Positions 1-33,305 of a stretch of 33,305 bases of DNA are shown here, piece by piece. Position 1 is the stretch's first letter. Every line of letters starts with the position of its first letter. Both the position numbers and the translations under genes were made by a program. This DNA comes from Candidatus Hodarchaeaceae archaeon (GTDB lineage Archaea > Hadarchaeota > Hadarchaeia > Hadarchaeales > Hadarchaeaceae): positions 1-33,305 of the forward strand of contig JASEJC010000006.1 in assembly GCA_030016755.1 (NCBI GenBank), read 5' to 3'. Under the pieces are notes generated by a model. It was not told the DNA's origin. It ran no database searches and was given only the letters and a program-made list of their open reading frames with translations.

Positions 1-1165
1 GTAAAGCACGCAGTCCGGTGGCTCGGGCTGCGTGCTTTACTTTGCCGGTCTTGGCCGCCTTGTCAGCTTCCCGCACCGCCTCTCTTATCTGATGCGGGGA
101 GATGTCCCGTCCCGCCAGCCCGCAGACGAAATCGAGCATGAGCGGCGCTGGTTCGACGTTTATGAAGGATGCCGCGGCGTCAAGAAAGAGCCCGCCTGCC
201 GAACCGAGTGAGATATTTTTTTCCAGGACTGCGACCGCCTTCGCGTGCCCTAGGGCATCAATCAGCTCTCCATCTGGAAACGGCCGGAAGGACCGCACGC
301 GCACAAGCCCAATCTTTTTCCCTCGCTTCCGATAACGGTCCACGATGTCCTTCACGCTACTACTCAGGGAGCCAATCGTGAGCAATATGATTTTGGCGTC
401 GTCGCTGTGGTAGCGCTCAATCAGCCCGTAGCTTCTGCCAAAGCGCTTTTTGAACTCCTTGTCCACGCTGACAATTCGCTCCTGCGATTCGCGTGTCGCC
501 CTCTGCAGCATGTACCTGAACTCCGTGTAGTACTCAGGGACGCCGAGGGGTCCCATCGTGACTGGTCTTTCGGGATCGAGCGGGTAGGGGTACTTGTAGG
601 GCGGCAGGAACCCATCGACATCTGCTTGCTCGGGAACCTCGACCGGCTCGGCGGTGTGGGAGAGTATGTAGCCGTCGTAGCACACCATCACCGGCAGAAG
701 CAGCTCCTCGGCAACGCGGAAGGCCTGGAGGGTCGTGTCAAGGATTTCCTGGTTGTTTTCGCAGTAGAGCTGTATCCACCCAGAGTCCCGGACAGCCATC
801 GAGTCCTGCTGATCACACCATATTGAGAGGGGGGCCGAGAGGGAGCGGTTAACATTCGCCATCACGATCGGCAGCCTGAGCCCCGATGCTACGAACAGCA
901 TCTCGCTCATTAGCATCAGCCCTTGAGAGGAGGTAGCGGTGAAAGTCCGCACGCCCGTAGCAGCGGCCCCTATGCAGGCGCTCATGGCGCTGTGCTCCGA
1001 TTCGACTTTGATGTACTCGGCGTCGAGCTCGCCGTTGGCTATGAACTCGGCCAGCTTCTCCACGACGGCTGTCTGAGGGGTTATCGGGTAAGCCGAGACA
1101 ACCTTGACGCGGGCGAGTTTTGCGGCGATCGCAGTTGCCTCGTTCCCATCAAGGATCTGTTTCAC
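1..1165 (-). CDS. porA: pyruvate:ferredoxin oxidoreductase alpha subunit, 3' end cut by window
   Basis: Alpha (pyrimidine-domain) subunit of 2-oxoacid:ferredoxin oxidoreductase, most like archaeal PorA, which with the other subunits interconverts pyruvate and acetyl-CoA plus CO2 using ferredoxin. The minus-strand frame reads without a stop from GTG at 1165 to the window edge (388 codons). The N-terminus has the family motif AYPITPQT, followed by ESEHSAMSA and FTATSSQG. The C-terminal residues at the edge (TGLRAL) match where PorA proteins normally end, so only a few codons are missing. The GTG start overlaps the delta-subunit TGA by 4 bases (GTGA), showing translational coupling. The beta subunit, which holds the thiamine pyrophosphate site, is expected just beyond position 1. 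Another 2-oxoacid as substrate cannot be excluded. Confidence 0.93.
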   Translation of the reverse strand, partial: MKQILDGNEATAIAAKLARVKVVSAYPITPQTAVVEKLAEFIANGELDAEYIKVESEHSAMSACIGAAATGVRTFTATSSQGLMLMSEMLFVASGLRLPIVMANVNRSLSAPLSIWCDQQDSMAVRDSGWIQLYCENNQEILDTTLQAFRVAEELLLPVMVCYDGYILSHTAEPVEVPEQADVDGFLPPYKYPYPLDPERPVTMGPLGVPEYYTEFRYMLQRATRESQERIVSVDKEFKKRFGRSYGLIERYHSDDAKIILLTIGSLSSSVKDIVDRYRKRGKKIGLVRVRSFRPFPDGELIDALGHAKAVAVLEKNISLGSAGGLFLDAAASFINVEPAPLMLDFVCGLAGRDISPHQIREAVREADKAAKTGKVKHAARATGLRAL

Positions 1166-1419
1166 TTGCGTTCCTCCACCATCGTTATCGCCTTGAATGA
1201 GCACTCGCGAGCGCAGATCCCGCAGCCCTTACAGTAGCGGTAGTCAATTGCGTATGGTTTCCCCTTGATAATTGCTGGCTCTGGGCAGTAAAGCCAGCAG
1301 ATCCCGCAAGCAGTGCATTTTTCCGCGTCGACCACAGGCCTAAAGGCGCGCCAGCGGCCCGTCTCATATTTTTCCGAGCTTCCCGGTTCGGTTATTATAG
1401 CGCCAGGCTTCAAACTCAA
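1162..1419 (-). CDS. porD: pyruvate:ferredoxin oxidoreductase delta subunit
   Basis: An 85-residue 2x[4Fe-4S] ferredoxin-type subunit that carries electrons from the thiamine centre to external ferredoxin. Two cluster motifs are visible: [12 protein letters not shown] near residues 35-46 and [13 protein letters not shown] near residues 63-75. The N-terminal half (residues 1-30) is the usual lead segment with GRWRAFRPV. The best start is TTG at 1419, which overlaps the TGA of the gamma subunit. No ATG gives a full-length protein. It sits between gamma and alpha genes in the common archaeal order gamma-delta-alpha-beta. Confidence 0.93.
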
Positions 1420-1949
1420 CTGATCACCGTTTGGTCGTATGCTCGCTTAGCGGCGGCCACATTTTTCTCCGCGAGCTTCTCCTTAAAATACCTCTTTATA
1501 GCCTCGGTCACGGAATCGAGGGAGACCACCCCTGTAGCTTTTGCCAACGCTCCGAGCATGGCGGTGTTGATTATGGGCACGCCGAGCGTTTCTATTGCCA
1601 CCGTGGTCGCGTCGACAAGCGCCACCTTCGCTCCCTTGAGTTGAGTTGGAATTTTTTTTGCATTCATCACGATTACTCCTCCGCGCTTTAGACCAGCAGC
1701 GACGTTGACCACTTCTGGCAGCGTTGGGTCGAGCACCACCACATGGCTGGGCTCGTAGACCTGGGTGCGGGTGCGAATGGGCTTGCGGTCGATGCGAGCA
1801 AAGGCGACAACTGGGGCACCCCGCCGCTCGGCCCCGAAGAAAGGAAATGCTTGGCAGTGTTTGCCCTCTAGAAAGGCTGCCTCGGCCAGCAACCGGGCGG
1901 CTGTGACTACACCCTGTCCGCCGCGACCGTGGAAACTTATTTCTATCAT
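1416..1949 (-). CDS. porC: pyruvate:ferredoxin oxidoreductase gamma subunit
   Basis: Gamma subunit of 2-oxoacid:ferredoxin oxidoreductase, 177 residues, normal for the family. The N-terminus has the characteristic [20 protein letters not shown], and [13 protein letters not shown] follows near residues 36-48. It is the first gene of the por operon and is followed with overlapping codons by delta and alpha. The ATG at 1949 has a GGGGATT ribosome binding site directly upstream, and a TATA-like CTTATACTTT lies at about 1973-1983. The gamma subunit alone does not fix substrate choice; the adjacent PorA-type alpha subunit favours pyruvate. Confidence 0.93.
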
Positions 1950-1972
1950 CTAATCCCCAACAACTTAACCCA

Positions 1973-1983
1973 TAAAGTATAAG
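1973..1983 (-). promoter_or_regulatory. putative TATA box of por operon
   Basis: The minus-strand sequence CTTATACTTT lies about 29 bases before the porC ATG, in the short gap after the preceding minus-strand gene. Spacing predicts transcription starting close to the ribosome binding site, so the leader would be very short. Confidence 0.4.
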
Positions 1984-1990
1984 TTTTTGC

Positions 1991-2419
1991 TCAGCCACGC
2001 TGGAGCTTCCTAAGCGCGGCGGCCAACCCATCTAGATCTCTCACCAACGCTTGCACTCCTTGGGCAAGCATGTTGTTGACCTCCTCTTCCTTGGTGAACA
2101 CGCGCATGTCCGTCTTCAGCCCGATCACTGGTTTCCCCCTGGCGCACGCATACCCCACCTCGAAGGCCGTGCCGGAGTCGACATCCGGGCCATCCAAAAT
2201 CGCAACCACGGCATCGGCCTCCTCTAGCCCGCGGAGATCCCCTTTGTAAATTACTCGGCACGCTCGCCGTCCTCGCTTTCGAACGTGTTCCCACAGCAGC
2301 CCCACATCGCGCTGGGAAAGGAAGGTCTCGAAACCGTGTTTTTTAAGGAACTGGTCTACCTTCAGGTTGAACTCCCGCTCCGCCTGCGAGAAAAGTGGGC
2401 CTGCGATGAATATTTTCAT
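1991..2419 (-). CDS. nucleoside 2-deoxyribosyltransferase-like protein
   Basis: A 142-residue protein of the nucleoside 2-deoxyribosyltransferase / Rcl fold. It begins MKIFIAGPLFSQAEREFN, the typical first strand and nucleotide loop. It has ADAVVAILDGPDVDSGTAFEVGYA at residues ~69-92, which contains the DG.xxDSGT..E.G signature with the presumed catalytic Glu. KPVIGL follows. Family members cleave or exchange the N-glycosidic bond of deoxynucleosides or nucleoside monophosphates; the exact substrate here is unknown. The ATG at 2419 follows GGGGAGCC. It lies on the same strand upstream of the por genes, but a TATA-like box in the 41-base gap suggests por has its own promoter. Confidence 0.8.
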   Translation of the reverse strand: MKIFIAGPLFSQAEREFNLKVDQFLKKHGFETFLSQRDVGLLWEHVRKRGRRACRVIYKGDLRGLEEADAVVAILDGPDVDSGTAFEVGYACARGKPVIGLKTDMRVFTKEEEVNNMLAQGVQALVRDLDGLAAALRKLQRG

Positions 2420-2462
2420 TGGCTCCCCAGCACCTTCTTAAGCCCTGAGAGCTAAAAATTAT

Positions 2463-2764
2463 GGTGCCGGCGAGCTGGTGGGCGACTCACGGGCGCAAGC
2501 CTGAGGAAACTCCGTCCATCGAGCAGGCCCGCGGGCCCGCAAGGGCACGGTCGAGAGATCGAAAAGATGGAACAGAAACGACACCCCCCGACTCGCGCTA
2601 GGATGCGGAGACGCTGAGGTCGGGTCGGCAGGGATGAAACGGCCATCTCGCGGGATGCAAGGGCAAATTACCGCCGATGAACGCCTGCTGGAGGTGGGTG
2701 GTAGCCCGCTAAGCTCAATGTCGCCTGAAAACAGAAGACGGGTTACTTCCAGCACGCCGGCGCA
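2463..2764 (+). ncRNA. rnpB: RNase P RNA, archaeal type
   Basis: Catalytic RNA of ribonuclease P, which trims tRNA 5' leaders. Conserved blocks are visible in order: GAGGAAACTCCGTCC at 2503-2517 (CR-I), ACAGAAACG at 2572-2580, AGGGATGAAACG near 2630-2641, and ACAGAAGACGGGTTAC at 2731-2746 (CR-V, the P4-forming element). The ends pair as helix P1: 2466-2478 with 2749-2761, twelve pairs and one mismatch. The roughly 300-nt size suits an archaeal type-A molecule. Ends are set from P1, so they may be off by a few bases. The gene on its 3' side starts within about a dozen bases of P1. Confidence 0.93.
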
Positions 2765-2776
2765 AAGGTGGTAAAA

Positions 2777-3001
2777 ATGGGAAAGAAATGGGGCCACTTC
2801 AAAGCCGGTGGGCGAAGCCAGCCGATATCATGCGTTTACTGCGGTCGCTTGACCCCGCGCATCAAAGCAGTACCCGTGAGGAAGCATTATGGGATAGGCG
2901 ACCTCCGGACCATCCCGGGCATCGACCGCAGGCGCGTGTTTCTCCCACAGATGAAAGCCTACGCGTGCATCTCTTGTGCTAAGCACCGCCGGATGATTTG
3001 A
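2777..3001 (+). CDS. eS26-like zinc-binding ribosomal protein
   Basis: A small basic protein of 74 residues with four cysteines spaced as in ribosomal protein eS26: CVYCGRLTPRIKAV near the N-terminus and [13 protein letters not shown] at the C-terminus. The middle is shorter and poorly conserved. In known eS26 the cysteines bind zinc and the protein sits near the mRNA exit site of the small subunit. I chose ATG 2777 because GGTGG lies 5-6 bases before it; an in-frame GTG at 2768 would add three residues and overlap the RNase P RNA tail even more. The last 23 bases overlap the convergent GGGP synthase gene. The eS26 call is moderate, since the family is patchy in archaea. Confidence 0.68.
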   Translation: MGKKWGHFKAGGRSQPISCVYCGRLTPRIKAVPVRKHYGIGDLRTIPGIDRRRVFLPQMKAYACISCAKHRRMI

Positions 3002-3731
3002 CCGCCTTGACCAGCTCTCGGATTTTTGCCCTTCTGTCTTCTGCCCTTTCAACAAGAGTTCCGGTCACGATGATGTCAGCCCCAGCATTTACCCGCTCAG
3101 CGGCCGCCTTCGGGGCCCTTATGCCCCCGCCTACGATCAGCGTCACGTCGGTAGCTTTTCTGACGGCTTTGACCATCCCAACTGGGACAGGCTGTTTCGC
3201 CCCCGACCCAGCCTCAAGGTAGATGAACCGCATGCCTAGATACTGCGCGGCCAGTGCGTAGGCGGCCGCGAGCTCCGGCTTGTCCCGCGGGATGAGATCA
3301 GCCTTCCCGACACGCCCAGCCGTGCCGCCAGGCTCGATCAGTAGGTAGGCCATCGGTATGGGCTCAAGCTTGAAGCGTTTGACGAGGGGGGCGCCGAGTC
3401 TTTGGGCCCCCGTGATAAAATATGGATTGCGAGAGTTGAGCATGCTCATGAAGAAAATGGCATCCGCATATCGGCTTATCCCTGCCTCGCTTGCAGGAAA
3501 CAAAATTACCGGCAAATCAGCTGCTTTTTTTATCTCCTGCACTGTCTGGTCCAGGAGCTTCCCCCCGGCGCGGGTTGAACCACCAACCATTATCCCGTCG
3601 CTGCCAGCAGCCGCGGCATCCAAGGCGATCTCTCCTGCAGCTTTGGGGGCCTGCTTCGCCGGGTCGATGAGCGTGAGGTGGGCTGCGCCTTCCTTAGCAA
3701 TCACGCGCCTCAATCGCTCCTCCACCTTCAT
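2979..3731 (-). CDS. geranylgeranylglyceryl phosphate synthase
   Basis: A prenyltransferase joining geranylgeranyl diphosphate to sn-glycerol-1-phosphate, the first ether-bond step of archaeal membrane lipids. The 250-residue TIM-barrel shows HLTLIDPAK near residue 19, [49 protein letters not shown], and the phosphate-binding tail [15 protein letters not shown] with [12 protein letters not shown] take ATG 3731 (MKVEERLRR), not the longer frame: it overlaps the eL40 TGA as ATGA and gives the family length. It is the last gene of the nnrD-eL40-GGGPS group and ends 23 bases inside the eS26-like gene from the other strand. Confidence 0.95.
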
Positions 3732-3874
3732 GCTCGCGACTCCTTGGACTTCGGCCGTAGCCCCTTGTATCCGCATTTTCTGCACTTGGTCGCCTTCATG
3801 GAGTTTTTGCAATTGCAACGCATGCAAATTTTGACGTTGAACAGGCGCCGCTCCGCAACTTCGAATTTAGCCAT
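3728..3874 (-). CDS. rpl40e: ribosomal protein eL40
   Basis: A 48-residue zinc ribbon of the large ribosomal subunit. It matches archaeal eL40 along its whole length: [19 protein letters not shown], then [16 protein letters not shown]. The four cysteines form the CxxC...CxxC zinc site. The start is ATG 3874 (MAKFEVAE), which has AGGTGA just upstream; an upstream in-frame ATG would add residues foreign to the family. Its TGA overlaps the ATG of GGGP synthase, so a ribosomal protein and a lipid enzyme are translationally coupled here. Confidence 0.93.
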
Positions 3875-3878
3875 GGGT

Positions 3879-4766
3879 TCACCTCTTTCCCCGTACCTCT
3901 CTGAAAACATCTGGTAATTTATCGATTAGGTCCGATGCCACGAATTCATAGCCCTTTTCCCGCAGGCAGAGGTCCCCCGCCCGCCCGCACGCCCAAGCCC
4001 CAGCGACGGCGGCCTTGAAGGGTTCAGCTTCCTGCGCCAGAAAGGTGCCGACGATTCCAGCCAGAACATCACCAGTCCCCCCGACCGTCATGCCCGGATT
4101 GCCAGTATAGTTTAGCTTCACGTCCCCAGCCGCCGAGGCGATGATATCAACGTGCGACTTCAGCAGGACCACGCACCCAAGCCCCTGCGCCGCCAGCTTG
4201 ACCTGCGCCACACGTCCCCGCAAGTCCGATGGAAAATCTGAGCCAGTCAAGAGTTTTAACTCTCCGGCGTGCGGCGTCATGACCCAAGGCATTCCCTGGG
4301 CCAAACCTTTTTCAGATGCCAGCGCCTTCAGCCCGTCTGCGTCAAACAGGGCTGGTAGGTTTGGGTACTTTTCCCTGAGCGCACGAGCGAACTCGATGAC
4401 CGCGTCTCGCGTTTTGGCCAGCGTGCCCACTCCCGGCCCAACCACCACGGCTGTTGAGCGCTCGAGCTCACCCCAAAGCTCTGAGAACGCGGATGACTCG
4501 AGATCGCGGCATGGAAGCTTGACGGTGATTAGGTCGGGTGAGAAGGAGTTGATCGTCCAGGCTGTTTTTTCGGGAGCGGCGATGATTGCAAGGTCAACCC
4601 CAGAACGTAGCGCAGCGAGCCCGGCCAGCGCTGGTGCCCCAACGTAGCGCGACCCTCCGCCCACGATCAGCAACCTGCCATAATCACCCTTGTGGGACTC
4701 TGGTCTGCGCTTGGGCAGCACGGCGAGCACATCGCGCTTGTTGGTGCGGTATTTAGCGCTGAGCAT
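3879..4766 (-). CDS. nnrD: ADP-dependent NAD(P)H-hydrate dehydratase
   Basis: Repairs damaged NADH/NADPH by dehydrating the hydrated nicotinamide, with ADP as phosphate donor (CARKD family, ribokinase fold). Visible motifs include [17 protein letters not shown] near residue 25, [21 protein letters not shown], and [17 protein letters not shown], the nucleotide/Mg loop with its catalytic Asp. At 295 residues it is the dehydratase domain alone; the N-terminal epimerase domain (NnrE) often fused to it is absent. I chose ATG 4766 because AGGGTG precedes it; a longer frame to 4841 adds a hydrophobic stretch not seen in the family. It ends 4 bases before eL40. Confidence 0.93.
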
Positions 4767-4877
4767 TTCACACCCTAAGAAAGAATACCAGCCGAATAAT
4801 AAAGCCCTAGTTTTCAGCAAGTTCAGAAGGAGCCCACCCATCTAGCCTGCGCGCCGCCATTATTTTTTATCACTACT

Positions 4878-4903
4878 AATTTAAGTAATAATACAAAGGT
4901 GAT
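4878..4903 (+). promoter_or_regulatory. putative promoter and RBS of lysine operon
   Basis: The AT-rich gap between divergent nnrD and the aminotransferase gene holds AATTTAAGTAA at 4878-4888, and another AT stretch at 4861-4870. A GGTGAT ribosome binding site lies at 4898-4903, just before the ATG at 4907. It would drive the five-gene overlapping operon to 10452. Confidence 0.4.
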
Positions 4904-4906
4904 GGT

Positions 4907-6262
4907 ATGCCAAAACCAGCCTGGGTGAAAGGCGGTCCCCGCATAGTCAAGCCGATCCCTGGTCCCCGCGCGAAAAGGCTCGTGGCGCGTGATGAGCGCG
5001 TGATGTCACCATCCTACACTCGGGCCGAGCCCATCACCGCAAGTGAAGGGTGGGGCTGCTACGTGCGGGATGTTGATGGAAATGTTATCCTAGACCTGTC
5101 TTCAGGCATGTTTGTCCTGAACTATGGTTACTCTCACCCCCGACTAGTTCGTGCCGTCGAGCGGCAGCTCACGAAGCTCACGCATTTCGCCGGAACGGAC
5201 CTTTACTATGAGGCACAGGTAGAGCTCGCAGAGCAGCTGGTCAAGCTTGTCCCCGGGAAATTCTCGAAGCGGGTGTACTTCGGGAACTCGGGCGCTGAGG
5301 CGGTGGAGGCCGCGTTCAAGTGTGCACGTTGGCACACCCGGCGTCCGCGCATGATTGCATACACTGGGGCTTTTCACGGGCGGACTTTTGGAGCGATGAG
5401 CCTGTCGTCAGTAAACGTCCTGCACCACAGATATTTCTATCCTTTGGTCCCTGGTGTGAGTTTTATGCCATTCCCCTACTGCTACCGCTGTCTGTTCGGC
5501 CAGAGCTATCCCGGGTGTGACTTTCTATGTTTTGAGTTCATTAAAGAACGCTTACGACACGAAGTCCCGCCTGAGGAAGTGGCCGCGATTATAACAGAGC
5601 CGATTATGGGGAGCGCCGGTTACATCATCCCCCCACCGGAGTACTACAAGATGGTTAAAGAGCTCTGTGAGGAGTATGACTGGCTGTTCATTGCCGATGA
5701 GATCCAGACTGGCTTGGGGCGCACGGGCAAGATGTTTGCGATGGAGCACTGGGGGGTCGTCCCGGATATCGTCTGCGTCGCGAAGGCCCTGGCTGGAGGG
5801 ATAGCTCCGATAGGCGCCACCATCGCGAGCGCAAAGGTGATGGACTGGGAACCGGGGGCGCACGCTTCGACATTCGGCGGCAATATAATCGCCTGCGCTG
5901 CGGCACTCGAGGGTCTGAAAATTTTGAGGGAACAAAAGCTAGTCAAGCGGGCCGCAGAGCTCGGTGATCTCGCGCTCAAGCGACTGAAGGAGTGGGAGGA
6001 TAAATTCCGGCTCGTGGGTGAGGTCAGGGGCAGGGGACTGATGTTGGCCATAGAGCTGGTGAAAGACAAGGGTACAAAAGAGCGGGCGGTCAAAGAGCGG
6101 GACATGGTCGTGCGCGCGGCACTAAATCGGGGACTTCTTGTCTTCAGGGGCGGCCGCTCTGTGATCAGGATAGCGCCGCCGCTGATTATAAGCCAACGCG
6201 AACTCGAGCTCGGCCTGAATATCCTAGAGGAAGCCCTCCGAGAGGTCGAGCGAAAATGTTGA
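4907..6262 (+). CDS. class III PLP aminotransferase or racemase in lysine operon
   Basis: A 451-residue fold-type I, class III PLP enzyme of the acetylornithine/4-aminobutyrate aminotransferase family. Seen are GNSGAEAVEAAFKCAR (cofactor phosphate loop), AFHGRTFGAMS, ITEPIMG, WLFIADEIQTGLGRTG (PLP-pyridine Asp), and VAKALAGGIAPIGA (Schiff-base Lys). A cysteine-rich insert with CYRC and, after a gap, CDFLC near residues 190-205 is shared with related archaeal and Thermococcus enzymes. It opens the lysine operon and overlaps lysA by 7 bases. Two steps of the diaminopimelate route, tetrahydrodipicolinate amination and LL-DAP epimerisation, have no other gene here, so this enzyme is a candidate for one of them; that is inference. 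Related Pyrococcus proteins include amino acid racemases as well as aminotransferases. Confidence 0.85.
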   Translation: MPKPAWVKGGPRIVKPIPGPRAKRLVARDERVMSPSYTRAEPITASEGWGCYVRDVDGNVILDLSSGMFVLNYGYSHPRLVRAVERQLTKLTHFAGTDLYYEAQVELAEQLVKLVPGKFSKRVYFGNSGAEAVEAAFKCARWHTRRPRMIAYTGAFHGRTFGAMSLSSVNVLHHRYFYPLVPGVSFMPFPYCYRCLFGQSYPGCDFLCFEFIKERLRHEVPPEEVAAIITEPIMGSAGYIIPPPEYYKMVKELCEEYDWLFIADEIQTGLGRTGKMFAMEHWGVVPDIVCVAKALAGGIAPIGATIASAKVMDWEPGAHASTFGGNIIACAAALEGLKILREQKLVKRAAELGDLALKRLKEWEDKFRLVGEVRGRGLMLAIELVKDKGTKERAVKERDMVVRAALNRGLLVFRGGRSVIRIAPPLIISQRELELGLNILEEALREVERKC

Positions 6263-7569
6263 TACTCAAACGGCATTTTAAGACAAACATCCGGGGACAC
6301 CTCACAGTGGGGGGCGCCGACACGGTCGAACTCGCCAATAAATTCGGGACCCCCCTCTATGTGGTTGACGAGCAGCGCGTGCGTGAGAACTACCGCCGTT
6401 TCTACAAGGCGTTTGCCAGCAGATGGCCGAGCGTGCTGGTCTGCTATGCCCTAAAGGCTAATTCCAACCTCGCCGTGGTTAAAATTTTGCAGGGCGAGGG
6501 CGCAGGGGCCGACGTCAGCTCCGAATACGAACTCCGGATAGCCCTCGAGGCCGGGATACCTGGAAACAAGATGGTTTTCAACGGCAATCACAAAACGCCG
6601 CGGGAACTCGAGCTTGCTGTGGCCAACGATGTTTTGGTGAATGTCGATAGTTTCCAAGAGCTCGAGGCAGTGGGCAAGGTGGCGTCGAGATTGGGCAAGC
6701 GCGCGCGGATCGGGTTCAGGGTCAACCCCGATGTGAGGGCGCCGACCCACCCCTATATAGCGACTGGGCTTAGGGAGAGCAAGTTCGGCTTCGACGTCGC
6801 GAGCGGGCAGGCGTTTGATGCGTACAAACTAGCGGCCCGCATGGAGGATGTGGATGTTGTCGGCATTCACGCCCACATCGGGTCCCAGATTTTGGACGCG
6901 GCCCCGTTTGAGGAGGAGGCTGAAAAACTCATGGCGCTCGTCGCGGAGATTAAAGAGAGGCTGGATATCTACCTCTCGTTCGTTGACTTTGGGGGGGGCA
7001 TCGGCATCCCATACAAGCCCGATGATCGAGAACTCCAGCCCGAGCAGGTGGCGGAGCGCATGGTGGGTGTGGTCGAGCGCGTGGTCGACGAGAAGGGGTT
7101 GGGAAAACCGACGTTAGTATTCGAGCCAGGTCGGTACATAGTCGGCGACGCTGGCGTGCTGCTTGCGCGGGTGGGGTACATCAAAGAGCGCCCTGGCATT
7201 CCGACTTGGGTCGCGGTGGACGCTGGGATGAATGCGCTAATCAGACCTGCCCTTTATGGAGCATATCACCACATCGAGCTTGCGAACAAAATCCTCGAGA
7301 AAGAGGAGGTGCTGGTCAATGTCGCTGGGCCACTTTGTGAATCTGGAGATTTCCTCGGGAAGGAACGGAAGCTCCCCAAGGTCGTGCAGGGGGATCTGGT
7401 CGTGATTTTCGACGTCGGCGCATACGGTTTGGCAATGTCGAGCCAGCACACAGCTCAGCCGCGCCCAGCAATGGTCCTCGTCAACGAGGGCAAGGCCGAG
7501 ATCATTCGCAAGCGTGAGACATTTGAGGATTTGACCCGACTTGACCAGATACCCGGGTGGCTAAAGTGA
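6256..7569 (+). CDS. lysA: diaminopimelate decarboxylase
   Basis: PLP enzyme decarboxylating meso-diaminopimelate to L-lysine, the last step of the pathway. The 437-residue protein has the fold-type III barrel with VCYALKANSN near residue 60 (PLP Lys), HAHIGSQI, FGGGIGIPY, EPGRYIVGDAGVLL, GPLCESGDFL (Cys from the partner subunit), and a C-terminal YGLAMSSQ. The ATG overlaps the upstream gene and the TGA is shared with the aspartokinase GTG. The spacing indicates one transcript. The residues agree with DAP rather than ornithine or arginine decarboxylases, and neighbouring dapA and dapB support this. Confidence 0.96.
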   Translation: MLILKRHFKTNIRGHLTVGGADTVELANKFGTPLYVVDEQRVRENYRRFYKAFASRWPSVLVCYALKANSNLAVVKILQGEGAGADVSSEYELRIALEAGIPGNKMVFNGNHKTPRELELAVANDVLVNVDSFQELEAVGKVASRLGKRARIGFRVNPDVRAPTHPYIATGLRESKFGFDVASGQAFDAYKLAARMEDVDVVGIHAHIGSQILDAAPFEEEAEKLMALVAEIKERLDIYLSFVDFGGGIGIPYKPDDRELQPEQVAERMVGVVERVVDEKGLGKPTLVFEPGRYIVGDAGVLLARVGYIKERPGIPTWVAVDAGMNALIRPALYGAYHHIELANKILEKEEVLVNVAGPLCESGDFLGKERKLPKVVQGDLVVIFDVGAYGLAMSSQHTAQPRPAMVLVNEGKAEIIRKRETFEDLTRLDQIPGWLK

Positions 7570-8795
7570 AACGCGTGGTTGTGAAGTTTGGCGGGACGAG
7601 CATCGGTAATTGGAACCGGGTTTGGCTTGGGGCCAAAGCCGTTTACAGGGAATACCTGCGCGGAACCCAAGTTGCAGTGGTCGTATCGGCGATGGGGCAC
7701 ACCACAGATGCGCTGATCAAAGCTGCGAAAGCCAGCAAGCGCGGGGTAAGCAAGAAAGAGCTCGATTTCATCATGGCGCTGGGCGAGCGCGCAAGCGTCA
7801 GAGTTTTCGCCGCGGCTCTGCGCGAACTCGGGGCAGATGCAAGGTACATCGACCCGGCGCAGGAAGATTGGCCAGTTATAACCGACAGCAATTTCGGGCT
7901 GGCGAACATCGATTTCGCAGAGACCAGACGAAGAACGCGGAAATATATCTTGCCGCTCTTGAAACGGCGCGCGATTCCGGTAATCTGCGGATTTCTCGGA
8001 AGGGATCAGGATGGGAACATAACCACGATCGGGCGCGGCGGGGGTGACATAACGGGGTTCCTCATGGGCAAGTGCTTGGAAGCAGACGAGGTGATAATAG
8101 TTACGGATGTGAGGGGGGTGATGACTGCGGACCCGAACAAGGTTCCGGGGGCAGAGGTGCTCAAAACCATCACGGTGGAGGAGATGCGAGACCTAGCGAG
8201 GTTCGGGGCCCAGGTGATGCACCCGCGGGCAATGAGCTACAAAGACCCTCACATAAGGGCGAGGGTTATAGACTTTCGGCACGGTAATTTATCGGTCGGT
8301 GGCACCACGATAGTTGGACCGAGCGGAGATGAGTTCGTGGGCGTCAGGCTGTACGAGAAGCCGTTGGCGATGTTGACGGTCGTGGGCGAGGAGATGCAGA
8401 CTACCCCAGGTATCTTGGTGAAGGCATCGGCCCCCCTCAGCAGGGCAGGGATTAACATCTTCGGGGTCTCGATTGGCCCTAGGTCCTTCTCGCTCTACGT
8501 GGCGGAAGAAGATATGCAAAGGGCGCTCAAGCTCATACATAACACGGTGGTCAGGCACAAGCTGATGAAGTCGGTGACGAGCGAGGGGAGCTTGGCGATG
8601 ATAATTGCGGAGAGCGAGCGGTTCATCTACACCCCAGGTGTGATAGCGAAGCTCACCGAGCCCTTGGCAAATGCGAGGATAAACATCATCGAGATCCTCT
8701 CGAGCAGGACCTCCATAAGCTTTTTTGTGAACTGGGATGACCGAAAGGACGCCCTCAAGCTGTTCAGGCAGGCGATGAAGGAGATCGAGGGATGA
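7566..8795 (+). CDS. lysC: aspartate kinase with two ACT domains
   Basis: Phosphorylates aspartate, the first step toward lysine, threonine and methionine. It begins VVVKFGGTS and has ALGERASVR, GRGGGDITGF (nucleotide loop; Thr in the usual Ser/Thr position), VTDVRGVMTADP and RFGAQVMHPRAM. The final ~140 residues hold two ACT repeats, TTPGILVKASAPLSRAGINI and TPGVIAKLTEPLANARINI, which usually bind lysine or threonine for feedback control. I prefer GTG 7566, which overlaps the lysA TGA and has GGGTGG six bases upstream; GTG 7557 would add three residues. It is monofunctional, with no homoserine dehydrogenase domain. Confidence 0.95.
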   Translation: MKRVVVKFGGTSIGNWNRVWLGAKAVYREYLRGTQVAVVVSAMGHTTDALIKAAKASKRGVSKKELDFIMALGERASVRVFAAALRELGADARYIDPAQEDWPVITDSNFGLANIDFAETRRRTRKYILPLLKRRAIPVICGFLGRDQDGNITTIGRGGGDITGFLMGKCLEADEVIIVTDVRGVMTADPNKVPGAEVLKTITVEEMRDLARFGAQVMHPRAMSYKDPHIRARVIDFRHGNLSVGGTTIVGPSGDEFVGVRLYEKPLAMLTVVGEEMQTTPGILVKASAPLSRAGINIFGVSIGPRSFSLYVAEEDMQRALKLIHNTVVRHKLMKSVTSEGSLAMIIAESERFIYTPGVIAKLTEPLANARINIIEILSSRTSISFFVNWDDRKDALKLFRQAMKEIEG

Positions 8796-9679
8796 AAGTG
8801 TTTGAAGGCGCATACACGGCCATGGTAACGCCGTTCGATAAAAATGGTAAGGTCGACGAGGACGGCCTCCGCGCCAACGTGAAGTTCCAGATCAAGAAGG
8901 GCATTCACGGGCTGGTCCCTGTGGGCACGACGGGCGAGTGCGCCACGCTTTCATACGAAGAGCACAACCGCGTCGTCGATGTGGTGGTGGATGCCGCGAA
9001 GGGGAAGGTCCCGGTGCTCGCGGGGACGGGGAGCAACAGCACATGGGAGGCGCTTATGCTCACAAAGCACGCTAAGGAGGCCGGTGCGGACGGCGCCCTG
9101 CTCGTGGTGCCTTATTACAACAAGCCAACGCAGGCTGGCCTATACCAGCACTACAAGCGGCTCGCGGAGGAGGTCGACCTTCCCCAGGTGATCTACAACA
9201 TCCCCTCGCGCACGGGCGTCAACATGCTGCCCGAGACCGTGGCGAGACTGGCCAAGCTGAAGAACATAGTTGGCGTGAAGGAGGCGAGCGGAGACCTCAA
9301 GCAAATCGCGCAGATAATCGAGCTGACCCGCGGCGAGGATTTCGTGGTGATCTCTGGCGACGACTCGCTGACGTTCGATGTAATGAAGTTGGGCGGTGTA
9401 GGGGTTATCTCGGTCGTGTCGAACCTAGTGCCCGACAAGGTGGCAAAGCTGGTCGACTCGTTCAGGTCCGGCGACGTCAAGACAGCCAAAAGAATCAACG
9501 ATGAACTGGCGCCACTCTGCAAGGCGCTTTTCATCGAGACGAATCCCGCCCCCGTGAAAATGGCGATGAACTGGATGGGGATGGCGGCCGGTGGGTTGAG
9601 GCTCCCTCTGGTCGAGCTCGAGCCGGAGAACCAGAAAAAATTGCGCAAAGTTCTGGTCGAAATGGGTTTGGTTAAATGA
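8792..9679 (+). CDS. dapA: 4-hydroxy-tetrahydrodipicolinate synthase
   Basis: Condenses pyruvate with aspartate semialdehyde, the committed step to diaminopimelate. The 295-residue TIM barrel shows VPVGTTGECATL (catalytic Thr pair), GTGSNST, YNIPSRTGVN (proton-relay Tyr), and GVKEASGDL with the Schiff-base Lys near residue 163. The C-terminal NPAPVKMAMNWMG is typical. The ATG overlaps the lysC TGA (ATGA), and its own TGA overlaps dapB in the same way. The related aldolases KDG/KDPG aldolase and N-acetylneuraminate lyase are less likely given the neighbours. Confidence 0.96.
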   Translation: MKVFEGAYTAMVTPFDKNGKVDEDGLRANVKFQIKKGIHGLVPVGTTGECATLSYEEHNRVVDVVVDAAKGKVPVLAGTGSNSTWEALMLTKHAKEAGADGALLVVPYYNKPTQAGLYQHYKRLAEEVDLPQVIYNIPSRTGVNMLPETVARLAKLKNIVGVKEASGDLKQIAQIIELTRGEDFVVISGDDSLTFDVMKLGGVGVISVVSNLVPDKVAKLVDSFRSGDVKTAKRINDELAPLCKALFIETNPAPVKMAMNWMGMAAGGLRLPLVELEPENQKKLRKVLVEMGLVK

Positions 9680-10452
9680 TACGGGTCGCTGTCTGCGGTG
9701 CCTGCGGACGTATGGGCAGGCTGGTAATCGGTCAGATTTCGAGACAGGACGACATGAAGTTGGTCGCGGCCATCGACGCTCCGGGCACTCCTAGCGCCGG
9801 GGAAGATGCCGGGGAGCTCGCTGGCGTGGGCAAGCTCGGCGTGAAAATCGTCGGAGCAGACAAGCTGGCAGAGGAGCTGAAGCGGTCGAAGCCGGATGTC
9901 TTAGTGGACTTCACTAGGGCCGACGCTGCGGTTAAGAACGTCAAAACAGCGTCCGAAGCCGGCGTTTCCGTGGTCGTGGGCACAACCGGGTTCACGGCGG
10001 AGCAACAAGCTGAGATTGAAAGAGCAATCAAGAAGGGAAAGATCCGAGCGGTCATTTCACCCAACATGTCGATTGGTGTGAACGTGTTTTTCAAATCAGT
10101 TGAGGGGATGGCCAAGATGCTCGGGAGCGACTATGCGGTGGAGATCATTGAAGCCCATCATGTGGACAAGAAAGATGCTCCTAGCGGGACTGCAAAGAAA
10201 GCCGCGCAAATCGTCGCAAAAGCTCTGGACAGGAGCGAGGACAACATCAAAATCAAATCGATTCGAGAGGGTGACATCATCGGGGAGCACACGGTGATAT
10301 TCTCCACCCCGGAGGAGCGGGTCGAGGTCATCCACCGTGCACAGAGCCGTGAGACATTTGCGGCCGGGGCGATAAAGGCGATTCGTCACGTGATCCAAAA
10401 AGGAAAACCTGGCATTGTACAGGATATGCAGGACGTGCTCGGGCTGAGATGA
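9676..10452 (+). CDS. dapB: 4-hydroxy-tetrahydrodipicolinate reductase
   Basis: Reduces the DapA product to tetrahydrodipicolinate with NAD(P)H. The 258-residue protein starts with the Rossmann loop VCGACGRMG, has VVVGTTGFT and SPNMSIGVNVFF, and carries the family signature EAHHVDKKDAPSGTA near residue 157, with the catalytic His pair and Lys. DapB is the last gene of the overlapping operon; the next 212 bases are non-coding before asd. Its length is usual. Confidence 0.96.
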   Translation: MIRVAVCGACGRMGRLVIGQISRQDDMKLVAAIDAPGTPSAGEDAGELAGVGKLGVKIVGADKLAEELKRSKPDVLVDFTRADAAVKNVKTASEAGVSVVVGTTGFTAEQQAEIERAIKKGKIRAVISPNMSIGVNVFFKSVEGMAKMLGSDYAVEIIEAHHVDKKDAPSGTAKKAAQIVAKALDRSEDNIKIKSIREGDIIGEHTVIFSTPEERVEVIHRAQSRETFAAGAIKAIRHVIQKGKPGIVQDMQDVLGLR

Positions 10453-10460
10453 GATAGGTT

Positions 10461-10568
10461 TATTTTTGTCTATACTCGGTCTTGGGCCTTTTGTGGTATG
10501 GGCACGGGCGTCCGAGCCTGCAGAACCGGCATTTCTCGGGTTTGGGTGGGGTTGGGAGAGGCCCAACC
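10461..10568 (+). ncRNA. possible structured RNA or attenuator with G-quadruplex motif
   Basis: The spacer between dapB and asd contains a TATA-like TTTATTTTT near 10459-10467. Downstream are two mutually exclusive stems. TTGGGCCT at 10482-10489 pairs perfectly with AGGCCCAA at 10559-10566. GGTTGGG at 10550-10556 pairs with CCCAACC at 10562-10568 around a 5-base loop. Four G-tracts fit a quadruplex rule at 10538-10556. An internal hairpin joins CCGAG 10512-10516 to CTCGG 10535-10539. No known RNA family is recognised; it could instead be only the dap operon terminator. Confidence 0.35.
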
Positions 10569-10622
10569 ATGTGTCCGTATTTTCGCCGAGGCAATTGAAC
10601 ACCGAAACTTCTTCACCTCACC

Positions 10623-10660
10623 AATTTAATAAAGTTCGGAGGCATAGCATAGTAAGGTGG
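10623..10660 (+). promoter_or_regulatory. putative asd promoter and RBS
   Basis: A TATA-like AATTTAATAAA at 10623-10633 sits 32-42 bases before the asd ATG, and AAGGTGG at 10654-10660 is a good ribosome binding site. Asd can therefore be transcribed separately from the upstream dap operon. Confidence 0.5.
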
Positions 10661-10664
10661 CCAA

Positions 10665-11807
10665 ATGGCGAAAATCCCCGTAGGTATACTAGGCGCGACG
10701 GGCGAGGTCGGGCAGAAGTTTGTGGTCAACCTCCAGAGGCACCCGTGGTTCGAGCTCACGGCGTTGTATGCTTCGGAAAAATCCGCCGGCAAGACGTATG
10801 CGGACGCGCTGAACTACGGGGGGGAAAGTTCGAGATGGTTTTGCAAGGAAGCACCCGACAAAAAAATTCTCAACATGACGGTCTTGGATGTCCGCAACGT
10901 GCGCCCCGACGAGGGCAGTCTGTTCTTTTCAGCGTTGCCATCTGAAACGGCGCTGGAAACAGAGGGAAACATCGCGAAAGAAAAGCCAGTGGTCAGCACG
11001 GCCTCCGCCTACCGCTACTTCGATGACAGCTTCGTCTACATGCCCAGCGTGAACGAGTCACACGTGGGCATCATCGAGCAGCAGCGAAAGGGCAGGGGGT
11101 GGAAGGGGTTCGTCGTCCCCCAGCCCAACTGCACGACTATAGGTCTAGCGATGTCATTGAAGCCGATCCACGATGGGTTCGGGCTGGAGAGCGTGATAAT
11201 GGCATCGATGCAGTCGGTGTCCGGTGCAGGATATGGCGCTGTCAGGGACTGGGCTGCACAGCGGAAGGCGCAGGGTTCCGACCTTCCTGCCCCGCTGGAG
11301 AAATTTTCCCATGGCATGTTTGAGGGCAACGTTATCCCGTACATCCGCGGTGAGGAAGAAAAAGTCAAAAAAGAAACAGTGAGGCTACTCGGAGAATTCA
11401 AGGACGGCAAAATCAAGCCCGCGGGGTTCAAAATCGCGTGCAAGTGCAACCGCGTCCCGACTCTATATGGCCACACGGAGTCAGTTTTCATCGACACCGC
11501 GAAAAAATGCAGCATCGACGAGTTGAAGGAAGCTTGGAAAAACTATCGGGGCGAGCCGCAGAGGCTGGCGCTGCCAACTGCGCCAAAGCAGCCGATAATA
11601 GTCATGGATGAGATAGACAGGCCGCAGCCGAGGTTCGATTCAGACATAGAGGGAGGGATGGTGGCAGTAATTGGCGGTGTTGAGGCGAACGCGTTCGATA
11701 ACGGCTTCCAGTACACGGTGCTCTCGCACAACACCGAGCTAGGGGCGGCGAAGGGAGCGGTGCTGGCAGCCGAGTACCTCTACAAAATCGGGTTGATCGA
11801 AACATAG
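10665..11807 (+). CDS. asd: aspartate-semialdehyde dehydrogenase
   Basis: Reduces aspartyl phosphate to aspartate semialdehyde, supplying DapA and the threonine/methionine branch. The 380-residue protein has the NADP loop GILGATGEVGQKF at its start, PQPNCTTIG with the nucleophilic Cys near residue 155, and SVSGAGYGAVRDW. The HTES segment near residue 268 supplies a His that is a catalytic candidate. It is of the archaeal/fungal type rather than the E. coli type. It completes, with lysC, dapA and dapB, the upper lysine pathway. ATG 10665 follows AAGGTGG. Confidence 0.95.
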   Translation: MAKIPVGILGATGEVGQKFVVNLQRHPWFELTALYASEKSAGKTYADALNYGGESSRWFCKEAPDKKILNMTVLDVRNVRPDEGSLFFSALPSETALETEGNIAKEKPVVSTASAYRYFDDSFVYMPSVNESHVGIIEQQRKGRGWKGFVVPQPNCTTIGLAMSLKPIHDGFGLESVIMASMQSVSGAGYGAVRDWAAQRKAQGSDLPAPLEKFSHGMFEGNVIPYIRGEEEKVKKETVRLLGEFKDGKIKPAGFKIACKCNRVPTLYGHTESVFIDTAKKCSIDELKEAWKNYRGEPQRLALPTAPKQPIIVMDEIDRPQPRFDSDIEGGMVAVIGGVEANAFDNGFQYTVLSHNTELGAAKGAVLAAEYLYKIGLIET

Positions 11808-11817
11808 AGGTCAATGT

Positions 11818-12414
11818 TCACTTCGTCTTGATACCCAGCTTTCTGAGTGACTTGGACATCTCCCGTAGCAGCTTTTGTTCATGGAGCTTCTCGCCCCCGA
11901 TTATCGCGAATGTCAGAACCGTGCCGATCAGGTAGAGCACCCATGGGCTGGGCAGGAACCAGACAAATCCCGTAAAAACGATGGTCCAGAATATACTGGA
12001 AGCTACTGCACCTATTGCAATCCCCACCATTATCATCCTCTCATTGATGTTGAGCAGGCAGGCACCCAGGGCCGCCCAGGAGACGCCGAACAGGAAGGTG
12101 AACCCGACCACCCCCACGACGAAACCAAGCTGCCCCACCCTACGCCTGAACTCCTGAATGTTGCTCTCAATGGAACGTTTGAGCTTTCTGGATCTGCGTC
12201 CCCCTAGGATGTTGCGGACGAAGCGCTCCTTGTATCTGAGCTCGTACTTTATGAACTTGAATATCCCGAACCAGACGGGCACGAGTGCCGCGTGGATGGC
12301 GCTGATGACGATCGCGGTCTCGAGCGGTGAGATCCCCTGCTCGAATGCGAAAGCTGCGCCGCCTGCTGGCCCCAAGATCAGGGTCGTCAGGAATAGCCAG
12401 ATGATTACGGGCAA
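11818..12414 (-). CDS. membrane protein of unknown function
   Basis: I do not recognise the family. The 198-residue frame from TTG 12414 has about five hydrophobic segments: residues ~2-20, 32-50, 95-113, 120-140 and 148-180. A strongly basic cytoplasmic-looking loop (ELRYKERFVRNILGGRRSRK) lies between the second and third, and a charged tail ends in KTK. I prefer TTG 12414 because GGTGG lies 5 bases upstream and a TATA-like TTTATGGA is at 12444-12451. An ATG at 12534 would add 40 unlikely residues ahead of the first helix. The layout faintly recalls small-multidrug-export proteins, but that is not claimed. Confidence 0.6.
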   Translation of the reverse strand: MPVIIWLFLTTLILGPAGGAAFAFEQGISPLETAIVISAIHAALVPVWFGIFKFIKYELRYKERFVRNILGGRRSRKLKRSIESNIQEFRRRVGQLGFVVGVVGFTFLFGVSWAALGACLLNINERMIMVGIAIGAVASSIFWTIVFTGFVWFLPSPWVLYLIGTVLTFAIIGGEKLHEQKLLREMSKSLRKLGIKTK

Positions 12415-12531
12415 CTTACCACCGGTTAATCCCTCGTCGCTCGTCCATAAACACGTTGGTGGTAGCGGGGCGAGGATACTCAGGGAAGGTTTTTGAAACC
12501 GTCCCCTCTTGAACCTCGGACTTCCCGCGCC

Positions 12532-12546
12532 CATGCTTTCAGCATG
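12532..12546 (-). terminator. short perfect hairpin downstream of membrane gene
   Basis: CATGCT and AGCATG form a 6-pair stem with a 3-base loop, about 47 bases past the stop of the upstream minus-strand membrane gene and before the next gene's promoter. It has no T-run, so a terminator role is only possible. Confidence 0.25.
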
Positions 12547-12592
12547 AGCGTCTCCGGGTCCCTCAGAGCGCCCTTCCCATAGGGACGAACCC

Positions 12593-13225
12593 TTATGAGC
12601 TTCGCCCGCATTTTATGCGTCCGGCGGGCACTCCATGCTTCGGGGTAGTCGGCTCGTTTCCGGCTACTTGCCCTACCCCGCTACCGCTAGGAGGTTTCTG
12701 CTCCGCAGGCTTTAAGATTTTGCGTAGCATCCCGCCAAGCACGGCTCCCACGCCCACGATTGCGATTACCAAGAACGTCGTGATGAAAATGCTTGTGAGG
12801 AGATAATACAGGAGCGTCTCGGCGCCGATCGCCCGTCCCGCGGCGGACGAGGCGGCGGCTAAGATATCGGAAAGGCTGTTGGTGAAGATCCCGTATACAC
12901 CTCCGCCTATGATAAGATACGAGCCCGGCACGAACAGGGCGATCATTAGCACGCTTGCGTTCACTCCCCCCGCGCGGAACTGCCACCACCATCCCTTGGC
13001 CGCTTGACTCAGCAGGTAGCCGGTAAGGACCCCGCCCAGCAGGTAGGCGAAAATCCCACCTCCGAATAACAGTTGGCAAGCTATCGCGAAGAAAAACCCA
13101 TAGAGGATGGGCCGCAGGTAGGTCTTCCGGTTGAGCCCCCGTGTGAATAAGAACAAGAGAACACCTAGGAGCGCGGCGCCGAACCCCGCATAGGCCAACC
13201 TGAAGGTGAATTCGTCCATCGCCAT
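12593..13225 (-). CDS. membrane protein of unknown function
   Basis: No family is recognised with confidence; the glycine-rich helices and small size are reminiscent of archaeal DUF5518-like proteins. The 210 residues show hydrophobic segments at about 9-28, 38-72, 93-116 and 142-170, rich in Gly and Ala (FGGGIFAYLLGGVLTGYLL). A 40-residue proline/glycine-rich soluble tail (PAEQKPPSGSGVG...) follows. ATG 13225 is used; ATG 13219 has a better-spaced GAAGGG and would remove two residues. It is followed on the same strand by the other unknown membrane gene with its own likely promoter. It is divergent from the aldehyde ferredoxin oxidoreductase gene. Confidence 0.65.
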   Translation of the reverse strand: MAMDEFTFRLAYAGFGAALLGVLLFLFTRGLNRKTYLRPILYGFFFAIACQLLFGGGIFAYLLGGVLTGYLLSQAAKGWWWQFRAGGVNASVLMIALFVPGSYLIIGGGVYGIFTNSLSDILAAASSAAGRAIGAETLLYYLLTSIFITTFLVIAIVGVGAVLGGMLRKILKPAEQKPPSGSGVGQVAGNEPTTPKHGVPAGRIKCGRSS

Positions 13226-13290
13226 CCCTTCGTCCCTAAGGGTTAAACGGCTTTTGTAGTGAGAACCGTGCGGGGTTCGAGGCGCCGATG

Positions 13291-13301
13291 CTTATTTAAA
13301 C
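13291..13301 (+). promoter_or_regulatory. putative TATA box of aldehyde oxidoreductase gene
   Basis: CTTATTTAAAC lies 52-62 bases before the ATG at 13353, in a GC-rich gap with no other AT-rich block on this side. A leader of about 30 bases is predicted. Confidence 0.45.
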
Positions 13302-13352
13302 AATATCCCGAGAGTTGAGAGACAGTGGGGTGTAAATATAGCGAAGGAAAAA

Positions 13353-15284
13353 ATGCACGGCTGGAGCGGAACCGTTCTCAGAGTGGATCTGACTAGGGAA
13401 AAAGTCGCAAAACAGCCGTTAGATAAAGCGGTAGCGGCGAAGTTCATAGGCGGCAGGGGCCTGACCTCAAAAGTTGTCTTCGATGAGGTGAAACCAGGAA
13501 TCGACCCCCTGACACCAGAAAATGTGCTGACATTGGCCGTGGGGCCCCTCACCGGCACGCCCTTCACGAGCTCGAGCAGGATCCACGTGAGCACGCTTTC
13601 CCCATACAGCTACATCCTGGGGGACGGGAACTCCGGAGGCGCCTTCCCGGCCTTTCTGAAGTTTGCTGGGTATGACCAGATTGTGGTGACCGGAAGGGCC
13701 AGCAAGCCGATGTGCCTGCGGATAGACGACGACGAGGCGGAGCTCAGGGATGCATCGGACCTCTGGGGCAGGAACACTTGGGAAACCACCGACATGCTAC
13801 AGGAGGAACTCGGGAAGGATTTCAGGGTATCCTGCATAGGGCAGGCGGGGGAAAACCTCGTGAGGTTTGCGTCCATGATATTCGACAAGTACTGCTCGGC
13901 TGCTAGGGGAAGCGGGGCCGTCTGCGGATCGAAGAATTTGAAAGCGATAGCCGTCAGGGGCACAAAGAAGGTGGAGGTAGCGAGGGGTAAAGAGGTCGAG
14001 GAGCTCGCATTAGAGGAGAGGAGGTTCTTCCTCGCCGACAAGACCCAGCGGGAAATATCGAAGTATGGAACTCATCTCGGCACGGGGAGGTGGTGGCCGG
14101 GATATCGCTACTTCTATAAGTATCTCAAGGACGTTCCCACAGACTTGAGGCCAGAGGGTTGGAAGAAGTACGAGATTGGCAGGACGGCATGTTACGGATG
14201 CGTTGTGAAATGCAGGGATATCTACCGAATCCCAGAGGGAAAGTACGCGGGGGAAATCGGCTCAGGGCTCGAGTACGAAACGATATTCTGCCTGGGAACC
14301 AACTGCGGCATCCTAAAGGCCGTCTCGATAATGGTGATGGGAAATCTCGTGGATAAATATGGCATGTGCTCGATACCTCTCGGAAACACCATAGCCTTTG
14401 CTAAGGATCTGTTTGCGAGGGGGATAATAACGGAGAAGGATACGGGTGGCCTTTCTTTAGATTGGGAGGATGCGGACGACCAGATAGAGCTCATTCACCG
14501 CACGGCCCTGAGGGAGGGCTTCGGCAACCTGGTCGCCGAGGGGATGTATAGCATGGCGAAAATCGTCGGGGGGGAGGCCATGGATTACTGTTATCACGTA
14601 AAAGGGCTGTGCCGCGGCCCCGCCGACTATCCGATCGGGGTCTTCACCCTTGCTCATGCGACCTCCACCCGAGGGGCAGACCACCTGAGAGGCAGAAGCT
14701 GGGCATACGGGGAGAACGATCCTGAGGTCTTCCCGGAGCTTGTGAAGCGTGGCCTGATACCAAAGGATCCGGTCCCAGTCCTCGTGATATCGGAGAATGC
14801 AGCAACCCTGGCCGATGCTCTGGGCCGCTGTAAGGGGAGCGTGAACAACTGGGTGAGCGCCGTTCCTCTTGTGTTCAAATATCCTGTATGGGATGGCGTT
14901 GCCAAGGTGCTCTCAGCCGTGACCGGATTGGACTTCACGGCAGCCGCTGTACAAGAGGCCCTCGAGAGAATATACACGTTGGAAAGGGCCTTCCTCGTGA
15001 GGCAGGGGATAACAAGAAAACACGATAGGCTCGTCCAGCGGCCCGGGGCGAAGGGCACGCCAGGAGGGGAGGAGGAAAGGAAGAACCACGAGGAGGTGCT
15101 CACTGAGTACTATCAGCTGCGGGGTTGGGACTTGCAAACAGGGATTCCCACGAGGGCAATGCTCGAACGCTTGGGGCTGAAGTATGTCGCGGATGAGCTT
15201 GAGAGCCACGGGCCTTATCCAGATTGGGACGGTCCACCGCTCTGGCCCCTGAATAAGTATCCGCACGGCGGGAAGCGCGTTTAG
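13353..15284 (+). CDS. aor: aldehyde ferredoxin oxidoreductase, tungsten-pterin type
   Basis: Oxidises an aldehyde to the acid, passing electrons to ferredoxin through a tungstopterin and a [4Fe-4S] cluster. The 643-residue protein has the N-terminal domain FIGGRGL and VGPLTGTPFTSSSR (pterin contacts), IGQAGENLVRFA, and GSGAVCGSKNLKAI. The cluster ligands are C280, C283 and C287 in CYGCVVKC, plus C493 in ALGRCKG; all four are intact. HATSTRGADHLRG near residue 438 belongs to the second pterin domain. The aldehyde substrate cannot be read from sequence. The stop codon overlaps the stop of the convergent molybdenum hydroxylase subunit by 3 bases. Confidence 0.93.
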   Translation: MHGWSGTVLRVDLTREKVAKQPLDKAVAAKFIGGRGLTSKVVFDEVKPGIDPLTPENVLTLAVGPLTGTPFTSSSRIHVSTLSPYSYILGDGNSGGAFPAFLKFAGYDQIVVTGRASKPMCLRIDDDEAELRDASDLWGRNTWETTDMLQEELGKDFRVSCIGQAGENLVRFASMIFDKYCSAARGSGAVCGSKNLKAIAVRGTKKVEVARGKEVEELALEERRFFLADKTQREISKYGTHLGTGRWWPGYRYFYKYLKDVPTDLRPEGWKKYEIGRTACYGCVVKCRDIYRIPEGKYAGEIGSGLEYETIFCLGTNCGILKAVSIMVMGNLVDKYGMCSIPLGNTIAFAKDLFARGIITEKDTGGLSLDWEDADDQIELIHRTALREGFGNLVAEGMYSMAKIVGGEAMDYCYHVKGLCRGPADYPIGVFTLAHATSTRGADHLRGRSWAYGENDPEVFPELVKRGLIPKDPVPVLVISENAATLADALGRCKGSVNNWVSAVPLVFKYPVWDGVAKVLSAVTGLDFTAAAVQEALERIYTLERAFLVRQGITRKHDRLVQRPGAKGTPGGEEERKNHEEVLTEYYQLRGWDLQTGIPTRAMLERLGLKYVADELESHGPYPDWDGPPLWPLNKYPHGGKRV

Positions 15285-17626
15285 CGTTGCTTGATTTTAC
15301 TTTTTCTTTTTTCCTTGAGGGCATTTAGAACTCGCTCAGGGGTGAACGGCGTCTCGTATAGCCTGATGCCCACCGCGTTGTAGATGGCATTGGAGATCGC
15401 CGGGAGGGGACCATTTATGTTTACCTCGCCCACGGTTTTTGCGCCGTAGGGGCCGGTTGGCTCGTAGCTGGGGACCAGGATGGTTGTGATTTTGGGGATG
15501 TCCGGGGCGGAGAATATTTTGTAATCGGTAAAGGATGGGTTCAGCACCCGCCCGCGGTCGTCGAAGATGAACTCCTCGGTGAGGGCATAACTTATACCAT
15601 TCAAGATTGCACCCTCGGCTTGCCCCTCGGCCAGCTTCGGGTTGACTGCCGTTCCGCAGTCCACTGCCGCCACGTAGGAGAGCACCTTGACTTGCCCGGT
15701 CTCGGTGTCGACCGCGACCTCCGCGAAGTGGGCGGCGAACGATTGAGGGGGCAGCCGGCTGAACTCGGATGCCGTGGCCCCAATCTGGAACTGATCCTTC
15801 CCGTACAGCGCACGTTTGATTATCTGGCTGAACTCCACCCGCTTGCCGCTCTTGCCCGACACGACGCCCTTGTTCTCGATTCGTAGGCCCTCCTTCGGCT
15901 CCCCGAGGATATCAGCAGCCACCCCCAAAATTTGTTCCCTGATTTTTTCAGCCGTCCTCAGAACAGCCATCCCTGACAGATAGGTGGTCCCGGAGGCGTA
16001 CGCTCCCTTGTCGAACGGGGTGAGGTCTGTGTCCGATGGGTACACGATGACATCCTCTACCGGGATGTCGAGGGTTTCGGCGAAAATCTGGGACAGCACG
16101 GTGTCGGCGCCCGTCCCCAGGTCGGTTGCGCCAATTAGGAGGTTAAAGGAGCCATCATCGTTCATCTTTGCGTAAGCTGAGGCCATGTCGATTAAGGGGA
16201 CCGTGCCGCCCTGCACCAGGCAGCACATGCCGATGCCATGTTTAATTGGACCCTTGGATTGTTTCTTGTACCGCTCGCGCTTCTCGCGCCATCCGAAAAC
16301 CTCAGCGCCCTTGTCGATGCACTCGGGCAGCGAGCAGCTCTCGACGATCATCTCGACCCCCCTCCCCGTCTCGCTCAGGGCCTTGAAAATCGGTGAGGTC
16401 TCGCCCTCCTTGATGGTGTTGAGCTTCCAGAAGTCCACGGGGTCCATCCCGATAGCCTCGGCCATCTCGTCCATCATAACTCCCATGGGAAAGGCTGCCT
16501 GGGTCACCCCATAACCCCGGTAAGCACCGCCAGGGAGGAGGTTGGTGTAAACAGCATCGGCAACCCATTTGATGTTTTTGCAGCGGAAAAGGGGGAGGGC
16601 CTTGGCGCAGGTGTTGTTCATAACCGTCATCGCGTGAGCACCATATGCCCCGGCATTGCTCAGAACCTTGAGCTGGATGGCTGTGATGGTCCCGTCTTTT
16701 TTAACACCAGTCTTCGCCCACATCACCATCGGGTGCCGAACCCGTGCCGAAACGAATTCCTCTTCTCTCGTGTAGGCCAACCGAACCGGGCGCTTGGTCA
16801 ACATGGCCAGCATCGCGCAGACCTCCTCTATAAGCACCTCTTGTTTGCCCCCGAACCCGCCCCCGATGCGCGGCTTAATCACGCGAATCATCCTCTCGGG
16901 GACCTGTAGGCACTGGGCGACGATTCTACGGACATGGAAGGGGACCTGGTTGCTTGTGCGGATTATCAGACGTCCGGCGGGGTCAAAGTAGCAGATGCAG
17001 GTGTGGGGCTCGAGGCTGCAGTGTTGTTCGTGGTGGGTCTTGAACTTGCACTCGACGACGAAATCCGCTTCCTTTATCCCCTGCTCGAAGTCCCCCACTT
17101 CTAGGTCGATGTGGGCGCAGTGGTTGTGTTTTGGGTCGTAAAATACTGGTATGATGTATTTGCAATCGGGCTCGTCGTGGATGACCGGGGCCCCCTTGTC
17201 CATCGCTCGCTCTGGATCGAAGACGGCCGGCAGGGGCTCGTACTCAACCTTGATCAACTCCAGCGCCCTTTCGGCGATTTCCTCGGTCTCGGCCGCGACG
17301 GCTGCTACCCGGTCGCCGACGTACCGAACCTTGTTATCGAACATTACGATGTCATATGGGGACGGCTCGGGCCAGCCCTGTCCAGCAGTGGTGTGGATCA
17401 CACGGGGGACGTTCTTGTAACAGAGTACCGCGTGGACACCAGGCAGGGCCTCGGCCTTGCTTGTGTCAATGTTCTTGATTCGTGCGTGGGCGTGAGGGCT
17501 CCACAGGATTTTGGCGTGCAGCATCCCCCTGAGCTCGATATCGTCGGTGAAGAGGGGTTTCCCTTGGGCGAGCGCGAGGGCGTCCACCTTAGGGACGCTC
17601 TTTCCAACGACTTTGAATTTCCTCAT
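15281..17626 (-). CDS. xanthine dehydrogenase-family molybdopterin-binding subunit
   Basis: Large catalytic subunit (781 residues) of a molybdenum hydroxylase. Visible are DDIELRGMLHAKILWSPHAHA at the N-terminus, IGGGFGGKQ (cofactor contact, ~residue 262), GGAYRGYGVTQA in place of the CO dehydrogenase AYxCSFR loop, and GAKTVGEVNINGP near residue 740 with the conserved active-site Glu. The loop argues against an aerobic-type CO dehydrogenase and for an aldehyde, purine or aromatic substrate. It overlaps the [2Fe-2S] subunit gene by 4 bases and is last in a four-gene operon. Confidence 0.92.
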   Translation of the reverse strand: MRKFKVVGKSVPKVDALALAQGKPLFTDDIELRGMLHAKILWSPHAHARIKNIDTSKAEALPGVHAVLCYKNVPRVIHTTAGQGWPEPSPYDIVMFDNKVRYVGDRVAAVAAETEEIAERALELIKVEYEPLPAVFDPERAMDKGAPVIHDEPDCKYIIPVFYDPKHNHCAHIDLEVGDFEQGIKEADFVVECKFKTHHEQHCSLEPHTCICYFDPAGRLIIRTSNQVPFHVRRIVAQCLQVPERMIRVIKPRIGGGFGGKQEVLIEEVCAMLAMLTKRPVRLAYTREEEFVSARVRHPMVMWAKTGVKKDGTITAIQLKVLSNAGAYGAHAMTVMNNTCAKALPLFRCKNIKWVADAVYTNLLPGGAYRGYGVTQAAFPMGVMMDEMAEAIGMDPVDFWKLNTIKEGETSPIFKALSETGRGVEMIVESCSLPECIDKGAEVFGWREKRERYKKQSKGPIKHGIGMCCLVQGGTVPLIDMASAYAKMNDDGSFNLLIGATDLGTGADTVLSQIFAETLDIPVEDVIVYPSDTDLTPFDKGAYASGTTYLSGMAVLRTAEKIREQILGVAADILGEPKEGLRIENKGVVSGKSGKRVEFSQIIKRALYGKDQFQIGATASEFSRLPPQSFAAHFAEVAVDTETGQVKVLSYVAAVDCGTAVNPKLAEGQAEGAILNGISYALTEEFIFDDRGRVLNPSFTDYKIFSAPDIPKITTILVPSYEPTGPYGAKTVGEVNINGPLPAISNAIYNAVGIRLYETPFTPERVLNALKEKRKSKIKQR

Positions 17627-18102
17627 CTCTTTCTCCCCCTCATGCGCTCGGCCGCCAGCTTGATTGCTTCAATTATCTTCACGTATCCGGTGCACCGGCA
17701 GAGATTTCCTGCAATCGCCTGCTTGATCTCGTTCTCGGTGGGGTTCGGGTTCTTGTCGAGGAGGGCCTTGGCCGAGAGTATCATCCCAGGGGTACAAAAG
17801 CCGCACTGAACTGCTCCCGTTTCAACGAACGCCAACTGCAGGGGGTACGGGTTTTCACTGGTTCCGATCCCCTCTATCGTGGTGATGGTTTTTTTGTCCG
17901 CCGCGACTGCAAGCGTCAAGCATGAGACGACAGGTTCTCCATCTACGAGCACGGTACAAGCGCCGCATTCTCCTGTGCCGCAACCATATTTTGTCCCGGT
18001 TAGGCCCAAGTCCTCCCTTATCACGTTTAGAAGCAGCTCATTTGGCTTCACGATAAGTTTCCTGCGCTCCCCGTTGATTGTGAACTCGATTTCTTTTTTC
18101 AT
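17623..18102 (-). CDS. molybdenum hydroxylase [2Fe-2S] subunit
   Basis: Small electron-transfer subunit (159 residues) linking molybdopterin and FAD subunits. The N-terminal plant-ferredoxin-type cluster is YGCGTGECGACTVL plus VVSCL. The C-terminal helical domain carries the second cluster in CGFCTPGMI and CRCTGY. I chose ATG 18102 (MKKEIEF), which overlaps the FAD-subunit stop as ATGA, rather than an upstream start with an unrelated 22-residue extension. The fixed order FAD, [2Fe-2S], large subunit is the coxMSL arrangement. Confidence 0.93.
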   Translation of the reverse strand: MKKEIEFTINGERRKLIVKPNELLLNVIREDLGLTGTKYGCGTGECGACTVLVDGEPVVSCLTLAVAADKKTITTIEGIGTSENPYPLQLAFVETGAVQCGFCTPGMILSAKALLDKNPNPTENEIKQAIAGNLCRCTGYVKIIEAIKLAAERMRGRKR

Positions 18103-18998
18103 CTCGCCCCACCTGCTTTGGTTCTCTCCAAGGCTTTCAGCAGTGCGCGCTTTACCAGCACTTTGCAAACTTCTATTTTGTAGAGGGGAGATGCGCGGAT
18201 TGAGGTCGGCCGCGGCTTTAGCTGCGCGGATGCAGCTTGAGCCGCTTTCTCAATGAGTGGTTCTTTCAATACCTTTCCTTTGAGCAAGGCTTCTGCTTTT
18301 TTAGACCTGATCAAAGTTGGCCCTACGCCTCCCCCGACTACAACCCTGGCCTCTTTGCAGGCTCCGTTTTTTTCCAAAGTAACCCGCACGGCTACATTTA
18401 GCGTGGCTAAATCTGCAGTGGTCCTGCTGAGTTTGAGGAAAGCCGTACCCGAACGAGGTGGTGGGCTCCTGGCATAAACTTCCGTGAGCAACTCGCCGCT
18501 CTTCAACGCGATTTTCCCGATGCCCATGAGGAACTCTTCCAGAGGGAGAGATCTTTCCCCACGCCGCCCAGCTATCTTCGCCACAGCATCTAGAGCTACA
18601 AGCGCCGGCGGAATCTCTGCGGAGGGGATTGCATTGCATATGTTACCTCCAATTGTAGCCATGTTCCTAATCTGAACCGTACCCATTGCTTCCGCAGCCT
18701 CAAAAAGAAGCGGATATTCTCTTTTGATCAATTTAGATGCAGTGATTTCTCGAAAAGTTGTTGTGGCTCCGATTCGGAGACCTCTTTTGTCCTTAGTTAT
18801 GTAGCGGAGATCAAGGATTTTCATGAGGTTTACCAAGTATTTTGGTTTGATTTTCCCTTTTTTCATATCAACAAGTAAATCCGTCCCACCGGCGATTAAT
18901 TTGGCGTCCTTTCTGTATTTGGCGAGAATGGTTATCGCATCAGAAATGGTTTCGGGCTCGAAGTACTCGAAGTCGTTCAACAATATTCTAGTACCCAC
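18099..18998 (-). CDS. molybdenum hydroxylase FAD-binding subunit
   Basis: FAD subunit (299 residues), CoxM/XdhB-like, which passes electrons from the iron-sulfur subunit to an acceptor. It begins FEYFEPETISDAITIL and has KLIAGGTDLLVDMKKG (FAD loop), TVQIRNMATIGGNICNAIPSAEIPPAL near residues 107-133, and a C-terminal CO_deh_flav_C domain with GGGVGPTL. The start is GTG 18998; GGAGGATGA, which overlaps the end of the upstream gene, supplies the ribosome binding site. It sits between the MoaD-like gene and the [2Fe-2S] gene. Confidence 0.92.
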   Translation of the reverse strand: MGTRILLNDFEYFEPETISDAITILAKYRKDAKLIAGGTDLLVDMKKGKIKPKYLVNLMKILDLRYITKDKRGLRIGATTTFREITASKLIKREYPLLFEAAEAMGTVQIRNMATIGGNICNAIPSAEIPPALVALDAVAKIAGRRGERSLPLEEFLMGIGKIALKSGELLTEVYARSPPPRSGTAFLKLSRTTADLATLNVAVRVTLEKNGACKEARVVVGGGVGPTLIRSKKAEALLKGKVLKEPLIEKAAQAASAQLKPRPTSIRASPLYKIEVCKVLVKRALLKALERTKAGGAR

Positions 18999-19004
18999 GT
19001 TATC

Positions 19005-19244
19005 TCATCCTCCACCCACAATAACTCCAACCCAGATAGCGTCGCCGTCTTTTAACGCTTTGTTGAGGCGCGCCCACTCGTTGTTGATAAATATTCTAAG
19101 GTGCTCCATTTCATCTTCCTTGAATCCTAGCTTAGCCAGCACCGTCCTTACCGTCGCGTTGGCAGGCAGCTCCAGGTCAAACTTTCTCTCCTTTCGCAAA
19201 CGTCTCAGGGTTGGCATTAGATCTACGCTTACGCGAATGGTCAT
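19005..19244 (-). CDS. MoaD/ThiS-family sulfur carrier
   Basis: A 79-residue ubiquitin-fold protein. The hydrophobic pattern, NATVRTVLAKLGF and LKDGDAIWVGVIVGGG are typical of MoaD/ThiS proteins, whose C-terminal Gly-Gly is adenylated and thiocarboxylated to deliver sulfur. Here the tail is three glycines. As the first gene of the molybdenum hydroxylase operon it most likely helps molybdopterin sulfur insertion for this enzyme, though no MoaE or activating MoeB is near. ATG 19244 follows GGGAGA. A promoter with a TTTTAAAA core lies about 40 bases upstream. Confidence 0.85.
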   Translation of the reverse strand: MTIRVSVDLMPTLRRLRKERKFDLELPANATVRTVLAKLGFKEDEMEHLRIFINNEWARLNKALKDGDAIWVGVIVGGG

Positions 19245-19279
19245 ACCGTATCTCCCGTCAACTTCACGGCGAGTTTTTT

Positions 19280-19289
19280 GTTTTAAAAC
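19280..19289. promoter_or_regulatory. palindromic TATA-like core between divergent operons
   Basis: The perfect palindrome GTTTTAAAAC lies between the MoaD-like gene (start 19244, minus) and sufC (start 19355, plus). Its distance suits the minus-strand operon; sufC may use the separate ACTTTTAGG near 19319-19327. It could be read in both directions. Confidence 0.4.
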
Positions 19290-19354
19290 ATTATGGGGTG
19301 AGCAGCTACTTTCGAGAAACTTTTAGGTAACCCAAATCACAGTTTTAAGGGGTT

Positions 19355-20086
19355 GTGCGCTTGGCAATTCTAACGATAAAAGACCTGACCGTCAAAATCG
19401 CTGGGAAACGGGTGCTGAACGGGGTAAACCTAGAAGTACCCGAAGGGGAGACCCACGTTCTGCTGGGTCCAAACGGCTCTGGAAAGACCTCGCTGATCAT
19501 GTCGATTTTGGGATTTCCGAGCTGCCGTATCATATCAGGTAAAATCAAGTTCAACGGTACGGACATTACCACCATGCCGATAGACAAGCGCACTAAGCTG
19601 GGGATTGGAGTAGCTTTCCAGAATCCTCCACCAATAAGGGGCGTCAAAATGGGCGATGTTTTGCGGCATCTCGCTAAAGGTGAAGTCGATGAGATAAAGC
19701 TGGCTGGCACCACAAACATCCCCGTGGATTTTTTCAACAGGGATTTGAACTTGGGGTTCTCCGGGGGCGAGCTCAAGCGGTCGGAGGTTTTACAGGTGCT
19801 CGCCCAGAGGCCCAGTTTTGCGATATTCGATGAGCCCGACTCGGGAGTGGATGTTGAAAATCTTGAGGTAATAGGCAAGGCAATCAACGAGTTCCTAAAG
19901 GGGCGATCGGGCCTGCTGATAACCCACCTTGGTCACATCCTGCGCTATGTGAAGGCGGATGTGGCGCACGTGATGTTTTACGGCACGGTCGCTTGTTCGG
20001 GGGAGCCGACCAGAATCCTCAACCAAATCATGAAGCAGGGTTACAAATGGTGCGAACGATGCCCAAAGGTAAGAAGACTGCGCTGA
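19355..20086 (+). CDS. sufC: Fe-S cluster assembly ATPase SufC
   Basis: ABC-type ATPase of the SUF scaffold that powers iron-sulfur cluster assembly with SufB. The 243 residues show LLGPNGSGKTSLIMSILG (Walker A), VAFQNPPPIRGV (the SufC-type Q-loop), FSGGELKRSEVLQ (signature), FAIFDEPDSGVDVE (Walker B, SufC-specific), and LLITHLGHILRYV (H-loop). The start is GTG 19355 with AAGGGG upstream; TTG 19361 is an alternative. It overlaps sufB by some 40 bases. The C-terminus has an extra CERC pair. Confidence 0.94.
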   Translation: MRLAILTIKDLTVKIAGKRVLNGVNLEVPEGETHVLLGPNGSGKTSLIMSILGFPSCRIISGKIKFNGTDITTMPIDKRTKLGIGVAFQNPPPIRGVKMGDVLRHLAKGEVDEIKLAGTTNIPVDFFNRDLNLGFSGGELKRSEVLQVLAQRPSFAIFDEPDSGVDVENLEVIGKAINEFLKGRSGLLITHLGHILRYVKADVAHVMFYGTVACSGEPTRILNQIMKQGYKWCERCPKVRRLR

Positions 20087-21282
20087 AGGCGATGAGGAAG
20101 CCGGCAGCGTTTGGACCTGACCTGAACCTTGCGGGTTTTAGAAGGAAAGCTAGACCATGGCCCGCCTGTCCGATTTCCGCTTTGCCAAAAGAGGTAACTC
20201 AGAAAGCGCTGGAGGCTGGCGTCAAGGCCGACGAGAAGGGGAGAGCTGGCATGTATTTTCAGGTGGACTACTCGGTGGTCCTTCAAACCATTCGAAAAAC
20301 TTTTGAGGGAAAAGTAGATGTGATGAGCACCCCGGAGGCACTTGAGAAATATGGCTGGGTGAAGGATTATTGGTGGAAAATCGTCGACGTGAGCACTGAC
20401 AAATACACCGCGCTGGCTGAGCTAAAATGGGATAAGGGTGTTTTCATCAGGGTGCGGAAGGGGCAAAAAGTTACGCTGCCCCTACAAGCTTGCTTTTTCA
20501 TCTCCAAGGACGGGTTGAACCAAAATGTCCATAACTTGATTGTTGCCGAACCCCACTCTGAAGTTCAGCTGATAACGGGCTGTACGACCCATCGGGGAGT
20601 TCAATCCGGGCTACATGTTGGTGTTTCAGAATTCTACGTTGGGGAGGGGGCAAAGCTTACCTTCACGATGGTTCATAATTGGGCCCCGAATTTCGATGCT
20701 CGGCCAAGGGCGGCGGCTCTCTTGGAAAAGGACGCCACGTTCGTGTCGAATTACGTGTGCTTGAGGCCGGTGAAGAGCCTCCAGATGTACCCGGTCGCTT
20801 ATTGCAGGGGGGCTAACTCGAGGGTCAGCTTCAACACAATCTTGTACGGGGCCAAAAATTCGTACTTGGACGTGGGGTCGAAGGTGGTCCTTCAGGGTAA
20901 GGGGAGCCGCGGGGAGGTCATCGCGCGAGCCATAGCCTCGGACAACGCGCAGATAAATGCTCGCGGGCTCTTGGTTGGGGAGCACGAGGACTCGAGGGCT
21001 CATCTCGAATGCAGGGGGCTTCTGCTCTCCGATGAAGCAGCTATCCACGCAATCCCAGAGCTCCTAGGGAAAGTAGAAGGGACCGAGCTTTCACATGAAG
21101 CCGCGGTCGGCAAGATAGCCGAGGAGCAGATTCAGTATTTGATGGCGAGGGGATTCTCGGAGTCTGAGGCCGAGTCACTGATAATCCGTGGATTCATGGA
21201 TGTTGGCATCTTTGGCCTTCCAGATGCGTTAAGGGACGAGATCAAGCGGATGATCGAGACAACCGTTGTTAGAGCCCTCTGA
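20047..21282 (+). CDS. sufB: Fe-S cluster scaffold SufB/SufD family
   Basis: Beta-helix scaffold on which iron-sulfur clusters are built with SufC. In this 411-residue protein, the core appears as LITGCTTHRGVQSGLHVGVSEF, VVLQGKGSRGEVIARAIASD, and the C-terminal signature HAIPELLGKVEGTELSHEAAVGKI. The ending ARGFSESEAESLIIRGFMD is standard for SufB. No separate sufD or sufS (cysteine desulfurase) is nearby, matching the minimal SufBC system of many anaerobic archaea. Start choice is uncertain: ATG 20047 and ATG 20059 both lie inside sufC; an upstream in-frame start at 19993 is less likely. Confidence 0.92.
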   Translation: MVRTMPKGKKTALKAMRKPAAFGPDLNLAGFRRKARPWPACPISALPKEVTQKALEAGVKADEKGRAGMYFQVDYSVVLQTIRKTFEGKVDVMSTPEALEKYGWVKDYWWKIVDVSTDKYTALAELKWDKGVFIRVRKGQKVTLPLQACFFISKDGLNQNVHNLIVAEPHSEVQLITGCTTHRGVQSGLHVGVSEFYVGEGAKLTFTMVHNWAPNFDARPRAAALLEKDATFVSNYVCLRPVKSLQMYPVAYCRGANSRVSFNTILYGAKNSYLDVGSKVVLQGKGSRGEVIARAIASDNAQINARGLLVGEHEDSRAHLECRGLLLSDEAAIHAIPELLGKVEGTELSHEAAVGKIAEEQIQYLMARGFSESEAESLIIRGFMDVGIFGLPDALRDEIKRMIETTVVRAL

Positions 21283-21309
21283 GGTCCATCGTTTCTGAAC
21301 CGTGGGTGA

Positions 21310-21399
21310 TGGAGCCGGGGGCCGGATTTGAACCGGCGAATAGCGGGTTTCTGCGTGGAACTGCAGCCCGCCGCCCTAACCGGACTAGGCTACCCCGGC
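21310..21399 (-). tRNA. tRNA-Cys (GCA) with a 12-nt intron
   Basis: Cloverleaf on the minus strand with CCA encoded at 21310-21312. Acceptor GCCGGGG pairs with CCCCGGC, and the discriminator is U, the hallmark of tRNA-Cys. The D stem is GCCT/GGGC, the anticodon stem GCGGG/CCCGC, and the T loop TTCAAAT. The anticodon loop is 19 bases long. Removing 12 bases (plus 21349-21360) after position 37 restores CU-GCA-GA. The splice region forms a bulge-helix structure: CUGC pairs with GCAG, flanked by 3-base bulges AGU and AAA, each cut after its second base. A TATA-like AATAAAAAG lies upstream around 21410-21420. Confidence 0.93.
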
Positions 21400-21436
21400 A
21401 CACCCTTCTTTTTATTGAAACAACGATAAAACGTCT

Positions 21437-22111
21437 GTGGTCTGTGTGAAAGAGCGGGTCGTTTGCTTGGTCTCAGGAGGGATAGACTCTCCCGTCGCCT
21501 GTGTTCTAGCGGCGAAGAGGTTCGAAATAATACCTCTTCATTTCTACGCTTGCCCCTACACGAGCGAGGAGATGTTCAAGCTCACGGTAAATGCGCTGAA
21601 AAGCCTCAGAAAAATCACGAAGTTCAAGAAGGCCATCGTTTATCCTTGGGCCGAGGTTCTGAGCGCAGTCATCGAGAAGCTCAGCCGCAGGGAGTACACG
21701 TGTCTGGTCTGTAGGAAAAGCATGTTTAAGGCTGCTGAACTCGTCTGTGAGCGGGAGGGGGCTGGGGCAATAGTGACAGGCGAGTCGTTGGGGCAGAAGG
21801 CGTCGCAGACCCTGAGCAACTTGGTGGCGATCTCCAGCGGGATAAAATTTCCGATCCTGAGGCCGCTGCTCGGGCTCGACAAGCTCGAGATAGAAAAAAT
21901 TTCGAAGGAGTTCGGAATTTGGCAGGCCCGACATACGGGGGGCTGCAGCGCGCTGCCCAGACACCCGCGCACGAGGGCCGCCGCGAGCGAGATCGACGAG
22001 CTCCTCGATCAACTCGAGCTTTGCGAACTCGTCAGGAAAAAATTTGAAGAAATTATTGAGCTCCGCACCTTTAAGGAGGACCTGGACTCACTTTTTGCGA
22101 AGCAATTTTAG
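21437..22111 (+). CDS. ThiI-type PP-loop sulfurtransferase domain protein
   Basis: A 224-residue PP-loop ATPase matching the catalytic domain of ThiI, which makes 4-thiouridine in tRNA and can feed thiamine thiazole synthesis. SGGIDSPVACVLA is the ATP loop. YTCLVCRKSMFKAAELV and ATP-domain VTGESLGQKASQTL follow, then RPLLGLDKLEI. The usual N-terminal ferredoxin-like and THUMP RNA-binding domains are missing, as is any rhodanese domain. The protein may need a partner or have another target. The start is GTG 21437 or GTG 21446; there is no clear ribosome site, so the mRNA may be leaderless. The 3' end overlaps thi4 by 24 bases, convergently. Confidence 0.85.
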   Translation: MVCVKERVVCLVSGGIDSPVACVLAAKRFEIIPLHFYACPYTSEEMFKLTVNALKSLRKITKFKKAIVYPWAEVLSAVIEKLSRREYTCLVCRKSMFKAAELVCEREGAGAIVTGESLGQKASQTLSNLVAISSGIKFPILRPLLGLDKLEIEKISKEFGIWQARHTGGCSALPRHPRTRAAASEIDELLDQLELCELVRKKFEEIIELRTFKEDLDSLFAKQF

Positions 22112-22876
22112 GGCAACTTCAGCCGCCCTTTTGCCCGAGAGCAGCATCCCCCCAAAAACCGGCCCCATGCGAGGTGACCCAAAGACCGCGTTGGCAGCCA
22201 TTCCCGTGACGACTAAACCCGGGTATATCTCACGTGTGTTTCGGATGATTTCTCGTTCGCCGACATCTGCCCACATGGGCTGCTCCCCGACAACGCCGCC
22301 GGTCCGCGTTGGGAACCTCGCGCCCGGGATTTTTCGCTGCACCACACGCGCTATCGAAGCATCGTGGCCGGTTGCATCGATGACGACCCGAGCGGCGACT
22401 CCAACTGGGTCCACATGCAGGCGGGCAGCCTCAACCGCCCCCCAATTGAGCACGACACCAGCGATACGTCTTTTTCCCCGGATCATGACATCTTCCGCCG
22501 CCAGCCCAACAAGCACACGAGCACCTGCATCGATGGCGGCCGAGGTACACTTCGACACACACTCGACTGAATCGGCGGTGTAGTAACCCCCGTTTGTGGG
22601 TTGAAGCTCGACCCCAACTTCCTCGAGGATTCGCTTCGCTGGATCTTGGATCACCACCCGTGGGAAGAGAATTCCACCACCCCACATACCTCCACCAACA
22701 TGAAGCTCGCGCTCGAAAACTGCCACCTTTGCCTTGCTCTTCGCCAAGTAACGGGCGGCGGTTATCCCAGAGGGCCCCGCCCCGACGACAGCTACATCGA
22801 GCTCGAGGGAGTTCAGGAGGTCGTGCATAAAGCGCTTGACGATTGCGGCTGTGATTTGAGTATCCTCCACTTTCAA
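22088..22876 (-). CDS. thi4: archaeal Thi4 thiamine thiazole synthase
   Basis: Makes the ADP-thiazole precursor of thiamine from NAD and glycine, with FAD-type fold. Of 262 residues, the first domain has VAVVGAGPSGITAARYLA (dinucleotide loop), VFERELHVGGGMWGGGILF, and later DATGHDASIARV and TGMAANAVFGSPRMGPVFGGMLLSGKRAA. Where yeast Thi4 uses a sacrificial Cys, this protein has His in ARLHVDP, the type known in methanogens to use free sulfide catalytically. Older annotation calls such proteins ribulose-1,5-bisphosphate biosynthesis enzymes; Thi4 is preferred. It overlaps the ThiI-like gene tail to tail. Confidence 0.92.
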   Translation of the reverse strand: MKVEDTQITAAIVKRFMHDLLNSLELDVAVVGAGPSGITAARYLAKSKAKVAVFERELHVGGGMWGGGILFPRVVIQDPAKRILEEVGVELQPTNGGYYTADSVECVSKCTSAAIDAGARVLVGLAAEDVMIRGKRRIAGVVLNWGAVEAARLHVDPVGVAARVVIDATGHDASIARVVQRKIPGARFPTRTGGVVGEQPMWADVGEREIIRNTREIYPGLVVTGMAANAVFGSPRMGPVFGGMLLSGKRAAEVALKLLRKK

Positions 22877-22907
22877 CTTTTCACCCTCTGATAGCTCACG
22901 TTAGGAT

Positions 22908-23702
22908 TTAAAGAAAGTTTGCGCCGCCAGGACGGTATCCCTGAGGGTCTATGACAACTGAGGGGTAACCTAACCTGTGGAGGGCCGGCACGATTTTTCC
23001 CTCCAGCTCTCGCGCGCGGGGCACTTCCTCCTGGCCCACCTCGATCTTGGCTCGAGTGCCTTGGTCCCGAACACGCACGACTCGAAAGCCCAAAGAGCGT
23101 AGGAACTCCTCGCCTCTCGCTATCCGCTCGAGCTTCTCCGGCGTGATCTTTTGTCCAAAAGGTACCCGCGAGGCGAGGCAGGGGTTTGCAGGCTTGTTCG
23201 CGTTTGGCAAGCCATATTCGGCCGCCAGCTCCCGAACCTCTTCCTTTGTCAGACCCGCTTCCGCGAGCGGGCTTCGGGCCCCAAACTCCTTGAGCGCCCG
23301 GATGCCAGGTCTGAAATCGGAGTAATCGTCGCGGTTTGTTCCATCTAGGATGCACCTGAATTCGAGCTCCCTCCGAACCCCGTCCAACTTCTGCAGAAGT
23401 TCCCTCTTGCAGTAGTAACATCGCTCGGAAGGGTTCGCGATGAAATTTGGGTCATGGAGCTCACAGGTGGTTATCACGAGGTGGTTGATGCCGATCCGCT
23501 TTGCAACAGCTTGCGCAATCTCGCGCTCTCCTGGCGGGTAGGTCGGGGAAACGGCTGTGACTGCGACCGCTTGATCTCCCAAGACATCGCGAGCGGCCGC
23601 GCAAACCGTAGAGGAGTCGACCCCGCCTGAAAAGGCAATCACCGCGCTCTCGCATTCCAGAATGATGGACATGAGCCGTTGTTTTTTTTCATCAAGTGGC
23701 AT
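22908..23702 (-). CDS. larE: LarE-family ATP-dependent sulfur transferase
   Basis: PP-loop protein (264 residues) of the LarE family. LarE inserts sulfur into the nickel-pincer cofactor of lactate racemase and related enzymes after ATP activation. Motifs: AFSGGVDSSTVC (ATP loop, ~residue 23), ERCYYCKREL (~93), DGTNRDDYSDFRPG, RSPLAEAGL, and NPCLASRVPFGQ (~177). The three cysteines in CYYC and PCLASR suggest the form that holds a [4Fe-4S] cluster for catalytic sulfur transfer instead of sacrificing a single Cys. No larB or larC is nearby, so the target may be different. ATG 23702 follows GAGGCGA. Confidence 0.88.
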   Translation of the reverse strand: MPLDEKKQRLMSIILECESAVIAFSGGVDSSTVCAAARDVLGDQAVAVTAVSPTYPPGEREIAQAVAKRIGINHLVITTCELHDPNFIANPSERCYYCKRELLQKLDGVRRELEFRCILDGTNRDDYSDFRPGIRALKEFGARSPLAEAGLTKEEVRELAAEYGLPNANKPANPCLASRVPFGQKITPEKLERIARGEEFLRSLGFRVVRVRDQGTRAKIEVGQEEVPRARELEGKIVPALHRLGYPSVVIDPQGYRPGGANFL

Positions 23703-23717
23703 GGTTGTCGCCTCAAA

Positions 23718-23811
23718 TGGTGGGCCCGCGGGGATTCGAACCCCGGACCTTCCGGTTTCTGCCTTCGTGGGCTATCAGCCGAACGCGCTAGCCATGCTGC
23801 GCCACGGGCCC
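23718..23811 (-). tRNA. tRNA-Ile (GAU) with a 16-nt intron
   Basis: Minus-strand cloverleaf with encoded CCA at 23718-23720. Acceptor GGGCCCG pairs with CGGGCCC, discriminator A. D stem GCGC/GCGC, anticodon stem UUCGG/CCGGA, T stem CGGGG/CCCCG with loop TTCGAAT. The anticodon loop is 23 bases. Removing 16 bases (plus 23757-23772) after position 37 gives CU-GAU-AA. CUG pairs with CAG in the intron; the bulges are UAG and AAA, each cut after the second base. GCC/GGC can pair inside the intron. A TATA-like AACTTAAAAC lies about 30 bases upstream, near 23838-23847. Confidence 0.92.
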
Positions 23812-23910
23812 CGAGACCAATTCTGCCGCGAGACGTTTTAAGTTTTCTTGAGGCCGATAGCTACCGCTAGAGGTGTGAGCAGCCCAAAAATCTCGTCCAC
23901 TCAAACGAAC

Positions 23911-24087
23911 TTATGGGCCCCTTCTCGGTCCTCGGCGCTTTGCCCAGCAGTCCCTGCAGTAAACAGGTCTGCCCTCGGTCGGCTTGAAGGGAACCTCGCA
24001 CTCGGCACCGCAGTCGGAGCAGGTTGCCTTGTGCATCTCGCGCGGTCCGAACCTTCTCGGCCCACCGAACCTTCCGCCATATGCCAT
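23911..24087 (-). CDS. small CxxC-x17-CxxC zinc-ribbon protein
   Basis: A 58-residue gene, easily missed because of its size. The protein starts MAYGGRFGGPRRFGPRE, a Gly/Arg-rich arm, followed by a ribbon with cysteines at 23, 26, 44 and 47 (CSDC, 17 residues, CRDC), and an extra Cys at 30. The conserved VPFKPTEGRPVYCRDCW segment marks the CxxC-x17-CxxC domain known from many archaeal and bacterial small proteins of unknown role, sometimes linked with nucleic-acid binding. ATG 24087 is preceded by AAAGGAGAA, a strong ribosome site. It lies upstream of tRNA-Ile on the same strand. A different minus frame over this region lacks these features. Confidence 0.82.
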   Translation of the reverse strand: MAYGGRFGGPRRFGPREMHKATCSDCGAECEVPFKPTEGRPVYCRDCWAKRRGPRRGP

Positions 24088-24195
24088 TTTCTATTCTCCT
24101 TTTTTCTCAGACACGGTCCGAAAAAACAATTTTCTTGTTTCTTCTTAGATCTCCCACAGGGAGTCCAACGTATCCTTACTCTACTGGAGTTAAGA

Positions 24196-24207
24196 GTTAT
24201 TAAATAG
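24196..24207 (+). promoter_or_regulatory. putative TATA box of ABC transporter operon
   Basis: GTTATTAAATAG lies about 50-60 bases before the ATPase ATG at 24258, with AGGTG at 24244-24248 as ribosome site. Confidence 0.4.
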
Positions 24208-24257
24208 CGCACGGTTTCTCTTTATGTGAGAAACAGCTGAAAACAGGTGCCTTGATA

Positions 24258-25181
24258 ATGAAGAAAGTAATCGAAGTCGAGAAATTGACCAAAAGATACG
24301 GAAACGTAACTGCTGTTAACGGCATATCCTTTGATGTTTTTCACGGCGAGATATTTTCGCTCGTGGGGCCGAATGGTGCCGGCAAAACCACCACGGTTGA
24401 AATTTTGGAGTGCCTCCGAAAACCCACAAGCGGTACCGCGAAGGTTTTTGGTTTTGATGTGGTACGCGAGGAAAGAAAAATAAAAAGGAGGATAGGGGTG
24501 ATGCCACAAGAATTTAACACCTTTGATCGACTGACCGTGAGAGAAAATGTTGAGCTCGTAGCTAAAATCTATGGTGTAAAAGCGGGTCTAAAACAAACCC
24601 TTGAGAGTTTGGGGTTGTGGGGGTTAAGGGACAAGAAATATGAAGCGCTTTCCGGCGGCATGAAGAGACGTGTAGGGATAGCCATGGCGTTGGTCAGCAA
24701 ACCAGAACTACTTTTCCTTGACGAACCGACCACGGGATTAGATCCCCAAGCCCGCAGGGAACTCTGGGAAACGATAAAGAGCCTCAAAAAAATGGGAGTG
24801 ACGATTTTTCTGACTACCCACTACATGGAAGAAGTTGAAGCGTTGAGCGATAGGGCGTCGATAATTGTAAAAGGCAGGCTGCTATCCACGGGCACTGTTG
24901 ATGAACTCGTGTCGAAGTACGGTGGGGAAATGAAAATAGTCGTGAAGGGCGATAAGCGTGCTCGAGAGATATTAAAAAAATTCACAAAAAATGTGTCCGT
25001 TGATGAAAGCGGTAGCTTCGTCGGCACATTTCAGAGCAGAGAAGTGGTCGCGAGGGCGCTCCTGCCGCTCTACAGGTCTTCTAAAAAATACAAAATCAAC
25101 GTAGTGGAGCCTTCCATGGAGGACGTGTTCCTTCGCGTGGCAGGAGGAAAAATAGATGAAAGGGGCGAACTGATATCATGA
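24258..25181 (+). CDS. ABC-2 type transporter ATP-binding protein
   Basis: Cytoplasmic ATPase (307 residues) of an ABC-2 exporter. It has LVGPNGAGKTTTVEIL (Walker A, ~residue 35), VMPQEFNTFDRLTVRENV (Q-loop), ALSGGMKRRVGIAMALV (signature), LLFLDEPTTGLDPQARREL (Walker B and D-loop), and IFLTTHYMEEVEALSDR (H-loop). A ~80-residue C-terminal domain follows, as in drug or polysaccharide exporters of the CcmA/DrrA type. I prefer ATG 24258 over TTG 24252 for the spacing from AGGTG. The TGA overlaps the permease ATG. Base use is richer in A than in neighbouring genes. Substrate unknown. Confidence 0.92.
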   Translation: MKKVIEVEKLTKRYGNVTAVNGISFDVFHGEIFSLVGPNGAGKTTTVEILECLRKPTSGTAKVFGFDVVREERKIKRRIGVMPQEFNTFDRLTVRENVELVAKIYGVKAGLKQTLESLGLWGLRDKKYEALSGGMKRRVGIAMALVSKPELLFLDEPTTGLDPQARRELWETIKSLKKMGVTIFLTTHYMEEVEALSDRASIIVKGRLLSTGTVDELVSKYGGEMKIVVKGDKRAREILKKFTKNVSVDESGSFVGTFQSREVVARALLPLYRSSKKYKINVVEPSMEDVFLRVAGGKIDERGELIS

Positions 25182-26431
25182 AGAACAGCTCCGTTGTTTT
25201 TGCTGCGCTCAGAAAAAATTGGTTTAGAAGCAAGACTGGCGTATTTTTTTCTTTCCTGTTCCCGGTCATGCTCCTGCTTATCTTTGGCACGGTTTTCGGC
25301 AGTGGCAGAAGTCAAACATACACTTTACACGTTCAGAATCTCGATTTGGTCGGCGGGGAACCAACAGAGCTCTCCAACACTCTGATTAAAATCATGAATT
25401 CCACGGGTAGCTTTGAGATCAAGAACCTTGCCGCTGACGTTGACATCACAGACTACATAGCGGAGCATCCGTCCTTCACTAACTACAGGGTACTCGTGAT
25501 TCCCGAGAATTTTCAGCAAAAAGCGGTGAACAAAAGCATTTACGTTAGGACTGGCGTGATTCTAGATACGCTGAGTTTTGTCATAGAGAATTACGGCTAC
25601 ACGATGACCGAGAATCAAATCGGGTCCATCGAGAACGGTAAGAATATGCTTGAGGCATGGAGAAAAAACATAAGCGCCGAGAATGCTGAAATACTGCTTC
25701 TGACGGACGAGGGGGATACCGCGGCGCCCATCGTGCGAGGTATAATCTATAGCGTAATCAACACATTCAACAACAAGATGATAGGGGCGGAAGCAGTTGT
25801 CGACGTGAGCGAAAATCAATTGACCCAGAGATCGTACAAAGCTGTGGACTATTATCTGCCTGGATACATCGCGGCATTTATCATGACAAATGGAATCATT
25901 GGGGTGACATCCAACACTTCTGAGTTCAGGCGAAATGGGGTGATAAAAAGGTTGACGGCCACACCGCTGCAAAAAAGTTCGTGGATAATGGGGAATTTAG
26001 TGCATCAAGTTCTCCTAGCGTTTATGCTAATGCTCGTGATGATCGCGCTCGGGTGGGTGATATTTGGGGTTCAAGTGATTCCTAGCCCATATGCGCTTGC
26101 GCTGATTTTTATGGGAGCTCTTGTTTTTTGCAGTATAGGTATGGTGCTGGGCGGCGTCCTCAAGGATGTGGAAGCAGCGACCGCCGCCGGTAATGCGATC
26201 GCTTTTCCCATGATGTTTCTCTCGGGGGCCTTTTGGCCGGTGGAAATGATGCCCGGATTTATGCAGGGTGTGGCGAAATGCATGCCGCTTTACTATTTCC
26301 ATGATGGCTTGAGACAGACAATGATTTATCAGAACCCGGCTCAGGCCTTGGTGCCTTTTGTAATCTTGGGGGTTTTGGCAGTAGTGTTTGTCTACCTTGC
26401 GATAAAGGTCACGAAATGGAAAGAATTGTAA
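25178..26431 (+). CDS. ABC-2 type transporter permease
   Basis: Membrane subunit (417 residues) paired with the preceding ATPase. One N-terminal membrane helix (FFSFLFPVMLLLIFGTVFG, residues ~22-41) is followed by a ~185-residue extracytoplasmic domain with several N-linked type NxS/T sites. Five C-terminal helices begin at YLPGYIAAFIMTNGIIGV and include the ABC-2 segment FPMMFLSGAFWPVEMMPGFMQG. This is the YhgE/ABC2_membrane_3-like arrangement typical of drug or lipid exporters. It ends 3 bases short of the convergent tRNA-Ala gene. The cargo cannot be told from sequence. Confidence 0.9.
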   Translation: MKNSSVVFAALRKNWFRSKTGVFFSFLFPVMLLLIFGTVFGSGRSQTYTLHVQNLDLVGGEPTELSNTLIKIMNSTGSFEIKNLAADVDITDYIAEHPSFTNYRVLVIPENFQQKAVNKSIYVRTGVILDTLSFVIENYGYTMTENQIGSIENGKNMLEAWRKNISAENAEILLLTDEGDTAAPIVRGIIYSVINTFNNKMIGAEAVVDVSENQLTQRSYKAVDYYLPGYIAAFIMTNGIIGVTSNTSEFRRNGVIKRLTATPLQKSSWIMGNLVHQVLLAFMLMLVMIALGWVIFGVQVIPSPYALALIFMGALVFCSIGMVLGGVLKDVEAATAAGNAIAFPMMFLSGAFWPVEMMPGFMQGVAKCMPLYYFHDGLRQTMIYQNPAQALVPFVILGVLAVVFVYLAIKVTKWKEL

Positions 26432-26434
26432 AAG

Positions 26435-26531
26435 TGGTGGACCCAGCGGGATTCGGACCCGCGACCTCTCGCTTGCGAAGCGAGCGCTTTCGGCTTGGTT
26501 TTAATCCAATCTACCGCTGAGCTATGGGCCC
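26435..26531 (-). tRNA. tRNA-Ala (CGC) with a 22-nt intron in the D-arm
   Basis: Minus-strand tRNA with encoded CCA at 26435-26437 and discriminator A. Acceptor GGGCCCA pairs with TGGGTCC, giving the G3-U70 pair that identifies alanine. The anticodon loop is TT-CGC-AA on stem CTCGC/GCGAG. The D stem GCTC/GAGC is broken by 22 extra bases (plus 26489-26510) between positions 22 and 23. These form a splice structure: CGGU of the D-loop pairs with GCCG in the intron, bulges AGA and AAA are cut after their second base, and UUGG/CCAA pair inside. The T-loop reads TCCGAAT, with C where position 55 is nearly always U. Confidence 0.88.
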
Positions 26532-26577
26532 ACCAATTTTTTAGTTAGGGATATCTCATTTAATACTTGCTGGAGTT

Positions 26578-27225
26578 TTAACGATCGCAAATGGTGTGCA
26601 TCCCTCCTGACATACGATGTCCATATGCGTTCTGGCACATGCGCAGGAAATGCTCGTGAAGTCTCGTGTCGGGCGTGAGTTCTGGGTGAAATGCTACCGC
26701 GATAAGGTTTTGTTGGCGCACGCCGACTATTTTCCCTTGGAATTTGGCGATGGCTTCAGCGTCCCCCCAGACCTCCTTAACGGCCGGCGCCCGGATGAAC
26801 ACACAGCGGAAAGGTTCCTCACCGAGCAACGGGATGTCGAGATCTACCTCGAATGACTCGCGCTGCCGGCCGAAGGCGTTCCGAACCACCGCGATGTTCA
26901 TGAGCCCGAGGAGCGGCTGCCCCGTCCGCATCACCTGCTCGTCCCCGCGCTTCGCCAGCATGATCAGCCCGGCACAGGTCCCCAGGATCGGCACCCTGGA
27001 CTCCGCGAGCTGCTTGACCCTCTCGAGGGTCCCGGTCCGCTGCATGAGCTTCCCGATGGTCGTGCTCTCCCCGCCAGGGATTATGACCCCATCGACGTCC
27101 TCGAGCTGCTCCGGCTTTCTGACCCAGATGGCCTCTCCTTGGACGCCGAGCTTGCGCATCGCTCGCCGCACTGCCTCCAAATGCTCGCTCACGGCGCCTT
27201 GAAGCCCTATGATGCCAATCTTCAT
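26578..27225 (-). CDS. pdxT: pyridoxal 5'-phosphate synthase glutaminase subunit PdxT
   Basis: Glutaminase that supplies ammonia to PdxS for making pyridoxal phosphate. The 215-residue class I amidotransferase has IGLQGAVSEHLEAV at the start, IIPGGESTTIGKL (~residue 49), LGTCAGLIMLA with the nucleophilic Cys (~82), and VAFHPELTPDTRLHEHF with the catalytic His and Glu (~178). PdxS is not in the window. It is separated from the upstream reductase gene by 29 bases on the same strand. It serves the many PLP enzymes, including LysA here. Confidence 0.95.
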   Translation of the reverse strand: MKIGIIGLQGAVSEHLEAVRRAMRKLGVQGEAIWVRKPEQLEDVDGVIIPGGESTTIGKLMQRTGTLERVKQLAESRVPILGTCAGLIMLAKRGDEQVMRTGQPLLGLMNIAVVRNAFGRQRESFEVDLDIPLLGEEPFRCVFIRAPAVKEVWGDAEAIAKFQGKIVGVRQQNLIAVAFHPELTPDTRLHEHFLRMCQNAYGHRMSGGMHTICDR

Positions 27226-27254
27226 AACGACGCCAGCTTGATTGGGTTATCACT

Positions 27255-27518
27255 TTAACTTTTCACAAATAACCCACATAGGCAATGTCCCATGCGCTCA
27301 AGCTCGTCCTTGTGGTAGGCGCATGGGCAGATGATGGGTCGGTCCTGCTCGGGGTCGCCGGTGATTGCGCGGCAGGGACAGTAGCGGCGGCCAAATTTCT
27401 CCTCGTTGTACAGGAGCCCCCGGATGACGGAGCCGACTGTTTTTTCATCTGGGTTCAGCTGGAAGCCCTGTGATTCCGCGTACCTCCGCATGAACTCCTT
27501 GAGTTGCTTCGCGTTCAT
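27255..27518 (-). CDS. ferredoxin:thioredoxin reductase catalytic subunit
   Basis: An 87-residue catalytic (beta) subunit of ferredoxin:thioredoxin reductase, which moves single electrons from ferredoxin through a [4Fe-4S] cluster to a redox-active disulfide. Cysteine pattern CPCR, then CPCAYHKDE, then CLCGLF matches the family's CPC-x16-CPC-x8-CxC. No alpha (variable) subunit is present, as is usual in archaea and other anaerobes. Its ATG overlaps the glutaredoxin-like gene's TGA, so the two proteins are likely partners. Confidence 0.92.
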   Translation of the reverse strand: MNAKQLKEFMRRYAESQGFQLNPDEKTVGSVIRGLLYNEEKFGRRYCPCRAITGDPEQDRPIICPCAYHKDELERMGHCLCGLFVKS

Positions 27519-27745
27519 GACTTCAAGGCCTCGATGATTTTCTCACGGTTAAAGCCGACGATGATTTTGTCGCCAATTTCAAGTACCGGCACGCCGTTCT
27601 GGCCAGTCTTTTGGATCATTTCAATTGCTGCCGCACGATCTTCCTGCACGTTTACCTCCTCGAACTCGATGCCATGCTGCACCAGGAACTCCTTCGCCAT
27701 CTGGCAGTAAGGGCAGAAGGGTGTGGTGTAGATTTTGACCTTCAT
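27515..27745 (-). CDS. glutaredoxin/NrdH-like thiol oxidoreductase
   Basis: A 76-residue thioredoxin-fold protein with active site TPFCPYCQMAK at residues 8-18 and the cis-Pro segment GVPVLEIGDKII. Length and motif fit archaeal glutaredoxin/NrdH-type redoxins. Coupling to the catalytic ferredoxin:thioredoxin reductase gene indicates it takes electrons from that enzyme and reduces target disulfides. ATG 27745 has AAAGGTGAT upstream. The gene is divergent from the second aldehyde ferredoxin oxidoreductase and shares an AT-rich promoter core with it. Confidence 0.9.
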   Translation of the reverse strand: MKVKIYTTPFCPYCQMAKEFLVQHGIEFEEVNVQEDRAAAIEMIQKTGQNGVPVLEIGDKIIVGFNREKIIEALKS

Positions 27746-27769
27746 ATAATCACCTTTGAGATAGCTGAC

Positions 27770-27782
27770 TTTTTTATAAACG
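27770..27782. promoter_or_regulatory. shared TATA-like box of divergent redox genes
   Basis: TTTTTTATAAACG lies in the 60-base gap between the glutaredoxin-like gene (minus) and the aldehyde ferredoxin oxidoreductase gene (plus). It is the only AT-rich block there and is readable on both strands (TTTATAAAAAA on the minus). Plus-strand spacing predicts transcription starting within a few bases of the ATG. Confidence 0.45.
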
Positions 27783-27805
27783 TTTGCGTTATTGATGAGG
27801 GGTTG

Positions 27806-29638
27806 ATGATGTTCAGCTACGCAGGGAAGCTGTTGTATGTAGATCTGTCAAAAAATTTAATCGAGGCGCGCGAAACCCCAGAACATCTTACGAGAGCATT
27901 TCTGGGCGGCCGCGGCTTGGGTGCAGCGCTCCTCTATCGAGAGCTCAAGACCGGCATCGACCCGCTCTCGCCCGATAACGTTTTGATATTCGCGACAGGC
28001 CCAGCTACAGGGACCCCTATCCCAGCTTGTCCACGCTGGGAGGCCGTTACGAAATCCCCCCTCACCAACATGTACCTGTGCTCTTCAGCCGGGAGCTTCT
28101 TCGGGGCCGAGCTCAAGTTCGCCAGCTACGATGTAGTGGTCATCCGCGGCAGGGCGGAGAAGCCGGTGTGGTTAAACGTGGCGGATGGAAAAGCCGAGCT
28201 TCGTGACGCGGGTGAGCTCTGGGGGATGACCGCTGAGGAGGCCGAGATTGCGATCAGGAAGGAGCTCAAAGATCGGCGAGTCTCCGTGGCCTCAATCGGC
28301 CAAGCGGGGGAAAACCTCGTGAAGTTCGCCTCCATCCAGATCGACATGCGCTCGCTGGGGAGAGGTGGCTCCCTCGGCAGAGGCGGGGCGGGAGCCGTGA
28401 TGGGCTCGAAGCAGCTCAAGGCCATTTCGGTCAGGGGGCACGGGAGATTTGAGGTTGCGGATGATGAAGGGCTGATGATGTTTGTTCGAGAGCTGGTCGA
28501 GGGTATGAAAACCAATGAGCAGGTTCAGTTGTTTTCGCGATGGGGCTCGCCACAGTTTGTCGACCCGGTCAACGAGGCGGGGATTTTCCCAACGCGAAAC
28601 TTCAATGAAGGGTCGTTCGACGGGGCGAAGCGGATAAACGCGGAGGCGATGAGAGGACAGCTCGTCAAGCGCGACACCGCATGCTATGCTTGCACGATTG
28701 CTTCAGGAAAGTACAGCTTGGTCGCCGAGGGGGAGTATGCTGGCACGTTCGTCGAGGGTCCGGAATACGAGACGATATGGGCATTCGGGGCTCAGTGCGG
28801 GGTCGACCGCCTGGATGCGATTGCGGCTGCTAACATGTGGTGCGACCGTTACGGCTTGGACACAATATCAACTGGCAATGTGATCGGGTTCGCGATGGAG
28901 TGCTGCGAACGCGGGCTGCTGGGTAAGGAGGAACTGGATATCAAGTTTGGTGATCACGAAAAGCTGAACACGCTCATACAGATGATAGCTTTTCGTGAGG
29001 GCGTGGGTGACTTGCTCGCCGAGGGTGTGCGTGAGGCCGCGAAGCGAATCGGGCGCGGAGCCGAACGGTTTGCGATGCACGTGAAGGGGATGGAGCTTCC
29101 CGCCTATGATCCTCGCGGCGTATGGGGGATGGCTCTCTCCTACGCCACCGCATGCAGGGGAGGATGTCACCTCAAGGCCTGGACCCTAGCGGACGAGGTC
29201 TTTGCCCCCAAGTTCGACCGGTTCTCGACTGAAGGGAAGGCGAAAGTGGTATTCGACAAACAGAACGCGCGCGCAGTCGTGGATTCTCTGGGGGTCTGCG
29301 TCTTCGGCACGCGGGCGATAGGGGCCGACGAGATGGTCAGGATTCTCGCGCTAACCACGGGCAGGAACCTCACCACTAAGGAGCTGTTGGGCATCGGCGA
29401 ACGGATCTGCAACCTCGAACGGCTGCTCGCGGTGCGGGACGGGATCTCCCGGAAGGACGACACTTTGCCACCGAGGTTGTTCGAGACGTTGCCCGGGCTC
29501 AAGGGGCCGAAGCTGACGAAGGAGCACTTGGACAAAATGCTGGACGAGTACTACGCGCTGAGGGGCTGGGATGCTGACGGAAAGCCCACCCGCGAAAAGC
29601 TGAAAGAGCTTGGCGTGCTAGAGTTGTTAGAGGGTTAA
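27806..29638 (+). CDS. aldehyde ferredoxin oxidoreductase paralogue lacking one cluster Cys
   Basis: A 610-residue tungstopterin oxidoreductase of the aldehyde ferredoxin oxidoreductase family. It has FLGGRGLGAALLY, FATGPATGTPIP, IGQAGENLVKFASIQ, GAGAVMGSKQLKAISV, EGPEYETIWAFG and ICNLERLLAVRDG. The cluster motif reads C293-YA-C296-TIA-S300: the third cysteine is serine, while the distant fourth (C498, SLGVC) remains. A repeated GRGGSL segment near residue 195 lengthens a normally short Gly-rich loop. It is distinct from the intact paralogue at 13353. Start is ATG 27806 or ATG 27809 after GAGGGG. One base separates it from the phosphohexomutase gene. Confidence 0.9.
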   Translation: MMFSYAGKLLYVDLSKNLIEARETPEHLTRAFLGGRGLGAALLYRELKTGIDPLSPDNVLIFATGPATGTPIPACPRWEAVTKSPLTNMYLCSSAGSFFGAELKFASYDVVVIRGRAEKPVWLNVADGKAELRDAGELWGMTAEEAEIAIRKELKDRRVSVASIGQAGENLVKFASIQIDMRSLGRGGSLGRGGAGAVMGSKQLKAISVRGHGRFEVADDEGLMMFVRELVEGMKTNEQVQLFSRWGSPQFVDPVNEAGIFPTRNFNEGSFDGAKRINAEAMRGQLVKRDTACYACTIASGKYSLVAEGEYAGTFVEGPEYETIWAFGAQCGVDRLDAIAAANMWCDRYGLDTISTGNVIGFAMECCERGLLGKEELDIKFGDHEKLNTLIQMIAFREGVGDLLAEGVREAAKRIGRGAERFAMHVKGMELPAYDPRGVWGMALSYATACRGGCHLKAWTLADEVFAPKFDRFSTEGKAKVVFDKQNARAVVDSLGVCVFGTRAIGADEMVRILALTTGRNLTTKELLGIGERICNLERLLAVRDGISRKDDTLPPRLFETLPGLKGPKLTKEHLDKMLDEYYALRGWDADGKPTREKLKELGVLELLEG

Positions 29639-29639
29639 A

Positions 29640-31001
29640 ATGCGCAGGAAAAAGCTCTTCGGCACTCGCGGGATTCGGGGACCGATAGCGACAAAGGTGA
29701 CCCCAGAGTTCATGCTCAAGTTGGGCGGGGCCCTGGCTGATCACGTCGGCGGGGGCAAGGTGGTAGTGGGGCGCGATGTTCGGACCTCCAGCGAGATGCT
29801 TACGTGCGCCTTCACCGCTGGCCTGCTTTCTGGAGGATCTGATGTCATTGACATAGGCATCGCTCCCTCGCCCTGCATCGCGTTTACCGTCCGGACACTC
29901 GGCGCCAGCGCGGGGGCGGTGATAACAGCCTCCCACAACCCCCCACCCGACAACGGGATTGCCTTCTACCGCTCAGATGGTACGGAGTTCCTCCTGGAGG
30001 GCGAGCTGGCAATAGAAGAGATAGTGCTCGGGCAGGGTCCAAGGCGCGCGAGCTGGGATGCAATTGGGCGTGTTCAGCACCACAATGCAATCGCCCCATA
30101 CCTCGCGGCCATCAAGCGGTCGGTCAAGGTCAAGCGGGGGTTGAAAGTGGTGGTGGACTGTGCAAATGGTGCGGGATCCCTTGTGACACCCCAGCTACTT
30201 CGAGAGCTTGGCTGTAAAGTGGTCACCCTGAACTCTCACCTCGACGGACACTTTCCTGGACGCCCATCGGAGCCCCAACCTTGGAACTTGGGAGACCTCA
30301 TGCGCACGGTGCGGGAGGTGGGCGCAGACCTCGGGCTGGCTCATGATGGGGACGCCGACCGAGTAGCGGCGGTGGACGAGCGCGGAAACTTCGTCAAACA
30401 CGACGCACTAATCGCCCTCTTCGCCGAGCGAGCAGTCATGGCGAGCAAGGGCGGTTCGGTGGTCACCAGTGTGAACACTACGGCGGCAATCGAGGAGGTG
30501 GTGGCGAGGGCAGGTGGGAAGACCTTCAGGACTGGTCTTGGCAACTTCACCGCGGTCATGCTTGAACACAAAGCATGTTTCGCAGGAGAGCCTGGAAAGC
30601 TAGTCTTCCTTGAGTTTGGACCGTGGGCGGACGGGATCTTTGCGGCAGCGAAATTGATCGAACTCGTATCGGCGGATCGGAAGCCGCTGTCAAAAATCCT
30701 AGCAGAGAGAGTACCAGACTTCCCCATGTATCATGAGGACTTTGCGTGCCCGGATGAGCGGAAGGCTGAGTTCATGCGGGGGATGCGCGAGTATATCCTC
30801 AAGAACGTGGACGAGGTGCGGGACGTGCTGGATGTCGATGGGGTGAGGGTGAATCGCAAGAACGGAAGTTGGATCTTGGTGCGGGTGTCGGGGACCGAGC
30901 CAAAGGCAAGGTTAGTCGTCGAGGGGCGCACCAAGGAGGAGCTAGAGCGGCTCAAGAAGATTGGGCTCGAGGGCGTCCGCAGGTTTCTAAAAAGCAAGTG
31001 A
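29640..31001 (+). CDS. phosphohexomutase (phosphoglucosamine/phosphomannomutase family)
   Basis: Alpha-D-phosphohexomutase of 453 residues that moves phosphate between C6 and C1 of a hexose, feeding UDP-GlcNAc or mannose activation. Four domains are seen: FGTRGIRGPI at the start, TASHNPPPDNG with phospho-Ser near residue 98, LAHDGDADRVAAV (metal site, ~235), a sugar-binding loop GEPGKLVFLEFGPWADGI (~319), and RVSGTEPKARLVVEGRT (phosphate site, ~425). The sugar loop differs from the usual GEESGH, so whether glucosamine, mannose or glucose is the substrate stays open. It begins 1 base after the preceding gene, so the two are probably co-transcribed. Confidence 0.9.
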   Translation: MRRKKLFGTRGIRGPIATKVTPEFMLKLGGALADHVGGGKVVVGRDVRTSSEMLTCAFTAGLLSGGSDVIDIGIAPSPCIAFTVRTLGASAGAVITASHNPPPDNGIAFYRSDGTEFLLEGELAIEEIVLGQGPRRASWDAIGRVQHHNAIAPYLAAIKRSVKVKRGLKVVVDCANGAGSLVTPQLLRELGCKVVTLNSHLDGHFPGRPSEPQPWNLGDLMRTVREVGADLGLAHDGDADRVAAVDERGNFVKHDALIALFAERAVMASKGGSVVTSVNTTAAIEEVVARAGGKTFRTGLGNFTAVMLEHKACFAGEPGKLVFLEFGPWADGIFAAAKLIELVSADRKPLSKILAERVPDFPMYHEDFACPDERKAEFMRGMREYILKNVDEVRDVLDVDGVRVNRKNGSWILVRVSGTEPKARLVVEGRTKEELERLKKIGLEGVRRFLKSK

Positions 31002-31024
31002 TGTGCAAAATTTTAGGTGGTAGT

Positions 31025-31050
31025 AGCCCGTGTACCGCGGAGCACGGGCT
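31025..31050 (+). terminator. 8-bp hairpin after phosphohexomutase gene
   Basis: AGCCCGTG at 31025-31032 and CACGGGCT at 31043-31050 are perfectly complementary around a 10-base loop, 24 bases after the phosphohexomutase stop. No clear T-run follows; it may aid termination or protect the transcript's 3' end. Confidence 0.35.
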
Positions 31051-31063
31051 CTTGCCAGCGCGG

Positions 31064-31141
31064 GCTTTATAAACGAGCAAATTTCGGATTTTAGATGAGC
31101 GAGAGCTTTAAAACCGAGCAGCGGAAATACGTGTGGAGGTG
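31064..31141 (+). promoter_or_regulatory. duplicated TATA-like region and RBS of RAM-UPF0200 operon
   Basis: Two similar blocks occur: GCTTTATAAACGAGCA at 31064-31079 and GCTTTAAAACCGAGCA at 31105-31120, 41 bases apart. The second is positioned to start transcription near 31133, just before the strong ribosome site GGAGGTG at 31135-31141. The first may be a second promoter or an operator copy. Confidence 0.45.
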
Positions 31142-31146
31142 GGCAA

Positions 31147-31380
31147 ATGGTAAACGCGTATAGCCTGATTTCAGCAGAGCCCGGAAAGACAGCAGAGGTT
31201 TTCAGGAAAGTAAAAACAATCGACGGCGTCAAGAAGGCAGAAGCAGTCGCAGGCCCCTACGACATCGTCGCTCGGATTGAGGTCGACTCGCTGGAAAAGC
31301 TGACGAAAGCGGTCTTCGGCGACATCCGGGGCATCCCAGGCGTTACCAACACCACTACACTTATCGTGGTTGAATTGTGA
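31147..31380 (+). CDS. stand-alone Lrp/AsnC ligand-binding (RAM) domain protein
   Basis: A 77-residue protein made only of the RAM domain found at the C-terminus of Lrp/AsnC regulators, without the helix-turn-helix. It has the beta-alpha-beta pattern with FRKVKTIDGVKKAEAVAGPYDIVARIE and IRGIPGVTNTTTLIVV. Such single domains bind amino acids or other small ligands as oligomers; in archaea they often modulate partners. It begins a three-gene operon with UPF0200 and UPF0201 genes, and its TGA overlaps a possible GTG of the next gene. ATG 31147 has a strong GGAGGTG site. Confidence 0.88.
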   Translation: MVNAYSLISAEPGKTAEVFRKVKTIDGVKKAEAVAGPYDIVARIEVDSLEKLTKAVFGDIRGIPGVTNTTTLIVVEL

Positions 31381-31946
31381 TGGCGCTTGAGGTCATCGGC
31401 ATCGTTGGCCTCCAGGGCTCTGGGAAGACGGAGGTGGCCAGGGCCCTCACTCAGTTCGATGTCCCAAGCGTTCGGATGGGCGATGTTGTCTGGGGGGAAC
31501 TCAGACGCCGGGGCCAGAAGATAACCGAGGCCAACGTGGCACGGGTCGCGAACGAGCTCAGGGAGCACGATGGTCTAGGGGCGATAGCCAAGCGTTGTGT
31601 CCCCTTGATCAAGGCTCGTGGGAAGGGGAAGCGGGCCGTGGTTGTGGATGGGATAAGGGGGGCGGCCGAAGTCGATGAGTTCCGCCGCGCCTTCGGTGGT
31701 AGGTTTCATTTGCTCGCGGTTCAGGCGAGTGAGCAGGTTCGTTATTCTCGCGTGGTTTCTCGTGGGAGGGCGGATGATGTGGCCACGCTGGAGAAATTCA
31801 GGAAGAAGGACCGGCGTGAGTTGAGCTGGGGCCTCGGGGAGGCTTTTGCACGAGCCGATTTTACCATCACCAACGAGGGCACGCTCAAGGAACTTCACAG
31901 CAAAGCGGTCAAATTTTTTAAGCATGTGACAGGTGGAAAAACTTGA
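31380..31946 (+). CDS. UPF0200 P-loop kinase-like NTPase
   Basis: A 188-residue P-loop protein of the archaeal UPF0200 family, related to nucleoside-phosphate and dephospho-CoA kinases. GIVGLQGSGKTEVA is the Walker A loop (residues ~6-20). PSVRMGDVVWGELRRRG, AVVVDGIRGAAEVDEFR (Walker B region), and SRGRADDVATLEKFRKKDRREL with a lid-like Arg set follow. The NEGTLKEL end is typical. Its substrate is unknown in general; a role as an archaeal dephospho-CoA kinase-like enzyme has been considered. I use ATG 31380; GTG 31377 adds one residue. It overlaps UPF0201 by 4 bases. Confidence 0.85.
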   Translation: MALEVIGIVGLQGSGKTEVARALTQFDVPSVRMGDVVWGELRRRGQKITEANVARVANELREHDGLGAIAKRCVPLIKARGKGKRAVVVDGIRGAAEVDEFRRAFGGRFHLLAVQASEQVRYSRVVSRGRADDVATLEKFRKKDRRELSWGLGEAFARADFTITNEGTLKELHSKAVKFFKHVTGGKT

Positions 31947-32347
31947 GGCTACGCGTGGAGGCTGAGGTGAGGCCCACAGAGGCTCAAGAAAAGGTCGAGG
32001 TCGCAATCAGGAAAATATTCCCAACGCTTGAGCTAGTGCGTGTAGGGAATTCGGTCGTCGGGGAGTCCACGGATGTTGGTTCGCTCTCTAGGTTGCACCA
32101 GCTTCTCCGGCAACAGGCGATATTGGACTCCGCGCGCTCGGTGATGCTAGCAAGGAAGCGGGGCGGGAGCACTCAGATCATGCTCAATAAACAGGTGGCA
32201 TTCGTCGGTAAGGTAAACTTCACGGACGGCGAGTCACCGCTCGGCCCCATCGTCGCGACGCTGGAGGCCCCGGATCTTGAGCGGCTCATCGACTATCTGG
32301 CCCCGCGCACGCGCGAGGGCAAGCCCATCCGTGAAATTACGTACTGA
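31943..32347 (+). CDS. UPF0201 family protein (COG1325)
   Basis: A 134-residue archaeal protein of unknown biochemical role, sometimes called an RNA-binding or exosome-linked protein. It shows AEVRPTEAQEKVEVAIRKIFP at the start, LSRLHQLLRQQAILDSAR, and LNKQVAFVGKVNF with SPLGPIVATLE, which are the conserved blocks. It starts with TTG 31943, overlapping the UPF0200 TGA, and ends 11 bases inside a small membrane gene on the other strand. Co-occurrence of UPF0200 and UPF0201 next to each other is common in archaea. Confidence 0.85.
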   Translation: MRLRVEAEVRPTEAQEKVEVAIRKIFPTLELVRVGNSVVGESTDVGSLSRLHQLLRQQAILDSARSVMLARKRGGSTQIMLNKQVAFVGKVNFTDGESPLGPIVATLEAPDLERLIDYLAPRTREGKPIREITY

Positions 32348-32717
32348 GGGCTCCAAGCGCCGCCCCCAACAGGAAATATCCAACGGCATTGTAGCCCTCG
32401 AGCAGGAAAATTTTCGCCACAAATATCGGATCCTTCCCCCTGAAAAATTTCCACGGTCTGACCCCCTTGATCATCAACCAAAGTTCGATTGGTCCCAGAA
32501 CCGCGAGGACTGCAAGCATCAACAGCAGGGCCAGGATGAACCCTGCGAACCGCCCGATGATGAACCCAGCCGGCAGGTAACCGACCCACCGCTCTACTAG
32601 GCCCGCCTTCGCGTGACCCCATGGCACCCGAACACCCAGGGAGCGGTAATATTTCAAAATCCGCTGGAGCGTGAAGACATCGACGATTGGGAGCAGCCAG
32701 AGCAACACTTGTATCAT
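32337..32717 (-). CDS. small membrane protein of unknown function
   Basis: No family recognised. The 126-residue protein from ATG 32717 begins MIQVLLWLLPIVDVFTLQ, a helix, then a basic loop. A second membrane segment lies at about residues 46-75 (LPAGFIIGRFAGFILALLLMLAVLAVLGPIELWLM), and a third at the C-terminus, VGYFLLGAALGAL. I chose ATG 32717 because no in-frame site further up has a ribosome site. A TATA-like TTAAATAC at about 32746-32753 lies some 30 bases upstream, so the message is probably leaderless. The 3' end runs into UPF0201. Confidence 0.6.
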   Translation of the reverse strand: MIQVLLWLLPIVDVFTLQRILKYYRSLGVRVPWGHAKAGLVERWVGYLPAGFIIGRFAGFILALLLMLAVLAVLGPIELWLMIKGVRPWKFFRGKDPIFVAKIFLLEGYNAVGYFLLGAALGALST

Positions 32718-32732
32718 ATTAAAAACTAGGGG

Positions 32733-33305
32733 GTGATTGTAAATGTATTTAATGGGGGGATTGGGCTGCACAGGATAATCACCAAAAGGGAAATTGCCCC
32801 GGACATCATTTCGTTAGAAGTCGACGCTCCATTGATCGCAGAGAAGGCTAAACCTGGGCAATTTGTAATTTTGATGACCGATGAAAAAGGAGAACGGATT
32901 CCGCTGACCATTGCCAATCAAGAAAATGGGCGGATACGCATAGTTTTCCAGGTAGTGGGCAAAACAACAGCGCAGCTCTCTCAAATGAACGAGGGAGATG
33001 AGCTATTTTCGCTCGTTGGGCCACTGGGCAAGCCAACCGAAATCGATTACTACGGGACAGTGGTGACCGTGGGAGGGGGAACAGGTATTGCCTGCGTTTA
33101 TCCTATAACGCGAGGTCTGAAAGAAGCGGGTAACAAGGTCATCGCAATCATCGGCGCAAAAACAAGGGATTTGATTATTATGGAGGAGGAGATGAAAAAA
33201 GCCTCCGCCGAACTCTTGGTTACCACCGATGACGGAAGTTATGTAAGGAAAGGCTTCGTGACGGAGGTTTTAGATGAAGTACTCCGAAAGGAGAAAGATG
33301 TGAAA
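32733..33305 (+). CDS. NfnA/SudB-like FAD- and NAD(P)-binding subunit, 3' end cut
   Basis: Partial gene running off the window. The frame matches the small flavin subunit of NADH-dependent ferredoxin:NADP oxidoreductase / sulfide dehydrogenase. AKPGQFVILMTDEKGERIPLTIAN holds the FAD site, VFQVVGKTTAQL follows, GPLGKPTEIDYYG is next, and GGGTGIACVYPI starts the NAD(P) domain, with LLVTTDDGSYVRKGFVTE near the edge. The expected C-terminal [2Fe-2S] cysteines lie beyond the window. The start is unclear: GTG 32733 is the only standard in-frame start, yet homologues begin where a CTG at 32766 lies, with six G's as a possible ribosome site. Confidence 0.85.
   Translation, partial: MIVNVFNGGIGLHRIITKREIAPDIISLEVDAPLIAEKAKPGQFVILMTDEKGERIPLTIANQENGRIRIVFQVVGKTTAQLSQMNEGDELFSLVGPLGKPTEIDYYGTVVTVGGGTGIACVYPITRGLKEAGNKVIAIIGAKTRDLIIMEEEMKKASAELLVTTDDGSYVRKGFVTEVLDEVLRKEKDVK

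Follow-up and report, generated by a model that had tools for sequence, protein, structure and literature searches.

A relaxed bulge-helix-bulge intron in the D arm of a Hadarchaeota tRNA-Ala(CGC) gene carrying C at position 55

The window analyzed here, a stretch of 33,305 nt that makes up contig 59 of an 834-kb, 87% complete metagenome-assembled genome (MAG, G000), contains on its minus strand what is very probably a functional Hadarchaeota tRNA-Ala(CGC) gene with a relaxed bulge-helix-bulge (BHB) intron at position 22/23 that would be spliced by EndA, its C55 being a genuine T-loop variant that recurs in the lineage. This type of intron is already known in archaea, and the present one adds a member to it; no description of Hadarchaeota tRNA introns or of C55 was found in the open literature searched. 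The parts that may best deserve specialist time are the apparent mismatch between these introns and the class of splicing endonuclease, and the recurrence of C55 in an order lacking Pus10.

Structure and conservation of the tRNA-Ala(CGC) gene

The gene reads 5′-GGGCCCATAGCTCAGCGGTAG / ATTGGATTAAAACCAAGCCGAA / AGCGCTCGCTTCGCAAGCGAGAGGTCGCGGGTCCGAATCCCGCTGGGTCCACCA-3′ (exon 1, intron, exon 2; minus strand, 26531..26435), and its features, with the source of each assignment in parentheses, are as follows.

26435..26531, minus strand: intron-containing tRNA-Ala(CGC) gene, CCA encoded (sequence, intron-placement scans, orthologues)
26511..26531, minus strand: exon 1, tRNA positions 1-22, 21 nt, GGGCCCATAGCTCAGCGGTAG (scan; identical in intronless orthologues)
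26489..26510, minus strand: intron ATTGGATTAAAACCAAGCCGAA, 22 nt, at 22/23 (fold, scan; absent from L014, L016 and L020)
26435..26488, minus strand: exon 2, positions 23-76 including CCA, 54 nt, beginning AGCGCTCGC (scan, orthologues)
26513..26516, minus strand: exon strand of the central helix, CGGU, 4 bp, pairing with GCCG at 26491-26494 (alignment, fold)
26510..26512, minus strand: bulge AGA at the 5′ splice site, with the predicted cut between its second and third bases (alignment, fold, scan)
26488..26490, minus strand: AAA at the 3′ splice site, with the predicted cut between its second and third A (fold)
26456, minus strand: C55, in T loop UCCGAAU (sequence; the other seven orthologues in the comparison have T)
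26558..26565, minus strand: TATA-like TATTAAAT, putative promoter (by eye)

A full cloverleaf is obtained only once the 22 nt between positions 22 and 23 (26510-26489) are removed, and the identical intron was returned by two scans, one fitting a cloverleaf with free intron placement and the other imposing BHB geometry. After excision all four stems are complete: a 7-bp acceptor stem including G3-U70, a GCUC/GAGC D stem, a CUCGC/GCGAG anticodon stem closing the loop UUCGCAA with anticodon CGC, and a GCGGG/CCCGC T stem, with a 5-nt variable loop, the T loop UCCGAAU and an encoded CCA. The computed fold of the spliced form agrees with this cloverleaf, and the cut position can slide by one base (A) with no change in the product. 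Sequence and cloverleaf scan both give the G3-U70 pair and alanine anticodon expected of a tRNA-Ala; the T loop is not of the U55/Psi55 type, having C at 26456, and the molecule is otherwise standard in G18 G19, C56, U8 and the entire cloverleaf. The proposal in the preliminary description of a G3-U70 tRNA-Ala(CGC), complete only after excision of 22 nt at 22/23, is thus borne out by scans, orthologues and fold alike. The first base of the TATA-like box lies 34 nt upstream of G1, with a similar box at about the same distance in three orthologues (L010, L011, L013), and expression of the gene would presumably start from this element.

The minimum free energy fold of the unspliced RNA, computed with no constraint, contains the expected element (−39.4 kcal/mol, z −2.65; 1 of 200 shuffles as stable), with CGGU/GCCG, the AGA bulge and an intron hairpin UUGG/CCAA all present and the D-stem pairs G10-C25, C11-G24 and U12-A23 retained on the exon side. 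The 4-bp helix between exon and intron adjoins a 3-nt bulge holding the 5′ cut, as in a BHB motif, but the second 3-nt bulge of the strict form is absent from the fold at the 3′ cut, where two intron As face C13 A14 G15 in a 3x2 internal loop; the motif is therefore of the relaxed HBh′ type rather than a strict bulge-helix-bulge. The bulge, 4-bp helix, bulge geometry put forward earlier accordingly holds at the level of sequence and for the true bulge on the 5′ side and fails on the 3′ side, and cuts after the second base are predicted for both AGA and AAA as had been suggested, although AAA does not lie in a bulge. The terminal pair of the central helix is U-G here and C-G in L010 and L011. 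In the proposed route, the D-loop bases CGGU of the transcript would pair with intron GCCG next to the UUGG/CCAA hairpin, EndA would cut between the last two bases of the AGA bulge and within the AAA loop, and ligation of the exons, assumed to be of RtcB type, would restore the D stem.

Conservation of the intron, together with the existence of an empty allele, is the strongest evidence for a real BHB-type tRNA intron in Hadarchaeota as opposed to decay. An intron occupies the same site in four relatives (G013, G008 or Hadarchaeum yellowstonense YNP_45, G022 and G001), hence in five genomes in all, spanning genera and another family of the order, and three sister-family genomes (L014, L016, L020) carry the empty allele, a distribution that is more than chance. 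The spliced sequence shares 70-72 of 75 positions with the three intronless orthologues, and C55 is among the 3-5 differences. Among orthologues the intron is 22-27 nt long with a loop variable in length and sequence, while the exon bases and the splice-site and central-helix bases of the intron are near-invariant or keep their pairing, as in a U-to-C substitution in the central helix that preserves the pair. Four public genomes match the exon-intron junction pattern, each bearing the name Hadesarchaea or Hadarchaeum, and it is by the names of these relatives that the present genome is placed in Hadarchaeota. By eye, two orthologues have a further intron, at 37/38 in G022 and at 53/54 in G001.

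Standard gene finders mishandle this gene, as the preliminary description had anticipated: ARAGORN, run by default and with -i, did not report it, and Rfam RF00005 scored 32.5 bits with its 5′ end placed inside the intron (26507, against the true end at 26531). The low score, the omission by ARAGORN and C55 might suggest a decayed tRNA or pseudogene whose D arm was broken by an insertion, but this reading is very improbable given that the stems are perfect after excision, that G3-U70, CCA and the TATA-like box are kept, that the intron is shared across genera and with another family, and that a random insertion would not hold the splice-site sequence constant while the loop varies. Introns of this sort lead automatic annotation to drop or shorten essential tRNA genes.

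The splicing endonuclease of Hadarchaeota

tRNA introns outside position 37/38 have been linked to endonucleases that carry an additional loop with a lysine. A broad-specificity enzyme had been expected for this gene. That expectation was not established. No EndA match was found in this MAG, most likely because the assembly is incomplete. In relatives, those with the same intron included, the enzyme is a single gene of a class regarded as narrow. Hadarchaeota relatives each have one good EndA match of ~180 aa, with none in a few less complete genomes, and the 22 aligned sequences match M. jannaschii EndA (PDB 1a79, a homotetramer) over almost the whole chain (E 2.5e-37), sharing its length, its single gene per genome and the catalytic Tyr/His/Lys positions. 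At the site of the lysine-bearing Crenarchaea-specific loop (CSL) all 22 of 22 show a 9-residue gap, against a loop in Aeropyrum, G030 and G037; the insertion in crenarchaeal alpha subunits is read as the CSL from its place and its lysine. In two relatives (L046, L032) EndA lies directly upstream of an apparent tryptophanyl-tRNA synthetase gene, recognized by eye from HxGH-like and KMSSS motifs.

The intron itself resembles the HBh′/hBH introns of Crenarchaeota (e.g., Thermoproteales) in being short, outside 37/38, with a 4-bp exon-intron central helix, cuts predicted to follow the second base of a bulge, several introns per genome and a site shared among orthologues; it differs in its phylum, Hadarchaeota, and in that the endonuclease of relatives is a single gene lacking the CSL. 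The M. jannaschii class is not reported to process relaxed motifs efficiently, whereas Hadarchaeota genomes carry introns with such motifs. A homodimeric alpha-prime-2 enzyme does cut loop-type motifs in full-length pre-tRNA at 37/38. On relaxed motifs the EndA class found in the relatives is considered to work poorly, and the M. kandleri enzyme, an (alpha-beta)2 form lacking the loop, is constrained (PMC6379350), so that adding a beta subunit does not necessarily make the enzyme broad.

Two explanations present themselves: hadarchaeal EndA may have a wider specificity than the rest of its class, or the searches overlooked a divergent partner. In the second case a very divergent EndA subunit would form an ordinary broad-specificity heteromer that does the splicing, which we consider unlikely: no second PF01974 or PF02778 match was found at E ≤ 1 in the near-complete genomes G007, G008, G023 and G025, the same search detected two subunits in G030, G036 and G037, and a beta subunit would not by itself guarantee breadth, as the M. 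kandleri enzyme illustrates. The broad-specificity forms of EndA are (alpha-beta)2 or epsilon-2 enzymes with a Crenarchaea-specific or ARMAN-specific loop; neither a second subunit gene nor a fused repeat was found in the Hadarchaeota genomes searched, a search that a very divergent subunit could escape. Weak second PF01974 matches (E 0.01-0.06, in ~360-aa frames) were rejected as a subunit, being partial domains confined to one genus. A wider proposal, advanced tentatively, is that a single-subunit EndA of M. jannaschii type, bearing neither the Crenarchaea-specific nor the ARMAN-specific loop, removes the relaxed BHB introns present in many Hadarchaeota tRNAs, and that loss of Pus10 (below) freed U55, giving working C55 tRNAs lacking Psi55. 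If this were true, the accepted association of those loops with broad EndA specificity would not be general, and Hadarchaeota, with seemingly many introns outside 37/38 and a loop-less enzyme, would offer a natural test of it.

C55, Pus10 and Cbf5

Position 55 is U in nearly all tRNAs, and Pus10 is the usual archaeal Psi54/55 synthase. The C at position 55 pointed out earlier was confirmed in the assembled sequence at 26456 and is not unique, since three tRNAs of this MAG have it, Val(GAC), Leu(CAA) and Ala(CGC), and other assemblies share it, G006 in its Val(GAC) and G004 and G014 in their Leu(CAA). T55 in all seven other Ala(CGC) orthologues compared would fit an assembly or sequencing error in this gene, but the appearance of C55 in two other tRNA species and in different assemblies makes such an error highly improbable; three independent errors at one tRNA position in one genome are not to be expected, and a read error is thus unlikely as a general explanation of C55.

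C55 was counted with a CCA-anchored pattern, which omits tRNAs lacking an encoded CCA (e.g., a C55 tRNA in G008:C49) and replaced a short pattern dropped as too unspecific. Among 27 Hadarchaeales, 12 genuine C55 T arms stood against 567 with T55 (12/579), compared with 12 against 2011 (12/2023) in 220 other archaeal genomes, where every counted case proved on inspection to sit in a tRNA-like gene whose T and acceptor stems pair (Fisher p = 0.0025, a test that ignores shared ancestry). None of the 27 Hadarchaeales yielded a full-length Pus10 (TIGR01213); the weak match that they give (30-40 bits) turned out, where inspected, to be a Cbf5-like protein. G027, a genome of the outgroup family in the same phylum, has the full-length enzyme. 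Across all 247 genomes C55 was commoner where Pus10 is absent (15/745 vs 9/1857, p = 0.0008); with shared cases collapsed to ~10 and 7, respectively, p was 0.012, a weak excess (p ~0.01-0.03). A strict rule by which Pus10 loss causes C55 fails, most cases outside Hadarchaeales being in Pus10-containing genomes (C55 occurs in G037, G059, G030, G088 and G053), and Pus10 loss can be at most a contributing cause. The association is suggestive and not proven, and relaxed selection on U55 in a lineage lacking Pus10 seems the likeliest origin of C55, a claim weaker than that for the intron.

Editing of C55 to U in the RNA, followed by normal Psi55 formation, would account for the recurrence of C55 in unrelated tRNA species, and it has a precedent in C-to-U editing at base 8 of archaeal tRNA in Methanopyrus kandleri (PMC3695527). 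It is nonetheless very unlikely, as no PF00383 deaminase match was found in this MAG, G004, G008 or G014, all of which have C55; G001, G006 and G020 have one match each (156-194 aa frames). On the favored reading of C55 as a genuine variant, Psi55 in this lineage would either be the work of Cbf5 or be missing altogether. Cbf5 can make Psi55 in vitro and may serve for this in other archaea (PMC6138745); an order lacking Pus10 could show whether it does so in vivo in any archaeon. A natural tRNA with C at 55 is the bacterial tRNA-Pyl of Desulfitobacterium hafniense, in which C55 contacts G13 (PMC7609411). That contact is unavailable here because position 13 is C paired with G22, and, as distinct from tRNA-Pyl, G18 G19, C56, U8 and the cloverleaf are standard. 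Hadarchaeota tRNAs could show how the tRNA elbow holds with C55.

Other introns in the genome

The genome scan, in which the numbering of intron positions is approximate, placed further introns of this MAG at 53/54 in Ala(GGC), at 8/9 in Ser(CGA), near 29/30 in Ser(GCT) and near 30/31 in a tRNA with anticodon CCT, and gave pairs of introns in additional genes as tentative multi-intron solutions. The 37/38 introns that it resolved are of the strict form with an outer helix of 5-7 bp, and those elsewhere are mostly not strict, with an outer helix of 0-2 bp and one of 4. The presence of several introns outside 37/38 with the same motif suggests that the splicing route is used repeatedly in this genome.

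Alike 31-nt introns lie at 53/54, in the T arm, of Ala(GGC) in this MAG (L061, G000:C3:17779-17883, minus strand) and of Ala(CGC) in G001 (L013:1447-1574, minus strand), as if the intron had moved between isoacceptors or been carried by gene duplication. The tRNA-Ser(CGA) gene (L084, G000:C7:448-617) has an apparent 24-nt intron at 8/9, because of which Rfam recognizes only part of the tRNA (28 bits). A tRNA-Phe(GAA)-like gene (L085, G000:C48:2716-2870) has an apparent intron just past the D stem, and a tRNA-Asp(GUC)-like gene (L080, G000:C55:15962-16136), with no encoded CCA, is possibly divergent. Within the window, tRNA-Cys(GCA) (21310-21399, minus strand) and tRNA-Ile(GAU) (23718-23811, minus strand) have short, ordinary anticodon-loop introns, and an archaeal RNase P RNA is encoded at 2470-2757 on the plus strand (full-length match, 196 bits).
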